Source of the DNA: Acidobacteriota bacterium
Lineage (GTDB): Bacteria > Acidobacteriota > Terriglobia > Terriglobales > Acidobacteriaceae
DNA length: 64,000 bases
NCBI GenBank assembly: GCA_021846945.1
Contig: JAJZVZ010000001.1
Coordinates: forward strand, 62,001-126,000
Direction: 5' to 3'
The first letter of the stretch is position 1; every line of letters begins with the position of its first letter. The notes beneath the pieces are model-generated. The model saw nothing but the letters and a program-made list of their open reading frames with translations, ran no database searches and was not told the DNA's origin. Positions 1 through 64,000 of this stretch are shown one piece after another. The position numbers and the translations under genes were made by a program.

Positions 1-435
1 TTCGGCGCGGCGAGCCCACTCGATGCGCTCCGGGCCCGGAAGCGAGTAGACATCTTCGGAGTAGAGGTGGAGGTCGCCGCTTAAGCAACCGAATTCGTCC
101 GGTTCCGGCAAGCCTGTGAAGGGATCGTCCTCTGTGACCTTGGCCAGAGCCAGCGCGCCGTCGACAAGCTGCCGGATGCCGTCCGACGTGAGGTCGCTGG
201 TGGAGGACGAGGCGGAACGCTTGCCCAGAAATACCCGCAGTCCCAGGCCGCGCGAGCCGGACTCCTTCAGGGTCTCCACTTGGCCCATGCGAACATTCAC
301 ACTGAACTCGTCGCCTTCGCGGATCGCGACCTCGGCGTCGCTGGCGCCAGCTTTTACCGCCAACGCAACTACGTCCATAGCGAGGGTTTCCAGTTCAGGG
401 CCGGTCAGATCGGATTGGGCGGGGAAATGGGGCAT
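1..435 (-). CDS. pmbA: TldE/PmbA-type metallopeptidase subunit, N-terminal part (runs off the window)
   Basis: I read 145 codons from the ATG at 435 to the window edge; the C-terminus lies outside. The visible part has the beginning typical of the TldD/PmbA family, with stretches such as GASDAEVAIREGDEFSV, VETLKESGSRGLGLRVF and KRSASSSTSDL. It lies 67 bp downstream of tldD on the same strand, the usual partner arrangement. TldD and TldE (PmbA) form a heterodimeric protease that trims peptides, for example in microcin maturation and CcdA turnover in Escherichia coli; in the partner TldD carries the zinc site. Function is inferred from family and neighbour. Confidence 0.88.
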   Translation of the reverse strand, partial: MPHFPAQSDLTGPELETLAMDVVALAVKAGASDAEVAIREGDEFSVNVRMGQVETLKESGSRGLGLRVFLGKRSASSSTSDLTSDGIRQLVDGALALAKVTEDDPFTGLPEPDEFGCLSGDLHLYSEDVYSLPGPERIEWARRAE

Positions 436-502
436 GGGTCAACAGTAACAAAACGACGCGCAAGACCGCATTCGCAGAGTCCGATCCGGAGTTGCTTCCA
501 GG

Positions 503-1957
503 CTATCTGCCCGTGCCGCCAACGGTCATCTTGTCCAGTTTGATGGTAGGCATGCCCACGCCGACGGGGACGCTTTGGCCGTTTTTGCCGCAGGTACCGA
601 TGCCTTCGTCGAGCTTCAGGTCGTTGCCCACCATGGACACATACTTGAGCGCCTCGGGGCCGTTGCCGATCAGGGTGGCGTCGCGCACCGGGGCGGTGAC
701 TTTGCCGTCTTCAATCAGGTACGCCTCCGATGCCGAAAACACGAACTTGCCGTTGGTGATGTCGACCTGGCCGCCCCCGAAGTTGACGGCGTAGAGGCCG
801 CGCTTGACCGAGCGCAGGATATCTTCGGGGGCGTCTTCGCCAGCCAGCATGTAGGTGTTGGTCATGCGCGGCATGGGGATCGACTGATAGCTTTCGCGGC
901 GGCCGGAACCGGTGTTGGGCATGTCCATGAGCCGCGCGGAGAGCTTGTCAGAAAGGTAGCCCTTGAGGATGCCGTTTTCGATCAGCACCGTCTCCTGCGT
1001 GGGCGATCCCTCGTCATCGACATTGAGCGAACCGCGGCGGCCGGCGATGGTTCCGTTGTCAACTACCGTGACTTTGGGGCTGGCTACGGGCTGGCCAATG
1101 AGCCCCGTAAACGCCGAGGTCTTCTTGCGGTTGAAGTCGGCTTCGAGGCCGTGCCCCACCGCCTCATGGAGCAGGATGCCGGGCCACCCCGGGCCGAGGA
1201 CGACCTGCATTTCGCCGGCGGGAGCGGGGATGGCGCCAAGCTGCAGGATTGCAGCGCGGGCGGCTTCATGGGCCAGGCCCTCCGGGCTCTTATTCCCGGT
1301 AAATTGTTCTAATCCCGCCCTGCCACCGCCACCGGCCGCGCCTTTAGTGGTGATGGCCTCCTGGCTGGCAATGACGAAGACATTGAGCCGGCAGAGGGGC
1401 TGGGTGTCGCTGGCAAAGGCGCCGTCGGAGGCGGCGATGAGGATGCGGCGCAGCTCTTCGGAGTAGCTGGCGCGAACCTGGACGATGCGGGGATCGAAGG
1501 CGCGGGCGGCGCGATCGGCGCGCAGAATCAGCTCCAGCCGAGCGGCAAGGTCAAGGTCGAAGCCGCCCAGCGGGATCGGATAGAGGTTGGCAGAGGGAGT
1601 CTCGATGAACCCCTGCACGGGTTGTTTCGCCGGGCCGGAGGCAATAAGGGCGGCGGTACGGGCAGCGTGGAGCACGCGCTCGGGGCTTAGACTGTCCGTA
1701 TACGCGTAACCGGTGCGCTCGCCTGAGAGAACGCGGATGCCGCAGCCGGCGCTGGTTCCCTGGCTGGCCGACTTGACGATCTGCTCGTCCACGCCGAGAG
1801 CGGTCGCGGTAACGGACTCAAAGTAAAGGTCAGCATAGTCGCCGCCAGCCGAGAGGGCTTGACCCAGACAGCGCTCAAGCAGACGCTCGGTAAGGCCGAA
1901 CTTCTCAAAAAAGTAGCGCTTGTGGTTGGGGTGCGGGGAACCAGCCGAATGAGTCAT
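503..1957 (-). CDS. tldD: TldD family zinc metallopeptidase
   Basis: A 484-residue protein of normal TldD length. The diagnostic zinc-binding HExxxH motif is visible as HEAVGHGLEADF, with H264, E265 and H269. Other family stretches are GCGIRVLSGERTGYAYTD near residue 75 and GRRESYQSIPMPRMTNTY near residue 350. It probably works in the cytoplasm with the PmbA-like product encoded just downstream (gap 67 bp, same strand) as the TldD/TldE peptidase. It is divergent from the small histidine-rich gene at 2076. The ATG at 1957 is taken as start; the N-terminal HKRYFFEKFGLTERLLERCL reads naturally for this family. Confidence 0.93.
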   Translation of the reverse strand: MTHSAGSPHPNHKRYFFEKFGLTERLLERCLGQALSAGGDYADLYFESVTATALGVDEQIVKSASQGTSAGCGIRVLSGERTGYAYTDSLSPERVLHAARTAALIASGPAKQPVQGFIETPSANLYPIPLGGFDLDLAARLELILRADRAARAFDPRIVQVRASYSEELRRILIAASDGAFASDTQPLCRLNVFVIASQEAITTKGAAGGGGRAGLEQFTGNKSPEGLAHEAARAAILQLGAIPAPAGEMQVVLGPGWPGILLHEAVGHGLEADFNRKKTSAFTGLIGQPVASPKVTVVDNGTIAGRRGSLNVDDEGSPTQETVLIENGILKGYLSDKLSARLMDMPNTGSGRRESYQSIPMPRMTNTYMLAGEDAPEDILRSVKRGLYAVNFGGGQVDITNGKFVFSASEAYLIEDGKVTAPVRDATLIGNGPEALKYVSMVGNDLKLDEGIGTCGKNGQSVPVGVGMPTIKLDKMTVGGTGR

Positions 1958-2075
1958 CCTGGTTCCAGTGTACGCCGCTTGCAGACCAGAGATGCGGGGA
2001 CGAGTCCTGTTTCCGTTTTGGATTCGCCTGAAAAGATCGCTGTCGCAAGCGGCGTTCCCATGCTAGATTCATGCC

Positions 2076-2390
2076 ATGAAGAGGATTCTTGCCGTTCTGC
2101 TGCTGTTCGTTGTGATCGCCAGCCCGGCGCTCGGTTTCCCCTTGTTTCATCGTCACCACCGCCATCGCCTTCACATCCACTATCGGAATCACAATCTAAT
2201 TCATGTCCGGCGCCAGCATCACCCACGCCCTGAGAATCCTCGCACCCAGCACTTCATCGCTCACCATCCTCGCGTCCAGCATCCTCACACACAACATGCT
2301 CGTGCTAAGCACATGATCATTCGCCATCATCAAGTTCGGCACCCACAGGCTCACCGCCAGGTTCATCAGAAGAAAAAGAAGCATGCCTGA
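2076..2390 (+). CDS. Small secreted histidine-rich protein
   Basis: A 104-residue protein with a clear Sec signal peptide (MKRILAVLLLFVVIASPALG). The mature part is almost entirely His, Arg, Gln, Pro and Lys. I count 23 histidines, many as HH pairs or in H-x-H and QH-P spacing, ending in a KKKK stretch. No catalytic domain can be recognised. The composition suggests an exported metal-binding (Zn, Cu or Ni) or polyanion-binding peptide, but this is inference. It is divergent from tldD (118 bp between starts) and is followed by a 7-bp hairpin. It could also be a low-complexity ORF of no function, but the well-formed signal peptide argues for a real gene. Confidence 0.7.
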   Translation: MKRILAVLLLFVVIASPALGFPLFHRHHRHRLHIHYRNHNLIHVRRQHHPRPENPRTQHFIAHHPRVQHPHTQHARAKHMIIRHHQVRHPQAHRQVHQKKKKHA

Positions 2391-2400
2391 AGTTCGCCAG

Positions 2401-2421
2401 AACTCCGCAGTCTTCGGAGTT
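2401..2421 (+). terminator. Hairpin after the histidine-rich gene
   Basis: Arms AACTCCG (2401-2407) and CGGAGTT (2415-2421) are perfectly complementary around a 7-nt loop, 10 bp after the stop codon at 2390. No long T-tract follows, so termination is only likely. Confidence 0.4.
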
Positions 2422-2480
2422 TCGCGTCGCGGGCACGGCGCGGTTTCATGGTGGCAAGGGGGCATGGTAAAGTTCGTGCC

Positions 2481-3011
2481 ATGACCAACAGTGACGATCT
2501 TCGCTATCCCATAGGCCGCTTCAACCCGCCGGGGGAAAGTACCCCCTCAATGCGCGCCGCGCAGATTCAGACGTTGCGCAATCTTCCTGAACGCCTGCGC
2601 GCGGCGGTGGCCGGGCTTAACGATGCACAACTCGATACGCCCTACCGCGAGGGCGGCTGGACGGTGCGGCAGGTTGTCCATCACCTGGCCGACAGCCATG
2701 CCAATGCATTCCTGCGCTTCAAGCATGCGCTCACGGAGGATTGGCCTACCATCAAGGCCTATGACGAGGCCGCTTGGGCCAAACTGGCCGACAGCCGTCT
2801 GCCGATCAGCAGTCCTCTGATACTGATTGATGGCTTGCATGAGCGCTGGGTGGCGCTGCTTGAGTCCCTTTCCGACGAGGAGTTCCAGAAGGGCTACAAC
2901 CATCCCGAGCGGGGCCGGCAACCGCTGGCTGCAGCTTTGGCGATGTATGACTGGCACGGCCGCCACCACACGGCGCATATCACCAGCCTGCGCGCGCGGC
3001 AGGGGTGGTAG
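2481..3011 (+). CDS. YfiT/DinB-family putative metal-dependent transferase or hydrolase
   Basis: A 176-residue protein from the ATG at 2481; an upstream in-frame ATG at 2448 adds 11 residues without family character. The start of the fold is RYPIGRFNPPG, which opens YfiT proteins, followed by the four-helix DinB-like bundle. Conserved histidines that would bind metal are seen in VRQVVHHLADSHAN and DWHGRHHTAHI. Relatives include Bacillus YfiT and bacillithiol-S-transferase-like proteins, so thiol conjugation or hydrolysis is possible; the substrate cannot be told from sequence. It ends 9 bp before the GTG of the next gene, with which it may be co-transcribed. Confidence 0.85.
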   Translation: MTNSDDLRYPIGRFNPPGESTPSMRAAQIQTLRNLPERLRAAVAGLNDAQLDTPYREGGWTVRQVVHHLADSHANAFLRFKHALTEDWPTIKAYDEAAWAKLADSRLPISSPLILIDGLHERWVALLESLSDEEFQKGYNHPERGRQPLAAALAMYDWHGRHHTAHITSLRARQGW

Positions 3012-3020
3012 GAGTAAGGC

Positions 3021-4622
3021 GTGAGCCATGCGGTCGAGGCTGCGTCTCCGGCACGGCTGGCGCAGAGCATTGAAGAATATCTGGCGGCGCATCCGGCGGC
3101 CGCGTTGCTGGAGGATGGGCGTGTCCTCTTCGACATGCGGACTGCCCACTACTCGGTAAGCGAATCACACGGGCGTTGCCTCTTGCAACTCTGGAGCGAA
3201 GAACGCAACCTGGTGCGCTCTGTGGTGGAGGTGCAGGCGCGCGCGCACTGCTTGCGGCTGATGACCCGCAGGATGGGTATGACGCGTCCGCAGGCGCTGG
3301 AACTTGTGCCCACCAGCGATCGCCGCACACCCACTGCGCGCGAGTCGGCGCGCCGCAATTATCAGAGGCTGCTGGAGCGCGTTCTGGCTCGCAACTTCAT
3401 CGGCTCCAGGATAGAGGGCATGCGCTCGGCCATGGACCTGGAGCACAGTTTCGGGCCGGCTTACGCACGTGGGCGGGTGCTGAGGGGCACGGCCGCGGAC
3501 GCGGTGATCGGCGTGGGAGCCTCGGAGTCCGCGGCAATGGTGGACGGCGTTCTTACGCTCGGACTACTGTGGCTGGACTTCTGCCGACAGCATGGAGATC
3601 GACGGCGACACTTTGGCGGACTCAAGGTGATTGTGCCGACCGGGGGCTGGCGAACCACGGCGGAGAGAATGGCATGGTTGAATCATTCTGCCGCCGATTT
3701 TCAGCTTTTTACCCTGGATGAACGCAGCGAAGAGCTTACGCCGGTGGATTTTCGCGACACTGGAAACGTAGAGTCGAGGCTTGTTCACGCCTTTTCAGCA
3801 GAGGCGGCGATGGAGCGCTGCCAGAAGAGCATCGACCGGATTTTGGCATTGGCGCCACAGGCTGCAAGAGAGCGAGTCGAGATTCGCGCCCGCTCGTCCA
3901 CAGAGGTTGCGCTGCTACTGCACGGGCTGGAGTTTGCGCGCGTGCGGCATGGCGCAGCGGCTCACTCATTTGCACGCCAGGACGAACTGACCTTTGGCGC
4001 AGGCGCGAACGAGACGCCTCTTACGCCGGAGAACGACGAACTTTGCCGCGAGTTGTTCTCCCGGCTTTTCCGCAGCAGACACGCTGACGGAGAACATACA
4101 GATCCGCTCTTTCGTATGGCGCCGGAGCGATGGCTGGAAGCGGAGTTCCGGGCAGGAATTGGCGAGGTGCTGCGGGATTTGCGAGGCGACCTGCTGTACT
4201 CGCAGGTGCCAGCGCTCACGAACGGCGATCGCGGCATGCTGGACATGCTCACTCTGGACCGCAATGGACGGCTCACGGTGATGGAGTTGAAGGCCGACGA
4301 AGATTTGCACCTGCCACTCCAGGCGCTCGACTATTGGATTCGCGTGCGCGCGCTGAACGGCGACCGGCAGCCGGCTACTGGCGGCAGCAGGCCGCTCTCA
4401 GCATTCGAACGGCAGGGATACTTTCCAGGTGCGGAGGTTTCGCCGCTGCCGCCGCGTCTGCTGCTGGCGGCGCCGGCACTGCGCATTCATCCGGCCAATG
4501 ACCCGGTGCTGCGCTACCTCTCGCCCGAGGTGGAATGGGAACTGATCGCGCTGAGCGAGCATTGGCGGAGGGAGTTGAAGATTGTGTTCCGGAAGCGAAG
4601 CGAAGATAAGGCGCCGAGATAA
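3021..4622 (+). CDS. Protein of unknown function with a C-terminal PD-(D/E)XK nuclease-like motif
   Basis: A 533-residue protein starting at a GTG preceded by GGAG. I do not recognise the full-length family. Near the C-terminus D408 (GMLDMLTLD) is followed by E422-L-K424 (TVMELKADED) and then QALDYWIRV, which is the order and spacing of a PD-(D/E)XK nuclease core: D, then ExK, then a helix with Q. The N-terminal 200 residues are Arg-rich and could bind nucleic acid. A Gly/Ala segment near residue 160 (VIGVGASESAAMVDGV) is not a Walker motif. There is no signal peptide, so it should be cytoplasmic. It may be co-transcribed with the YfiT-like gene. Confidence 0.75.
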   Translation: MSHAVEAASPARLAQSIEEYLAAHPAAALLEDGRVLFDMRTAHYSVSESHGRCLLQLWSEERNLVRSVVEVQARAHCLRLMTRRMGMTRPQALELVPTSDRRTPTARESARRNYQRLLERVLARNFIGSRIEGMRSAMDLEHSFGPAYARGRVLRGTAADAVIGVGASESAAMVDGVLTLGLLWLDFCRQHGDRRRHFGGLKVIVPTGGWRTTAERMAWLNHSAADFQLFTLDERSEELTPVDFRDTGNVESRLVHAFSAEAAMERCQKSIDRILALAPQAARERVEIRARSSTEVALLLHGLEFARVRHGAAAHSFARQDELTFGAGANETPLTPENDELCRELFSRLFRSRHADGEHTDPLFRMAPERWLEAEFRAGIGEVLRDLRGDLLYSQVPALTNGDRGMLDMLTLDRNGRLTVMELKADEDLHLPLQALDYWIRVRALNGDRQPATGGSRPLSAFERQGYFPGAEVSPLPPRLLLAAPALRIHPANDPVLRYLSPEVEWELIALSEHWRRELKIVFRKRSEDKAPR

Positions 4623-5370
4623 GGGCGAAGATTCCTAATTTGTCACTGATCTGAAATCAATGATTGCGATAAGGCAAGAGTCTATGAGTGAGATAAATTG
4701 CCGACGAGTCTCTATATCTTGATTGGGTGTCAAATTTGCGAGTGCGATCTTCTCGTGTAAGTTCGTGCAAAATTAGCGAGTAAGACAGAACAGACCGATT
4801 ACAGAGGATTTTTCCTCTCTTAGATATGCTTAGACCATTGATACCGGAATGGCGAACGACAGGTTGATGAAACTCTTGCGAATGGCGTTTCGCAATATTG
4901 CATCTTTTCCTACGAGAAGAAGTATGGTGTTCTGTTCAAACCTTCACTCGTAGCGAAGACAGGGTCGATTCAGGAATGCCGCCATCATGCGGAGCGCTCG
5001 ACATACCAAGACAATCTGAAAAGACGCACAGGGGCGATGCTTCTCGGGACCTGGCGAGTTTCTGGATGCGGCGCAGAGGTTGATTGCCCTGAAGAAATAT
5101 TCAACGGGACATAAGACCGCGGCTAGTTTGCGCCGCTACGCGGGATAGCGAGTCCGCAAGTTGGCGGGTATTCAGGCGGACCTGCATTTTATTGGCTGCG
5201 CGCCTGAAGCACGTGGTGGATTGCCTTGAAGCGAATTCACATGGAACCTTTCGCTGCTCTTGAGACATTACTATTCACGAACGGCCACCTATTCAAAGTT
5301 TTCAGGAAAAGACGCAGTTCGTTGAGCGGATGTTGAGAAGAGGCCCTATTGAAATGAGGTTGAAACAGAA
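4623..5370. other. AT-richer spacer upstream of the phage-type cassette
   Basis: No convincing intact gene in about 750 bp, and base composition is visibly more AT-rich than either flank. It holds a weak hairpin (AGAGGA/TCCTCT, 4803-4818), short broken reading frames, and the possible integrase fossil listed separately. The cassette start at 5371 is preceded by GAGG and a purine-rich leader. Confidence 0.6.
5050..5148 (+). pseudogene. Possible fossil of a tyrosine recombinase C-terminus
   Basis: In the frame that stops at 5146-5148 the translation contains GHKTAASLRRYAG. Tyrosine recombinases end in a G-H motif with the catalytic Tyr nine residues after the His; here H and Y have exactly that spacing. 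No other part of the enzyme is recognisable and the upstream frame is broken. If correct, it is a decayed integrase beside the phage-type cassette. A chance match is possible. Confidence 0.25.
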
Positions 5371-8300
5371 ATGAAGCTCACAAATGGCGGTTGGTTATTC
5401 AGCGCCGGCAAGCGGCGGGGACAGGTGCACGCAAGGATGGGCCGGATCGCGATGGGATTGATCGTGATGGCTCTGGCGGGCCTGGCAGTGCTGGCACAAG
5501 GAATCAGCACGACGACAGTTCAGGGAACTGTGTATCTGGCGAATGGACTGGCCGGCACGGGGACTGTGAGCTTGAGCTGGCCGGCATTTACGACGGCTGC
5601 GGGGCAGGAGGTGGCAGCCGGACAGATGACGGTGACAATCGCGCCGGATGGATTTTTGAGCGTAAATCTGACTCCGAATCAAGGAGCGACACCGGCGGGG
5701 CTCTATTACACAGCCGTGTATCACATGAGTGATGGCACGACGAGCACGCAGTACTGGGTAGTTCCGGCAACGGCACAGGCGAGTCTGGGACAGGTGCAGG
5801 CCGAACTGATGCCGGCGGCCCAAGCGGTGCAAACAGTGGACAAGGCGTATGTGGACCAATCGATTTCCGAGGCGACGACAGGACTACTCACGGGTTCGGG
5901 AGGGACGTTGAGTGGCCCGCTGTATCTGAGCGGAGATCCGGCCCAGCCGTTAGAGGCGGCGGACAAGCACTACGTGGATTCAGAGGTCAGCCAGGCGCTG
6001 CCAGTCTCCGGCGGAACAGTGACTGGGGCAACAACCTTCGATGGGCCTGTGACGTTTGCTTCGACGGTAACCGGCATTTTGCCGGCCGGAGTGAGCGGGG
6101 ACGGCGCCAACGGGATTGTTGTAATCGGCAATGCAAGCGCGGCATCCCTTGAACCCAAGGTTTCCCCTTATCTGGACATCCGGCGGTATGGCGCAGTGAT
6201 CGACGGCGCGACGCCGATTGATGCGGCGCTCTCGGCGGCTTATGCAGCGGCGAACGCCAAAGGGGCAGCCACGGGCGCAACGATCCTGCTGCCCTGCGTG
6301 AATGGCAATGGCAGCGGGTGTTACCTCGCCAATGGCTCGATCCTGAATACAACCGCGGCTGGGAATATCACGTTGCTTCTGCAGGGCGAGTTAACGCTGG
6401 GCAGTACCTTTGTTCCACCTGATGATGTAGAGGTAAAGTGCGCGGGGGGAACGGGCAGCATTCAATTTCAGAACGGCTCGCCTTCTTGCGCGATTATGGC
6501 GCCGCAGGTCTCGGGAACGCTGGGGACGGCGATCACGTCCACCAACACGCCTGTCAGCTTCACGCCGGCCTTCACGAGCGGGAGTATCGCTAATTTCTAC
6601 GGTGACTCGACTTACGGCTCGGCCATCACGATTGCTGGGATAACAACCTGCACGATCACTTCGATCACCCGCACAGCGGCGGCCAGCAACAACGTAGTCG
6701 CCACGCTATCTTCTTCGTGCCGCATTCCTGCCGGTACGACGGTAACGGTGACGGGGGTGAGTGATTCGACGTTTAACACGACGCCGATGGTGACCTTTGC
6801 TGACTACCCGGCGCAGCAGCTTACTTGGACGCAAACGGGCCAGTCACCTTCGACTTCGAGCGGCGGCACGGTCACAGGCTTCAACGAGGACAGCTTTGAG
6901 ACGGTGCGCATCCTGTCGGTATCAGGATCTACAGTAACGGCGGTTTTCACGCACACGCATTCCGCCTCGGATCAATGGGGCATGGTAGGTGTAGCGCTCC
7001 CGTATAACACCTACTCCAACCACGCGTTTGACGGTGTGGGTATTTGGAATAACATCGGCGCGGGGTTGTGGGCCGAGCATAATGCTTTTGTCAACCTCAA
7101 TCACGTCGGCATCGGAGAGACGGCCAATATCACATCGATTCCGCTGGAACTGGATAGCTCGTGGTGGGTTAACCTGAAGCAGGTATCGCTCTTGCCGACG
7201 CTCTCACACTTCTGTTCGAGCAACTGCGGACAGCAGGGTTATCCTTATGGCCTCCGGTGCACTGATGAAGGGTCTTATCGCAACCCTTCCGGCGATTACG
7301 CCTGCGAGTTTACCGAGATTTCAGACAACAGCGTCATTGGGGCCGGGATCAAGGTTGATACAAATGATCTGACAGGCTTCAAGCTGGCTGCGCCCATCGT
7401 CTCCCATACGGTTTTTGAGCAGCCGATCAACGGGGCTATTACGGTCGATCCCCGTACGACCAATGTATTTTTCAGTCCACTTACATTTCACTACGCGTCG
7501 CTTCAGGACAGTTTTATGGGCTACCCCATGTCGTGGGTGAATTTTACGGACCGGGGGCAGCCATCGGGTGAAGTCAATATCGACAGCGTGGGCACCGTGC
7601 TAACTGACACGGTAGCCGGAAAATATTTCACAGGGCGTATTCTCATCAACGGCACAAATGGGACGCCTACACTGGCGACCGGGCGCGGTACGCCAGTCGG
7701 GACGATCAATAGCGGCTCGATGATGGAGACTGAGCTGGACGGCATTGGGGCGTCCATGGGGCCAAGCCTCATCCCCTACGCGACGCAGTCTGTGACTACC
7801 GATCCGGCGTCCTGGACCTGTGCCGGGACGGGGTGCACCATCACAACCGGCGTGATGGCCCCGGATGGAACGGCCACAGCCGGAACGTTGACAACCGGCG
7901 CAGGAGGAACTTCGTATATTGGCGTCGGGGGAGTAGGCCAAAGTACCGCTCCCGGCGACTGGGTAATCTTTGGGGCCTGGGTTCGGGACACGAACCTACC
8001 CGGCGCTGTTGATCTGAATCTGTACAGCTACGGCGCGACGGATACATTCGTAGGCGCTCAGGGTACGGTGTGCGGCCTATCCTGCGCTGATTCCAGCGGT
8101 TTTCAGCCTGGGATCAATGGCATGTGGTGGCATCCGGTTGTGGCGGCAGCGCAGTTTGCTACGGGAACCGCGTCTGCACACGCCCTCTCTTTTAGGTTGA
8201 TAGGGCCCCCGACCAGCGGAGAAGGGATTTCCTTCTGGCAACCGTTTCTCCTCTACATTCCCGCCTCGGCTGGCGTGACGGCGGACGAAGTAGAACGTTG

Positions 8301-9249
8301 GCGGCAGCAACTGATGCACGGGTATGTGCCCTCCGGACTCACTTCTGTAACGCTCGCTGCCGACCTAAATCTTCCCGCATCTTTTGGAAGCGTTCAGATT
8401 GGGCGGAATACCATTATCCCGCAGGGATCTACGCTCCCTTACGCAGGATTCAAAACGTATTCTGGATCGGGAAACCCGACCGATCCGTGTTCAGCAACAG
8501 CCAATTATGGCGCTATCGAAACCAATTCGTCTCTCAATTCCTTTCAGTGCTCCAATGCCAACGGAACGTGGATATGGAATCCGCTAGGTGGTATGAGCGG
8601 TCCGACATCTTCGACCGCTGGCGATCTGCCTAGCTTTGGGGATACAACGGGGAAAATGCTGGCAGACAGCGGCTTGAATTGGAACGGCAGCACGAACACG
8701 CTGGCGTTTCCCGGCGCGGTGAATATCACGGCTGGTGGTACAAACCAGAACATCACACTGAATCCGAGCGGGGCCGGAAAAGTAGAGGGGCCGAACTTCT
8801 ACTTCACAGCGGATAATGGGACTCTCTCGGGCTACGACAGCGAATATGTGAGCATGTACAGCGGAGACCTCTATTTGAGCGGCGGTATCGGTTGGGGACA
8901 CCCGTCTCCATCGGGGCACGAACTAGTGCGTGTGATCGGTACTCTGAGTCTCCAACTCAACGGAGGCAATTGCTCTGGTGTTTGTACCCTGGACTTTTCG
9001 CGGGGTAACCTCTGGGAGGTCACTCTGACCGGGAACGTGACGAGTGTATCATTTGCCAATTTGAGCGCCCCTGGAACTTATCACATTATCTGGCTCCAAG
9101 GTGCGACGCCCTACACCGTTACGGGGTTTCCGGCGTCGTGGCACGGAATAACTGCGCCTTCCGCTACGGCCAATACCTACGCGCGACAGACTTGCGATTT
9201 TGATGGAGAAAACGGCTACTGTGGCCCAGTCACGCAGGGCGCTGACTAG
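5371..9249 (+). CDS. Secreted phage tailspike/tail-fibre-like protein with a pectate-lyase-type beta-helix
   Basis: A 1292-residue protein. Residues 25-45 form a hydrophobic segment ending LAVLAQ, like a signal peptide or membrane anchor with a long basic N-region. Next comes a beta-rich domain (about 45-160). Two tail-fibre style repeats follow, KAYVDQSI and KHYVDSEV, with PLYLSGDPAQPLEAADKHY between them. From about residue 265 (PYLDIRRYGAVIDG) a pectate-lyase-3 type right-handed beta-helix begins, as in phage tailspikes. The C-terminal third is Gly/Ser/Thr-rich fibre-like sequence with NITLNPSGAGKV. It is the first gene of the cassette, upstream of the terminase. A Sec-type N-terminus is odd for a virion protein, so it may instead be a host surface protein. 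Confidence 0.7.
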   Translation: MKLTNGGWLFSAGKRRGQVHARMGRIAMGLIVMALAGLAVLAQGISTTTVQGTVYLANGLAGTGTVSLSWPAFTTAAGQEVAAGQMTVTIAPDGFLSVNLTPNQGATPAGLYYTAVYHMSDGTTSTQYWVVPATAQASLGQVQAELMPAAQAVQTVDKAYVDQSISEATTGLLTGSGGTLSGPLYLSGDPAQPLEAADKHYVDSEVSQALPVSGGTVTGATTFDGPVTFASTVTGILPAGVSGDGANGIVVIGNASAASLEPKVSPYLDIRRYGAVIDGATPIDAALSAAYAAANAKGAATGATILLPCVNGNGSGCYLANGSILNTTAAGNITLLLQGELTLGSTFVPPDDVEVKCAGGTGSIQFQNGSPSCAIMAPQVSGTLGTAITSTNTPVSFTPAFTSGSIANFYGDSTYGSAITIAGITTCTITSITRTAAASNNVVATLSSSCRIPAGTTVTVTGVSDSTFNTTPMVTFADYPAQQLTWTQTGQSPSTSSGGTVTGFNEDSFETVRILSVSGSTVTAVFTHTHSASDQWGMVGVALPYNTYSNHAFDGVGIWNNIGAGLWAEHNAFVNLNHVGIGETANITSIPLELDSSWWVNLKQVSLLPTLSHFCSSNCGQQGYPYGLRCTDEGSYRNPSGDYACEFTEISDNSVIGAGIKVDTNDLTGFKLAAPIVSHTVFEQPINGAITVDPRTTNVFFSPLTFHYASLQDSFMGYPMSWVNFTDRGQPSGEVNIDSVGTVLTDTVAGKYFTGRILINGTNGTPTLATGRGTPVGTINSGSMMETELDGIGASMGPSLIPYATQSVTTDPASWTCAGTGCTITTGVMAPDGTATAGTLTTGAGGTSYIGVGGVGQSTAPGDWVIFGAWVRDTNLPGAVDLNLYSYGATDTFVGAQGTVCGLSCADSSGFQPGINGMWWHPVVAAAQFATGTASAHALSFRLIGPPTSGEGISFWQPFLLYIPASAGVTADEVERWRQQLMHGYVPSGLTSVTLAADLNLPASFGSVQIGRNTIIPQGSTLPYAGFKTYSGSGNPTDPCSATANYGAIETNSSLNSFQCSNANGTWIWNPLGGMSGPTSSTAGDLPSFGDTTGKMLADSGLNWNGSTNTLAFPGAVNITAGGTNQNITLNPSGAGKVEGPNFYFTADNGTLSGYDSEYVSMYSGDLYLSGGIGWGHPSPSGHELVRVIGTLSLQLNGGNCSGVCTLDFSRGNLWEVTLTGNVTSVSFANLSAPGTYHIIWLQGATPYTVTGFPASWHGITAPSATANTYARQTCDFDGENGYCGPVTQGAD

Positions 9250-9283
9250 AGAGCAGCTTATAGAGGGCATCGAAAGACTAACA

Positions 9284-9373
9284 ATGTCTACCATTCAAGA
9301 ACAAGATGCAATTGATGCGGTTATCCCACGTCAGCAAGGCCGGAGAACGAACGGGGCTGCGCAATATGACTGA
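9284..9373 (+). CDS. Very short ORF of 29 residues, doubtful
   Basis: An ATG at 9284 opens a 29-residue frame (MSTIQEQDAIDAVIPRQQ...) in the 190-bp gap between the tailspike-like gene and the next ORF. No ribosome-binding site stands out and no family is recognised. It may be a remnant of a longer fibre or chaperone gene. Confidence 0.2.
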   Translation: MSTIQEQDAIDAVIPRQQGRRTNGAAQYD

Positions 9374-9439
9374 TTAGATCGTATTCATCAGCGTATTTTA
9401 CGAGAGTCTCATTGGCGCTTCCTGCTTTCTGATCGTCAA

Positions 9440-9769
9440 ATGTTCGTCACGATGCCGGAAGTGTGGTTGCACGACCTCACTTCCGGGGCGCCTGTTCTAC
9501 CGCGCCAACCAACGGCGGTTGCTACGATTGAGCCCGGAACAAGGTCTGCCGGATTAAACCGCGCGAGCCGCTATACAACTAAAGCCGCTGCTCTATTCAG
9601 GTTCTGTGGATACCTGGATTCGCTTACGGCGGGAACGGCGGGACAAGCCTATCTTTACATCCAGTACACAGGCGACGGTCACACTTTCACAACTACCGCC
9701 GCTCCTGCCACGAATGGATCGCAGGTTCGGGAAGAATTATGCCCGGTTTTGTTCCAGGGGGAATGGTGA
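9440..9769 (+). CDS. Small hypothetical protein, possibly a tail-protein fragment
   Basis: A 109-residue frame that overlaps the 5' end of the terminase gene. The sequence (LDSLTAGTAGQAYLYIQYTGDG, then FTTTAAPATNGSQ) looks beta-rich and resembles repeat units of tail fibres or carbohydrate-binding domains, but no family is recognised. The upstream DNA is AT-rich with no clear Shine-Dalgarno site. It may be the C-terminal end of a gene whose 5' part has decayed. Confidence 0.35.
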   Translation: MFVTMPEVWLHDLTSGAPVLPRQPTAVATIEPGTRSAGLNRASRYTTKAAALFRFCGYLDSLTAGTAGQAYLYIQYTGDGHTFTTTAAPATNGSQVREELCPVLFQGEW

Positions 9770-11382
9770 CGGAGAGAGAAGACGTTGAGCGGTTCTGCAG
9801 TTTACCCGTACTTTCCGGCGATGCGCCAGCAGGCCACTCCCGGAGCCGCATGCATGAAACTGCCGCGGCGGAGGGGAAACTGAATCCGGCGGAGCTGGAT
9901 GCGCGGGAGTTGCAGCGCTTTGGCCGGATTCTCGACCGGCGTCCAATGAGCCTGAGGGGAAAGACAGTGGGGATGACGCTGGCGCGGGGGCTATTACGGG
10001 TGAGGACTCGGGAGGGATGGACATCGCCGCTGGAGACCAACGCAGTGCAAGAGGCCTTCGAGCGGCGGCGGGGCGTGCGAAACATTGTGCTGAAGGCGCG
10101 GCAGATGGGAATGACGACGTGGACGGCGGCGCGATTCTTTTTGAAGACCATTACGCAGCCAGGTACGTTGACCCTGCAAGTGGCGCATACGCAGGAGGCA
10201 GCCGAGGAAATCTTCCGAATTGTGCATCGATTTGTGGATTGGCTCCCGGGGCATCTGCGGGAAGGACCGCTCAGGACTTCGCGCGCAAATGTTAGGCAAA
10301 TCGTCTTTCCTGAGATGGATGCTCAGTACCGGGTGGTGAGTGCTGGAGATCGAAATGCAGGGCGGGGACTGACGGTGCAGAATCTACACTGCTCGGAGTT
10401 GGCGCGCTGGCCGGGAGATCCGGCAGAGACGCTTGCGGGGCTGAGGGCGGCTCTGGCGCCGAATGCGGAGGTGATTCTGGAATCGACGCCGGACGGAGTG
10501 GGAGGATGCTTTCACGAGGAGTGGCAGAAGGCCGGAGAGAAGGGGATGGTGCGGCACTTTTTCCCGTGGTGGATGGAGAGGAGGTACAGGGCAGAAACCG
10601 TGGACGAGGCAAGCCTGAGCAACGAAGAGCGGGAACTGAGGTCATGGCACGGTTTGGATCTGGAGCAGATTGGATACCGGCGAAAGATCCGCGCGGATTT
10701 TCGCGGCCTGGCAGCGCAAGAATACGCCGAAGACGCGGAAAGCTGCTTTCTTGCGAGCGGTGAATCCATCTTCGAACTGGGAGCCGTAGAGGCACGGCTG
10801 GCGATGGCACCGGAGCCAGTGGAGCGGCGGAACAACGGAGCGATGGAAATCTGGCTACCGCCGGTGCCAGGCAAGGAATACCTGGTGGCGGTGGATCCGG
10901 CCGGGGGCGGAAGCGAGGGGGATTACTCGGCGGCGCAGGTGCTGGAGATGCGGACAGGACTGCAGTGCGCGGAGTTTGCCGGGCACATGAGCGGGCTGGA
11001 ATTGGCGCGGCTCGTAACGGGGCTCGCGTGCGAATACAACCGGGCTTGGCTGGTGGTGGAACGGAATAATCACGGCAGCGGAGTGCTGGCGCACGTGGAG
11101 GGTGCCTGCGGGTATGAACGGGTATTCCGGCAGGCGGGTCAGGCGGGTTGGCTGACGAATTCTGTCAGCCGGCCGGCGATGCTGGGACGGCTAGATGCGG
11201 CATTGGTGGAGCGGCCGGATTGCTTTATGAGCAGGCGGCTGCTGGGCGAGTGCCGGAGCTTTGTTCGGTTGGCCAACGGCCATAGCGGTGCGCGAGCGGG
11301 AACGCATGACGACCGGGTGATGGCGATTGCGATTGGGCTGGCGGCAAGGGCAGAGATGCTGGACAGCGGAAAGATCTGTTAG
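9739..11382 (+). CDS. Phage terminase large subunit
   Basis: A 547-residue TerL-type packaging motor. The N-terminal ATPase has a Walker A-like KARQMGMTT at residues 119-127, then NLHCSELARWP and AEVILESTPDG, which match the coupling and Walker B region of phage large terminases. The C-terminal RNase H-like nuclease begins with YLVAVDPAGGGSEGDYSAA; D386 is the probable first metal ligand. The protein would translocate and cut DNA at the portal. Start: ATG 9739 with GGGAAG upstream; an in-frame ATG at 9763 is an alternative. No small terminase gene is recognised nearby. The portal gene follows, separated by the kinase/DUF3037 pair. Confidence 0.92.
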   Translation: MPGFVPGGMVTEREDVERFCSLPVLSGDAPAGHSRSRMHETAAAEGKLNPAELDARELQRFGRILDRRPMSLRGKTVGMTLARGLLRVRTREGWTSPLETNAVQEAFERRRGVRNIVLKARQMGMTTWTAARFFLKTITQPGTLTLQVAHTQEAAEEIFRIVHRFVDWLPGHLREGPLRTSRANVRQIVFPEMDAQYRVVSAGDRNAGRGLTVQNLHCSELARWPGDPAETLAGLRAALAPNAEVILESTPDGVGGCFHEEWQKAGEKGMVRHFFPWWMERRYRAETVDEASLSNEERELRSWHGLDLEQIGYRRKIRADFRGLAAQEYAEDAESCFLASGESIFELGAVEARLAMAPEPVERRNNGAMEIWLPPVPGKEYLVAVDPAGGGSEGDYSAAQVLEMRTGLQCAEFAGHMSGLELARLVTGLACEYNRAWLVVERNNHGSGVLAHVEGACGYERVFRQAGQAGWLTNSVSRPAMLGRLDAALVERPDCFMSRRLLGECRSFVRLANGHSGARAGTHDDRVMAIAIGLAARAEMLDSGKIC

Positions 11383-11544
11383 CTTTCAGCTCACAGCTTT
11401 TTTGTGCTCCGGCACAGCGAGGAAGGAAGGGACAGCGGATACTTGTTGGATGATCGGTTTCGATCTGCACCGCAAAGCTCAAAAACAAATCGCTGGTCTT
11501 GGCTTAGAATTTTTGATAAGACGCAGCATTGAGCGGGGGAGTCG

Positions 11545-12417
11545 TTGGCGGTTCTGGCGGTACAGCAGATCCGGCGGATGTGTGGCGGGGCGCAGGGGCA
11601 TCTGATGCTGGGCGCGGATGGCCACGTCTACGTGGTGAAGTTCCAGAACAATCCACAGCACATACGAGTGCTGGCCAACGAGTTTCTGGCCTCGCGACTA
11701 GCCATGGCGGCGGGGCTTACGGCGCCGGAGATCGAATTGGTGGAGGTCTCGAGCTGGCTGGTGGAGAATACACCGGAGCTGGAGATCGACCTGGGCCGGA
11801 CAAAGCAAAGATGCCGGCCGGGGCTGCAATTCGGATCGCGCTTTGCGGGTGGACTGATGCCGGGACAGGTGGTGGACTATCTGCCCGAAGAGAAGTTGGC
11901 CGAATTGAAGAACCTGGCGGAGTTCGCGGGTATTCTGGCGCTGGACAAGTGGACGGGGAACGCCAACGGACGGCAGGCGGTGTTCACACGGCGGCAGCGG
12001 GAGCGGCGCTACAAGGCAGTGTTTATCGACTACGGGTATTGTTTTCATGCCGGGGACTGGCAGTTTGAGGACGCGCCGCTGCGAGGAGTCTACTACCGCA
12101 ACGATGTTTACCGCGAAGTTACGGGGTGGGAGTCGTTTGAGCCCTGGCTGACGCGGCTGGAAACGATGGCGGCGGATACGGTGTGGAACGCGGCCAACGA
12201 GATTCCGCCGGAATGGTACGGAGGCGACCTGACGGAGATGGAAACGCTGGTGGAGAAGCTTCTCGCGCGGCGCAACCGGATTCGGGAACTGATTGGGGCC
12301 TTTGGGAGATCAGACCGGAAGCCGTTTCCCAAATGGGGCAAGATGGCGGGAGAAATTTGCCAAGTGGGCTGGCAGGCGACACGATGGGGATCTAGCATCG
12401 TGGGAAGAGTGAATTGA
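11545..12417 (+). CDS. HipA-like kinase domain protein
   Basis: A 290-residue protein starting at a TTG behind GGGGGAG. The kinase-like motifs are VVKF (K32, nucleotide-binding lysine), LALDKWTGNANGRQAVF (D134 and N139 as catalytic-loop residues) and FIDYGYCF (D162 in a DFG-like position). This matches the stand-alone HipA-like kinase family often encoded next to DUF3037 proteins, as here. The family should phosphorylate a protein or small molecule, but no substrate is known to me. Its place between terminase and portal is not part of a normal head module; it looks like cargo carried by the cassette. Classic HipB and the HipA N-terminal domain are absent. Confidence 0.8.
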   Translation: MAVLAVQQIRRMCGGAQGHLMLGADGHVYVVKFQNNPQHIRVLANEFLASRLAMAAGLTAPEIELVEVSSWLVENTPELEIDLGRTKQRCRPGLQFGSRFAGGLMPGQVVDYLPEEKLAELKNLAEFAGILALDKWTGNANGRQAVFTRRQRERRYKAVFIDYGYCFHAGDWQFEDAPLRGVYYRNDVYREVTGWESFEPWLTRLETMAADTVWNAANEIPPEWYGGDLTEMETLVEKLLARRNRIRELIGAFGRSDRKPFPKWGKMAGEICQVGWQATRWGSSIVGRVN

Positions 12418-12525
12418 GAGGTAGCTTGCAGGGATCGGCTGTCGAATATCCGCATGGCATTTGAAACCTGAGATGGTGGTGGAAAGCTAAAGGCTTAGTG
12501 CAGAAGATTGCGAGCGGAAAGCTGA

Positions 12526-13374
12526 ATGCGGGATCAAGCGATGAATAGCCCAACCCAGAGACGCGCCTGCGAATTTCATCTGCTCCGGTATGTGCCGGAC
12601 GCGGTGAGGAACGAGTATGTGCATATCGGGGTGATCCTGCGCGAACAGGGGAGCCGGCAGATTGAAGTGCGTTTTACCCGCGATTGGAGGCGGGTACGCT
12701 GCCTGGATCCGGATGCGGATACCGCTCTGCTGGAGGGGATTGAAGGCGAACTGCGCCAGCGGTTGCACGAGGAGCCGGATGGCAAGCTGATGCGGCTGCT
12801 CGGAGAGTCGCTGTCATTGAATTTGCAGATGACGGAGGCCAAGGCATATCTGGCTGAAACTCTTCCCGCGGGCATGGAAGAATTGATGCGGCTGTATGTC
12901 GATCCGCCGGCGAGGGTACGTTTGCCGAGGCTGAGCGGACGGGCGGCCATTCAGGCCCGAATGCGAGCAGAGTTCGAGCGCGTCGGAGTCTGGGATCTCC
13001 TGCGAAAGAGGATTGCAGCTTCGCAGTACACACGTCCGGGGGACCCGCTACGTATTGATGCGGGTTACAGGCCGAATGGAATCATCCGAATGTTTCACGC
13101 GGTAAGCCTGGAACCGGGTGTGGAACTGGCCAAGGTGCTGGCGTTTTCCGCTGCGGGTTTGCGCGCCGGCGTGAAGCGGGTGGAGAAAGTGGAACTGGAA
13201 CTGACGGCGGTGATCGAACCAGCGGCCAAGATAGGCGCAACGGATGAGGAGCCAGACCGGCTGGAGATGTACCGGTTTGGCGTGGAAACGATGGAAGAAC
13301 ACCAGATCCGGGTGCTTACAACGTCAGATATGGGGCGGGTGGCGGAGACAGCACGGCGCGAACTGCGAGTGTGA
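12526..13374 (+). CDS. DUF3037 family protein
   Basis: A 282-residue protein whose N-terminal half, CEFHLLRYVPDAVRNEYVHIGVILRE followed by RFTRDWRRVRCLDPDAD, is the DUF3037 signature. The C-terminal half is unassigned and contains LYVDPPARVRLP and SQYTRPGDPLRIDAGYRPNG. DUF3037 genes typically pair with HipA-like kinases, as here (109 bp downstream, same strand), so the two products may form a kinase and its target or partner. Function is unknown. Start 12526 is taken because GCGGAAAG precedes it; ATG 12541 would also fit. Confidence 0.78.
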   Translation: MRDQAMNSPTQRRACEFHLLRYVPDAVRNEYVHIGVILREQGSRQIEVRFTRDWRRVRCLDPDADTALLEGIEGELRQRLHEEPDGKLMRLLGESLSLNLQMTEAKAYLAETLPAGMEELMRLYVDPPARVRLPRLSGRAAIQARMRAEFERVGVWDLLRKRIAASQYTRPGDPLRIDAGYRPNGIIRMFHAVSLEPGVELAKVLAFSAAGLRAGVKRVEKVELELTAVIEPAAKIGATDEEPDRLEMYRFGVETMEEHQIRVLTTSDMGRVAETARRELRV

Positions 13375-13631
13375 AGGCAGTTATAGGTTATAAGTTATCA
13401 GTTGGGAGTTGTGAGTTATTTTGGAAGCCTCACACTGATCGCGAGTTTCCGGCCATGGATTGCAGATAATTCTTCTGTTTCGCGGTAGGATCGTTTTTGT
13501 TGAGTGATTTTTTGGGGGTTGAATCTGTGAACTGATTTTTGACGGCTGCAAGTTGTAAATGGAGTTGAGGCATAGCCTTTTCGGAGGCTGTGCCTTTTGC
13601 TTTTCAGGGCAGCAGGAAAAGGAAGGTGCGC
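13375..13631. other. AT-rich spacer with degenerate AGTTA-like repeats and a terminator
   Basis: Between the DUF3037 gene and the portal gene. It opens with a run of degenerate AGTTA/AGTTG units (13380-13421), followed by T-rich DNA and the hairpin at 13569-13604. No gene is seen. Confidence 0.55.
13569..13604 (+). terminator. Rho-independent terminator before the portal gene
   Basis: Arms GGCATAGCCT (13569-13578) and AGGCTGTGCC (13585-13594) pair with one G-U, followed by TTTTGCTTTT. It lies inside the 5' extension of the portal reading frame, so translation more probably starts downstream at GTG 13632. Confidence 0.7.
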
Positions 13632-14894
13632 GTGAAGGTAGGAGAGCAGTTGCGGGAGATATGGCAGCAGGTACGCAACGGCGGACAGGCCCGGTCGACG
13701 GAATTGGAGGCTGCGGCGGAGGCGGAACGCAGAACGCTGGCGTTGCCTGCGATTCTAAGTCCCGTGCAGTTTCCGTGGCGGCATCTTCCCAAGCCGACAC
13801 CATTGAATCTGCGCCGGTTCGCGGAAACGCCGATTGTGCGGCGGGCGATCAACGTGATCAAGGATCGCATTGCGTCCATGGATTGGCAGGTGCGAGTGCG
13901 ACGGGGGGTGAACCCGGGCGATGTGGCCTATCTGGAGAGAAAACTGCGGTCGCTGCGCCGGATGCTGGAAGAGCCGAATGAGGTGGACGGCTTTCGCACG
14001 CTGATCGAGCAGGTGATTGAGGATGCGCTCACCGGCGGCTTTGGCGCCATTGAGATGGAGGCGACGGGGGATTCGGAACGGCCGGCTATGCTGTGGCCGG
14101 TGGATGGGGCGTCGATCCGGATCAACGCCAAGTGGGACGGGCAGGCGGAGACACCGCGCTATGCGCAGGCGTTGCCGGGACAACTGGAGTCGAGCGCAGT
14201 GGAATTGCGCGACGACCAGTTGATGTACATCCGCATGAACCCACGCAGTTTTACGCCATTCGGGCTGGGCCCGCTGGAGGTGGCATTCGAGACGGTAAAC
14301 CAGTTTTTGAGCGCACACCGGTTTGCAGGGAAACTGGCGGCCAACTCGGTAGCGCAGTACGCGCTGTGGCTGAATGAAGCAACGCCGGCGCAGCACGAGC
14401 GCCTGATCCGATGGTGGCAGGACGAGATTGAGGGGACAGGGCGAGTACCGCTGCTTTCAACCGAACAGAAACCCGAAGTACTGCGCTTTGCACAGGGGAC
14501 CGATGCCGATCTGCGGCTGGCCTGGCAGGAGTTTCTGATTCGCATGATCGCCAATGCATTCGGGCTGCCGCCGCTCATGCTGGGACTGGAGGCGGATGTA
14601 AACCGGTCGACGGCAGCCGAAATGGCCGATGAGGCGTTTCGCGGTGCGATTTCGCCGCTGGCGATGCTGATGGCCGGGCATATAACGCGCGACCTCTTCG
14701 GCAAATGCATCGGCTGGCGGGAGTTTGAGTTTGTCTTCAACGAATTGAGCGCGCGAGACGAGGAGACGGAGCTGGCAGTGCAGGTGCAATTGCTGCAGGC
14801 CGGGGTGCTGACCGTGAACGAAGTGCGGGCTATGCGGGGCCTGGGACCGCTCGAACCGGGACAGGAAGTGCATTCCGAGGTTTCCAGTTCCTAG
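13632..14894 (+). CDS. Phage portal protein
   Basis: A 420-residue protein of the HK97-type portal family. Family stretches are INVIKDRIASMDWQVRVR near the N-terminus and LAWQEFLIRMIANAFGLP followed by GLEADVNRSTAAEMADEA; the latter is the standard portal C-terminal signature. The C-terminus TVNEVRAMRGLGPLEPG is also typical. Twelve subunits would form the DNA entry ring that docks terminase and connectors. Start: GTG 13632 has AAGGAAGG just upstream and avoids the terminator hairpin; the longer frame from ATG 13590 runs through that hairpin. The protease gene begins 8 bp after its stop. Confidence 0.93.
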   Translation: MKVGEQLREIWQQVRNGGQARSTELEAAAEAERRTLALPAILSPVQFPWRHLPKPTPLNLRRFAETPIVRRAINVIKDRIASMDWQVRVRRGVNPGDVAYLERKLRSLRRMLEEPNEVDGFRTLIEQVIEDALTGGFGAIEMEATGDSERPAMLWPVDGASIRINAKWDGQAETPRYAQALPGQLESSAVELRDDQLMYIRMNPRSFTPFGLGPLEVAFETVNQFLSAHRFAGKLAANSVAQYALWLNEATPAQHERLIRWWQDEIEGTGRVPLLSTEQKPEVLRFAQGTDADLRLAWQEFLIRMIANAFGLPPLMLGLEADVNRSTAAEMADEAFRGAISPLAMLMAGHITRDLFGKCIGWREFEFVFNELSARDEETELAVQVQLLQAGVLTVNEVRAMRGLGPLEPGQEVHSEVSSS

Positions 14895-14902
14895 TTGTTC
14901 GC

Positions 14903-15520
14903 GTGGTACAGCAGTTGGGAGTGCAAGGTATCGCATCTGGGAAGAAGCAGATCAAGCAATGGGCAGCACATGAGAGCCAGCTATGGGCGAAGGGCCAGGG
15001 CTGGCAGAGCGGAGAACGCATGCGATTGGAAGCGATGGCGGTAAGGATTCCGCATGTAGAAGGGCATCCCAACCGGGTGCCCTTCGAGGGGGTATTAACG
15101 GTTGTGAACGCGTCCAGTGACAAGGCGCCGGCAGGAGCGCGCGGGCACCGCGTGATGTTGACACGCGAAGCAGCGGAGAAGGCGCTGCCTTCACTGCTGG
15201 GCATGGCGGTTGACTACCGGCCGGACTGGGATGGCCATGATGCGCGGCGGAAGATCGGACTGCTCACCGAGGCAAACCTGATCGGGCAGCGGCTGGCGGT
15301 GCGCGGTTATCTCTATGCGCGGGATTTTCCGGAAGTGGCCGAGGCTATTCAAGCACAGTCACCCGGCGCCATGGGGATGAGTTATGAGTTAGCCGACGCA
15401 CGGGTTGAAGATATGCGGGCCGAAGTATGGAAGCTGACCCGCGTGACCTTTACCGGGGCGGCGATCCTGCTGCGGGAAAAGGCTGCGTACCAGGCGACAA
15501 GCTTCAGAATGGCGAGTTAG
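14903..15520 (+). CDS. Probable phage prohead maturation protease
   Basis: A 205-residue protein with GTG start 8 bp after the portal gene, the normal place for the capsid protease. VPFEGVLTVVNASSDKAP and the C-terminal GMSYELADARVEDM followed by WKLTRVTFTGAAILL resemble the beta-sheet core of prohead proteases or head-maturation proteins, where a late [W/V]xLxxVTFxGAAIL segment recurs. The catalytic residues cannot be assigned with certainty; H140-region and Ser in GMSYE are candidates. It would clip scaffold or capsid N-termini. An ATG at 15020 is an alternative start that still keeps the core. Confidence 0.65.
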   Translation: MVQQLGVQGIASGKKQIKQWAAHESQLWAKGQGWQSGERMRLEAMAVRIPHVEGHPNRVPFEGVLTVVNASSDKAPAGARGHRVMLTREAAEKALPSLLGMAVDYRPDWDGHDARRKIGLLTEANLIGQRLAVRGYLYARDFPEVAEAIQAQSPGAMGMSYELADARVEDMRAEVWKLTRVTFTGAAILLREKAAYQATSFRMAS

Positions 15521-15571
15521 TAGAACAGCAAGGCTGACGCGGTTGGGAGAGTTAGCTCAGCGCGTTTCAAG

Positions 15572-15600
15572 ACAGCTCCACATTGTGGGGCTGTTTCTGT
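15572..15600 (+). terminator. Hairpin between protease and scaffold-candidate genes
   Basis: Arms ACAGCTCCAC (15572-15581) and GTGGGGCTGT (15585-15594) pair with one G-U around a 3-nt loop, followed by TTCTGT. It is either an attenuator or a terminator that lowers protease relative to capsid expression. Confidence 0.55.
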
Positions 15601-15653
15601 CAGCGGACAGGCATCACTTTAGAAAACGTTCAAGGTAAACAGAAAGGAACAGC

Positions 15654-16058
15654 ATGGAGAACAAGGAGAAGGAGATGGTGGAGCGGCTGGAGGCCGCGAC
15701 CACTCTGCTGGAACGGACGCTGCGCTGGCTCGATGAGCGAGTCACCACGGCGGCGGCACTCTCCGGCGATGTGGAGAGGATCTCCGCAACGGTAGAGCAG
15801 AGCCGACGCGAAGCAGAGCTGGCCGAAAAGCTGGCGGCGGCTGAACGGGAACTGGCTGAATTGAAGGCTGCGGCAGCGCCAGCATTGAATCCGCTGCGCA
15901 GGACGATACCGGCGGCTACCAGCGAAATGCTGGCCAAGCACGGCGTCAGCGAAGGCCCGGTGGAAGTACACACACTGGATGCGGCGCTGGCCGGACTGAG
16001 CCTGGAGCAGCGAATCGCGGTGAAGAGCCAACTGCTGCGCGCCGGAGCAATCGCGTAG
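15654..16058 (+). CDS. Candidate scaffolding protein (coiled coil)
   Basis: A 134-residue, highly charged protein with a long heptad-rich helix over about residues 1-75 (ERLEAATTLLERTLRWL, then AEKLAAAERELAELKAA). A shorter C-terminal helical part follows (LDAALAGLSLEQRIAVKSQL). It has no signal peptide. Its position between protease and capsid genes and its coiled-coil composition fit a head scaffold or a capsid-binding delta domain. No sequence family is recognised, so the role is inferred from context. A good Shine-Dalgarno site (AAAGGAA) precedes the ATG. Confidence 0.6.
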   Translation: MENKEKEMVERLEAATTLLERTLRWLDERVTTAAALSGDVERISATVEQSRREAELAEKLAAAERELAELKAAAAPALNPLRRTIPAATSEMLAKHGVSEGPVEVHTLDAALAGLSLEQRIAVKSQLLRAGAIA

Positions 16059-16085
16059 GAGCCGGCACCACCGATTCCCTTGCAG

Positions 16086-16109
16086 CCAGGGCCTGTCAAA
16101 GGGCCCTGG
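16086..16109 (+). terminator. Hairpin between scaffold candidate and capsid gene
   Basis: Perfect arms CCAGGGCC (16086-16093) and GGCCCTGG (16102-16109) around an 8-nt loop. No T-tract follows, so it may be a processing or mRNA-stability element rather than a terminator. Confidence 0.45.
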
Positions 16110-16265
16110 TAGCTTACGGCACTACGGCTAGATTTCAGATGGAGAGCGAGACCGGTGAAGGAATTGTTGGAATCGCGATTCATTGGAGAATACAAAAGCA
16201 AAGCCATAACTTGGCTAGCGGCATGCTAGCAGCTAAACCGCCCCATGGAGGGGGCGCAAGAGCCT

Positions 16266-17234
16266 ATGAACGCAACCTTTGCAGACATTCACGCGGCTGC
16301 TGATTTTATCGGGCCAGGCGCAATTGAAGTTCCTTTGTACCAGACCGAGATATTCGACATCTGCCGCCGGTCCAGCCCCTTCGGCCAACGCATCAAGCAG
16401 GTTCCGGCGACCGGGCATCCTTCACGGTACTTCGAGGAGACGGCAATTCCCAATCCTGGGACGGCGGGTTTCGTGGATCCGCGCAACATGACTCCCACCG
16501 TGGTGAGCCCGACACGAGTCGAACGCAGTGTGCCATTGAAGGCGATCGTTTCACAGATCAACTACAACCTGTTCGATATCGAACTCGGCAACCAGCAGCA
16601 GCAGTTTGCCTACCTGCAAGCCAAGGACCTGGTGGATACGGTAAGCGGAGTGATGGTGGCGCACGACGTGGCCTTGTGGAATGGCAATGACACCAGCCTG
16701 AGCGCACCGACCACGACGCAGTACATGGGAGCGATCAGCCAGATCGTGGCCGGCGGCAATACCACCACTATCGGCACCTCAGCTTCGATCGTGGACGGCA
16801 TCAAGTCGGCGGTGGCGCAGATGGTGGCCAGCAACGGTTATCAGGTGCGGCCGACAGCCATCTACGCCAACCCGGTGCTTCTGGACCTGATCGACCGGGA
16901 GATGAAGACCGAGTTCAATGTGGTGCTCAACACGGACCAGATCACCGGCGGCGTCCGTGTGAAGATGCTCTCGACGCAGGCGGGCGATTTGCCCCTGATT
17001 CCTGACTGGAGCCTGAGCTACACGGGCACGCCCGGATCAGGCTCCGCGGTGCTGCCAGCTTACATCGTTACGGAAGACCTGATCGAGTACCATTGGCTCG
17101 GCGATCCGGCGCCCCGAGTCTTCCAGCTTGGACTGCCTAACTCGCTTACCCACCAATATGTCGCCGTGAAGTTCGGCGCCATCGTGGTGAAGGGAGCTAA
17201 CTACGCGCACTACCAGGTGCTGGTGGACCGCTAG
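16266..17234 (+). CDS. Probable phage major capsid protein (HK97-like)
   Basis: A 322-residue protein from ATG 16266. It is abundant in beta-rich segments typical of HK97-fold capsids: PSRYFEETAIPNPGTAGF near residue 50, VERSVPLKAIVSQINYNLFD near residue 85, then SIVDGIKSAVAQMVASNGY and RPTAIYANPVLLDLIDREM. The end, QYVAVKFGAIVVKGANYAHYQ, also fits a capsid P-domain. It has no signal peptide or enzyme motif. Gene order (portal, protease, scaffold, this gene, connector) supports the call strongly. A 13-bp hairpin lies 33 bp downstream, as expected for a gene expressed at the highest level. An upstream ATG at 16245 would add seven residues. Confidence 0.8.
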   Translation: MNATFADIHAAADFIGPGAIEVPLYQTEIFDICRRSSPFGQRIKQVPATGHPSRYFEETAIPNPGTAGFVDPRNMTPTVVSPTRVERSVPLKAIVSQINYNLFDIELGNQQQQFAYLQAKDLVDTVSGVMVAHDVALWNGNDTSLSAPTTTQYMGAISQIVAGGNTTTIGTSASIVDGIKSAVAQMVASNGYQVRPTAIYANPVLLDLIDREMKTEFNVVLNTDQITGGVRVKMLSTQAGDLPLIPDWSLSYTGTPGSGSAVLPAYIVTEDLIEYHWLGDPAPRVFQLGLPNSLTHQYVAVKFGAIVVKGANYAHYQVLVDR

Positions 17235-17266
17235 ACAGAGCGAGTTAGCGCAGTGAGTTGGCGAGC

Positions 17267-17295
17267 GAAGAGGCTCCGTGAGACGGAGCCTCTTC
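17267..17295 (+). terminator. Strong hairpin after the capsid gene
   Basis: Perfect 13-bp arms GAAGAGGCTCCGT (17267-17279) and ACGGAGCCTCTTC (17283-17295) with a 3-nt loop, followed by CGTTACC. It lies between capsid and connector genes. Confidence 0.65.
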
Positions 17296-17406
17296 CGTTA
17301 CCACAATTAGTAAGTGAGCGGATTGAACAGATCACGCTGCGGGCGAGAGTAATGATCCATCTCTCTCGCTCGTCTCGTGAATTTCAAGAAGAGAGAAGGG
17401 TTAGGT

Positions 17407-18030
17407 ATGGCATATCTGCAGCCAGCGGATTACCCGAACTACGGATTGCCGGCCGGGACATCGGCGGACTGGGTCACAGCCGCCTCGGCCTTGATCAACA
17501 GCTACTGCAGGCGGCCGGACCTGAACGTGATTCAGTACACCGAGCGGTTACGGTTGACGCGCGGTGCGCAGACTGTGCTGCTGAGCTATTTGCCTCTGGC
17601 GCCGCTGGGAACGGCCACGTCGCCGCTGGTGACCATTGAAGGCCGATACGCAAAGCCACGGCGAGAGGAGCTTCTGGCCGAGCCGATGTTCGAGATTGCA
17701 TGGATGTTTTCGCTGCCCGGCCAGTGGTCCGCAATTGACCTGAGCTTGGTGGATCTTGACACAAATACCGGAGAACTCACCCTGCCGTGGAATTTACTGG
17801 GATTGCCCTACAACGAAGTATCGGTGACTTACACGGCGGGGTTGGCAACCATTGGCGATGACATCAAGTCAGCCTGCGCTCAGATTGTGCGCAACGCGCA
17901 GTCGACGCCGGCTCTGAACGCCAGCAGGACCAGGATCGACACGATGTGGATGCAGTATTTCTCAAGTTCACTGGTGGACGAAACGGTGCAGGCATGGCTG
18001 CGTCCCTACGTGGCGAGCAGACTGGGGTGA
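17407..18030 (+). CDS. Head-tail connector protein (gp6-like)
   Basis: A 207-residue protein; ATG 17407 is preceded by AGAGAAGGG. The C-terminal half carries the segment typical of gp6-like connectors, LPYNEVSVTYTAGLATIGDD followed by IKSACAQIVRNAQ. The N-terminal part (GTSADWVTAASALINSYCRR) fits the helical start of the family. It would form a ring under the portal. The next gene starts 3 bp after its stop, so the two are translationally linked. Confidence 0.75.
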   Translation: MAYLQPADYPNYGLPAGTSADWVTAASALINSYCRRPDLNVIQYTERLRLTRGAQTVLLSYLPLAPLGTATSPLVTIEGRYAKPRREELLAEPMFEIAWMFSLPGQWSAIDLSLVDLDTNTGELTLPWNLLGLPYNEVSVTYTAGLATIGDDIKSACAQIVRNAQSTPALNASRTRIDTMWMQYFSSSLVDETVQAWLRPYVASRLG

Positions 18031-18033
18031 ACG

Positions 18034-18468
18034 ATGAGCGATACAGCGCCACGTAACCCTGTGGGAGCGCCGCAGATGCTGGCCGACGCACTGCTGCGAG
18101 GCGTAGGAGGAACCTCGGCTCTGCTGCGCGTAGCAGGCCCGAGCGCGGATACCAACATGTCTGAGGTAGGGCTGGTGGCAACTACATTTGCCGAGGTGGT
18201 GATCAGCCCTGTCGTGATGCGCAGGCTGAAACCGGCGTGGCGGGAAGGCGACGAGTCGCAGTGGGAGCTGTTTGTCTCAGCCACCAGCGTGGAACAGCAG
18301 GTGAGTTCACTCAATCTCGCTTCTGCTCAGTCACTCTTTGCCATGACGTTGGCAGTCACGGTTGCAGGGCAGGATTACCTGATCGAATCAATTGCCTCCA
18401 ACCAAGCCTTTGGGCAGGTTTATCTCTACCGATTGCTGTTGCGTGATGCGCGGCAGCAGGCGGTGTAA
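18034..18468 (+). CDS. Probable head-closure or neck protein
   Basis: A 144-residue protein that follows the connector gene by 3 bp. It is beta-rich with LVATTFAEVVISPVVMRRLK and AMTLAVTVAGQDYLIESIAS. No family is recognised with certainty. Size and position fit a head-completion or tail-terminator protein. There is no signal peptide. Confidence 0.55.
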   Translation: MSDTAPRNPVGAPQMLADALLRGVGGTSALLRVAGPSADTNMSEVGLVATTFAEVVISPVVMRRLKPAWREGDESQWELFVSATSVEQQVSSLNLASAQSLFAMTLAVTVAGQDYLIESIASNQAFGQVYLYRLLLRDARQQAV

Positions 18469-18631
18469 GGCGAGTTCGCAGTCCGGAGTTCGCGCGTTGA
18501 CACAGGTAATTTACTGCAAGGCGTGGATGGATGATGGCTTGATGCGCCTAGCGACTTGTGAATTGCGAGCTCCGTACTTCAAGAACCACACGACGAAACA
18601 GTGAATTGCAAACCGGAAACTGTGAGCAGTC

Positions 18632-19117
18632 ATGCAAAATGCGAAAGACTCGTTTTATATGGCGTTGAGGACGCGACTGGTAGCGGTGAATCCAGAGCGG
18701 ACAACGCTGCTGCGCGGCGCAGTGCGGCCGGGGATCCTGGTTGAGGAGGCGGAAGCTCCTTTCGGCCAGCTCCCCAATGACGTGTTCGTGCTGCGGTGGC
18801 TGGGACTGGCATTCGACGTGGATCTTGCCTCCACGATGGCGGCCGAAGAGTGCGAGATCCTTTACCAAACCTGCGGCACGCAAAGCTTCGGTGGATTGGA
18901 CCGCGGACGCTCATTGAGCAAAATGGATGAGGAGCTGTTGGCGATCCTGCAGCCGTTCTCTACCCAAAAACTTAATTACTCATCGACTCCCCCGTCCGGG
19001 ATGCTGACACAGGTGTTCTGGGACGAGCCGGTCCTTAGTCCGATCACGATTCAGAGGGATAGGTTGACCCGGTCAGCAAAGGTAACACTTTACAGCTATC
19101 AGGAACAAGGTGAATAG
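18632..19117 (+). CDS. Phage structural protein, possible tail-completion protein
   Basis: A 161-residue protein with ALRTRLVAVNPERTTLLRG near the start and ATMAAEECEILYQTCGT in the middle. I do not recognise the family. Its place between the head-closure candidate and the tail-tube candidate suggests a tail-completion or terminator role. The next ATG follows its stop codon directly. A 163-bp spacer without a gene precedes it. Confidence 0.5.
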   Translation: MQNAKDSFYMALRTRLVAVNPERTTLLRGAVRPGILVEEAEAPFGQLPNDVFVLRWLGLAFDVDLASTMAAEECEILYQTCGTQSFGGLDRGRSLSKMDEELLAILQPFSTQKLNYSSTPPSGMLTQVFWDEPVLSPITIQRDRLTRSAKVTLYSYQEQGE

Positions 19118-20092
19118 ATGGCAGCAACATGGTTTTCAGCTCCCGCTCCAGTAGCGCGGCGAGTGCGGGCGTACTTTGCGCCGGTAAATCGTGCGGCGCA
19201 GACACCGGTAATCTTCGATCCGGCCGAACAGGGAAGCTTCAACCTGGATGCTCCTCCGGCGCCGTGGATCAGTCTGGGGTGGGTTCAAGCATTTACACGG
19301 AAGTCGGTGAGCAAGACAGCGCCAGTACTGACGGGAATCCCGGCTGCGACACTGGAGCAGGTGCGCGAGACGCTGGAGGCGCAGGTGAGCCTGGAGTTCC
19401 TGAGCTGGACCAAGCTGACCATGGCGCTGGCCACGGGCGCTCAACACATGAATCTGTTGGCGGCGGCAACCGGGGCCGCGCCTGCCGCCGATGGAGCACA
19501 AGCTAAAGCGGCGGTGACACCGCAGAGCGGATCGACGGCGACGTTCATCGCACTAGCCTCGGCGGATGCGGCGGGATTCACGGCAGGAACGATGATCGCA
19601 GTAGACGCGGATTACACGGGACAGACAGGCTTTGTGGGCTCACCCGTGGCGGGGGCATACGTTCGCCAAGGTTTGACCGATGTGGATTACATCCGCCGCG
19701 TGACTTTCAACGTGGCCCTCGCTTCCGCAGTGAGTTCGACCGGCCTTACGCTGGCCGAGCCGCTGCCCGGTGGCGCGCCTCCTGACGGCGCAAAAGTGCA
19801 GGCGCTAACCGGCTTTGTGGATCGCGAAGGTGGCAGCTTCTATCAGGAGTGGTCGGCGCTCTTCGCCATGCAGGGAAGCCAGGGAGAAAGAATCATCTTC
19901 TACTATCCCAGATTGCAGGCAATGGCCGGCGCGCAAGAGACGGCCGTCCCGTTTGATGCAAAGCAAAAGAACGGACTGGCTCGGGTGTTGCTTAGAGGAC
20001 AGTTTCTGGCCCTGCCGGTCACCGATCCGCTGGATGGCGAACGTGTGGTGTGCTACCGGAGCTTCTTGCCTGCAGCAAATGTGTTAGTGTAG
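19118..20092 (+). CDS. Phage structural protein, possible tail-tube protein
   Basis: A 324-residue protein whose ATG follows the previous stop codon without a gap. It is rich in beta-strand and Ala/Gly/Thr stretches (LSWTKLTMALATGAQHMNLL, then GSTATFIALASADAAGF). A late segment, REGGSFYQEWSALFAMQGSQ, resembles insertion domains of major tail proteins. There is no signal peptide or enzyme motif. The tail-tube call rests on size, composition and order and is tentative. Confidence 0.5.
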   Translation: MAATWFSAPAPVARRVRAYFAPVNRAAQTPVIFDPAEQGSFNLDAPPAPWISLGWVQAFTRKSVSKTAPVLTGIPAATLEQVRETLEAQVSLEFLSWTKLTMALATGAQHMNLLAAATGAAPAADGAQAKAAVTPQSGSTATFIALASADAAGFTAGTMIAVDADYTGQTGFVGSPVAGAYVRQGLTDVDYIRRVTFNVALASAVSSTGLTLAEPLPGGAPPDGAKVQALTGFVDREGGSFYQEWSALFAMQGSQGERIIFYYPRLQAMAGAQETAVPFDAKQKNGLARVLLRGQFLALPVTDPLDGERVVCYRSFLPAANVLV

Positions 20093-20133
20093 CGCGCGAG
20101 TTACTCAGCAAGTCAGAAGGTTAGAGAGTTACA

Positions 20134-22449
20134 ATGAAGATTACGATCCAGACGCAGGACTATACAGCCGCGCTCGATGCCATTCAGCCATTGACAATTG
20201 AACGTAAGCTCAACGAGCCCTCGATTTGCCGGTTCTGGTTGAGTTTGCCAGCGGCGGGGAGCCTGGCGACGCCTTCCCTTAACCAACACGTCACTGTAAT
20301 CGGCGACGACGGAACAGTCTATTTTACGGGTTATGTTGCAGTAACTCCGCTGCCGGAGTTTGCGGGCATGGGGATCGAGGGGCCGCGCTTTCGAGTTGCA
20401 ATCCAGGCCTTGAGTGATGAAGTGTTGCTCGACCAATTATCCGTAGCTCCCAGCAAAGGAGCGACAGGACAGACAGCGGGGGCGCTCATCACAACGCTGG
20501 TGACACGCACCGGATCAACTGCGCTTTCGACCCAGGGACTCACTTTGAATGCAGCGGTGAGCAACTTTGTTCCCGAGCCTGGAGCGTCTTGGAGCAGGAG
20601 CGCAGGACTGATCGCGGGCCAGGCGCGCGCAGCCTATCGCGCGGTGGATGGAGCGCTCGCCCTTGCTTCCGCGCAGAATACAGTTCATGCTCTCAATGAG
20701 TCTGACGGCAGCCTGAGCCTGACGAATCTGACTTTTACATCCAGTGTGAAGCGTGCGCTAGCGAATGATGTCACCGTTTGCGGCGAGAATGAGCCGGTAG
20801 CCTATGTCACGGAGTATTTCCTCGGCGATGGAGTTACAACCCAGTTCTATCTCGCCGAGGACCCATTCTTTCCACCTTCCTCGCGGTCGACGATGATTTG
20901 GGAACTTTTCAACGAGTCCCAAATCGACGAGCGCGTGTGGAGTAATGAAAGTGGCAACGGATATATTTCGCTCGGCGCGGGCGGACTGGTGATGAATGGC
21001 GGTAACGGCATTGACGGTGAGACGCTACTGACATGGATCGACCCAATCGAGATGGGCGGGACGCTGCTTCTGGAAGCCGAAGGTGTGACTTTGGCCGCGG
21101 GCAGCACCGGAATACTGGCCGGATTCTTCATGGGACTTGAAACCGCGGCTGACTGCACGGCTGGGTTCCAGGCGTCAGCGCAGCAGGGCACCGGGACTGT
21201 TTCGCTGCAACCCATTGTTCAAGGATCTCCCGCGGGAACAGCTTTTACTGTAAATCCGGCGAATCAATATACCCTTCGGGTGAGGGTGCATTGCCCCGAT
21301 GACGAGCGGGCGCAGGCGATCTATCGCTCTTACGGAGACAGCGGTGCGGTCATCGCCGGCGGGAAGTGGGTTCTAAGTCCTGCAAAGATTCAAATTGACC
21401 TGCAGGAGTTTGTCGACGGCGTAGGTTCGATGCCGGTAACGCTCTACGATGGCTCCATCGCCAGCCTTCCCGGGTCGTGCATGGTGGTGGCCGCGAGCTG
21501 CATTAACCTGGTGGGAACCATGCGCGCACTGCACCTGATGAATCTTGGATCGGGGTGGGTGGTGAGCACGCCACCAGGCGGCAGCCCATATACGCGGCGC
21601 ATTGGTTCGACAGCGCAAGCAGGCGAGTGCCAGCTGGAGCGCACCGGCAAGCTGATTTTCTATACGGGTTTCGCGCCGGTAGCAGGAGAACAGATTGCTG
21701 TGAGCTACCGTACAGTAGGCAGAGCAGTCGGGCGGGTAGTAAACACTGCAAACCAGCAGGCGCTGGCGCAAGCCGGAGAGCCGGCCGTGGCCACCTGGAT
21801 CGGCTCGGTGACCAATCCGCCGGCGCGCAGCTCCTCGGACTGCCGCACCGCGGCGTCGGTGATTGGGCAGGCGGCAGCCAGCATCAGCGCGCTGTGGAGC
21901 GGAACCTATAAAGGCACAAGGGCCAGCTTTGCCTCAGACGTCTGGCCCGGCGATGCGCTGCTTTTGAATGTGCCATCTGCCAATCTGAACACGCAAGTTG
22001 TCGTGCGGACGGTAAAGATCAGCTATACCCCAAGTTATCCAGACTTAGTACAGTACACGGTGACTTTTGCTAATGACTGGGCCGAGGATCTGGCGATCAA
22101 GACCAGCGCCATGGTTCCAGCCAATGCCTGGCTGCCGGCGCCGGTAGCTCCCACCTTACTGGCCAATCTGAACAGTCTAGCCGTAACGACGCTGAATGGG
22201 ACCACGGTCGCGATCAATACGGGCGTAACCCCGCCTGCGGGCGGAGGGTTTGAGATACGCAGGCGCGATTTTGCCTTTATGGCAGGAGAGGACCCGGGGC
22301 TCGTGGTGCGCGCAACTGCACCCAACATCACCTTTTCGCGTGAGACCGCCTGCGACCGCTTTTACATTCGGATGTACGACGACGCGACCCCGCCAAACTA
22401 TTCGGAGTTCTCAACGGCATTGTTCATCAATCTGCCATTGGGTTCATGA
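20134..22449 (+). CDS. Phage tail/baseplate hub-like protein
   Basis: A 771-residue protein. The N-terminus (MKITIQTQDYTAAL, SICRFWLSLPAAGS, GDDGTVYFTGYVA) resembles the beta-barrel opening of phage hub or distal tail proteins. Residues about 250-430 look like a concanavalin-like carbohydrate-binding domain (GAGGLVMNGGNGIDGETLLT). A further hub-like domain (about 520-660) contains TYKGTRASFASDVWPGDAL, and the end looks like a fibronectin-type domain (PPAGGGFEIRRRDFAFMAGE). It could form the tip of a short tail and bind host glycans. No tape-measure gene lies upstream of it. Confidence 0.6.
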   Translation: MKITIQTQDYTAALDAIQPLTIERKLNEPSICRFWLSLPAAGSLATPSLNQHVTVIGDDGTVYFTGYVAVTPLPEFAGMGIEGPRFRVAIQALSDEVLLDQLSVAPSKGATGQTAGALITTLVTRTGSTALSTQGLTLNAAVSNFVPEPGASWSRSAGLIAGQARAAYRAVDGALALASAQNTVHALNESDGSLSLTNLTFTSSVKRALANDVTVCGENEPVAYVTEYFLGDGVTTQFYLAEDPFFPPSSRSTMIWELFNESQIDERVWSNESGNGYISLGAGGLVMNGGNGIDGETLLTWIDPIEMGGTLLLEAEGVTLAAGSTGILAGFFMGLETAADCTAGFQASAQQGTGTVSLQPIVQGSPAGTAFTVNPANQYTLRVRVHCPDDERAQAIYRSYGDSGAVIAGGKWVLSPAKIQIDLQEFVDGVGSMPVTLYDGSIASLPGSCMVVAASCINLVGTMRALHLMNLGSGWVVSTPPGGSPYTRRIGSTAQAGECQLERTGKLIFYTGFAPVAGEQIAVSYRTVGRAVGRVVNTANQQALAQAGEPAVATWIGSVTNPPARSSSDCRTAASVIGQAAASISALWSGTYKGTRASFASDVWPGDALLLNVPSANLNTQVVVRTVKISYTPSYPDLVQYTVTFANDWAEDLAIKTSAMVPANAWLPAPVAPTLLANLNSLAVTTLNGTTVAINTGVTPPAGGGFEIRRRDFAFMAGEDPGLVVRATAPNITFSRETACDRFYIRMYDDATPPNYSEFSTALFINLPLGS

Positions 22450-22497
22450 ACGGCATTTGATGCGAGCTTGAAGGAAACGATAAATGGAGTCCGGCGG

Positions 22498-22725
22498 ATG
22501 CGGATGATGAATGAATTCGAGGCGCAGGTGTTGAGCGATTTGAGCGTGTTGAAGGCGCAGATGGCGGGGTTGATGGGCGACGGCAACGGCGGCCGCCTGG
22601 CAGAGTTGGAGCGCCGCATGGAACGGCACGAACAGAACTGGCAGCGGGCCAAGGGATTTCTGGCGGCGGTAAGCGTGCTCTTTGCGGTAATCGAGGTAGC
22701 CGTCGAGGCGTGGCACCGGCATTGA
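22498..22725 (+). CDS. XhlA/holin-like small membrane protein
   Basis: A 75-residue protein from ATG 22498 with GGAG upstream. A coiled coil (LSDLSVLKAQMAGL, then RLAELERRMERHEQNWQRA) is followed by one membrane segment (FLAAVSVLFAVIEVAVEAW). This architecture is that of XhlA-type phage lysis accessory proteins. No endolysin gene lies next to it, so it may be a leftover of a lysis module or a membrane anchor of the particle. It ends the cassette; purE starts 88 bp later. Confidence 0.55.
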   Translation: MRMMNEFEAQVLSDLSVLKAQMAGLMGDGNGGRLAELERRMERHEQNWQRAKGFLAAVSVLFAVIEVAVEAWHRH

Positions 22726-22812
22726 AGCAATGTAGCTGGACAATGATTACAAGGGGGGCCAAGAAGTGCATTGGTCTTTGAGGCATTTCCGGCCCCTCGT
22801 ATAATCAGCCAT

Positions 22813-23304
22813 ATGAACGAACGGCCATTGGTTGGCGTGGTAATGGGCAGCAAGAGCGACTATGAAGTGCTCTCGGCTGCGGTTGAGATGCTGCGTGTAC
22901 TTGAGATTCCCCATGAGGCACGCATTGTGAGCGCGCATCGCACTCCTGACTGGCTCTTCAAATATGCCGAAACCGCGCGGGAGCGGGGTCTGAGGGCGAT
23001 CATAGCCGGCGCGGGAGGCGCGGCACACCTGCCGGGAATGCTCGCGTCCAAGACGCTTGTGCCTGTGCTGGGCGTTCCTGTAGCGGCCACGCAACTCAAC
23101 GGCATGGATTCATTGCTTTCCATCGTGCAGATGCCCAAGGGCGTTCCCGTAGGTACGCTGGCCATTGGCAAGCCCGGCGCTGCAAACGCGGCACTGCTGG
23201 CAGCGGAGATTCTGGCCGTAACAGACGCCGCACTTTATGAGCGGCTGGCGGCATGGCGTGCGGCACGTACGCAGGAAGTGCTCGATCAGGAGCTGCCAGG
23301 GTGA
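22813..23304 (+). CDS. purE: N5-carboxyaminoimidazole ribonucleotide mutase PurE
   Basis: A 163-residue class I PurE, cytoplasmic, which converts N5-CAIR to CAIR in purine synthesis. Diagnostic stretches are VVMGSKSDYEVLSAAVEML, ARIVSAHRTPDWLFKYA (substrate histidine) and AGAGGAAHLPGMLASKT. ATG 22813 gives the family N-terminus; the longer frame from 22771 adds unrelated residues. The stop overlaps the purK start by 4 bp (GTGA), so the two are translationally coupled. Confidence 0.97.
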   Translation: MNERPLVGVVMGSKSDYEVLSAAVEMLRVLEIPHEARIVSAHRTPDWLFKYAETARERGLRAIIAGAGGAAHLPGMLASKTLVPVLGVPVAATQLNGMDSLLSIVQMPKGVPVGTLAIGKPGAANAALLAAEILAVTDAALYERLAAWRAARTQEVLDQELPG

Positions 23305-24479
23305 ACGCCTTTTCCCCATCCTCATCATCCAAAGCGGTTTCAATCGTGCGTCCCGGAGGCTTGCTGGCCATCCTGGGCGGTGGACAGTTAGGGCGCATGA
23401 CGGCTATGGCCGCGCGCACCATGGGCTATCGTGTGCGCGTCATGGACCCCGAACCGGCTTGCCCCGCCAGCTTTGTCGTGGACGAAACCGTCGTCGGCCG
23501 CTGGAACGATGTTGAGGCGGCGCAGCGGTTGGCCAGGGGCGCAGACGCTGTAACACTGGAAATTGAGCAGATTGGCGTGGAAGCACTGGAGGCAGTGGCG
23601 CGGCTGGCGCCGCTGCGGCCGGGCGTCGAGCCGATTCGCATTATTCAGGACAAGACATTGCAAAAGACGTGGCTCGCGGAGAACGGCTTTCCGGTCGGGC
23701 CGTTTTGCGTGGTGCACAGTCCGTCGGAGTTGCAGGATGCCGTTACCGCGCTGGGTGGTCAAGTCTTTTTGAAGATCGGGCGCGGCGGCTACGATGGACG
23801 CGGACAGGCCCGCATCGGCCTGGATGTGCCAGCGACTGAGGAAGCCGTCAACGCGGCGTGGCAGAGCATTGGCGGACGGCCCTCCGTCGCGGAACAGGCT
23901 CTCGACCTCGACTGCGAGATCAGCGTCATGGCTGCGCGCAGTCCATCCGGCGAAGTGCGTACTTATCCAGCGGCGCGCAATCATCATGAGAATCAGATCT
24001 TGGCGTGGAGCGTGGCGCCCGCCGGTGTGCCGGCCGAGCTGGAATCGCGCGCTGAGGCACTGGCCGCGGCGATCGTGGCCAGGCTCGGCATCGAGGGTCT
24101 GCTCTGCGTGGAGATTTTTGTCACCCGCGCGGGGCAGCTTTTTGTCAATGAATTGGCACCTCGGCCGCACAACAGCTATCACCAGAGCGAGCGCGGCTGC
24201 GTGACAAGCCAGTTTGAGCAGCTTGTACGCGCCGTTTGCAACCTGCCGCTTGGTGACACGGCGATTGTTAGCCCGGCAGCGATCGTGAATCTGCTCGGCG
24301 ACGTATGGCTGCACGGAGAGCCCAATTTCCCTGCAGCCCTGGCCGTGCCCGGGGTGCGCGTGCACATCTACCAGAAACACACTCCGCGTGGCGGACGAAA
24401 GATGGGGCACTTGTCGGCCACGGGAGCAACGGCGGAAGAAGCGCTAGAGCGTGTGCTCGAAGCCAAGCGGTGCCTCTAG
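23301..24479 (+). CDS. purK: N5-carboxyaminoimidazole ribonucleotide synthase PurK
   Basis: A 392-residue ATP-grasp enzyme that makes N5-CAIR from AIR, bicarbonate and ATP and feeds PurE. Visible family motifs: [34 protein letters not shown] in the ATP-binding loop, [17 protein letters not shown] and the C-terminal [20 protein letters not shown] 23301 is chosen because it overlaps the purE stop and has AGGAG upstream. The 3' end overlaps convergent typA by 4 bp. Confidence 0.97.
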
Positions 24480-26308
24480 CTGAATTGCTCGGCCTTCTCC
24501 CATCGCTTGGGACGCTTGTTCGCCTGCAGAATCTTCTTGCGTAACCGCAGCGACTTGGGCGTCACCTCGACAAACTCATCATCTGCGATGAACTCGATGG
24601 CCTGTTCCAGGTTGAGGGTCTTGTAGGGCACGAGGCGAATGGCTTCGTCCGCCGTGGACGCGCGCATGTTAGTCATCTTCTTTTCGCGCACCACATTCAC
24701 ATCAAGATCATTGTCGCGCGAGTGTTCGCCGACGATCATGCCCTCGTACACCTCTACACCCGGCCCGGCAAAGAGAATGCCCCGCTCCTGCAAGCCATTC
24801 AGCGCATAGGTCGTGGTGAGTCCCTGGCGGTCCGCGATCAGTGCGCCGGTCGGCCGCTGCGGAATCTCGCCCTGGTAGGGGATGTAACCGTCAAAGAGCG
24901 AATTCATCACAATCGTGCCTCGGGTCTCGGTCAGCATCTCGCTGCGCAGCCCAATCAATCCGCGGCTCGGCACTCGGAACTCCATGCGGACGCGGCCGGA
25001 GCCGTGATTGTGCATCTTGGTCATCTCGCCCTTGCGCGGCCCCAGCTTTTCGATCACCACGCCGGTGTAGGCCTCCGGCACGTCGATAGTGAGATGTTCG
25101 ACCGGCTCCATCCGCACGCCATCCACCATCTTCGTAACAATCTCTGGCCGGCCGACCATCAGTTCGTAGCCTTCGCGGCGCATCATTTCGATCAGAATCG
25201 CCAACTGCAGTTCACCGCGACCCAGGACCTTGAAGCTGTCAGGCGAGCCGGTCTCTTCCACGCGGATCGAGACGTTGGTGAGCAACTCCTTTTCCAGGCG
25301 CTCGCGCAGGTTGCGGCTGGTAACGTATTGACCCTCGCGCCCTGCGAAGGGCGAGTTATTCACGCTAAATTGAATCGCGATGGTCGGCTCGTCAATGACG
25401 ATGAGCGGCAGCGGCGCGGGATTCTCGACGCTGGTAATCGTCTCGCCGATGGTGATGCCCTCCACGCCGGCAACGGCTACGATGTCGCCCATCGTAGTCT
25501 CTTCGATTTCAATGCGCTTCAGTCCCGAAAAGGTAAAGAGCTTGGTGATGCGCGTCTTGTGCAGCGAGCCATCGCGCTTGGAGATAATCACCTCGTCGCC
25601 CATGCGCAGCGTGCCCTGAAAAACACGGCAGATAGCAATGCGGCCGAAGTAGTCGGAGTAGTCAAGATTGGTAACCAGGATTTGCAGTGCGCCACCCGTG
25701 TCGCCGGTGGCCGCAGGAATGGTCTTCACGATGGTCTCGAAGAGCGGCTGGAGATCCACGCCCGGCGCGGCGGGATCGAGGCTTGCCATGCCCGCCTTGG
25801 CCACCGCATAGAGCACGGGAAATTCGAGTTGCGACTCGTCCGCGTCCAGATCGATGAACAGGTCATAAATTTCGTTGAGTACTTCCTGCGGGCGTGCATC
25901 GGGGCGGTCGATCTTGTTGATGACCACAATTGGCGGCAGCTTGGCTTCGAGCGCCTTGGCCAGCACGTAGCGCGTCTGCGGTAGCGGTCCCTCCGCGGCA
26001 TCCACCAGGAGCATGACGCCGTCTACCATCTTGAGCGCGCGCTCCACCTCGCCGCCGAAGTCGGCGTGGCCGGGTGTGTCAACAATGTTGATTTTGCCGC
26101 CGGCATAGTTAATGGCGGTGTTCTTGGCCAGAATGGTGATGCCGCGCTCGCGCTCCAACTCGTTTGAATCCATCACGCGCTCGGCCACCTGCTCGTTGGC
26201 GCGGAAGGTTCCGGCCTGGCGCAACATGGCGTCAACCAGGGTCGTCTTGCCGTGATCGACATGGGCGATGATGGCGATATTGCGTATCGTCTGACTCACA
26301 GAGAACAA
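24476..26308 (-). CDS. typA: Ribosome-associated translational GTPase TypA/BipA
   Basis: A 610-residue protein of normal BipA length. The G1 motif is in [18 protein letters not shown]2 and G3 are seen as [13 protein letters not shown] and [16 protein letters not shown], and [10 protein letters not shown] gives the G4 NKxD. EF-G-like domains III and V and the BipA-specific C-terminus ([20 protein letters not shown]) follow. It binds the 70S ribosome or 50S precursors and is linked to ribosome assembly and stress growth in other bacteria. Transcribed toward purK; its 5' side shares the intergenic region with the sulfur operon. Confidence 0.97.
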
Positions 26309-26508
26309 ATTTCCTTCTTTTTGGATTCGGCGGCGCTGGGCGTTGGATCGATTCGGAGAGCAAAAGCAAAGAAGCCGTGCAACGCAACAATATCTATTTT
26401 ACCAGCAGGATTCCATTGTCCGCATTGGGTGCGGTCCGTTCGTTCACCGGACATGCCGGGTCTGCTGCCGCGCCAGGTTTCCGGTGCTTGCTTTCGCCAC
26501 AGCACAGC

Positions 26509-26522
26509 GTGACCACGGTCAC
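26509..26522. promoter_or_regulatory. Short inverted repeat in the typA/arsR intergenic region
   Basis: GTGACC (26509-26514) and GGTCAC (26517-26522) form a perfect 6-bp inverted repeat with a 2-bp centre. It lies 100 bp before the ArsR-type start and 200 bp before the typA start. It may be an operator half-site pair; significance is uncertain. Confidence 0.3.
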
Positions 26523-26565
26523 AGAGCGGCCATTAGGAGCATTCTACACTTAGATTCACCTTACA

Positions 26566-26603
26566 CTCCTGTGCATTTGCGAAATTACGCAAATGCACAG
26601 GAG
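26566..26603. promoter_or_regulatory. Perfect 16-bp inverted repeat, probable ArsR-family operator
   Basis: Arms CTCCTGTGCATTTGCG (26566-26581) and CGCAAATGCACAGGAG (26588-26603) are perfect complements around AAATTA. The repeat sits 18 bp before the ATG of the ArsR-type gene, where a dimeric winged-helix repressor would block its own promoter and the operon. The same sequence in RNA could fold, but it is followed by no T-tract, so an operator is the better reading. Confidence 0.75.
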
Positions 26604-26621
26604 CGACGAAGGAGCAGGCGG

Positions 26622-26990
26622 ATGAGGAAAGCCATGAACGATGCGTCATGCGAGATGCTGGGCGCATTCTTTGCCACTTTCGCGAATACCACGCGCATGC
26701 GTATCTTCTGCGCCTTGCAACAGCGGCCCAGGACCGTCACCGAGATCGCAGAGGAAGCGGGGGTGTCGATCACGAATGCGTCACAGCATCTTCGCCTGAT
26801 GCGGGACCGGGGCGCCGTGATCGCGGAGAAGCATGCGCAGAGCGTTTACTACCACATTGCCGATCCTCGGTTTATTCAGGCTGCTGTCCTGATTCGCGAG
26901 GCCTTATTTGAAAGGCTGATACACGATGCGGCGCAGGCATCAGCCCGTCCGCAGCGCCGAAGATCGCATCACATCCTTCAACCCGCGTAA
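26622..26990 (+). CDS. ArsR-family (metalloregulator/sulfur-responsive type) repressor
   Basis: A 122-residue winged-helix protein from ATG 26622 with GGAG 7 bp upstream. The recognition part reads VTEIAEEAGVSITNASQHLR followed by LMRDRGAVIAEKHAQSVYYH, as in ArsR/SmtB proteins. Only two cysteines are present, C10 and C30. ArsR proteins that control sulfur oxidation (SqrR, SoxR and sHdrR types) sense sulfane sulfur through a cysteine pair, so this one may sense persulfide; the pair is not at the positions I know from those proteins. It is the first gene of the operon and lies next to a perfect palindrome. Confidence 0.88.
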   Translation: MRKAMNDASCEMLGAFFATFANTTRMRIFCALQQRPRTVTEIAEEAGVSITNASQHLRLMRDRGAVIAEKHAQSVYYHIADPRFIQAAVLIREALFERLIHDAAQASARPQRRRSHHILQPA

Positions 26991-27032
26991 CACGAGTGTC
27001 CGCTGTTACGCATAACCGAACGGAGAGATTCC

Positions 27033-27284
27033 ATGACCGAAGCAGTTGCAATCATCACAGCCGACAAAGTCGTCGATGCGCGGGGAACCGCCTGCCCAGG
27101 GCCTTTGCTGGAAGCCAAGAAAGGCATTGGCCAGGTCAAAGTAGGCCAGGTGCTTGAAATCAAATCCAACGACAAGGGTTCGCGCAAGGACATCGCGGCG
27201 TGGGCCGGCAAAGTGGGCCACGAGTTCCTCGGCCTTGTTGAGGCTGAAGGGCATGACCGTCTCTTCGTGCGCCGCAGGAAATAG
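27033..27284 (+). CDS. tusA: TusA-family sulfur carrier
   Basis: An 83-residue protein with the CPGP motif (C21) in DARGTACPGPLLEAKKGI. TusA carries sulfane sulfur as a persulfide on this cysteine. The C-terminal half (SNDKGSRKDIAAWAGKVGHE) is also typical of TusA. It is the second gene of the operon and GGAGAG precedes the start. Next to Hdr/Qmo-like and DsrE-like genes, a dissimilatory sulfur-trafficking role is more likely than tRNA thiolation. Confidence 0.92.
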   Translation: MTEAVAIITADKVVDARGTACPGPLLEAKKGIGQVKVGQVLEIKSNDKGSRKDIAAWAGKVGHEFLGLVEAEGHDRLFVRRRK

Positions 27285-27378
27285 TCTTGTTCGCCGATGG
27301 AAAAGGCACTCTGCCGGCCCGATCCAGGGTCGGCGGCGGTGGATCGTCACACCGGGCGATAACGAAATGAGGTGAAGG

Positions 27379-27876
27379 ATGACCGGCCCCTTTGTCCCCA
27401 AGATTCTAGTGCTGGCAACCGAGAAGTGCGCCTACCCGGGAGCCGACGCCGTCGGCAAGGCCCACCAGGAATATCCGTCCAACGTATACATCCTGCGCGT
27501 GCCCTCGCCGGTACTCTTTCCTGAGGATTTCTATCTGGGCTGCTACAACCAAGGGATTGACGGCATTCTCATTGCTGCCTGCGGGTCTGACTGCCCATAC
27601 CATGGCGCCTATGAGCGACTGGCCGCGCGCATTGACGCACTCACCTCCCACTTGAGCGCCGGCGGGCTCGAAATCGAGCGTATCCGCCTTACCGCCATCT
27701 GCACCGTTTGCATCAAGGCGTTTCTCAAGGAGGTTGCGCAAATGAGCGACAATCTGCATCGGCTCGGTCCGGTCAATCGCGCACTCGCTGAGCAACTGCA
27801 TCGCGAATCGGTGCAACGCCTGCGGGCAACCGCGCGCTCGCCTCAATTCGTGCCCGCGCTCCAGGGAGCTCTGTGA
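27379..27876 (+). CDS. MvhD/FrhD-type iron-sulfur electron-transfer protein
   Basis: A 165-residue protein starting at ATG 27379 with GAGGTG upstream. It follows MvhD organisation: KCAYPGADAVG (C17), DGILIAACGSDCPYHGAYE (C68 and C72) and ERIRLTAICTVCIKAF (C108, C111), ending with RLGP. MvhD carries a [2Fe-2S] cluster and passes electrons between HdrA and a partner. The cysteine that usually follows the second beta-strand is replaced by Pro/Ser (LRVPSPV), while C55 in LGCYNQG may compensate. In Qmo complexes this domain is usually fused to QmoB; here it is a separate gene. Its stop overlaps the next start. Confidence 0.85.
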   Translation: MTGPFVPKILVLATEKCAYPGADAVGKAHQEYPSNVYILRVPSPVLFPEDFYLGCYNQGIDGILIAACGSDCPYHGAYERLAARIDALTSHLSAGGLEIERIRLTAICTVCIKAFLKEVAQMSDNLHRLGPVNRALAEQLHRESVQRLRATARSPQFVPALQGAL

Positions 27877-29189
27877 TGAATACGCACATTAACTCCGATT
27901 TCGCCCCGGACGCACTGGTTATCGGCGCAGGAATCGCGGGTCTGCAATCGGCGCTTGATCTCGCCGACCAGGGACTGCAGGTGCTGCTGGTCGAGCGCCA
28001 GGCCAGCATTGGCGGGCACATGATCGCCCTAAGCAAGGTGTATCCAACGCTCGACTGCGCGAGTTGCATCACCACCCCAAAGATGTCCGCCGTGGCACAT
28101 CATCCCAACATTACAATCCTCACCAATACAGAAGTTGAGGGTATTGAAACCAGGGAGGAGGCGCATCATGTGCGCCTGCTGCAAAAGCCCACATACGTGA
28201 ACTTCGACAAGTGCATCGGCTGCCGCCTGTGCGAGTACGCCTGCGATACGGAGTATCCCGATCCATTCGAAGAAGGCCTCGGTTCGGTACGCGCCATCGC
28301 TGTGCCGTTCACAAACGCTATTCCGCAAAAGGCCGTTTTGAATGCGGAGGTCTGCGGTACATGCGGCACATGCGCGCGTGTCTGTCCGACAGGTGCGATT
28401 GAGTACGACCAGCAGCCGCGAAAGCTCACGATTCGCACGGATGCCGTGATTCTGGCTTCGGGTTTCAACCTGAATGCATTGACAATCAAGCCGCAATTCA
28501 ATGCGCAGCGGAGCCGGAACATCATCTCGCCGTTGATGCTGGAGCGACTGCTCGCGCCGCACGGCCCCTACGGCCGCGTACTGCGCCCCTCTGACGGCAA
28601 GATGCCTTCCTCCATTGCCTTCGTGCAGTGTGCGGGCTCACGCGATGAATCCATCGGGGTCTCCTATTGCTCGCGTGTCTGCTGCATGTATGCCATCAAG
28701 CAGGCCATGCTGCTGTCCGGCGCGCTGCCGTTGGCCGACATCACGATCTACTACATGGACATTCGCGCCTTTGGCAAAGGCTACGAGCAGTTCTTCCAGA
28801 ATGCAAAGGCGATGGGCATCAACTTTGTCCGCGGCAAGGTCGCGCGGATTGACCCAGTTGATGGCGGCGATTTATCGCTCCGCGTTGAAACCACGGAAGA
28901 TGCGGAGAACCCATTGCAGGTGCGCCACCACGACCTCGTCGTGCTGGCGCAAGGCATGATTCCCGGCTGGCAGCCAGCGGCGATTACGCCGGTAGCATGC
29001 GCCAGTGACGGCTTCATTGCCACGCCTTCGCTGGTCGCGCCCACGATCACTACGGCGCCCGGCATCTTTGTAGCGGGAACGGCGGCCGGGCCCAAGGATA
29101 TCGTGGACACCATCGCAGAGGCAGGCGCAGCGGCGATGCAAGCCAGCCAATACCTTCACCAGAAGCACTCCGCCATCCTGGTTGCCTGA
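27876..29189 (+). CDS. HdrA/QmoA-like FAD and iron-sulfur oxidoreductase subunit
   Basis: A 437-residue flavoprotein. The FAD-binding GxGxxG is at residues 17-22 (VIGAGIAGLQ), then GGHM and the HdrA hallmark PTLDCASCITTPKM (C61, C64). An inserted ferredoxin domain binds two clusters: C113, C116, C119, C123 and C160, C163, C166, C170. It lacks the N-terminal domain of full-length HdrA and so resembles QmoA in size and layout. It would take part in electron transfer at an HdrA-type flavin. ATG 27876 overlaps the MvhD-like stop. It lies in an operon with a second HdrA-like gene. Confidence 0.88.
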   Translation: MNTHINSDFAPDALVIGAGIAGLQSALDLADQGLQVLLVERQASIGGHMIALSKVYPTLDCASCITTPKMSAVAHHPNITILTNTEVEGIETREEAHHVRLLQKPTYVNFDKCIGCRLCEYACDTEYPDPFEEGLGSVRAIAVPFTNAIPQKAVLNAEVCGTCGTCARVCPTGAIEYDQQPRKLTIRTDAVILASGFNLNALTIKPQFNAQRSRNIISPLMLERLLAPHGPYGRVLRPSDGKMPSSIAFVQCAGSRDESIGVSYCSRVCCMYAIKQAMLLSGALPLADITIYYMDIRAFGKGYEQFFQNAKAMGINFVRGKVARIDPVDGGDLSLRVETTEDAENPLQVRHHDLVVLAQGMIPGWQPAAITPVACASDGFIATPSLVAPTITTAPGIFVAGTAAGPKDIVDTIAEAGAAAMQASQYLHQKHSAILVA

Positions 29190-29239
29190 GGCGTGCATCC
29201 AGTGAATGAGTTCCAGGGAATGAGCTAAAGAGGAATGGC

Positions 29240-31234
29240 ATGAGCAACAGCGACGAACTTCGGGCCAAGCACTACAACGAGCAGGAGCCACGACCCTGCG
29301 GCGAGGCGGAGTGCGATGAGGAAGCGCACACGCAGCAGCAGATTGCGCTCGCAGGTTGGCAAGCAGGCAACCGGCTCCGCGCGGACGGCGAAGAAGATCC
29401 TCTGCGCATCGGCGTGTATATCTGCCGCTGCGGAGGCAACATCTCTGACGTTGTCGATGTAGAACGCGTGGCCGAGACCGTGCGCTTGATTCCGGGCGTC
29501 ACCATCGCCAAGGTTCACACCTTTGTGTGCTCCGATCCAGGGCAGCACATGATCAGTAACGACATCCTGGAAGAAAATCTCGACCGGGTTGTGGTGGCAT
29601 CCTGCACTCCCTTCCTCCACGAGCAGACATTTCGCGGCGCGGTTGCACGCGGCGGCATGAATCCCTATCTCTACGAACACGTCAACATTCGAGAGCAGGC
29701 ATCATGGGCTCACAAGCACGATCCCGAAGGCGCAACAGCCAAAGCAATCCGCATGATTGCGGGCGCGGTAGGCAAGCTGCGCTATGCTCAGCCCCTTGAG
29801 CAGATCAAGCTTCCCAACCATCGTCGCGCTCTGGTCATCGGCGGCGGACTCGCCGGCATGAAAGCCGCGGCCGATCTAGCCTCCCGAGGTATCAAGGTGC
29901 TGCTGGTCGAGGCTGGCACAAGGCTGGGAGGACACCTCAACCAATGGGGAAAGGTCTATCCGAGCGAGCGCACTGCCGCGGAGTTGGTCGCGGAGCTGAC
30001 GCAGCGCGTTCAGCATGATCCCAATATCAAAGTGCTTCTCAACTCCAGGGTTACTGCGGTCAGCGGATTCATCGGCAACTTCAAGACGGCCATTGAGTCG
30101 CGGCATCACTCCGCAAGCATGCAGTCACGGGCCGAAGTTACTGTGGGCGCCATCATTATGGCTACGGGCTTTCGTCCATACGTTCCGCGCGACGGTGAGC
30201 TTCTTTACCACAGTCAGCCCTGCGTACTAACCATGCCGGAGTTTATTCAGCTTCTGAGCAGCGTAAGTCCCGACACAAAGAAGCTCACTTACCATCAACA
30301 GGCCATTCGCAAGATAGCTTTTCTGCACTGCGTAGGCAGCCGCCAATTGGACGGCGTGCATGAGCCCGGCGCTAATGGGCGCCTGAACACTTACTGCTCA
30401 CGCACCTGTTGCACAACCATCTTGCAGCAGGCGCTCGCTGTGCGTAGGCGATTTCCTGATGTTGAGGTCTTCGATTTCAATCAGGATATCCGCACTTACG
30501 GACGCGGTGAAGAAAACTACTACAGTGAAGCCAGCAAGGCCGGGGTTGTCTTCTTCCGCTATAACGGCGAAGAGCCGCCGCAGGTGCATCGCACTCCATC
30601 GCGGCGCATTAGCAATGGCGCGCTCACAGTTACTGTGAAGGATGCTCTCACGTGGGGCCAGGAACTTGAAGTCGCTGTGGACATGGTTGTGCTCGGAACC
30701 GGCATGATGCCCGGGCAAATCGAGGACCTCATCGGGCAGATGAAATTGGCCACCGGCGAAGACGGCTTCCTGCAGGAAGTGCATCCCAAGCTGCGCCCCG
30801 TCGAGGTCGCGGTAAATGGAGTGTTGCTGGCGGGGACCGCGCAAGGGCCCATGAACATTACTGAGACCCTCGCCGCCGCGGGAGCTGCAGCCGTGAAAGC
30901 CACGGCCATGTTTGCCAAAGAAGATGTCGAAGTGCACCCTTATGTGGCGCAAGTAGATCCTGCGCTCTGTCATGGAGAGGCGCAGTGCGTGACGCAGTGC
31001 GCGTATGAAGGCGCGCTCAAGCTCGTGGAAATGGAAGTTGACGGGGAAATTGTCAGCCGTGCTGAAGTAAATGCCGGCCTTTGCGTTGGCTGCGGAGCGT
31101 GCGTGGCCGTATGCCCACATCGTGCGATTAACCTGAACGGCTGGCGCCTGGACCAGTTTGAAGCGATGGTCGAAGGCATCGCGACCGATCTTCCCCAACC
31201 GCCTTGTGCGTCAGAACTGGTCAGCATCCATTGA
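29240..31234 (+). CDS. Full-length HdrA/QmoB-like FAD and iron-sulfur subunit
   Basis: A 664-residue protein. After an unusual acidic, His/Gln-rich stretch of about 50 residues comes the HdrA N-terminal domain (RIGVYICRCGGNISDVVD, C62 and C64). The FAD site is ALVIGGGLAGMKAAADLASR near residue 195. The C-terminal ferredoxin has one regular cluster site (C615, C618, C621, C625). The other reads C577-x2-E580-x2-C583-x3-C587, so its second cysteine is replaced by Glu. QmoB normally carries an MvhD domain at its C-terminus; here that domain is the separate gene upstream. SD is AGAGGAA. A flavin-based electron-transfer role is likely, but bifurcation is unproven. Confidence 0.87.
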   Translation: MSNSDELRAKHYNEQEPRPCGEAECDEEAHTQQQIALAGWQAGNRLRADGEEDPLRIGVYICRCGGNISDVVDVERVAETVRLIPGVTIAKVHTFVCSDPGQHMISNDILEENLDRVVVASCTPFLHEQTFRGAVARGGMNPYLYEHVNIREQASWAHKHDPEGATAKAIRMIAGAVGKLRYAQPLEQIKLPNHRRALVIGGGLAGMKAAADLASRGIKVLLVEAGTRLGGHLNQWGKVYPSERTAAELVAELTQRVQHDPNIKVLLNSRVTAVSGFIGNFKTAIESRHHSASMQSRAEVTVGAIIMATGFRPYVPRDGELLYHSQPCVLTMPEFIQLLSSVSPDTKKLTYHQQAIRKIAFLHCVGSRQLDGVHEPGANGRLNTYCSRTCCTTILQQALAVRRRFPDVEVFDFNQDIRTYGRGEENYYSEASKAGVVFFRYNGEEPPQVHRTPSRRISNGALTVTVKDALTWGQELEVAVDMVVLGTGMMPGQIEDLIGQMKLATGEDGFLQEVHPKLRPVEVAVNGVLLAGTAQGPMNITETLAAAGAAAVKATAMFAKEDVEVHPYVAQVDPALCHGEAQCVTQCAYEGALKLVEMEVDGEIVSRAEVNAGLCVGCGACVAVCPHRAINLNGWRLDQFEAMVEGIATDLPQPPCASELVSIH

Positions 31235-31266
31235 CAGCGTAACCGTGGCCAGAGAGGAAATACGAG

Positions 31267-31584
31267 ATGGCAATGAAGACACTCACCACAGAACAGAAAC
31301 AGGCACTGGCGGCGTTGCGCGCCTCTCTCGGCGGCATCAGCGAGCAAAAGCGGCAGGCGAAGAAGCATCTGCTTGCCGCGCGCCAGGCAATCCACAAGCT
31401 TCTTGCAGCGCATCCAGCCACCATTCCCCAGATCGCAGATGCTCTCCAGATGCCCTCCGATGAAGCGCTCTGGCACGTAACTGGCATGCGCAAATACGGC
31501 AAAGTCATCGAGAGCGGCGAGGAGGACGATTATCCGCTCTATGCACTGGCGGTGCGGGAAGAAGAGCCGGCGGCCGCTCACTAG
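31267..31584 (+). CDS. Small winged-helix-like protein inside the sulfur operon
   Basis: A 105-residue protein of unknown function. Residues 1-40 form a basic helix (LRASLGGISEQKRQAKKHLL). Residues 45-98 read like a winged helix-turn-helix (TIPQIADALQMPSDEALWHV, then MRKYGKVIESGEED). It has no cysteine, so it cannot carry sulfur or an iron-sulfur cluster by itself. Tight spacing (32 bp before it, 19 bp after it) shows it belongs to the operon. It may be a second regulator or an assembly factor for the Hdr/Qmo-like complex. Confidence 0.7.
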   Translation: MAMKTLTTEQKQALAALRASLGGISEQKRQAKKHLLAARQAIHKLLAAHPATIPQIADALQMPSDEALWHVTGMRKYGKVIESGEEDDYPLYALAVREEEPAAAH

Positions 31585-31603
31585 CGCCGGGACAGGAGAC
31601 ACT

Positions 31604-32782
31604 TTGACACGCATTGTGAATACATCCCTGATGCGGAAGATCAAGAAGCACGGCGCGGGCCGCAATCTCGACGTAAGCGCCTGCTTCAACTGCGGCAACT
31701 GCACTGCGGTGTGCCCACTGGCAGCGGACTCCGGCGGCTTTCCGCGGCGCGTGATTCGCATGGCGCAGGTGGGCATGGAGCAGGAATTGCTCGCCAGTGA
31801 AGAACTATGGCGCTGCTACGCCTGCGGCGAATGCACACAGACCTGCCCCCGTCAGGCGGATCCGGCCGCATTCATGGCCGCCGCACGTAGCTATGCTATC
31901 GCGGGCTACGATTTTACCGGACTGGCGGCACTGGCGAATCGCTCGGCGCTCGGCAACTTGGCGGTCTTCGCAGTCTTCTCCGCTGTATTTTCTGCGTTGC
32001 TGCTCAGCAGGATGAATCCCGGCCACCCGAATTTTCCGCTCTTTGATTTCCTTCCCGGAGAATGGATCCATCAGATCGGCGTGGCTTTGTTTGTCGTAGT
32101 CGGCCTTAGCATGTTTTCGGGCATTGCGTCGATGACCTGGCGCATCTGGCGGCAGAGCCGCAGCCAGGGCGCCACGCTCCATTTTGCAGCCTTGCCGGGA
32201 GCTGTCTTTTCCGCTCTTTCAGATGCGCTCTTCCATCGCCGCTTCCAGCAATGTGAAGCCGAATCTGATGCCGAAGTACTTGCAGCGCAGCCGTGGTATC
32301 AGCGCCCGTGGCTTGTGCACGCTTCCGTCATGGGCGGCTTTCTGGCCATGCTACTGGCCACCACGCTCGACTTCCTTCTAAAGCCCATCGGCTCTACGGT
32401 TCCGCCGTGGTATCCCATGCGTATTCTGGGTACCGCAGGCGGCATTGTCTGCCTCTACGGTCTGTCTATCGTGCTGTTACGGCGTGCGCAGGGCAAGGAG
32501 CACCCTTACAAAAAGAGCAGCTTCGCCGACTGGTTCTTTCCGGTCCTGCTCACCGTAACCGTCCTTACTGGGATTTTGAGTGAGCTGATTGTGTATCTGC
32601 CGTCCCCTACAACCTTTGGCCACGTAGTCTTCTTTGCCCATGTGGTGCTGGCCATGGACCTGGTGGCTCTACTGCCGCTCACCAAGTTTGCGCATGTGCT
32701 CTATCGCACGCTGGCTCTAGCGCTATTCGCCTGGCGTCACGCTCCCGCCGCGGCGGCCGCTTCAGTTGGCGTTGAAGCATAG
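31604..32782 (+). CDS. QmoC/HdrC-E-like membrane-bound iron-sulfur subunit
   Basis: A 392-residue protein; TTG 31604 has GGAG about 8 bp upstream and gives normal QmoC length. The soluble N-terminus binds two [4Fe-4S] clusters: C27, C30, C33, C37 and C71, C74, C77, C81, as in HdrC. It is followed by a membrane part with about six hydrophobic segments starting NLAVFAVFSAVFSALL, of the cytochrome b/NarI type seen in QmoC. Histidines in the membrane segments (WLVHASVMGGF, TTFGHVVFFAHVVLAMD, KFAHVLY) may bind haem b. It should exchange electrons with the quinone pool for the HdrA-like subunits. Confidence 0.87.
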   Translation: MTRIVNTSLMRKIKKHGAGRNLDVSACFNCGNCTAVCPLAADSGGFPRRVIRMAQVGMEQELLASEELWRCYACGECTQTCPRQADPAAFMAAARSYAIAGYDFTGLAALANRSALGNLAVFAVFSAVFSALLLSRMNPGHPNFPLFDFLPGEWIHQIGVALFVVVGLSMFSGIASMTWRIWRQSRSQGATLHFAALPGAVFSALSDALFHRRFQQCEAESDAEVLAAQPWYQRPWLVHASVMGGFLAMLLATTLDFLLKPIGSTVPPWYPMRILGTAGGIVCLYGLSIVLLRRAQGKEHPYKKSSFADWFFPVLLTVTVLTGILSELIVYLPSPTTFGHVVFFAHVVLAMDLVALLPLTKFAHVLYRTLALALFAWRHAPAAAAASVGVEA

Positions 32783-32816
32783 TCAGACCGTTTCTGCCTT
32801 GAAAGGAAGCACCATC

Positions 32817-33377
32817 ATGATCACCGCATCAAACGACGTCGAACTCCAAAGCACGATTCAACAACTCGTCGAACGCGTCGACGCACTTGAGAAATCCGCC
32901 GGCAACAACCGGCTCTCAATCGGCGTAATGAGCGGCAATCTCGACACAACCATCGCCGCCTTCATCATTGCCATGGGCGCCGTGGCATACGACATCGAGG
33001 TGGACATGTTCTTCACCTTCTGGGCCACCGCGGCTTTGCGCGATCCCAAAAAGTCGCCGCCGAAGGGATTCTTGGACAAGATGTTCGGATGGATGCTTCC
33101 ACGCAGTTCGCAGGCATTACCGCTCTCGAAGATGCAGATGGCAGGCATGGGTCCAAGGATGATTCGCTCTGTCATGAAGGCGCGTGGCGTCAAGTCACTT
33201 GAAGAGCTGATGAAAGAAGCTGCCGAGTTTGGGGTGCGCATCCACGTGTGCGAAATGTCGATGGGCGTGATGGGGCTCAAAGAGGGAGAGATGATCGACT
33301 ACCCGAACCTGGATTACGTCGGTGTCGGCTCATTTATCCAGATGATCAGCGAATCCAAGCAGGTCCTCTTCCTTTAG
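32817..33377 (+). CDS. DsrE2-type sulfurtransferase/sulfur carrier
   Basis: A 186-residue protein from ATG 32817 with AAAGGAAG upstream. Residues 32-75 (RLSIGVMSGNLDTTIAAFII, then FFTFWATAAL) and 105-150 (KMQMAGMGPRMIRSVMKARG, then RIHVCEMSMGVMG) match the DsrE/DsrF/DrsH-like DsrE2 family. C145 is its only cysteine and the likely persulfide site. A short coiled coil (STIQQLVERVDALEK) precedes the fold. DsrE2 and TusA proteins commonly hand sulfur to each other in dissimilatory sulfur operons, and both are in this operon. It is the last gene; no terminator stands out after it. Confidence 0.88.
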   Translation: MITASNDVELQSTIQQLVERVDALEKSAGNNRLSIGVMSGNLDTTIAAFIIAMGAVAYDIEVDMFFTFWATAALRDPKKSPPKGFLDKMFGWMLPRSSQALPLSKMQMAGMGPRMIRSVMKARGVKSLEELMKEAAEFGVRIHVCEMSMGVMGLKEGEMIDYPNLDYVGVGSFIQMISESKQVLFL

Positions 33378-33527
33378 ACGATCCCTTAGCAGCCTGTGAT
33401 GTAAGGATCAATCTTGAGGCATCGTCTTGAATGATCTGGGAATAATGGAGCCGCTGCAGCTCGTTTTGCTCTTGCCGATCCAACTTGAGACTCCTGAACT
33501 GCTTCGCGTATTTGAGTGCAAAAATAG

Positions 33528-34853
33528 TCAGCGGAGATTGGGATAGGAGCGATAGGTTTCGATTGAGGAAGTCAGCGGAGTGCCGGGCACCGATGAGACT
33601 TTCAGCAGTACCTCGAAGTATGGGATTTCGTGTACATGCAACATCTTTGCGAAATGAGACAGCTGGTATTCCGATAAAAGAAAATCACCCGCAGCTTCCG
33701 TGGCTTCAGCATTCGTGCCTTCGATCAGCAGGACAACTCCATTGTGGTCAGGGTTGGGCAGATATGCGACTACGCAGTATTCATCAGATTGGGTTTGCTT
33801 ATAAATTGGCCGTTCCCCAGCGGCAGGCGCCCGATTCGCCACGGCAATCGACCCGTCGTTGTCAAAAATCGTCACAAAATTCATGCGGCTTTCAAAGAGA
33901 TCGTCCCAGGGATTCGACAGACTACCGCCAATCAGAATGACATTGTCCCGTTTGGTCAGATCAGGCATATAGTCGCGGGCGCTATACAGATGAATATTTC
34001 TGCTCAGCGGGTCCAATGCCAGAAATCTCCGGGCCAACTTGAATTCGTCCTGACTTCCGAGATTCCAGAGAGCTATTCTGCTCACCGTGTGCTCTATCTC
34101 CGGTTTCAGATCCTGTTGATGAATCCGCGCGATATAGCTCCTGTTGAGGTATTCGTCGAATGGAAACCGCTTTTTGTCGACATCCTGCAGCAGACCAAAG
34201 GAGGCATCGGCGAGCACCACATCCGTGTCCGGCCTGGCTTTCAGAATTTCGTCCCAAAAAAGCGCAACTGAAGGCTTATCCCGCCATCCATATAATTCCC
34301 GATTTAAAGCGGAATACCGGCTCCAAAAGTAAACGCAATAGAAGGAAACAATTGCAAACATCACCCCGCCGATCAACAGGACGCCAAGCATCCACTGCCG
34401 TTGACCGGGTGTTCGCGCAGCCAGAGCGTCTTGCGGATCAGGAATTGGCGTCACGGCAGGGCGCGGAGGTTCGGCTTCGATAGTCGGCGCAACGATTCGT
34501 GGTCTGAATATGGGGATGTAGTTCCAGCGCGGGATTTCCACAACCAGCGTCTCACGCTGGCCTTCCGTCTCAAAGTACGCCTCGATACGCTTGCGCAATT
34601 CGCTTACGCTCGTACGGACAATATTGTCGACGCTGGTATCGTAGCCCTCGGGGCGTCCGAAAACTTCGACGCCGATCTTCTGTTCATGGATCTTGCCGCC
34701 GTCATCATTCAGCGAGCACTTGCCAAGATACCGCAGAAGCTCCTGCAAGCGGGTTGCGCGCTTCAAATGCACGCTAGCCGCGATCCGCTCCAGCAGCGCC
34801 AGACGCTCTTTCGAATCGATCAATTCTCTTTCCTGGGGGATCGGTCCATTCAT
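33528..34853 (-). CDS. Membrane-anchored winged-helix regulator
   Basis: A 441-residue protein from ATG 34853. Residues about 20-115 form a wHTH-type domain (LALLERIAASVHLKRATRLQ, then FGRPEGYDTSVDNIVRTSVS and ELRKRIEAYFETEGQRETLV). One membrane segment (WMLGVLLIGGVMFAIVSFY, near residue 150) follows. A roughly 270-residue domain presumed extracytoplasmic ends the protein. This layout recalls CadC-like one-component regulators and is common in acidobacteria next to Oar-type receptor genes, as here (divergent, 881-bp spacer). It probably senses a sugar outside and controls the receptor; ligand and operator are unknown. Confidence 0.75.
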   Translation of the reverse strand: MNGPIPQERELIDSKERLALLERIAASVHLKRATRLQELLRYLGKCSLNDDGGKIHEQKIGVEVFGRPEGYDTSVDNIVRTSVSELRKRIEAYFETEGQRETLVVEIPRWNYIPIFRPRIVAPTIEAEPPRPAVTPIPDPQDALAARTPGQRQWMLGVLLIGGVMFAIVSFYCVYFWSRYSALNRELYGWRDKPSVALFWDEILKARPDTDVVLADASFGLLQDVDKKRFPFDEYLNRSYIARIHQQDLKPEIEHTVSRIALWNLGSQDEFKLARRFLALDPLSRNIHLYSARDYMPDLTKRDNVILIGGSLSNPWDDLFESRMNFVTIFDNDGSIAVANRAPAAGERPIYKQTQSDEYCVVAYLPNPDHNGVVLLIEGTNAEATEAAGDFLLSEYQLSHFAKMLHVHEIPYFEVLLKVSSVPGTPLTSSIETYRSYPNLR

Positions 34854-35734
34854 GGTTCTTACCCGACCTTCACGGCTCGCACCCCGCAAAGAAACCATTG
34901 TGCAGTTTGCTCATCATCATCACCGACGAGCCCCACCTTCTTGACTGTAGGGACTTGCGCCATCGGACAGATTTTCCGTGTGCTCAGTTTAGGCGGGACC
35001 TCCGTAGCGAACCATTCTAGTTGACCCACGCTGGACCAGTCACGCGCTTTCATAAAGACCGGACTGCCAGCCCCTTCTTTTACTGGCCGTCCCGACGCCT
35101 TTGCGGTGATCAATGTTGATGCAACGTAGCGGAAATACGCGCTTTAACACTACAAAAAAGGCGAGGTCCACTGCGGAGCCTGAATTGAACGCCAACACCG
35201 CTCCGGTCGCGAATGGGACAGAGATTGCCACCGGAAGACTGGTCCCTCCATCAACCAAATATCTTCAATCGAAGGTTTTGAGACAGTTGCCTACAGTGGG
35301 CAATACTGCGAATTGACTTGATTGTAGCGAATTCGAGGAATCAACCTGTCTTCCAGCTTCTAAAAGAGGCTTTGAATGACCCCGGTCTGTTTCCTGCATT
35401 TCAGATTCAAATTTATTTGGCTTTTGCTTTCCCATCGGGAGATCGGTCTCAGATCTTCAATTCGGGTCCCGCGCACAGATCGCACCCAAGGCCCCCAAGG
35501 AAGTTGGCATAGAGCCTGCCTACCTGCCTGGTACTGGCGAAGGCAAGCGAGGACGTGAAACCGGGAGGATGACTGGTTCTAACGGTCTTCTCCCACTTGA
35601 GTTCAACATGAACGGGGCAGTCTCTCCGGCCTCCATTTTTCAACAAGATTTTGACAGTCACGAAGAATTTTAACGAGCGAAGCTCTGGTGGAAAAGAGCC
35701 GGAGCAAGCCCAGAACCTTCAGGAGGAAACGTAG
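34854..35734. other. Long divergent spacer between regulator and Oar-type receptor
   Basis: About 880 bp with no gene I can defend. Two short minus-strand frames (35040-35258 and 34859-35113) have no recognised relatives. The receptor's ribosome-binding site AGGAGG lies just before 35735. The length suggests long regulatory or untranslated DNA for the receptor transcript. Confidence 0.5.
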
Positions 35735-38700
35735 ATGCAAACCGTCAACGATTGTCCAAAGCAGGTTCGCCCCAGATGGCGTGTACTGCTTCTCGCCGCA
35801 GTGGCTGCCGTCGGCTCGGTGATCTGCGGCCCGGCAGCTATGGCACAGAGCGGCGCTGGCTCCATTCAGGGAACCGTGACCGATTCCACGGGCGCAGTCA
35901 TCCCGGGAGCATCAATCCGCGTAGTCAATCAGGCCACAAAGGTGGCGGCCGCTGCAAAATCCAATAATGTTGGCTTCTATCAGGTGCCAAGCCTCTTTGC
36001 AGGCACGTACATCGTAACGGTCAGCGCGCCGGATATGAAGACCTACGTCAGAACCATTCAGCTTCTGGTGTCCCAGACCGCGGTTATCAACCCGGTGATG
36101 ATGCCGGGTGCGGTGACGCAGCAGGTGACGGTAACCGGAAACACCTTACAGTTGACTGACACCACCAGTGGCGCGATCAGCTCAACGCTGGAAAACCAAA
36201 GAATCAGCCAGCTTCCCATGAATACTCGTAATTTGCTCACGCTGGCTGGCGACACGGTGCCCGGCCTGGAGGGCGGCTCCCGTGACAACGGCCTGATGCC
36301 GGAAGCAACCGAATATGTGGCGGATGGTGTGCCTTTGGACAACGATAATTTTGGCGGCCAGACGAATACGTTCGGGTCCATGCTACCTGACGCGGACTCG
36401 ATCCAGCAGGTTTCCTTCGAAATGACCAGCACCCCCGCCCAATATGCAACGCCGGGGACTGCTGTCATCACGACCAAATCGGGAACGAACAACCTGCATG
36501 GCTCGTTGTTCGAAACAGCGGTGAACAGCTACTGGGGCGTCGCAAAAACCAGGAACGACCTTAGCAATTTCGTCGCGCCTCCGTATATCCGCAACGAATT
36601 CGGCGCATCGGCCGGTGGTCCCATAGTCATTCCTGGTCTCTATCACGGCCAGAACAAGAGCTTCTGGTTTTTCGGTTATGAGCGGTATTCACTGGCGGCG
36701 ACTTCCCGGGAAGAGGTGTCCGTGCCGACGATGGCGGAACGGAATGGAGACTTCAGCGGGATGGTGAGCAACGGTCTGTTGCAAGAGATTTACGATCCGG
36801 CGACAACAGCGCCCAACCCGAACTGTCCACTGCCGCTCTTTGCGTCCGGCGCCCCGCAAAGCAATAACTGGTGTCGTACCCAGTTCGCCTATAACGGTGT
36901 TGCGAACACGATTAGTCCTTCCCGAGAATCTCCGGGAGCTAAGCTGATGTATTCGATCACGCCCCAACCCTCGAACTTGAACAACCCTTTTATAACGCCA
37001 AATCTCAACTCGCCCGACGTGCAGTATGTCGTTATCCCGACGATCACCTGGCGCCTCGATCAAAACTTCAATGCCAACAACAAGGCCTTTCTGCGCTATC
37101 AGCAGAATTTAGATTACAACCGGGCATTGCGGAATTACCCGAATGATTCGCCAGCCACGATTGCCGCCAATGGCTTCCCGGCCGCAGCCAGCGGCTACCA
37201 ACTGATTCCAGAGGCCAACTTTGCAGGCGCGCTCGGATATACGCACATCTTTTCGCCCACATTCTTTTCCGAAACGAATTTGAGCCAGCAATGGTTCATG
37301 CAATATGTCGGCGGCGGCGGTAACCCCAATCTCGACTACGACAAGATGCTGGGCCTGCCTAACAACTTCGGCGAAACGGGTTTCCCGGTCATCAACGGTC
37401 TGACGACAATGAACTACGGTGGCACGATGTACCAGTACCAGGAGAACCAGATCATCTCGCAGATCGACGAGAACTTGACCAAGATCATTGGAAAGCATCA
37501 ATTGCAATTCGGCGGCCGATTTCGGCATGGCCGGTTCTACTACCTGAATAGCCGAAATGCTGACACGACAACCTTCAGCACCTTTACAACCGGGCTTGAA
37601 GAACCCTCAACCGGCGCCGTTTATGGCTCTTGGGAGAATACAGGCCTGGGCGACGCCGGCTTGTACCTCGGGAACGTTGCGGCGGCCTCGGTGCAATTGC
37701 AGGATCCCCCGACATGGTTCCGCGACATGGAGTATGACGCCTACTTCCAGGACAACTGGCATATGAGTCGCGACCTGACGGTGAACCTTGGCTTCCGCTA
37801 TGAGGCGCATCCGGCAAGGGCAACAAGGGGCAACGTGATGGATGCCTTCGACCTTGTCCATCACGCCATTGTGGTGGGCGCCCCCATCGCCAACCTGATT
37901 TCGGAAGGATGGACGACCCGGGCGATCATTACCAACCTGCAGAATATTGGCGTAAATCTAGAAACGCCGCAGCAGGCCGGCTATCCTAGCGCGCTGTACG
38001 AAAGCGCGGACCTGACAGTAAGCCCACGCGTGGGAATCGCGTGGCAACCATTCGGGAATCAGTCAGGAACGGTGCTGCGTGGAGGTTACGGCCGCTACAT
38101 TTACCCGGTTCCCACCCGCAATGCGAATCCCGGTCCGACCGGGTTGCCATTCGCATATGGCTATACGCAAAATTACAACTCCGCCAACCAATCGCCCGAT
38201 GGGCTGCCAAACTATACGCTGCGCGAGATCTACGACCCGGCTACAAATCCCAATTCGATTCAGATGGGCACGAATGCCACAAACATTGTCGATACCACGA
38301 CAACCACTGCCATTGTGCCCGGCATCAGCGCAGAGTACTTCGATCCGGATTATAAGCCCGACATGGTCACAGAGGTCGACGCAACGGTCGAACAGCCCCT
38401 CAAAGGAAACTCTGCTCTCCGTTTAAGCTGGGTCTGGACCCACAGCTCTTACCTCGATCATTTCTACCATCCAAACAACCACCTTTCCAATTTTGTTTGG
38501 GAGATGAACACCGGCACAGCACCGCCGACCGGTGGAGCAAGTGTCATCGGGACGCCCCAGCAGGACACATACGCAGCGACTGCACTTGGACCCTATGACA
38601 ATACCGTCTATGGCGACTTTGTCTGGAATGAAAAAACCGGCTGGTCCAACAGCAATGCACTCCAGGTGAACTATCAGCGGCTGTTTCACAATGGATTCGC

Positions 38701-39694
38701 TTATCAAATCTTCTACGTCTGGACCAGAGCGTTTCGCGTCGGCGGCAACACCTTCCGTGATGGACAGAATTACACCTCGCAGTCCTATCTTGGTGTTCGT
38801 CCCATAACGGCGAGCTTCACATCCGCCTATCCAGTCACTCCCGCTGCCGTTCCGCCGGCACGCCCCGCGGGTATCGCATCTTACGCCGATTGGCACGCGC
38901 AGGATGTGTGGGAGAGTTATCAGCTCGACGCCGGCATCCCGCCGCAGCATATTCAGTTCAACTACATCTTCGATCTGCCGATAGGCCGCGGCAAAAAGTT
39001 CCTCGGCAACTCGAATCGCTTTGTCGATGAACTGGTTGGTGGTTATCAAATCGCCGGTAGTGGCTCTGTGCTTTCGGAGATATTCCAACCCGGCAGCGGG
39101 ACTTGGGGACCTACGAACCCCATTCATATTTACAAGCACAAGCTGCCAATCGTGGATTGCCGCAGCGGCAACTGTTATCCTTCGTATCTGTGGTTTAACG
39201 GCTACATCCCACCGACTCAAAATGCCAGCAGCGGACAGTGCACTGCCGCCAACGGCGTGAAAACAGGCTCCGGCGGGGCACTGGAATGCGTCTATGGCCT
39301 GCCATCGAATTACAAGCCATACCAGGAGCCGATTGACACCGTTCCCGGTACACCCTTCTATAACACCAACGACGTAACGGTGAAGCTGGCAAATGGAAAA
39401 ACGGCTACGGAAGGTTATGGATCCGGACCAATCGGAATCAATCCGTACTCGCACACCTTCATCTCGGGACCCTATAACTGGGAGACCGACATCTCGCTGT
39501 ACAAGGTCTTTCCCGTTACAGAGAGGTTCAACCTAAGGTTCAATATGGATGCCTTTAACTTCCTCAACCATCAGGGATGGAATAACCCCAACTCGACCAC
39601 CGGCGTTGAGGCGTATTGGCCGGGCGGGCAATCCGGCGCTTCATCCCACAACGCTGGTCGCCAGATTCAGTTCACGTTGCGGCTAACCTTCTAG
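35735..39694 (+). CDS. Oar-type TonB-dependent receptor with carboxypeptidase-like N-terminal domain
   Basis: A 1319-residue outer-membrane protein. Signal peptide to about residue 37 (AAVAAVGSVICGPAAMAQ). Residues 40-120 form a carboxypeptidase-regulatory-like Ig domain (GSIQGTVTDSTGAVIPGASI). A plug domain follows (VTVTGNTLQLTDTTSGAIS, QLPMNTRNLLTLAGDTVPG), then a large beta-barrel with many Tyr/Asn-rich strands. The last residues IQFTLRLTF end in the aromatic expected for BAM recognition. Such receptors take up large substrates, often oligosaccharides or peptides, powered by TonB. The downstream GH5, lyase and GH31 genes favour a glycan. Strong SD AGGAGG. Confidence 0.88.
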   Translation: MQTVNDCPKQVRPRWRVLLLAAVAAVGSVICGPAAMAQSGAGSIQGTVTDSTGAVIPGASIRVVNQATKVAAAAKSNNVGFYQVPSLFAGTYIVTVSAPDMKTYVRTIQLLVSQTAVINPVMMPGAVTQQVTVTGNTLQLTDTTSGAISSTLENQRISQLPMNTRNLLTLAGDTVPGLEGGSRDNGLMPEATEYVADGVPLDNDNFGGQTNTFGSMLPDADSIQQVSFEMTSTPAQYATPGTAVITTKSGTNNLHGSLFETAVNSYWGVAKTRNDLSNFVAPPYIRNEFGASAGGPIVIPGLYHGQNKSFWFFGYERYSLAATSREEVSVPTMAERNGDFSGMVSNGLLQEIYDPATTAPNPNCPLPLFASGAPQSNNWCRTQFAYNGVANTISPSRESPGAKLMYSITPQPSNLNNPFITPNLNSPDVQYVVIPTITWRLDQNFNANNKAFLRYQQNLDYNRALRNYPNDSPATIAANGFPAAASGYQLIPEANFAGALGYTHIFSPTFFSETNLSQQWFMQYVGGGGNPNLDYDKMLGLPNNFGETGFPVINGLTTMNYGGTMYQYQENQIISQIDENLTKIIGKHQLQFGGRFRHGRFYYLNSRNADTTTFSTFTTGLEEPSTGAVYGSWENTGLGDAGLYLGNVAAASVQLQDPPTWFRDMEYDAYFQDNWHMSRDLTVNLGFRYEAHPARATRGNVMDAFDLVHHAIVVGAPIANLISEGWTTRAIITNLQNIGVNLETPQQAGYPSALYESADLTVSPRVGIAWQPFGNQSGTVLRGGYGRYIYPVPTRNANPGPTGLPFAYGYTQNYNSANQSPDGLPNYTLREIYDPATNPNSIQMGTNATNIVDTTTTTAIVPGISAEYFDPDYKPDMVTEVDATVEQPLKGNSALRLSWVWTHSSYLDHFYHPNNHLSNFVWEMNTGTAPPTGGASVIGTPQQDTYAATALGPYDNTVYGDFVWNEKTGWSNSNALQVNYQRLFHNGFAYQIFYVWTRAFRVGGNTFRDGQNYTSQSYLGVRPITASFTSAYPVTPAAVPPARPAGIASYADWHAQDVWESYQLDAGIPPQHIQFNYIFDLPIGRGKKFLGNSNRFVDELVGGYQIAGSGSVLSEIFQPGSGTWGPTNPIHIYKHKLPIVDCRSGNCYPSYLWFNGYIPPTQNASSGQCTAANGVKTGSGGALECVYGLPSNYKPYQEPIDTVPGTPFYNTNDVTVKLANGKTATEGYGSGPIGINPYSHTFISGPYNWETDISLYKVFPVTERFNLRFNMDAFNFLNHQGWNNPNSTTGVEAYWPGGQSGASSHNAGRQIQFTLRLTF

Positions 39695-39741
39695 CAACAT
39701 GACCTCGTGATTCTACAATCGTGCCTGCGTATTTGGGTGCT

Positions 39742-39779
39742 CCATCCTTGCGGCATCTTCGCTTTTGCCGCAAGGATGG
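39742..39779 (+). terminator. 14-bp hairpin after the Oar-type receptor gene
   Basis: Perfect arms CCATCCTTGCGGCA (39742-39755) and TGCCGCAAGGATGG (39766-39779) around a 10-nt loop, 47 bp after the stop codon. No T-tract follows. It also lies inside the long 5' extension of the GH5 frame, which argues for a later GH5 start. Confidence 0.55.
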
Positions 39780-39859
39780 GAAAGCACAGATTCGCATGGC
39801 CGCGGCGCCGGCTTGGCGTGAAGGCCGGCCTCGCGCACGTAAAATGCATGAGAGGTTTC

Positions 39860-41581
39860 ATGCTGTTCTTCTTGCATCACGTGCGAATGAACCGGCTACG
39901 CCGCAGAGCGTACAACTCGATTTCCCTATGCTTTGCCACTCTCGTGTTTCTATGCGGCGCCCGCACTGCTATTGCGGAGCCGGCGTTTCCTCTTCACACT
40001 CAGGGCGGAGCTATTGTCGATCGTAACGGCGTACGCGTTCATCTGAACGGTGTGAACTGGTACGGCGCCGAGTCAACCGACTTCGTTGTCGCAGGTTTGC
40101 AAGCCGCCACCCTTCAAAGTATCGTTCAGCAGATCAAGGATCTTGGATTTAACGTCGTGCGTTTACCCTGGTCGAATCAGCTCTACGAAACGGATCCGGT
40201 GGTTGGCAACTATGCGCTCGCGGCGAATCCAAGCCTGGAAGGCGAAAATGCGCTCACCATTCTGGACCAGGTGATTGCCACACTCACCAGTGCCGGCATC
40301 ATGGTAATTCTCGACAACCACAACAGCAATGCGGAGTGGTGCTGCAGCACCAAGGATGGCAATTCACTCTGGTACAACAACCAATATCCCCAATCCAGTT
40401 GGATCGCAGATTGGGAGGGAATGGTACATCGCTACCAGAACAATCCCTCGGTGATCGGCGCCGATCTGCGGAATGAGCCGCGTTCGCCTGCCACCTGGGG
40501 CGGCAGTTTGAACACGGACTGGCATGCCGCGGCACAGCTTGGCGGTAATGCCGCGCTGAGCGTTAACTCCAGTTTGCTGATCTTTGTTGAGGGCATCAAT
40601 TACGCGACGGACCTTTCCGGTGCCGCTACATTACCCGTTCAACTCAATGTGGCCAACCGTCTGGTATACGAAGCTCATAATTACGGAAACGACTTCTCCA
40701 ATTTGACCGGCTACAGTGATTTCGCAAATCGGGCAACATCGAATTGGGGCTATCTTGCGACGGGCAATAACCCCCAACCACTCTGGATTGGTGAATTTGG
40801 AACCTGCAATACGGCTGATACCTGCATCAACAGTAGTACCTCCAGCAACAATGGTTACTGGTTCAACATGCTTACTGCATATCTGCAGCAGTATGGAATT
40901 GATTGGACTTATTGGCCGATCAATGGCACACACTCCACTGGAGGCAATTCGGCGTATGGTTCTACCGAAACTTATGGCGTTCTGAATGCGTCATGGAATG
41001 GAACCGCCAATGCGCGCCTGACAGCGCGGCTCCAGAGCACGATGGCCACGGCGGGCCCTGGCATTACACTGGTTGGGCCAGCCAGCAGCGTCAATGTCGC
41101 GCCGGGAGAAACCGGGAGTACAACAGTCGCGATCGTACCCGGGAACGGCTTTACCGGCACGGTGAATCTGGGTTGCACGGTCAGTGGCCCGTCCGGCACA
41201 ACGGATGCGCCAACCTGTCGTGTGCCGCCTTCTGAAAGCATCTCGGGAACTGCTCCGGCAAATGCAACCGTATCAATCACTACGACAGCAGCGGTGAGCC
41301 ACACCCGGCAACAAAATCCGTGGGATATTTTCACGGGTGGCTCAAGGAGTGTGGCGACGGGTTATGTTCTGCTACTCGCCGGAAGTTTTGCGCGCTACCG
41401 TAAGATCTGGCTGGTACCACTCATTGGTTTCGTAGCCATTTTCAGCCTTGCGGGTCTTACAGGCTGCGGCGGCAATAGCTCCTCGCCCGGAACCACGGCG
41501 GGATCGTATACCGTGACGATTACAGGAACCAGCACGGGAATTGCTTCATCCGCAGCGCAGATCTCGCTGACGGTTCAGTAA
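39860..41581 (+). CDS. GH5-family secreted glycoside hydrolase (cellulase-like)
   Basis: A 573-residue protein if started at ATG 39860, which has GAGAGG upstream; 39848 and 39887 are alternatives. A signal peptide ends near LFLCGARTAIAEP. The GH5 barrel shows VDRNGVRVHLNGVNWYGAES, VRLPWSN and the acid/base Glu in DLRNEP (E206), with the nucleophile Glu in LWIGEFGT (E312). The catalytic domain ends near residue 400. An Ig-like region follows, then two hydrophobic segments, an LTGCGG motif and a final TAGSYTVTITGTSTGIAS tail. It should cut beta-1,4-glucan or mannan outside the cytoplasm. Confidence 0.87.
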   Translation: MLFFLHHVRMNRLRRRAYNSISLCFATLVFLCGARTAIAEPAFPLHTQGGAIVDRNGVRVHLNGVNWYGAESTDFVVAGLQAATLQSIVQQIKDLGFNVVRLPWSNQLYETDPVVGNYALAANPSLEGENALTILDQVIATLTSAGIMVILDNHNSNAEWCCSTKDGNSLWYNNQYPQSSWIADWEGMVHRYQNNPSVIGADLRNEPRSPATWGGSLNTDWHAAAQLGGNAALSVNSSLLIFVEGINYATDLSGAATLPVQLNVANRLVYEAHNYGNDFSNLTGYSDFANRATSNWGYLATGNNPQPLWIGEFGTCNTADTCINSSTSSNNGYWFNMLTAYLQQYGIDWTYWPINGTHSTGGNSAYGSTETYGVLNASWNGTANARLTARLQSTMATAGPGITLVGPASSVNVAPGETGSTTVAIVPGNGFTGTVNLGCTVSGPSGTTDAPTCRVPPSESISGTAPANATVSITTTAAVSHTRQQNPWDIFTGGSRSVATGYVLLLAGSFARYRKIWLVPLIGFVAIFSLAGLTGCGGNSSSPGTTAGSYTVTITGTSTGIASSAAQISLTVQ

Positions 41582-41765
41582 TTTGACGAATGCGAAGGCG
41601 AAGTACCCGGAAGGCGATGCAGGCAGCACATTGCTTTGCTCACTTAAGAGATGGCATTGCCGGGCAGGTGCATATCCGAACTTTGGAAGGACTTCAAGCG
41701 ATCACTCCCGCAGCCTTTGACCCGATCAGCGAAACAAGAAGCCAATCAGATCATGGCAGGGAAAA

Positions 41766-43832
41766 ATGGAGGAAGCAAATATCACAAATATGAAGAGGCG
41801 AACGTTTCTCATGCAATCGGGTGCGGGATTAGCCGCAGCCGCGCTACCAGGATTGGCGCAGGCACCAGCAGCTTCAGGCGGCAAGCACGCTGGGAAAGTG
41901 GCTGGGACTGCTGTTGCACGCGGAGTCCAGCCGCCGATTGTGCATCCCGGAATACTGCAAACTCGCGCTGACCTCGAGTTTATGAAGGCGAAGATTAAGG
42001 CGGGCGAAGAGCCCTGGAAATCTGCGTGGGCCTTGTGGCTCACTGGTCCCACCTCGTCGCTCGACTTCACGCCCACGCCGTTTGTCCATGTCATTCGCGG
42101 CGCATACGATGCTGGAGATCAGGGTGGCCGCGCGCTCCAGGAAAGCGCCAGCGCGGCGGAAAATCATGTGATGCAGTGGTACATGACCGGAGACGAGGCG
42201 CATGCGGACAAAGCGATCGAAATCTTCGATGCCTGGTCGGGCACGCTCGCGGACTTTTTTGAGAACGACGCGATGTTGCTGGCCGGTTGGACAGGCGGCC
42301 AGTTCTGCAACGCAGCAGAGATTCTGCGTGCCACGTATCCGCGCTGGAGCCAGCGCTCGCAAGCGCAGTTCAAGCGCATGCTGTTGACGGTGTATGTGCC
42401 GCTCTTGCGGATGTTCTATCCCGAAGCAAACGGCAACTGGGACGGGGCGATCATGTACACGCTGCTGGCGATCGGCGTCTTCTGCGAAGATCGCGATTTG
42501 ATGGAGGCGGTCTACCAGCACTTTCGTACCGGACCTGGGAACGGTGGCATTACGCGTTACGTGTACCCGAGCGGACAATGCGAGGAGTCGTGCAGAGATC
42601 AGGGCCATACGCAACTCGGCCTCGGATTCTTTGCCAACACCTGCATCATAGCGAGGAACCAGGGCGTCGATCTATTTGGCGAGGCCGATAACCGGTTGGC
42701 GCTTGGGTTTGAATACACCGCGCGCTACATGCTGGGCGAGAATGTGCCCGCTTATGGCACGATCAGCGAGAGGACGAGAGGGCGATTCAGCGACATCTAC
42801 TGCGCGATTTTGCAGCATTATCGCTATGAGAAGCATATCGCGATGCCCTATACAGAAAGGGCGGCGCAAAGGGTCTTGCGCGCGCACAGTGTGGCTACGA
42901 TGTTTCGCGGCGACTCTGGAAAAGCTCCCATCAGACTGAAGCCCGCGCCGGCGGCATCGGCGATCGCAACCATGGCTGGAGCGCAGGCAAAGCCGATGGG
43001 GGCAGCAGCCCCGGCAGCCGTTGCCGTCGCGCCGGGTGAATCGATCCAGGACGCATTGGACAAGCTAAAGGCGAACGGCGGCGGGACTCTATGCCTGGCT
43101 GCAGGATTGCATACGCTGCCGGCAACGCTAAAGCTTCCCAGCAGAGTGACGATCGTGGGGACGGGCCTTGATTGCGAGCTGTTCCTCGATCCGAAGAGTG
43201 CGGGATCTGAAGCGGCGATCGCCAATGCAGAGCCAGACCTGCACGACGTGGTTCTGCGGGACTTGGTCATTGAAGGCGGCCAGACTCCGGAGGCCTCGCA
43301 CGATCCGAACTCTGACGTGCAACGACGGCGGCTGGAACATGGACCGATTCGCGCCGGAATAGTGTTTCAGAGTAATGGCAAGGCGGTACAGCGCAACTTG
43401 ACGTTTGAGCATGTCACCGTGCGCAACTGCACTTATAACGCGGTGGAAATGTTCGGGGCCGAGCAGGTGAGGATCATCAATTGTGATTTCTCGGCAAGTG
43501 GAGGGATGGTGCCGCCCGGTCATGGAAAGAACCACAATCTGAAGATGAATCGTGTTTCTCGTGTCACAATCAGTGGGTCGCGCTTCGCCGACTCGATGTG
43601 GGGGCATGGAGTAGCAGTGATCTTCGGAGATAACGTTGCGATTCGTGATTGCGAGCTTACACGGAACGCGCTCGACGGCCTGATGATCGCTGAAAGCCGG
43701 CAGGTAACGGTGGAGGGGTGCCTTGCGGAAGGCAATGGCGGCGCGGGGATCACACAGGAAACCTGGATGGATCGGAATTGGAATGCGGTGGCGAGAAACA
43801 ACATCCTGCGCAATAACGTTGTCGAAGGGTGA
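41766..43832 (+). CDS. Tat-exported alginate-lyase-fold / beta-helix two-domain protein
   Basis: A 688-residue protein. The Tat signal is MKRRTFLMQSGAGLAAAALP (start ATG 41766, or 41790 directly at this segment). Residues about 50-390 match the alginate lyase alpha/alpha-barrel fold (HPGILQTRADLEFMKAKI, NGNWDGAIMYTLLAIG, CRDQGHTQLGLGFF, FEYTARYML). After a linker rich in Ala/Pro, residues about 415-688 form a right-handed beta-helix (GGGTLCLAAGLHTLPATLKL, then repeated N-rich turns such as IRDCELTRNALDGL). It probably degrades an acidic or sulfated polysaccharide outside the cytoplasm, but substrate is not predictable. The helix ends abruptly at RNNVVEG. Confidence 0.78.
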   Translation: MEEANITNMKRRTFLMQSGAGLAAAALPGLAQAPAASGGKHAGKVAGTAVARGVQPPIVHPGILQTRADLEFMKAKIKAGEEPWKSAWALWLTGPTSSLDFTPTPFVHVIRGAYDAGDQGGRALQESASAAENHVMQWYMTGDEAHADKAIEIFDAWSGTLADFFENDAMLLAGWTGGQFCNAAEILRATYPRWSQRSQAQFKRMLLTVYVPLLRMFYPEANGNWDGAIMYTLLAIGVFCEDRDLMEAVYQHFRTGPGNGGITRYVYPSGQCEESCRDQGHTQLGLGFFANTCIIARNQGVDLFGEADNRLALGFEYTARYMLGENVPAYGTISERTRGRFSDIYCAILQHYRYEKHIAMPYTERAAQRVLRAHSVATMFRGDSGKAPIRLKPAPAASAIATMAGAQAKPMGAAAPAAVAVAPGESIQDALDKLKANGGGTLCLAAGLHTLPATLKLPSRVTIVGTGLDCELFLDPKSAGSEAAIANAEPDLHDVVLRDLVIEGGQTPEASHDPNSDVQRRRLEHGPIRAGIVFQSNGKAVQRNLTFEHVTVRNCTYNAVEMFGAEQVRIINCDFSASGGMVPPGHGKNHNLKMNRVSRVTISGSRFADSMWGHGVAVIFGDNVAIRDCELTRNALDGLMIAESRQVTVEGCLAEGNGGAGITQETWMDRNWNAVARNNILRNNVVEG

Positions 43833-44108
43833 GAAGCCTTCTTAGTTCTTATTGCTCCCGGCAACCGTATTGTTGGGTATATCCAGAAACGTCTGTCGAG
43901 AGAGCCTCCGGAAGTGCCCTTCTTAAGTCACCTCGATCACACCGCGACGTGACAGCGATGGCTCCGGACAGCGCGCTATTCATAGCGTTGTCCGGAACCT
44001 CAAAGGTTCTAGGTCTGAAGGCGCACATGGTATGTTATTCCCTCGTGACTTGTTGTAGTTGACGGCACGATTCTTATTACGAAGTTATTGCCTTCAAGGA
44101 GAAATGAA
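43833..44108. other. Spacer before the GH31 gene
   Basis: About 275 bp without a gene I can defend. It ends in the strong ribosome-binding site AAGGAGA at 44095-44101. Confidence 0.5.
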
Positions 44109-46241
44109 TTGAGCCTCCAAACGAAGATCTCGCGTCGGAGTCTGGCGAAAGCACTTGCAGCAGGCGGAACCATGGCTGGACTCTCTTGCTGGCTCAACAC
44201 TGATGCAGCGGATGCGCAGCCATTGACCGCGCACGAATGGCAACAGATTCATCCCGGAGTATGGCGGATTACGATCGGGATACCGGAAGAATTCACGCCA
44301 GTATCGAGCCGCCTGGTGCCTCCTCAAGCCGGTGCCTTCACAAGATTGCCCCATGCAGACAAGAGTCCCACCATGAGCGTTGAAGGCAAGCGAACAGCGC
44401 GTGGCTGCACGGTGCGGTTGCCGCTTGGGGCCGGCGAGCAAATTTTCGGCTTCGGGTTGCAGTTCTTGTCCTTTGCCCAGCGCGGCAAGAAGAAGATTGC
44501 TCGCGTCAATGCCGATCCAAAGATCGACACCGGCGATTCTCATGCGCCGGTGCCGTTTTACGTAACAACTGGAGGCATTGGCATCCTGGTTGATACCGCT
44601 CGCTATGCGAGCTTTTATTTCGGCGATGCACATGCCAAGCCTGCGCATCCCATTGCCGCGGTTTCTGATGCGAATCTCGCTCCGAAATATACAGGCAACT
44701 CGAATGAAGCCGAAACAGAATTCATCTATGTCGACGTTCCAGTCGCGGCAGGCGTGGATATTTATCTCTTCGACGGCCCGGATATGCTGAGTGCTGTCCA
44801 GCGTTATAACGTCTTTTCAGGCGGCGGCTTTATCCCCCCGGAATGGGGACTTGGCTTCTGGTACAGGAATCTGGCAAAGGCCGGCCAGCAGGATGCACTC
44901 GCTCTGGCGCGCGAGTTTCGCGATCGTAAGATCCCTTGCGATGTGATCGGCCTGGAGCCGGGATGGCAGTCTCACGCTTATTCCTGCACGTTTGTCTGGG
45001 ACAAGAAGCGTTTTCCTGATCCGCCGGGGTTTCTGCGCGCAACATCCGATCAGCAATATAAAGTCAACCTTTGGGAGCATGCCTTTACGCATCCTGCTTC
45101 GCCGCTTTTTCCCGCGATCGAGCCGTGCTCGGGCGACTTTGGAGTGTGGCAGGGGCTCGTTCCTGATTTCGCCGGCGCTCAGGCCCGCGACGCCTTTGGT
45201 GAGTTTCATGGCAAAACGCTGATCGACGCAGGCGTTAGCGGCTTCAAGCTCGATGAGTGCGATAACTCCGATTTCACGGGCGGATGGTCCTTCCCGGAAT
45301 GCAGCGCCTTCCCATCAGGTATCGATGGCGAGCAGATGCACAGTGTTTTCGGTCTTCGTTACCAGATGGCAATTTGGAACGAATTCCGCAAACGAGGCCG
45401 CGAAACCTATGGGCTCGTCCGCTCCAGCGGCGCGCTGGCCACGCCGTACCCATTTGTCCTTTATAGCGACCTCTACGATCATCGGCAGTATATTCGCGCG
45501 CTGGTGAACTCCGGCTTCAGCGGGCTGCTCTGGTGCCCGGAGGTGCGGCAGGCTACGAGCGAAGAGGACCTGATTCGCCGTCTGCAAAGCGTCGTATTTT
45601 CTCCATTGGCTCAAGTCGATTGCTGGTATATGAAGAGCCCTCCGTGGATGCAGTTGGATCGCGGCAAGAACAATGCGGGCGAACTGCTCAAGGACTGGGA
45701 ATCGCTGGAAGCGCGCTGTCGCGAAATCATTGGCTGGCGCATGCAGATGATTCCTTATCTTATGGCCGCCTTTCAGCGATATCGCGACGACGGAACACCT
45801 CCCTTCCGGGCCCTTGTGCTGGACTCCCCGCAGGATCAAAGGCTCTACCGTGTTGATGACCAATACATGGTTGGTGACCGGATGATGGTTGCGCCTCTCT
45901 TCGCGGGTGAAGCAACGCGCACGGTTGTATTTCCCCAAGGCAAGTGGCAGGATTTTTGGACAGGTGAGGCCGTTCCTGGCGGAACAAAATTGTCTCTGCC
46001 GGAATCGACCGAGCGCATACCAGTCTATGTGAAGAGCGGAAGCATCGTGCCCTGGGCAGACGTTGGTCTGCATGCGGGCGCTCCCGAATCACGTCGCCTC
46101 ACTGCGCGCGTGTATGGCGACGGATCGCTGCCATTCACCTTCAATGGCGACAATAGCGCATTGCGGCTGAGTTGGAGAGATGGGCACGGGAGCGCAGAGA
46201 CAAAAAAATATGAGGTCTACCGCTGGAAGCGTCTGGGGTGA
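44109..46241 (+). CDS. Tat-exported GH31-family alpha-glycosidase
   Basis: A 710-residue protein. TTG 44109 lies 7 bp after a strong AAGGAGA and starts a Tat signal peptide (ISRRSLAKALAAGGTMAGL). The N-terminal beta-sandwich contains EQIFGFGLQFLSF. The GH31 barrel starts at GFIPPEWGLGFWYRN. The likely nucleophile is D382 in GFKLDECDNSD and the acid/base is probably D454 in LYSDLYDHRQY. The C-terminal part (DRMMVAPLFAGEATRTVVFP, then GKWQDFWTGE) is typical of GH31. It should hydrolyse alpha-glucosides, alpha-xylosides or related sugars in the periplasm. A transcription terminator follows at 46403. Confidence 0.88.
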   Translation: MSLQTKISRRSLAKALAAGGTMAGLSCWLNTDAADAQPLTAHEWQQIHPGVWRITIGIPEEFTPVSSRLVPPQAGAFTRLPHADKSPTMSVEGKRTARGCTVRLPLGAGEQIFGFGLQFLSFAQRGKKKIARVNADPKIDTGDSHAPVPFYVTTGGIGILVDTARYASFYFGDAHAKPAHPIAAVSDANLAPKYTGNSNEAETEFIYVDVPVAAGVDIYLFDGPDMLSAVQRYNVFSGGGFIPPEWGLGFWYRNLAKAGQQDALALAREFRDRKIPCDVIGLEPGWQSHAYSCTFVWDKKRFPDPPGFLRATSDQQYKVNLWEHAFTHPASPLFPAIEPCSGDFGVWQGLVPDFAGAQARDAFGEFHGKTLIDAGVSGFKLDECDNSDFTGGWSFPECSAFPSGIDGEQMHSVFGLRYQMAIWNEFRKRGRETYGLVRSSGALATPYPFVLYSDLYDHRQYIRALVNSGFSGLLWCPEVRQATSEEDLIRRLQSVVFSPLAQVDCWYMKSPPWMQLDRGKNNAGELLKDWESLEARCREIIGWRMQMIPYLMAAFQRYRDDGTPPFRALVLDSPQDQRLYRVDDQYMVGDRMMVAPLFAGEATRTVVFPQGKWQDFWTGEAVPGGTKLSLPESTERIPVYVKSGSIVPWADVGLHAGAPESRRLTARVYGDGSLPFTFNGDNSALRLSWRDGHGSAETKKYEVYRWKRLG

Positions 46242-46402
46242 TCCGTATGTCCCATGTCCGGAACGCCATCCGGCGAGTGGGCATCATCTTTCGTACCAGA
46301 TCGCCAATTCAGTGAAGCTCGGTTCCAGAGATCGGTGTGCAGAGAAACGTTCTTCCGGTACTGGCGCACTTTGAGGAATTGCTCAAATTTGTCGTTCAAA
46401 GC

Positions 46403-46447
46403 GAAACCTCCAGCATGCGCTCAAATGTGCTGGAGGTTTCCTTTCTT
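46403..46447 (+). terminator. Rho-independent terminator after the GH31 gene
   Basis: Perfect 13-bp arms GAAACCTCCAGCA (46403-46415) and TGCTGGAGGTTTC (46428-46440) followed by CTTTCTT. It lies between the plus-strand GH31 gene and the minus-strand tRNA. Confidence 0.75.
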
Positions 46448-46479
46448 AAGAACGCCTAAACAGTCTGTTTTCAGATGGA

Positions 46480-46556
46480 TGGTGCGCCCGGAGAGATTCG
46501 AACTCCCGACCTAATGCTCCGGAGGCATTCGCTCTATCCAGCTGAGCTACGGGCGC
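46480..46556 (-). tRNA. tRNA-Arg (anticodon CCG)
   Basis: Read on the minus strand, the gene folds as a normal cloverleaf. The 7-bp acceptor stem is GCGCCCG with CGGGCGC, followed by the discriminator A and an encoded CCA. The D arm has AGCTCAGCTGGATAGAGC. The anticodon arm is AATGC-CTCCGGA-GCATT with anticodon CCG, reading Arg CGG. The T arm holds GTTCGAATC. The 77 bp include CCA. Confidence 0.95.
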
Positions 46557-46710
46557 ACTCCTTCAGCATACCGCATTTTACCGTTCGGGCGGGTTCCGAG
46601 CCCGGCCTGGCGCCTCGGCCGGCAACTACGTTCGATCAGACCCGGAAGACGTTTCCGCTTGAAGAATTTCTCGAAGTTCATCACGTCCTTTTCCGGACTT
46701 CAGAAACCCT

Positions 46711-46998
46711 TCACCCGGCCGCCGGGCTGGAGGCGCGCACCGCTTCCCGCTGACTGCGCACCTCTTCCATCACCGACTGGATCAATGCTTTGGCGCCCTC
46801 CATGCTTTCCAGGATCGCCTGCAAATCGAGCGCGGGCTTGGCCGGGTTGCGGCTGGAGGGGCAATAGACTCCATGCTGTCCCACCAGGATCAGGGCATCT
46901 GTGAGCATGTCCAGGGCAACGGCCAGCCGGCCCCGCTCCACGCCCATCATGAACTCGTACCGCTCCAGCTCCGCCCGCTTTTCGTCGAAGACATTCAT
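46711..46998 (-). CDS. Small hypothetical helical protein
   Basis: A 95-residue protein with predicted helices throughout (EKRAELERYEFMMGVERGRL, LDMLTDALILVGQHGVY, LQAILESMEGAKALIQSVM). It has one Cys and no signal peptide. I do not recognise a family. It sits between tRNA-Arg and the TIM-barrel gene on the same strand. AT-poor, coding-like composition supports a real gene. Confidence 0.55.
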   Translation of the reverse strand: MNVFDEKRAELERYEFMMGVERGRLAVALDMLTDALILVGQHGVYCPSSRNPAKPALDLQAILESMEGAKALIQSVMEEVRSQREAVRASSPAAG

Positions 46999-47029
46999 CT
47001 TCTCAGCCTAACCGAAAGGGCGGACCGGC

Positions 47030-47896
47030 CTAAACGTTCAGCTTCCGCATGTACTCGGCATCCAGGCGGAGTTCCTCCATCGGATCCATATCAAACCGTT
47101 CCTGCTCGATGAAGTAGTATTTCAGGTCCGTGGCCGCGCGCATAATGCCCTCATAATTCATGTTTCCTTTCCCCATCACCGGCAGCAGCACCTTACCGCC
47201 CGGCTGGCGTACCATATCCTTCACGTGCATAAGCTGGAAGCGCTTGGGTGACAGTTTGAGGTAATCGATCGGGTTATACCCGGCGGCATAGACCCAGCCA
47301 GCATCCATCTCGAAGACCACCAGTTCGGGATTGGTGAGGCGCAGCAGTTGGTCATAAACCAGATCGCCGTTGAAATTGGCGAACTCGGGCTGGTGGTTAT
47401 GCACACCGAAGGTCATGCCCGCCGCCTTGACTCTTTCGCCGACGCGATTGAATTCGCTGGCGATCCAGCGCCAGTCGTCGAGCGTCTGCGGGCCTTTCGC
47501 CTGCGGGTTGCGGTGCACTCCACCCGACGATGAGCATACGATGTACTCCAATCCAAGCGTGTGGCCGTAGTCGATCCACTGCTCGAGCTGAGTCTGCAAC
47601 TGCTTCAGCGTATGGTGCGTGCTCACACAGCGCAGACCAGCCTGGTCCATGGACTTGCGGAACTGCTGCGCAGTGCGGTCATAGTACCCCGCCGCTTCCA
47701 CCACGGTGTATCCCGCCGCATGCACTTTAGCCAAGGTGCCGTCAAAATCCTTCGGCAGCAGTTCGCGCACGGAATAAAGCTGGAGCCCGACAGGCAGATG
47801 AAGCGGCGCGGCAGACAGCCAGCCAGCGCCCAGACTTGTTGCCGCGGTAACCGCGCCCGCGGCTTTCAAAAAACTTCTACGCGAGGAATAGCTCAT
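47030..47896 (-). CDS. Tat-exported sugar phosphate isomerase/epimerase-like TIM barrel
   Basis: A 288-residue protein; ATG 47896 has AGGAGG upstream and starts a Tat signal peptide (SSRRSFLKAAGAVTAAT). The xylose-isomerase-like TIM barrel shows LPVGLQLYSVRELLPKDFDG at the first strand, GMTFGVHNHQPEF, VVFEMDAGWVYAAG and LMHVKDMV, where Glu, His and Asp should bind a metal. The last conserved Glu is in YYFIEQERFD. It probably isomerises or epimerises a sugar or cleaves a keto-sugar in the periplasm. It follows the Gfo/Idh/MocA oxidoreductase gene by 91 bp, a frequent pairing. Confidence 0.85.
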   Translation of the reverse strand: MSYSSRRSFLKAAGAVTAATSLGAGWLSAAPLHLPVGLQLYSVRELLPKDFDGTLAKVHAAGYTVVEAAGYYDRTAQQFRKSMDQAGLRCVSTHHTLKQLQTQLEQWIDYGHTLGLEYIVCSSSGGVHRNPQAKGPQTLDDWRWIASEFNRVGERVKAAGMTFGVHNHQPEFANFNGDLVYDQLLRLTNPELVVFEMDAGWVYAAGYNPIDYLKLSPKRFQLMHVKDMVRQPGGKVLLPVMGKGNMNYEGIMRAATDLKYYFIEQERFDMDPMEELRLDAEYMRKLNV

Positions 47897-47987
47897 TGAC
47901 CGAACCTCCTTGTAAAACATCGAATTAGCTTGATCGCCGCTGAAACGTGGCTGCCTAAGTTCACGCAGCGTCCTCTAAGATTACGAT

Positions 47988-49334
47988 TCATCCCTTGATC
48001 GTCCTGCCGGCCTCATCCCATATCGCCGGCGTGCGCTGGAAGTATGAGTAGTTGGCCATGTGGCATGCGATCGCCGCATGATTGCCGAAGACTTCGTTCT
48101 CCACGACAGGTTCCCGCGTGTCAACGGCACGGAAGAAGTTGGCAAGATGATCCGCGGTGTCGTCGTAGCCGCGAGCGGGCGCGTAGGTTTCCACCTCGCC
48201 CAGGCTCACCGGAGGCGTGGGATGGGCCGCGTGCCACTCGTCCAGATACTGCTTCTTCGCCGCCGCCGTCCAGCCGTCCAGCGAATAGCCTTCAGGCTGT
48301 GGGCGCGTGTCCTGCGGATCCACGGTCAGCGAATTGCCGCTGATGGTCATGGTGGCTTCCTTACCGTAGAAGATGGTCTGGTCGCCGCCAGCCGAATTGT
48401 TCTGGTCGCAGTGGATGCTTACCGTTGCACCCGGATAGTCGTAGAGCGTGAGGAGCAGGTCAGGAAAGTCGCGCCCGTCTTTGAAGTAAGTAAGGCTGCC
48501 GCTTGACTGCGCGCGAATCGGCGCCGAGTTGATCCCGCTCACAAACTGCATCCCCGAAAGCAGGTGGACAAACAAATCGCCAGCCAGGCCCTCGCCGTAG
48601 TCCTTAAAGCAACGCCAGCGGAAGAAACGCACCGGATCAAAAGGCCGCTTGGGAGCATCCCGCAAAAATTCATTCCAGTCGATGGTCTCCGGCGTAGCAT
48701 CCGGCGGAATGGGATAGACCCATGCGCCGGATGGCGAGTTGCGATTGGTATGTCCTTCGATATAAGCCACCTCACCCAGCCGCCCCGACTGGTAGATCTC
48801 GTGCGCCTTCTTATACACGATGTTGCTCACGCGCTGGCTGCCCACCTGGAAAATGCGCTTGTGCGCCTGCACCGCCTCCATCATGGCGAAGCCATCGGCC
48901 ACCGTGTGCGACATCGGCTTTTCGCAGTACACGTCTTTGCCCGCGGCCAGGCAGTCCAGAACCACGTGCCGGTGCAGATGATCGGATACGGCCACCACTA
49001 CCGCGTCCACATCCTTGCGATCGAGCAGTGAACGATAATCGCGGCCGGTGGGCACATCCTTGCCGTATGCCTCCAGTCCGGCCTTCTGGTGCATGTCATA
49101 GAGGTCCGCCGTGCCGACCAGAACTCCATTCTTCACCTTGCGCGCCGACCGCAGCAGGTCGCAGCCGCGAATCCCGGTCCCGATGGAAACAAAGCGAATG
49201 GTTCGCCCGCCTGGCTCCGTTTGCGCGGCCAGCGAAGGCGGTTCCAGCAGCGTTGCCTTTGCCGCCGCTCCCGCTACGGCCGCACCCGCGCCCATGCGCA
49301 CAAAATCCCGTCTCGTCATAGAAGGCGTGTTCAT
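47988..49334 (-). CDS. Tat-exported Gfo/Idh/MocA-family oxidoreductase
   Basis: A 448-residue protein from ATG 49334 with a Tat signal peptide (MTRRDFVRMGAGAAVAGAAA). The Rossmann domain starts at IRFVSIGTGIRGCDLLRSA and the EKP motif that contacts the cofactor is in GKDVYCEKPMSHTVADGFAM. The C-terminal alpha/beta domain carries FFRWRCFKDYGEGLAGDLFV, with a His in VHLLSGM as candidate catalytic residue. Exported members carry NAD(P) bound tightly through the Tat system and oxidise or deglycosylate sugars via keto intermediates. The isomerase-like gene downstream fits the same pathway. Confidence 0.88.
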   Translation of the reverse strand: MNTPSMTRRDFVRMGAGAAVAGAAAKATLLEPPSLAAQTEPGGRTIRFVSIGTGIRGCDLLRSARKVKNGVLVGTADLYDMHQKAGLEAYGKDVPTGRDYRSLLDRKDVDAVVVAVSDHLHRHVVLDCLAAGKDVYCEKPMSHTVADGFAMMEAVQAHKRIFQVGSQRVSNIVYKKAHEIYQSGRLGEVAYIEGHTNRNSPSGAWVYPIPPDATPETIDWNEFLRDAPKRPFDPVRFFRWRCFKDYGEGLAGDLFVHLLSGMQFVSGINSAPIRAQSSGSLTYFKDGRDFPDLLLTLYDYPGATVSIHCDQNNSAGGDQTIFYGKEATMTISGNSLTVDPQDTRPQPEGYSLDGWTAAAKKQYLDEWHAAHPTPPVSLGEVETYAPARGYDDTADHLANFFRAVDTREPVVENEVFGNHAAIACHMANYSYFQRTPAIWDEAGRTIKG

Positions 49335-49489
49335 GGCATCCCCCTGAAGCGTTGACCATTCTCGCTCCGGGCACTGCTCCGTGTCTACCATCAGTTACCG
49401 GAGTTGTGCATTTGCGGCTGGACGAATACCATTCCACGGGGAAGCAGGGCGACATATTAGAATATTGCCAACTTCCGGAAAGAAGAGTC

Positions 49490-51253
49490 ATGGATTTGTC
49501 GATTCGTCCACTTGGCAACGGCGGCCTCAGGCGTGCTACGTTTTGCCTCTGCGCTGTGGTTCTTGGATTGTTCGCCGGATTCACGTCTCCTTGCGACGCG
49601 GCGAGCAACGCTAATCCAGATTTTGGCCCCAATGTTCTGGTTTTCAATCCCGCCCTGCCGGCAGCAGCCATTCAGCAACAGATTGACAAGGTCTACGCCG
49701 TTCAGCGTGACAGCCAGTTTGGCTCGGCGCGGGATGCTCTTCTCTTCCTGCCTGGCGAATATCACGTGGATGTGCCCATCGGTTTCTACACGCAAGTGCT
49801 CGGCCTCGGTGCAACCCCCGATGCAGTCCACATCACGGGCAACGTCCACGCCGATGCCACCCTTCCGCGCAACAACGCCACCTGCACGTTTTGGCGTGCC
49901 ACCGAAGGCGTCGCAGTCACGCCTGCCGACGGCACAATGCAATGGGCCGTCTCGCAGGCCGCGCCCTTCCGCCGTATGCATGTGCTGGGCAACCTTGTGC
50001 TGCATCAGCATCACGGCTGGGCCAGCGGCGGATGGATCTCCGACTCGATAATCGACGGCAACGTGGACTCCGGCTCGCAGCAGCAGTGGATCTCGCGCAA
50101 CAGCGAATGGGGCAGTTGGACCGGCTCCAACTGGAACATGGTCTTTGTTGGCGTCCGAAACCCGCCCTCCGGCGAGTGGCCCTTGCCGCCTTACACCAAA
50201 GTGGCTGAAACGCCTGTCGTCCGAGAAAAGCCGTTTCTCCAGGTGGATGCGCACGGCAACTACAGCGTGCACGTTCCCGCTCTGCGCACCAGCAGCGTGG
50301 GCGTCAGCTGGCATGGAGGCTCAACTCCCGGGCACTCCATCCCTCTCGGCCGCTTTTACATCGCCCACCCCGGCGACACGGCGACCGCAATCAACGCGCA
50401 ATTGGCCCACGGCAAAAATCTGCTGCTGACGCCGGGCATCTATGACCTGACCGAGCCAATTCGCGTGACCAGAGCCAACACAGTGGTGTTGGGAATAGGC
50501 TTCGCCACCCTGCGCCCAACGCACGGCACGGCGGCTATGACCACAGCCGACGCCAGTGGCATCATCCTTGCGGGCCTCTTGTTTGACGCTGGCCCGGCGC
50601 AATCCCCCGTCCTGCTCGAAGTGGGACCCAGGGGCAGTCACGCCAATCACGCCAAGAACCCCATCTCGCTCCATGATGTCTTCTTCCGCGTCGGCGGCGC
50701 GGGCGTTGGCCGCACCGTGATCAACCTCGAAGTAAACAGCGACAACACCATCATTGATCACACCTGGATCTGGCGCGCCGATCACGGAGCCGGCGTCGGT
50801 TGGAACCGGAATACCAGCGCCAACGGCCTTCTTGTGAACGGCGACAACGTAACCGCCTATGGTCTCTTCGTCGAGCACCATCAGCAGTTCCAGGTGCTGT
50901 GGAACGGCAACGGCGGCCACACTTACTTTTATCAATCCGAGATCCCCTACGACCCGCCCGACCAGGCCAGCTACTCCAGCGCACCCGGAGTGAATGGATG
51001 GGCTTCGTATAAAGTGGCAAACAGCGTTAAGACCCACGAGGCCTGGGGACTCGGCATCTATTCCGTCTTCCGCCATCCCAACGTTGTGCTCACACGCGCT
51101 ATTGAGGTGCCCAAAACGCCGGGCGTCAGGTTCCATCACATGATTACGGTGGCACTGGACAACCTGGGCGAAATATCGAACGTCATCGACGACACTGGTG
51201 GTCGCACCGTCACCAGACCGCGCGTTACGCCCAAAGTCACCGAGTTCCCGTAG
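49490..51253 (+). CDS. Secreted right-handed beta-helix protein
   Basis: A 587-residue protein from ATG 49490 with GGAAAGAAG upstream and a Sec signal peptide (FCLCAVVLGLFAGFTSPCDA). Two halves look like stacked beta-helix domains. The first (about 65-230) contains ALLFLPGEYHVDVPIGFYTQ; the second (about 290-500) repeats the theme as LLLTPGIYDLTEPIRVTRAN. Internal similarity and the PG(E/I)Y pattern suggest a GH55-like or pectate-lyase-like tandem helix. I cannot name catalytic residues. It is divergent from the oxidoreductase gene and may act on the same glycan. Confidence 0.72.
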   Translation: MDLSIRPLGNGGLRRATFCLCAVVLGLFAGFTSPCDAASNANPDFGPNVLVFNPALPAAAIQQQIDKVYAVQRDSQFGSARDALLFLPGEYHVDVPIGFYTQVLGLGATPDAVHITGNVHADATLPRNNATCTFWRATEGVAVTPADGTMQWAVSQAAPFRRMHVLGNLVLHQHHGWASGGWISDSIIDGNVDSGSQQQWISRNSEWGSWTGSNWNMVFVGVRNPPSGEWPLPPYTKVAETPVVREKPFLQVDAHGNYSVHVPALRTSSVGVSWHGGSTPGHSIPLGRFYIAHPGDTATAINAQLAHGKNLLLTPGIYDLTEPIRVTRANTVVLGIGFATLRPTHGTAAMTTADASGIILAGLLFDAGPAQSPVLLEVGPRGSHANHAKNPISLHDVFFRVGGAGVGRTVINLEVNSDNTIIDHTWIWRADHGAGVGWNRNTSANGLLVNGDNVTAYGLFVEHHQQFQVLWNGNGGHTYFYQSEIPYDPPDQASYSSAPGVNGWASYKVANSVKTHEAWGLGIYSVFRHPNVVLTRAIEVPKTPGVRFHHMITVALDNLGEISNVIDDTGGRTVTRPRVTPKVTEFP

Positions 51254-51283
51254 CAGCCTGAGATAAAAGTATGGTTTTGAAAG

Positions 51284-51337
51284 GGCACGACTTGAGTCGT
51301 GCCGTATGTTCTCCAGAATGAACGCGGCTTTAGCCGC
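51284..51337. repeat. REP-like element with two hairpins
   Basis: Two perfect hairpins of the same build, arm-2 nt-arm: GGCACGACT-TG-AGTCGTGCC (51284-51303) and GCGGCT-TT-AGCCGC (51324-51337). They lie between the convergent beta-helix gene and prmC. A related unit (ACGGCT-TC-AGCCGT) occurs at 57495, which suggests a dispersed palindromic repeat; it may also end transcription here. Confidence 0.5.
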
Positions 51338-51438
51338 TGAGGGCGGAGTTTCCCGGAGTTCCCATTTTTGCCGCGGGCTGGTAGGCCGCGACGAAGGTTC
51401 GCGCGGGATCTGCGGGTTCGCACACTCTGGCTGAAAGA

Positions 51439-52286
51439 TTATAAGCGCCGCGCGCAAGCTACGCGGGGAATGCCTTGCAGGTCAGGGGTAAAGGCAATCT
51501 GCGCAAAGCCCGAGCCAGCAAGGAGGTCGCCTACGGCAGCCGCCTGGCCGTGGCCAACTTCAAGGACAAGGAAACCACCAGCGACAAGTGCTGCATGAGC
51601 GGCGGGGATCAGACTGCGATAGACGTCGAGGCCGTGAGCTCCGGCGTAGAGCGCCTGAGCAGGCTCGTGGTCGCGGACTTCAACAGCCAGCGTTGTGGAA
51701 TCGGCTGTGGAAACGTAAGGCGGGTTGGACGCGATGATGTGAAACGGTTCTCCGGCCGCGGGAGCCAGAAGATCGCCCTGCAAAAACCGGATGCGTGCCG
51801 CGACGGCGTTGCGCTCGGCGTTCCAGTGCGCAATCGAAAGTGCATCAGCAGAAATATCGGTAGCCGTGATCGAGGCTTGCGGCAGATGTGCCGCGAGTGC
51901 GACAGCGATGGCGCCAGAGCCTGTGCCGACATCAATGATGCGCGGCGTGGAAAAGCCTCTGGCCAGTTCGATGACCCTTTCCACCAAGTGCTCGGTTTCA
52001 GGGCGGGGAATGAGAACCGCAGGCGTGACATGAAAAGGCAGGCCGTAAAACTCCGCTTCTCCAGTGATGTACTGGATCGGCTCGCCCGCCTGCCGGCGCT
52101 GGATGAGGGCCAGGTAGGTAGTCTCCTCGACGCTGCTGAGCACGTCATCACCATGCGCCAGAAGATAGGCGTGATTACGGCCCAGGACGTGCAGCAGGAG
52201 CGCTTCGGCATCCAGGCGCGCGCGCTCAGGATGGGGGCTGGAGCGCAGTTGCGCCTCGGCCTGCCGCACACATTCTTCCAGCGTCA

Positions 52287-52287
<1 letters not shown>
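51439..52287 (-). CDS. prmC: Release-factor glutamine methyltransferase PrmC
   Basis: A 282-residue SAM-dependent methyltransferase that methylates the Gln of the GGQ motif in release factors 1 and 2. The N-terminal helical domain is followed by [23 protein letters not shown] binding is at [15 protein letters not shown] and the catalytic NPPY motif is in [11 protein letters not shown] near residue 190. Its ATG overlaps the prfA stop (TGATG), so enzyme and substrate are translationally coupled. Confidence 0.96.
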
Positions 52288-53363
<1,076 letters not shown>

Positions 53364-53513
53364 GCGTGCCCCTCCGGGCAATAGGGTTTCGTCGATGCAT
53401 TGCAAAGGGAAATGTGCGCAAAACAAGTATGTGCGGCGGGCGCCGCTAGAGAAGAGCCAGGATGGGATAATGGCGAGTCATACCGCAGCTTCTATTTTAT
53501 CGCGAAACCGTGG

Positions 53514-55376
53514 TCATTCACGCCCGAAGTCGAGCGCGAAGCCGCCCACGATAGAGCGGCTGGGCATGTTGACGCCTTCAATCTCCTGGTAGCCGGTGTT
53601 GCTCAGATTTTCGCCGCGGAGATACGGGCGAAAGCGGCCCGTGCCATGGCTCAATGTAGCGTTCCACACCGGGTAGACCGATTGCTTGTAGCGCTGCGCA
53701 AGCTGGACGACATTACTGAGCGTGAAGGCGTGGCCAACCATGACCGCCCACGAGCCATGAATGTTCTGGACGGGGTAGTTGAAGACGTACTCCGATTGCA
53801 GGCCGTGCAGAGCCGACTGGGCGCCGTGCAGGCCGGTCCAGCCGATGTGTACTGACTGCGTTCTGGTGGGAATCCAGGTCAGCGTCGATTCCACGCCCAC
53901 GAAGCGCAGGCCATTCAGGTTTGTGGCGTGCCATTTGTCGGCGGGCGAGGCGCGCACGTAGTCGATGGTGTTCTGCTGAGGCGAGTAGAAACTGGTAAAG
54001 GACAACGACACGCGGCTGCCGGGGATCCAGTCGAATCCGCCATCGAATGACCATGCCGACTCCGGCAGCAGGTTGGGATTGCCGACGGTCGCGGGATCGG
54101 AATAATAGAGATCGGTGTAGGTGGGAATACGAAATCCGTAGCCGAGGCTGGAGCGCAGCTTCCACCTATTGCCAAGGTGGACGCTGCCGGCCAGTTGCGG
54201 CGCCCACACGGTTTGCGCGCCGCCGGAGAAGATCTCCAGCCGCATGCCCGTCGACAGGTTCCAGCGCTGGCTCGACGGTTGCAGGTCCAGATCCACGTAA
54301 CCGGCGCCGCGGTTGCGCGCATGGATGCCCAGCGCGTACGAAGTGACACCACCAGAAAAATTGAAGCTGCGGATGCTGTCGCCGTCAGCCTCAAGGCCCG
54401 TCAGCAGGAGCGAATTGGAGCGGATACCGATGGTGTGCCGCAACATCGCCTGCCACGAACCATCGATGTGGTTGTTCTCGTAAACTGCCGGATCATTGCG
54501 CAACAGAATGAACTCGTCGGTATGACGGCGATAGCCAAAAGCAGCCTGGGTGTGGCTGCCCAGTTCCTGGCGAATGAAAGCGAACCAACCCTTGGTGCGC
54601 TCCCACGAGTTATACGGCCCGTAAAACTGGTTGGCTCCAAAGGCGCGGTCGCTGCCCGCAAAAAGCAGATCAGTGACGCCGAGGCGCGAACCCAGCCAGC
54701 TTTCTGCTGAAGCCTCTTCATTGCGGTAATCACGGTCGGCCATGAAGCCAGTGGAGAAGTTGCGGTTGGCAGTGAGCCGCCCGCTCCAGTGGCCATGCAC
54801 GGCGCCAGCCAGCAGCGATTCCTCGTTCTCGCCGAAATTGCCGGTGCCGGCGCGGGCCTCCACCGAAGTGCGCGAGGGAGCAACGGTCAGGAAATCTACC
54901 ACCCCGCTAAGCGCGTCCACCCCGTGCAACGTGGAGCCGGCCCCTTCAAGCACCTGGATGGAATTGATCGCCTCCAGCGGAAGGGGCAGGTCAAGGTTGT
55001 GGTGCGCCGTCTGGCTGTCGTTGATGCGGAAGCCGTTGAGCAGCACCAATGTCTGCTCAAAGCTGCCGCCGCGCAGCACCAGGTCAGACTGCGCTCCTCC
55101 CGCGCCGCGCTGCTCCAGAAAAATGGCCGAGTCCTCGCGCAGAAAATCCAGTGGCGTGTCGGCAGCCAGCCGCTTGCCTTTCAGCGGAATCACCATGACC
55201 GACCGCGGCGACTCCGCCAGCGGTACGGGCACGGCCGAGCCGAGCACCACCATCGTCTGCCCAGGAGCTTTGACAGACGTGGATTGCGGCGAGTTCGTCT
55301 TCTGGGCCAGGGCCGCCGTGAGACAGACCGCCGGCAGAAGGCCGGCCGCGATCAGGATGGTTTGCCGGGGAAGCAT
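53514..55376 (-). CDS. TonB-dependent receptor (BtuB/siderophore-type)
   Basis: A 620-residue outer-membrane receptor with a Sec signal peptide (ILIAAGLLPAVCLTAALAQ). The plug domain shows DFLREDSAIFLEQRGAGGAQ, SDLVLRGGSFEQTLVLLNGF and INSIQVLEGAGSTLHGVDAL. The barrel ends with GGFALDFGRE, where the last aromatic is three residues from the end. It is of BtuB-like size, much smaller than the Oar-type receptor, so it probably takes up a metal complex or vitamin. It is divergent from a MarR gene across 94 bp that hold the palindrome at 55444, which suggests MarR control. The gap is too short for a cobalamin riboswitch. Confidence 0.88.
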   Translation of the reverse strand: MLPRQTILIAAGLLPAVCLTAALAQKTNSPQSTSVKAPGQTMVVLGSAVPVPLAESPRSVMVIPLKGKRLAADTPLDFLREDSAIFLEQRGAGGAQSDLVLRGGSFEQTLVLLNGFRINDSQTAHHNLDLPLPLEAINSIQVLEGAGSTLHGVDALSGVVDFLTVAPSRTSVEARAGTGNFGENEESLLAGAVHGHWSGRLTANRNFSTGFMADRDYRNEEASAESWLGSRLGVTDLLFAGSDRAFGANQFYGPYNSWERTKGWFAFIRQELGSHTQAAFGYRRHTDEFILLRNDPAVYENNHIDGSWQAMLRHTIGIRSNSLLLTGLEADGDSIRSFNFSGGVTSYALGIHARNRGAGYVDLDLQPSSQRWNLSTGMRLEIFSGGAQTVWAPQLAGSVHLGNRWKLRSSLGYGFRIPTYTDLYYSDPATVGNPNLLPESAWSFDGGFDWIPGSRVSLSFTSFYSPQQNTIDYVRASPADKWHATNLNGLRFVGVESTLTWIPTRTQSVHIGWTGLHGAQSALHGLQSEYVFNYPVQNIHGSWAVMVGHAFTLSNVVQLAQRYKQSVYPVWNATLSHGTGRFRPYLRGENLSNTGYQEIEGVNMPSRSIVGGFALDFGRE

Positions 55377-55443
55377 ATCTGGGTTGCATTGTCATGATCG
55401 CCGCCGTACATCATCCCTTTCAAGGAAGATTTGATGTTGATTT

Positions 55444-55468
55444 TAATAGTTGAATAAGTAAACTATTA
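55444..55468. promoter_or_regulatory. Palindrome TAATAGTT-N9-AACTATTA, probable MarR operator
   Basis: Perfect 8-bp arms (55444-55451 and 55461-55468) in an AT-rich spot. It ends 2 bp before the MarR-type ATG and lies in the 94-bp divergent spacer, where a MarR dimer could repress both its own gene and the receptor gene. Confidence 0.6.
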
Positions 55469-55470
55469 TC

Positions 55471-55923
55471 ATGCAAACCATGCGCATCGACGCCTTTCTC
55501 CAGGAAAGCCCCATGTTCACCGTAAGCCGGGCGGCGCGCCGCTTTGAGGCGCTGGGCGCGCGGGCTCTGGCCGGCGACGATCTCGGCTTTCTTGAAGGCC
55601 TGGTGCTGGCGGCGCTGTTTTTCGAGGCTCCGCGGCTGGTGAAGCCGTCACAACTGGCTGAGACCTTCGGAACCACGCGCGGCAACGTGAGCCACTGCAT
55701 CTCGTCGCTTGAGGCAAAAGGGCTGCTGCAGAGGAAGATCGATCCCGAAGACGCGCGAGCCTACCAGCTCGCCCTGAAGCCACAAGGAAAGCGGTGCGCG
55801 GTGCGCGTGATTGCCATACTCGACAAGTTGCAGAACGAGTTCGAAAGCGAGATCGGAAAGCCAGCACTGAACGAGATGTTAACGGCTCTGCGCAAGCTGG
55901 AGGAGCGCGCCGCGGTGCGGTGA
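55471..55923 (+). CDS. MarR-family transcriptional regulator
   Basis: A 150-residue winged-helix regulator. The DNA-binding part is LVKPSQLAETFGTTRGNVSH followed by CISSLEAKGLLQRKIDPEDA, typical of MarR. Dimerisation helices flank it. The ATG at 55471 (or 55480) follows the palindrome directly, leaving no room for a normal Shine-Dalgarno site, so the mRNA may be leaderless or use 55480. It is divergent from the BtuB-like receptor, which it probably controls. The ligand is unknown. Confidence 0.85.
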   Translation: MQTMRIDAFLQESPMFTVSRAARRFEALGARALAGDDLGFLEGLVLAALFFEAPRLVKPSQLAETFGTTRGNVSHCISSLEAKGLLQRKIDPEDARAYQLALKPQGKRCAVRVIAILDKLQNEFESEIGKPALNEMLTALRKLEERAAVR

Positions 55924-55957
55924 TAAAGACCGCGGCGCGAACTGCATTGCAAGACAC

Positions 55958-57457
55958 CTACAGGATGTAGCGCGACAGATCCTGATCCTTCACGATGGAT
56001 GCGACCATCTGTTTGACGTAGTCGGCATCAATGAGAAAGACCTTCTCCTGGCCGGAATTAGTGGTGCGCTCACGGTAGGGCAATGGCGTTGAGGACTCGC
56101 TTTTGATGGCCTCGGAGATCGCCGCGGCTGCCTCATCGTTGGGCGCGCGGCGGACCACGTCGGGAGCAAGGAAACTGACGTCTTCCAGCACGCGCTCCAT
56201 GATGGTGTGCAGGCGACGCGCGCCGATGTTCTCGGTGGTTTCGTTCACCTTGAAGGCAAACTCAGCCATCTCGCGCAGTGCATCGGGTGAGAATTCCAGA
56301 CGCACGCCTTCGGTCTCAAGCAGTGCAGAGTATTGCTTGGTGAGCGAGGCCTTCGGTTCGGTCAGGATGCGCAGGAAGTCGTCCACCGTAAGCGATTGCA
56401 GCTCCACGCGGATGGGGAAGCGGCCCTGCAACTCAGGAATGAGATCGCTCGGCTTGGAGACGTGGAATGCGCCGGCGGCGATGAAAAGAATGTGGTCAGT
56501 GCGCACCATGCCGTAGCGCGTATTCACCGTGGTGCCTTCCACAATGGGCAGAATGTCGCGCTGCACTCCTTCGCGCGAGACGTCCGGCCCGTGACCACCC
56601 TCGCGGCCGGCAATCTTGTCGATCTCATCCAGAAAGATGATGCCGTTCGACTCCACGCGCTCCACCGCGATCCGGTTCACCTGATCCATGTCGATCAGGC
56701 GGCCTTCTTCTTCCTGCACCAGGTAATCGAAGGCGTCAGTCACCTTCAGCTTCTTCTTCTTCGCTCCGCTGCCGAAGATGTTGGGCAGCATATCGCGCAG
56801 ATTCATCTCCATATCTTCGAGGCTCTGGTTGGAGATGATGCCAATCTGCGGATTGGCCCGCTCGCGCACGTCGATCTCGACCATGCGGTCGTCGAGCTTG
56901 CCCTCGCGGAACTGCTGGCGCAGCTTTTCGCGGGAGCGCTGATAGCTGTCAGAACCGGGCAGCGAAAGCTGGCCCTCCTGCTGGGGCTGCGCAGGCGGCG
57001 GAGGCAGCAGCACATCGAGCAGGCGCTCTTCGGCGTTCATCTCCGCCTTGTCTTCCACCTCTTCCAGCCGCTCCTCGCGCACCATGTCGATGGCGATCTC
57101 GACCAGGTCGCGGATCATGGATTCGACGTCGCGGCCCACATAGCCCACCTCGGTAAACTTCGAGGCTTCAACCTTGAGGAAAGGCGAGTTGGTGAGCTTG
57201 GCCAGGCGGCGCGCAATCTCGGTTTTGCCCACGCCCGTAGGGCCGATCATGATGATGTTCTTGGGCATGATGTCGTCGGCAATGTCGGGCGGCAGCTTCT
57301 GGCGGCGCTGGCGATTCCTCAGAGCGATTGCTACGGCACGCTTGGCGGCCCTCTGGCCGACGACATGCTTGTCGAGCTCCGCCACAATCTCGCGCGGCGT
57401 CAGCTCTTCGAGCGAGAGTTCCTGTTCTTCGGCAGATGCTGGAAGATAAATGGCCAT
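55958..57457 (-). CDS. hslU: ATP-dependent protease ATPase subunit HslU
   Basis: A 499-residue AAA+ unfoldase that feeds HslV. Walker A is G72-PTGVGKT (to T79), Walker B is [11 protein letters not shown], and the pore and GYVG loop is [16 protein letters not shown]. The I-domain (about 110-240) is rich in Glu/Gln/Arg. The C-terminal residues DLSRYIL fit the tail that inserts into HslV. ATG 57457 gives [11 protein letters not shown]; the upstream extension reads through a repeat-like palindrome at 57495. hslV is 104 bp upstream. Confidence 0.97.
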
Positions 57458-57494
57458 TCGTTGCTTCTGATCGCTCCTCGCTTTGTAACAGGAC

Positions 57495-57508
57495 ACGGCT
57501 TCAGCCGT
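57495..57508. repeat. Short palindromic unit related to the REP-like element
   Basis: ACGGCT-TC-AGCCGT (57495-57508), same geometry as the hairpins at 51284-51337. It lies in the hslV-hslU gap. Confidence 0.4.
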
Positions 57509-57561
57509 ACCAAGAATGCCGCCAAATCCGTGCCCCTTTAAAACCGCGGCCGGCCTTCGCC

Positions 57562-58134
57562 TCAGATCTTCAACTCCTCAAACGTGACGCGGTCATTCGT
57601 ATAGATGCATATCTCGCCGGCAATCTTCATGGCTTTCTCGGCGATCTCGCGGGCGCTTAGATTCGTATTTTCCATCAATGCCCGGGCCGCAGCCGTGGCG
57701 TAGCTGCCGCCGGAACCGATAGCCGCAAACGATTCGTCCGGATCGATGACGTCCCCTGAGCCGGAGATCAGGAAGGTCTGCTCCTTGTCGGCCACCAGCA
57801 GCAAAGCCTCCAGGTTGCGCAGCATCTTGTCGGTGCGCCAGTCCTTGGCCAACTCCACGGCGGCCCGGTTCAGGTTGCCGGCGTATTGCTCCAGCTTGGA
57901 TTCAAAGCGCGTAAAGAGGTTGAAGGCGTCGGCCGTGGAACCGGCGAACCCGGCGAGAATCTTGTCCTGATAAAGACGGCGAATCTTTCTGGCCGAGTGC
58001 TTCAGCACATGGTCGCCCAATGTAACCTGGCCGTCGGCGGCCATCACCACCTGATCGTTGCGGCGCACGCACAGCACGGTGGTGGAGCGAATCCGGCGGC
58101 GCTCTGTCACGTCGCCTTTTCTTTCCAGGGCCAA
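57562..58134 (-). CDS. hslV: ATP-dependent protease proteolytic subunit HslV
   Basis: A 190-residue N-terminal-nucleophile protease that forms the dodecameric core of HslUV. A 17-residue propeptide precedes the catalytic T18 ([20 protein letters not shown]). Other family stretches are [20 protein letters not shown] and [18 protein letters not shown]. The start ATG 58134 is supported by a purine-rich leader. It works with HslU, encoded next on the same strand. Confidence 0.96.
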
Positions 58135-58303
58135 GAGAAAACCTCCTCTGAATATGCGTCCGGAAGGGCAAAATTCCGTCTACGCTGCAACTTAGAGTAT
58201 AGGGCATCGTCAGGGAGACGAGGCGCGCATGGAGTAGCGCAACGGCGCTCATCCTTTCCGAGGTGAGGCTGCCGAAAGGGCAAAGCACCCAGCAGCGATC
58301 CCT

Positions 58304-58942
58304 CTACGTAAGCAGCTTGAAGGCGTGCGCCCAATCGTTGTGCAGGAACCCGGGGATGCACCAAAGCATGCAAAGAGGCTCAATGGCGCGCGCCGCCTCC
58401 GCCTTGCCCATATCCGCCGTCTCCCAGCCAAGCTCATCCGCCAACCGGCTCACCGTCTGTTTGGCCGCGTCGTTGTTGCCGCAGATAAACATGGTGGGAC
58501 GGCCGCCCGTAAACTGTGGATGCACCATGGAGGCCGCGCCGACTGAGTTGAACGCTTTGACGAAATGCGCGCTCGCAAATTCGCGTTGCAGCTTCTCCAT
58601 GAGGGATTCATTCATGGTGGTGAAGAACTTGAGGACTCCGTTGACAGGGGGTGTGTCCGCAATGGGGTTGGTCGCATCCATCACCGGTTTGCCAGTCAGG
58701 TTCTTGGCGCCAGCCAGACGCAGCGCCTCCGCCGCGGCCCTCCCCCTGACGGCCAGCACGACCAGATCGCCGAAGACGGCCGCGGCGGTAAAGCTGTTGA
58801 CCGCGGCACCCGGATGTTCCCTGGCCCAGGCGGCAAGCTTCTCCTCCGTCCGGGTGCCCATTATGACTTTATGACCATGTTTCAGGAAGCCGCCCGCCAA
58901 CGCTTTCGCCACATCCCCCGACCCCAGAATCCCGATCTTCAT
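58304..58942 (-). CDS. NADP-dependent F420-reductase-like dehydrogenase
   Basis: A 212-residue Rossmann-fold protein. The nucleotide loop is MKIGILGSGDVAKALAGGFL, with the phosphate-binding MGTRTEEK a short way on, which suggests NADP. VMDATNPIAD and HFVKAFNSVGAASM match the F420-dependent NADP oxidoreductase family. Members without F420 act as general NADPH:reductases. The C-terminal part (PLCMLWCIPGFLHNDWAHAF) is unusual in length and composition. It is alone in its transcription unit. Cofactor specificity cannot be told from sequence. Confidence 0.82.
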   Translation of the reverse strand: MKIGILGSGDVAKALAGGFLKHGHKVIMGTRTEEKLAAWAREHPGAAVNSFTAAAVFGDLVVLAVRGRAAAEALRLAGAKNLTGKPVMDATNPIADTPPVNGVLKFFTTMNESLMEKLQREFASAHFVKAFNSVGAASMVHPQFTGGRPTMFICGNNDAAKQTVSRLADELGWETADMGKAEAARAIEPLCMLWCIPGFLHNDWAHAFKLLT

Positions 58943-59195
58943 CTCGCCCTCCTTTTCGCAAGATTCTATGACGGCAGAGGCCTCTCAAGAAGAGGGTTTC
59001 AGCATTTTATTTTCGGAGGATTGCTCGCCCCATGAAGTTCCGGGCCAGGCCCTGAATCGCGCTTGCGATCCCGGCTACCACTCACCGTTATCCCCCTTAT
59101 ACCCGGCACTCAGGACCGGACGGCAACCAGCCGCCGTCCGGATTGCGGCTGCGGTATGCTCTAGGTGGGACCTCTGGGGTAGAGTCCCGCATCTG

Positions 59196-59672
59196 ATGAC
59201 CATCCTCGACGCGAGTGAACTGGAGATGGGCGCCGGTCTGGCAGCCTTGGCTGTGCTGGGTGCTGTCGCCATCTGGCTCATTTTCCATAAGCGGCCTGGC
59301 GCCGACGAACTGGAGCGCGCGCGCCGCCGGTTTCTGGTGCAGTCCGGGCGCCTCGTAGACGGCATGCTGCTGGACGTTTGCGAGGTGCCAGCCAAGGACG
59401 GCCGCACACTGATCATGCTGATCTTTAACTACCGCATTGGCGGGGTGGACTACGAATGCTCGCAGGACATCACCCGCATGAGCGACGTCGTAGATGCAGC
59501 CAGGGTACGGGCGGGATTTCCCTGCACCGTGCGTTACCAGCCCGGCAACCCGCAAAACAGCATCGTGGTAGCCGAAGGATGGACCGGGCTCCGGGCGGGG
59601 TTGCCGGCACTGCCGGCGCTTGAAGACCAGAAACCGCCGGACCAGCGCCGTCTGCGCTCCGGCGGCAGCTAG
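59196..59672 (+). CDS. DUF3592-like small membrane protein
   Basis: A 158-residue protein; ATG 59196 is chosen because a membrane segment (AALAVLGAVAIWLIFHKRP) follows closely. The soluble part has LLDVCEVPAKDGRTLIMLIF, NYRIGGVDYECSQDITR and VRYQPGNPQNSIVVAEGW, the pattern of DUF3592-like domains (pairing of V-x-Y with x-P-x-N-P). Function is unknown. A longer frame upstream has no family support. Confidence 0.6.
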   Translation: MTILDASELEMGAGLAALAVLGAVAIWLIFHKRPGADELERARRRFLVQSGRLVDGMLLDVCEVPAKDGRTLIMLIFNYRIGGVDYECSQDITRMSDVVDAARVRAGFPCTVRYQPGNPQNSIVVAEGWTGLRAGLPALPALEDQKPPDQRRLRSGGS

Positions 59673-59807
59673 GAAAAAAGCCGGGAATTCGTTTGAGACA
59701 TTGAGATCCGCTTGGGCGCCGGATACGATGCCTGATCGGGATTCCGTTCGAGATTTTCACCACCGCAGGATTGGCGATGGATACCCATCCCCGGTTAGAC
59801 TTCAGAT

Positions 59808-60767
59808 ATGCATGTCCAGGCGGCGCCTTCCGGATCTGGCGCAAAGAGAACAACGATCGTTCTTCTCGTCTCGCTGGCAGCCACGCTGGCTTATGTGGCG
59901 GTTACCTTCGTAGCGGGCCTGCGCGCGCACTCCCTGGCACTGCTCTCCGAGTCCGGCCACAACGCCTCCGATTTTCTTGCCCTCCTGCTTAGTTTCGCCG
60001 CAATCTACTTCCAGTCCCGTCCCGCCGACAACACCAGAACCTTCGGCTATCAGCGAACTGGGGTGCTGGCCGCATTCGTCAATGCAGCCACCCTCATCGT
60101 GATCGCGCTCTGGATCGCCGCCGAAGCCGTCCACCGGCTTTCGAGCCCTGTCCTGGTGCAGCCAAAGCTGATGGTGATCGTCGCCATAGCCGGTATGGTC
60201 ATGAATGGCATAATCGCCGGCCTGCTGTGGGGCGTGGCGCGCGACGTCAACCTGCGCAGCGCCTTCCTGCACATGGCGGGCGACACGCTCTCCACCGCCG
60301 CGGTGATCGCCGGCGGCGTGGGCATTCTCCTCACCGGCAAGGATTGGATCGACCCGGTGCTTTCATTGCTGATTGCCGCACTCATTTTCTGGTCGAGCCT
60401 TGGGATTGTCCGCGAAACCCTGAACATTCTGCTCGAAGGCACGCCGCGCGGTGTCTCGCTGCTCCAGATCCGTACCGGGATGGAGGCAGTAGAGGGCGTC
60501 ATTGACGTGCACGACCTGCATGTTTGGAGCCTTGGTTCGCACTCCCGCGCCCTGGCCTGCCACGTCACCATCGCCGACATCCCGCCTTCGGAGAGCGCCT
60601 GTATCCTCGCCAAGCTGAATCACGTGCTGCGCGACCATTTTCACATCGGCCACACCACCATCCAGTTCGAGCACATTGGCTGCGGAGATGTGGGCGCCTG
60701 CGTCGTCCCTCCGGAAGAGATGACCCATTTCAGCGGCCACGAGCATCATCACGGCCATATGCATTAG
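59808..60767 (+). CDS. Cation diffusion facilitator metal exporter
   Basis: A 319-residue CDF transporter of ZitB/CzcD type. It has six membrane segments; the H and D pair of TM2 (ESGHNASDFLALLL) and of TM5 (FLHMAGDTLSTAAV) form the Zn(II)/Co(II) site. A cytoplasmic C-terminal domain (VIDVHDLHVWSLGSHSRALA) and a final HEHHHGHMH follow. It should pump Zn, Cd or Co out of the cytoplasm against protons. Confidence 0.92.
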   Translation: MHVQAAPSGSGAKRTTIVLLVSLAATLAYVAVTFVAGLRAHSLALLSESGHNASDFLALLLSFAAIYFQSRPADNTRTFGYQRTGVLAAFVNAATLIVIALWIAAEAVHRLSSPVLVQPKLMVIVAIAGMVMNGIIAGLLWGVARDVNLRSAFLHMAGDTLSTAAVIAGGVGILLTGKDWIDPVLSLLIAALIFWSSLGIVRETLNILLEGTPRGVSLLQIRTGMEAVEGVIDVHDLHVWSLGSHSRALACHVTIADIPPSESACILAKLNHVLRDHFHIGHTTIQFEHIGCGDVGACVVPPEEMTHFSGHEHHHGHMH

Positions 60768-60879
60768 AGCGATGGCCGCATGATTTCCGGCGCCGCGGCC
60801 CGCCATCGCAACGTCCGCGGCATCCACATCCAGGGCGTATTCTGAGATTCCCGGTGCTTTTGCTGAGGAGGCTGTCTTC

Positions 60880-63045
60880 TTGAAACTCGGTTTTGCTGCC
60901 TTTGCTGCTCTCTGTTTTGCTCTGCTTTATTCTTCACCGTTTCCAGCTCAGGCTGCGCCACCTTCCGGATCTGCTGTTGCGGCAGGACGCGGCGATGCGT
61001 CCGCCCCAGCCCAACTCGACGCTCTCGCCGGCGAATATACCAACCCCGTTGAGCCGGATACGCCATTGAGCTTTTACGTTCAGGGCGGCAAACTCACAGT
61101 CGAATCCGAGCGCATGGTCCCGACGAAGATGGAAGCCTTTTCTGCCACTGAGTTCGGCATCCGCCACTCCAGAGCCTACTTCAGCTTCACACTGGACGCG
61201 GAAGGCCGCGGCACCAGCGTCACCTTCTCAGCTGAGCCCGGCGCCGTTTATCAGCGCACTGGGCCGCCCGTGCATCACGTCTTTCACGATTACCGGCGCA
61301 CCGAGGCGATGATTCCCATGCGCGACGGAGTGAAGCTGCACGCCGTCATCCTGAAACCGGCGGATGTTACCACGCCGCTGCCGATCCTCATGCAGCGCAC
61401 GCCCTACGGCGTGGATGGAACCACGCGCGCCTCCTTCTTTGCGGATCGGCCCGAGTTGGCCCGCGACGGCTATATCTACGTTGCCGAGGATATCCGCGGG
61501 CGCTTCGAGAGCCACGGAAAATTCGTAATGATGCGGCCATTAGCCGATCATCACAACCCCAAGGCCATTGACGAAAGCACAGACACCTACGACACCGTGG
61601 CCTGGCTCATCAAGCATGTGCCCGGTAACAATGGCCGCGTGGGCGTGGTCGGCACGAGTTATCCCGGTTTTCTGGCCATGATGGCTGGGATCGACCCGAA
61701 CCCGGCGGTCAAGGCCATCTCGCCACAGGCGCCCATGATCGACGTATGGAAGGGAGACGACTTCTTTCACAACGGCGCCTTCCGGCAGAGCTACGGCTAC
61801 GACTACGTACTGATGATGGAGTCCAGCAAGAAAAACTCATCGGTCAGCTACGGGCGCAACAAAGACGGCGGCCCCATGGATGGCTACAACTTCTTCCTGG
61901 AGCGCGGCAGCTTTGCCCAGGACGTGAAGGAGTCCGGCTCAAAATTGCTGCCCACCTGGCAACTCTTCCTCGACCACCCCTCCTACGACATTGACTGGCG
62001 CTCGCGTGCTGTCGAATATCACTTAAACACGGTCGCCGTTCCCACGCTCACCGTGGGCGGATACTACGACCAGGAAGATATGTACGGCCCGCAGGAGGAG
62101 TACTCCAAATTGGAGCCGCACGACCGGCACCGTGACAATTTTTTGGCGCTCGGCCCCTGGCGGCACGGTTCCTGGGCCTCCTCGACGCGCCACCTGGGCA
62201 ATCTGGACTATGGCCAGCCGATCGGCAAGGAGTTTCGCGCACGGATCGAGGCCAGGTTTTTCGCGCATTATCTGAAGGGTCAGCCCGGCTTCATGCTGCA
62301 GAACACAGCCAGTTTCCAGACCGGCTCCAATACCTGGCAGTACTACGCGCAATTTCCACCGCGACGGTCTCGGCTGGCCAGCCTTTATCTTGATGGCAAT
62401 GGCCAGTTGAGCTGGAGCGGATCGACCGCGCAGGCCCGCACCAGCTACGTGAGCGACCCCGCCAACCCCGTGCCTTATCGCCACCGGCCCATTCAGCCCA
62501 CCTATGGCCGTGGTTCGCAGTGGTACGACTGGCTCGCCGAAGATCAGCGCTTTGTCACCGGCCGCAAGGACGTCGCGGTCTGGAAGCTGCCCGTGCTCAA
62601 GCACGACCTGACGTTGACAGGCGAAGTGGTCGCGGACGTCTACGCCTCCACCACCGGGTCGGACAGCGACATGGTGGTGAAGCTGATCGACGAATATCCG
62701 GACAACGATCCCGATCCCACAATGCGCGGCTACCAGTTGATGACCAACGAGGAGATCTTCCGCGGGCGGTATCTTTCAGGATTCGACAACCCCGCGGCGC
62801 TCAAGCCCGGCTCGATCTACGCGTACAAGTTCAGCCTGCATGACGTGGACCACGTCTTCAAAGCCGGCCACACGGTGATGGTGGAGATCCAGAGCACGTG
62901 GTTTCCGCTCTACGACCGCAATCCGCAGACCTTTGTGCCCAACATCATGACGGCCAAGCCGGAAGACTATAAAGCGGAGACGATCACGATCTACTCCGGT
63001 CCGGGGCATGAGTCGAGCTTGCAGGTACCGGTGATGAAGCCCTGA
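60880..63045 (+). CDS. CocE/NonD-family hydrolase (X-Pro dipeptidyl-peptidase S15 type)
   Basis: A 721-residue secreted protein starting at a TTG with GAGGAGG upstream and a Sec signal peptide (FAALCFALLYSSPFPAQA). After an unassigned N-terminal domain, the alpha/beta-hydrolase begins at EAMIPMRDGVKLHAVILKPA; AEDIRGRFESHGKF is the S15-type motif. The nucleophile S260 lies in VVGTSYPGFLAM. A C-terminal jelly-roll domain (LTGEVVADVYASTTGSDSDM) is typical of CocE. It may hydrolyse proline-containing peptides or esters in the periplasm. Confidence 0.9.
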   Translation: MKLGFAAFAALCFALLYSSPFPAQAAPPSGSAVAAGRGDASAPAQLDALAGEYTNPVEPDTPLSFYVQGGKLTVESERMVPTKMEAFSATEFGIRHSRAYFSFTLDAEGRGTSVTFSAEPGAVYQRTGPPVHHVFHDYRRTEAMIPMRDGVKLHAVILKPADVTTPLPILMQRTPYGVDGTTRASFFADRPELARDGYIYVAEDIRGRFESHGKFVMMRPLADHHNPKAIDESTDTYDTVAWLIKHVPGNNGRVGVVGTSYPGFLAMMAGIDPNPAVKAISPQAPMIDVWKGDDFFHNGAFRQSYGYDYVLMMESSKKNSSVSYGRNKDGGPMDGYNFFLERGSFAQDVKESGSKLLPTWQLFLDHPSYDIDWRSRAVEYHLNTVAVPTLTVGGYYDQEDMYGPQEEYSKLEPHDRHRDNFLALGPWRHGSWASSTRHLGNLDYGQPIGKEFRARIEARFFAHYLKGQPGFMLQNTASFQTGSNTWQYYAQFPPRRSRLASLYLDGNGQLSWSGSTAQARTSYVSDPANPVPYRHRPIQPTYGRGSQWYDWLAEDQRFVTGRKDVAVWKLPVLKHDLTLTGEVVADVYASTTGSDSDMVVKLIDEYPDNDPDPTMRGYQLMTNEEIFRGRYLSGFDNPAALKPGSIYAYKFSLHDVDHVFKAGHTVMVEIQSTWFPLYDRNPQTFVPNIMTAKPEDYKAETITIYSGPGHESSLQVPVMKP

Positions 63046-63108
63046 AGCCGCAGTCCAACATTACGGAGGTAAACCGGCGTGCGGACTGGGCTTGGTGCGC
63101 ACCGAGCC

Positions 63109-63657
63109 TCAGTTGATCGGCGGCGGAGGCAGGAGCGGCTTGCGCGGGCCAAGTTCCTCGTGGACCAGCGTCAGGCCGAGGATGCAGCGCTCAAAGCTGT
63201 CGGCGAGCCGCGCGAAGAGCGGCGCCTCGTGTTCATACTCAAACAGATTGAACTGGCTGACAATGTAGTAGCTCTCCTTGCCGGCGCGGATCAGCTCTTC
63301 GAGGGTGGGCTGATGGCGATGCCGGCCTCGGCCCGAACCTACGGCCTCCGGGTACATGCCGCCCACGAACAGGGCGAAGTCTCCGATGTGCTTCCGCAAG
63401 GCGCGCTCGGCGTCAAACGATGGCGCGGAGCCATGAACCGGGTCAGAGGCGCGCATCATCTCCTCCAGTTCCTGAATGGGGTGGCCGGCCTCGTCGCGCA
63501 TGTTGTAAAGCTCGTCGGTGCGGGTGAACTCGCAGAGGAGATGGGCGACATAGCCCGTGACCTCGGGGTCGTGCAGACCGAGCTTGCCCTCGTAGCTATT
63601 GCGCACAGCCTGACGGAAAAAGAGCTCGAGCGGATGGGGTGAAGATTGGGCCTGCAT
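63109..63657 (-). CDS. Conserved hypothetical protein
   Basis: A 182-residue protein; ATG 63657 is preceded by GGAGGGAGGG. It has aromatic and acidic stretches (ELFFRQAVRNSYEGKLGLHD, EVTGYVAHLLCEFTRTDELY, ESYYIVSQFNLFEYEHEAPL) and ends in a Pro-rich tail (LLPPPPIN). It has no signal peptide and I do not recognise a family; a helical cytoplasmic protein is likely. Confidence 0.65.
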   Translation of the reverse strand: MQAQSSPHPLELFFRQAVRNSYEGKLGLHDPEVTGYVAHLLCEFTRTDELYNMRDEAGHPIQELEEMMRASDPVHGSAPSFDAERALRKHIGDFALFVGGMYPEAVGSGRGRHRHQPTLEELIRAGKESYYIVSQFNLFEYEHEAPLFARLADSFERCILGLTLVHEELGPRKPLLPPPPIN

Positions 63658-63868
63658 AAATCCCTCCCTCCTGGCCACAGTCGGGCAGCCAGAATCCTCC
63701 TGGGCATTGGCTGCGTTCCGTCGTGCGTCAGCGGGGGAAGTCAGCCTCCGCTTGTTTACTTAGACGTAACACGAGGATTACCGGAAATGTTGTGTCTATC
63801 AAGAAGGGGGTGCAATTCTGTTGGCAAACTGGCGAAGCGACTGCGAAAAATCAGGCGTGAAAACAGAA

Positions 63869-63890
63869 GGGCAGCCTCGGCGGGCTGCCC
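63869..63890 (-). terminator. Terminator of the minus-strand gene at the right edge
   Basis: Arms GGGCAGCC and GGCTGCCC (63869-63876, 63883-63890) are perfect complements; on the minus strand they are followed by TTCTGTTTT. It lies 22 bp past the stop of the partial gene. Confidence 0.7.
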
Positions 63891-63912
63891 GTTCTCCAAT
63901 GAAGGCGTGTTC

Positions 63913-64000
63913 CTAAACGGTTGCGGGTGTGCGGGATTCGAGCTCGGCCAGGCGCGCTGCCAGCAGCTTTTCCAGCTTGACCAGAGCGCTTGAAAAACCT
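63913..64000 (-). CDS. C-terminal end of an unidentified protein (runs off the window)
   Basis: The minus strand reads from the window edge to TAG at 63913-63915, giving 28 codons with a helical, heptad-like end (LVKLEKLLAARLAELESRTP). A terminator follows. Nothing more can be said without the missing part. Confidence 0.5.
   Translation of the reverse strand, partial: GFSSALVKLEKLLAARLAELESRTPATV

Follow-up and report, generated by a model that had tools for sequence, protein, structure and literature searches.

A Qmo/HdrA-type operon carrying its own TusA and DsrE2 sulfur carriers is a conserved module in several bacterial phyla

Described systems and the layout of the operon

The canonical (type I) QmoABC complex, which is linked to APS reductase, consists of two HdrA-type flavoproteins and QmoC, a protein with an HdrC head and a membrane cytochrome b. 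A second group, 'type II' QmoAB(C), has HdrA-like QmoAB and occurs in organisms with or without Dsr/Apr, its role being left open by the authors who describe it (Neukirchen et al. 2023, PMC10504309). Hdr-type cores are also found in the sHdr system (HdrC1B1A-hyp-HdrC2B2 with LbpA), which works with TusA and DsrE-type carriers, and in the MetVF-HdrABC-MvhD and FlxABCD-HdrABC complexes, where HdrA is accompanied by a separate MvhD. TusA and DsrE-type carriers are likewise part of the YTD cluster (YedE-TusA-DsrE) of sulfur disproportionators (PMC12998232, PMC8528874).

The operon studied here lies in a 64,000-nucleotide stretch of an acidobacterial genome (the window). Eight plus-strand genes in the order arsR-tusA-mvhD-qmoA-like-qmoB-like-winged helix-qmoC-like-dsrE2 occupy positions 26622–33377 and are separated by short gaps or overlap; matches to family profiles and one predicted fold bear out the eight closely spaced genes of the preliminary description. 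Like canonical QmoABC, the operon encodes two HdrA-type flavoproteins and a QmoC, but its MvhD, which has a CxxC motif, is encoded separately instead of forming the C-terminal domain of QmoB, it adds genes for TusA, DsrE and a winged-helix protein, and it is unlinked to sat/aprAB. The QmoB-like protein also matches methanogen HdrA better (398 bits) than canonical QmoB does (228 bits). With type II Qmo, the nearest described group as judged by its description, the operon shares QmoAB proteins that are nearer to HdrA than to canonical QmoAB and independence of Apr/Dsr, whereas a linkage to TusA, DsrE or winged-helix genes is not mentioned for that group in the excerpt considered (PMC10504309).

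The remaining systems differ more in composition. In contrast to sHdr, the operon has two HdrA proteins and QmoC, no double HdrB/HdrC set and no LbpA gene in its cluster, the GcvH-family genes of the genome being confined to contigs C244 and C116. Compared with the YTD cluster, an Hdr/Qmo core takes the place of the YedE permease, and no permease of that type was found in the window operon or among the identified conserved neighbour families. HdrC and HdrB, as in the MetVF and Flx complexes, are present in part of the operon loci, but the conserved set is without Flx genes, and MetF/MetV occur in a small minority. A search of the open literature on TusA together with Qmo, Hdr or MvhD returned no description of this operon.

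Sulfur carriers and redox proteins

The TusA protein (27033–27284, plus strand, as are all genes below) matches PF01206 with 69 bits against a cut-off of 28.6, and its active-site Cys21, within the CPGP motif, is invariant in 67/67 sequences. The DsrE2-family protein (32817–33377) scores 151 bits with PF13686 and 57 bits with the equivalog model NF047629, which is below the cut-off of 210 bits; it has a single invariant cysteine (37/37), C145 in the 186-residue reading. An alternative reading of 203 residues starts at 32766, and the same cysteine is then C162.

The two HdrA-type flavoproteins reach 441 and 482 bits with the HdrA2 model. The QmoA-like protein (27876–29189) is a short HdrA with an FAD domain and two 4Fe-4S motifs, whose cysteines are invariant in 85/85 sequences; translation may also begin at an overlapping GTG codon at 27873. 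The QmoB-like protein (29240–31234) is an HdrA with an N-terminal cysteine cluster and ends after its C-terminal 2x4Fe-4S part; the MvhD domain that is fused to canonical QmoB, where residues 613–750 align with MvhD chains, is missing. The separate MvhD/FlpD iron-sulfur protein (27379–27876; PF02662, 73 bits) carries a C-terminal CxxC (Cys108 and Cys111) that is invariant in 75/75 sequences and missing from the C-terminal domain of canonical QmoB; this invariant motif is a new observation.

The QmoC-like protein (31604–32782) has an HdrC-type 2x4Fe-4S head and a membrane cytochrome b part, with the 8 cysteines and the near-invariant haem-type histidine that mark the iron-sulfur head and haem site of canonical QmoC. 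It scores 184 bits with NF038018, under the equivalog cut-off of 300 bits, compared to 366 bits for the genome's own canonical QmoC. Its start codon is uncertain (31541, 31604 or 31631). Across the relatives of the module, the iron-sulfur cysteines, the haem-type histidine and the cysteines of TusA and DsrE2 are all invariant or nearly so.

The 105-residue protein encoded at 31267–31584 matched no Pfam or NCBIfam family, and its AlphaFold2 model is a winged helix (pLDDT 83). Kinship with DsrD was considered and rejected: DsrD (1wq2) ranks 33 among the structural matches, behind many other winged-helix folds, so the two share only the fold. By analogy to DsrD, the protein may act on the complex as an accessory or regulatory component.

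Conservation of the module and its proposed function

To follow the operon across genomes, we used the loci of the best 80 QmoA-like relatives in GTDB genomes, chosen by QmoA similarity alone, with genes called by tblastn and a codon-usage caller for high-GC DNA. The complete eight-gene order is present in 11 other genomes of the same genus and recurs with minor variations in dozens of genomes from other phyla, which shows that it did not arise by chance. Among the 80 loci, the QmoA-like gene is adjoined by TusA in 69/70 testable cases, by MvhD in 73/74, by the winged-helix gene in 68/70 and by DsrE2 or a DsrE-like protein in 66/68. Linkage of all members (TusA-MvhD-QmoA-QmoB-wHTH-QmoC/HdrC plus DsrE2/DsrE) ranges from 61/62 to 73/74, and the loci belong to Acidobacteriota, Planctomycetota, Verrucomicrobiota, Armatimonadota, Chloroflexota and Desulfobacterota; one carrier known by name is Desulfosarcina cetonica (L090). 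The operon is a real conserved module.

It is also evident that TusA itself follows the operon. In 80 genomes of the genus its presence tracks that of the operon (p=8e-12): operon genomes, including the present one, have exactly one TusA, located inside the operon, while just 3 of the 68 others have any. Together with the linkage across phyla, this near-confinement to operon carriers supports the earlier suggestion that the sulfur carriers belong with the Qmo/HdrA-type core. TusA acts in tRNA thiolation in E. coli, and the carriers could in principle serve biosynthesis (tRNA thiolation, Moco or Fe-S), with a merely regulatory link to the redox complex; this is very improbable given the fixed gene order across phyla and the absence of TusA from 65 of the 80 same-genus genomes, which means that it is not a housekeeping protein here. 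Equally improbable is a Moorella-type HdrABC-MvhD/MetVF methylene-tetrahydrofolate reductase, or another C1 electron module, with tusA as a chance neighbour. MetF does adjoin 6 and MetV 7 of the 80 loci, but all of these are labelled Desulfobacterota lineages and none is acidobacterial, planctomycete, armatimonad or chloroflexi, whereas TusA adjoins nearly all loci; we therefore rejected the MetVF reading as a general function, and a constant association with a methyl or formate pathway is not found.

With regard to sulfate reduction, the preliminary description reported an operon without APS reductase and HdrB. Both statements hold for the window, where no profile match was obtained for dsrA, aprA, soxB or CCG (HdrB-type), but the first fails for the organism, whose other contigs contain dsrAB, dsrMKJOP genes and an aprA-qmoABC-sat locus, and the second fails as a general rule (see below). 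Given this canonical locus, the operon encodes a second, paralogous Qmo-like complex, 35, 28 and 29% identical to the genome's own QmoA, QmoB and QmoC, respectively. It might then be a spare QmoABC that serves APS reductase or the Dsr pathway as another link to quinone, with TusA/DsrE2 feeding DsrC/DsrAB, and among 149 relatives dsrA is indeed enriched in carriers (6/13 vs 6/136, p=9e-5). However, neither dsrA nor aprA is present in 28 of the 54 carrier genomes, among them seven MAGs of the same genus with 87–99% completeness; APS or sulfite reductase is therefore no obligate partner, and the operon is not always found with aprAB-sat. In addition, aprA is missing from over half of the carriers, canonical Qmo stays beside sat/aprA while the operon lies elsewhere, and its QmoA and QmoB form clades separate from canonical Qmo. 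The spare-complex reading is accordingly improbable, and was rejected as a general function.

From what can be read directly in the sequences, i.e. gene content, conservation of cofactor ligands, module linkage, independence of Dsr/Apr and a conserved palindrome (below), we consider it rather likely that the product of the operon is a membrane-bound complex dedicated to electron transfer between TusA and quinone (TusA:quinone complex). Since the complex nearly always has its own sulfur carriers, in many phyla and often without sulfate-reduction genes, it probably represents an enzyme system not described before, which passes electrons between sulfur bound to these carriers and the respiratory chain. 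The QmoA-like and QmoB-like flavin/FeS subunits and the modified MvhD would form a cytoplasmic core, which QmoC would join to the (mena)quinone pool. DsrE2 would load or unload TusA, and TusA would bring sulfane sulfur, presumably as a persulfide, to the core, where it would be oxidised or reduced in exchange of electrons with quinone. Such sulfur transfer to a flavin/FeS core is plausible, although the QmoC form lacks an HdrB-type CCG site at which a persulfide might be cleaved or oxidised. The carriers could instead give sulfur to another enzyme and be only co-regulated with the complex. A family of Cys-rich proteins (f9) that adjoins 15/80 loci might point to a different substrate, which counts against TusA-bound sulfur.

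The electron outlet occurs in two mutually exclusive forms, membrane QmoC (44 loci) or HdrC with HdrB-like proteins (17 loci); in many Desulfobacterota the HdrC and HdrB-like CCG proteins would replace the quinone outlet. In one variant (G018), a GltD/NAD(P)H-type module is inserted into QmoA, and such cores therefore couple to other electron carriers. In several acidobacterial loci the operon has CoA-disulfide-reductase/rhodanese flavoproteins as neighbours, and some Desulfobacterota loci have rhodanese-like proteins beside it. All three observations speak for the TusA:quinone complex. The HdrB-like CCG subunit of the 17 loci, the G018 insertion, the CoA-disulfide-reductase/rhodanese neighbours and the fact that MvhD usually delivers electrons to HdrA would also suit a reductase of sulfur, polysulfide or thiol-persulfides that depends on TusA and uses NAD(P)H or ferredoxin (via MvhD) plus quinol to turn TusA-bound sulfane sulfur into sulfide, as a means of detoxification or of sulfur respiration. 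Such an enzyme would be a reductive, confurcating version of the TusA:quinone complex. It seems unlikely, though a more serious candidate than the other alternatives: the conserved set includes no gene for a hydrogenase, Flx or formate dehydrogenase, and quinol alone is too weak to reduce persulfides. Persulfide/sulfide potentials are lower than that of menaquinone, so that a simple coupling to quinone would favour oxidation, and the reductive direction would require a second, low-potential donor.

In its widest form, the TusA:quinone proposal describes an unnamed, widespread respiratory complex in which an HdrA/Qmo-type flavin-iron-sulfur core, coupled directly to quinone, oxidises (or reduces) the sulfane sulfur of a dedicated TusA independently of Dsr, Sox, sHdr/lipoate and Apr, and this would also be what at least some 'type II' Qmo proteins do; we put this forward tentatively, with slightly less than even confidence. 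The fixed TusA/DsrE-type module offers a concrete, testable substrate for HdrA-like proteins of the type II sort. If true, the proposal would add a further cytoplasmic route to sulfur energy metabolism and imply sulfane-sulfur respiration in many Acidobacteriota, Planctomycetota, Armatimonadota and Anaerolineae that marker-gene surveys (dsr, apr, sox or sHdr) now call non-sulfur bacteria, and annotations taking such a QmoC as evidence of sulfate reduction would mislead.

ArsR and the upstream palindromes

The first gene (26622–26990) encodes an ArsR/SmtB-family regulator (HTH_5, 39 bits; NF033788, 68.9 bits, above cut-off). Matches of this protein to Csa3 in PADLOC look like generic winged-helix matches rather than defence. 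Cys10 and Cys30 are invariant in 12/12 sequences, and in the alignment Cys30 corresponds to the cysteine of the ILC motif in YgaV/HlyU (E. coli YgaV). The second cysteine of YgaV/SqrR-type sensors sits C-terminally, whereas ArsR here has Cys10 instead, which counts against the proposed sulfur-related function.

Immediately upstream lies a perfect inverted repeat, TGCATTTGCG-AAATTA-CGCAAATGCA (26572–26597), the sole exact copy in the window. A TTGC...GCAA dyad is found at this place in 12/12 same-genus loci, and its arms covary with complementarity kept (TACTTGC/GCAAGTA in L048, TAGTTGC/GCAACTA in L045). The same dyad precedes tusA in L069, L070 and the planctomycete-labelled loci L071 and L073-L079. 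The palindrome is likely the operator of the operon's ArsR, which would act there as a thiol- or persulfide-responsive repressor. Its conservation ahead of an ArsR that is YgaV-like and has two cysteines is a further new observation. Somewhat farther upstream, a GTGA-N6-TCAC dyad (GTGACCACGGTCAC, 26509–26522) resembles a site of the CRP/FNR family, a member of which would be the binding protein; it is present in exact form upstream of arsR in 10/12 same-genus loci (the window, L041-L048 and L051) and also in L070.

The operon and its host genome

Gene calls and family profiles confirmed eight plus-strand genes at 26622-33377, arsR-tusA-mvhD-qmoA-like-qmoB-like-winged helix-qmoC-like-dsrE2, whose families match those of the preliminary description. 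The genes are tightly spaced, and mvhD and qmoA overlap. The operon TusA, QmoC, HdrA and DsrE2 proteins all scored below their own NCBIfam equivalog or exception cut-offs, and the 105-aa protein matched no family; its AlphaFold2 model is a confident winged helix (pLDDT 83), with ArsR/SmtB-type folds as top PDB matches.

The host genome is a 5.3 Mb draft, 99% complete, with the window on contig C39. Its close GTDB relatives carry the label Acidobacteria, and many look, from their sample names, like MAGs from mine-drainage surveys. The operon had been described as lacking APS reductase, which is true of the window but not of the organism, because contig C204 encodes aprA (800 bits), canonical qmoABC (QmoC 366 bits) and sat, and dsrA (596 bits) and dsrB (472 bits) are also present in the genome. 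DsrK/DsrP genes were detected as well, while a search of the host genome for soxB found none. A long PEP-synthase/pyruvate-water-dikinase-like ORF lies 3' of sat on C204 (L040:3896-6457), and another DsrE2-family gene lies outside the operon (C1:6581-7021).

Conservation of the module

As judged from orthologues, all eight genes occur in order in 12 of 80 same-genus genomes, host included (QmoC 67-81% identical), and a genome of a different family (G147) has seven of the eight plus a DsrE-like gene. Scanning GTDB genomes with a QmoA-like alignment gave 576 relatives, of which the best 80, picked on QmoA similarity alone, were examined. Among those with sufficient flanking DNA, QmoA was adjoined by TusA in 69/70 loci, MvhD and QmoB-like each in 73/74, winged helix in 68/70, QmoC or HdrC in 61/62, and DsrE2 or a 124-aa DsrE-like protein in 66/68. 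The exceptions are mostly one aberrant second locus in a planctomycete-labelled MAG (L081:2400-5200; the same genome holds L071), cut to QmoA-winged helix-QmoC and devoid of QmoB, MvhD and TusA. Record titles name Acidobacteria, Planctomycetota, Verrucomicrobia, Armatimonadota, Chloroflexi/Anaerolineae and Desulfobacterota, these being MAG labels among which lone records such as 'Rhodospirillales' and 'Silvanigrella' may be misbinned.

The module has two mutually exclusive outlets, membrane QmoC without a CCG subunit (44 loci) versus a ~100-aa HdrC plus a ~309-aa CCG (HdrB-like) protein (17 loci, Desulfobacterota-labelled and one other). A ~230-aa Cys-rich family with the motif RKCYARGCP.NLCPHV (L119:6785-7495 and 14 further loci), unmatched in Pfam or NCBIfam, adjoins either form in Desulfobacterota-labelled loci. 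CoA-disulfide reductase/rhodanese genes are close to the operon in several acidobacterial loci, rhodanese-like genes stand beside some Desulfobacterota loci, and MetF/MetV beside 6-7 of the best 80.

Relation to canonical Qmo and sulfate reduction

The operon proteins share 35% (QmoA), 28% (QmoB) and 29% (QmoC) identity with the host's canonical Qmo; by sequence comparison they form a paralogous complex. A midpoint-rooted tree places operon QmoA and operon QmoB each in a clade of its own (supports 0.80 and 1.00), apart from their canonical counterparts. Canonical QmoB ends in an MvhD-type domain without CxxC, whereas operon QmoB lacks this domain and the separate MvhD carries a C-terminal CxxC (Cys108/Cys111, 75/75). 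Operon QmoB-like also matches methanogen HdrA better (398 bits) than canonical QmoB does (228 bits). The FeS-motif cysteines of QmoA-like are all invariant in the examined loci, as are nearly all of those of QmoB-like and QmoC. HdrA-like Qmo proteins that occur both alongside Dsr/Apr and in its absence are termed 'type II' in Neukirchen 2023 (PMC10504309), which urges experimental work on them; judged by that description, the module plausibly belongs to this type.

Among 54 carrier genomes searched for dsrA and aprA, 28 have neither, including seven same-genus MAGs that are 87-99% complete (completeness figures cover these MAGs, not genomes reached via loci). This rules out APS reductase or sulfite reductase as an obligate partner. 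dsrA is present in about 26 of the 54 and is commoner among carriers within 149 relatives (p = 9e-5), so the operon and dsr systems often co-occur, yet neither requires the other.

Sulfur carriers, regulation and proposed function

A housekeeping role for the operon TusA is unlikely, since TusA in the genus is nearly confined to operon genomes: all 12 have a single TusA, in the operon, whereas only three of the 68 genomes without the operon have any TusA (Fisher p = 7.6e-12, kinship uncorrected). One of these three, G018, has its TusA in a divergent sister cluster (L055:9188-16292; TusA 48%, QmoB 40% and DsrE2 49% identical). The QmoA of that cluster is 903 aa long and contains a GltD/NAD(P)H-type insert that separates its two ferredoxin motifs. 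In G043, a single 1491-aa ORF (within L057:4001-10066) fuses QmoA with GltD-like insert to QmoB, with QmoC before, MvhD after and TusA absent.

The operon product is probably, though by no means certainly, a TusA/DsrE-to-quinone electron-transfer complex. The conserved module, its ligands, gene linkage and independence from sulfate reduction are established, whereas substrate, direction and chemical site are inferred, as are the parts played by MvhD and the winged-helix protein. According to an earlier study, tusA and dsrE2 are missing from peatland Acidobacteria SbA1-7 (PMC6018796), and YTD clusters are present in marine Acidobacteriota (PMC8528874). Open literature, as distinct from subscription papers and preprints, yielded no description of the operon.

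A perfect palindrome (26572-26597) lies directly 5' of arsR. Its core is kept in 12/12 same-genus loci, the arms varying on both sides with complementarity retained, and also precedes planctomycete-labelled copies; a GTGA-N6-TCAC dyad lies upstream in 10/12. ArsR has two invariant cysteines, and one of them, Cys30, occupies the position of the ILC cysteine in an alignment with E. coli YgaV and HlyU; this match supports, but does not prove, a putative role as thiol/persulfide sensor. About ten loci (L064:4748-6055 and others; L121 holds a similar protein) encode, close to the operon, a FadL/OMPP1-type outer-membrane protein that might import a hydrophobic substrate.
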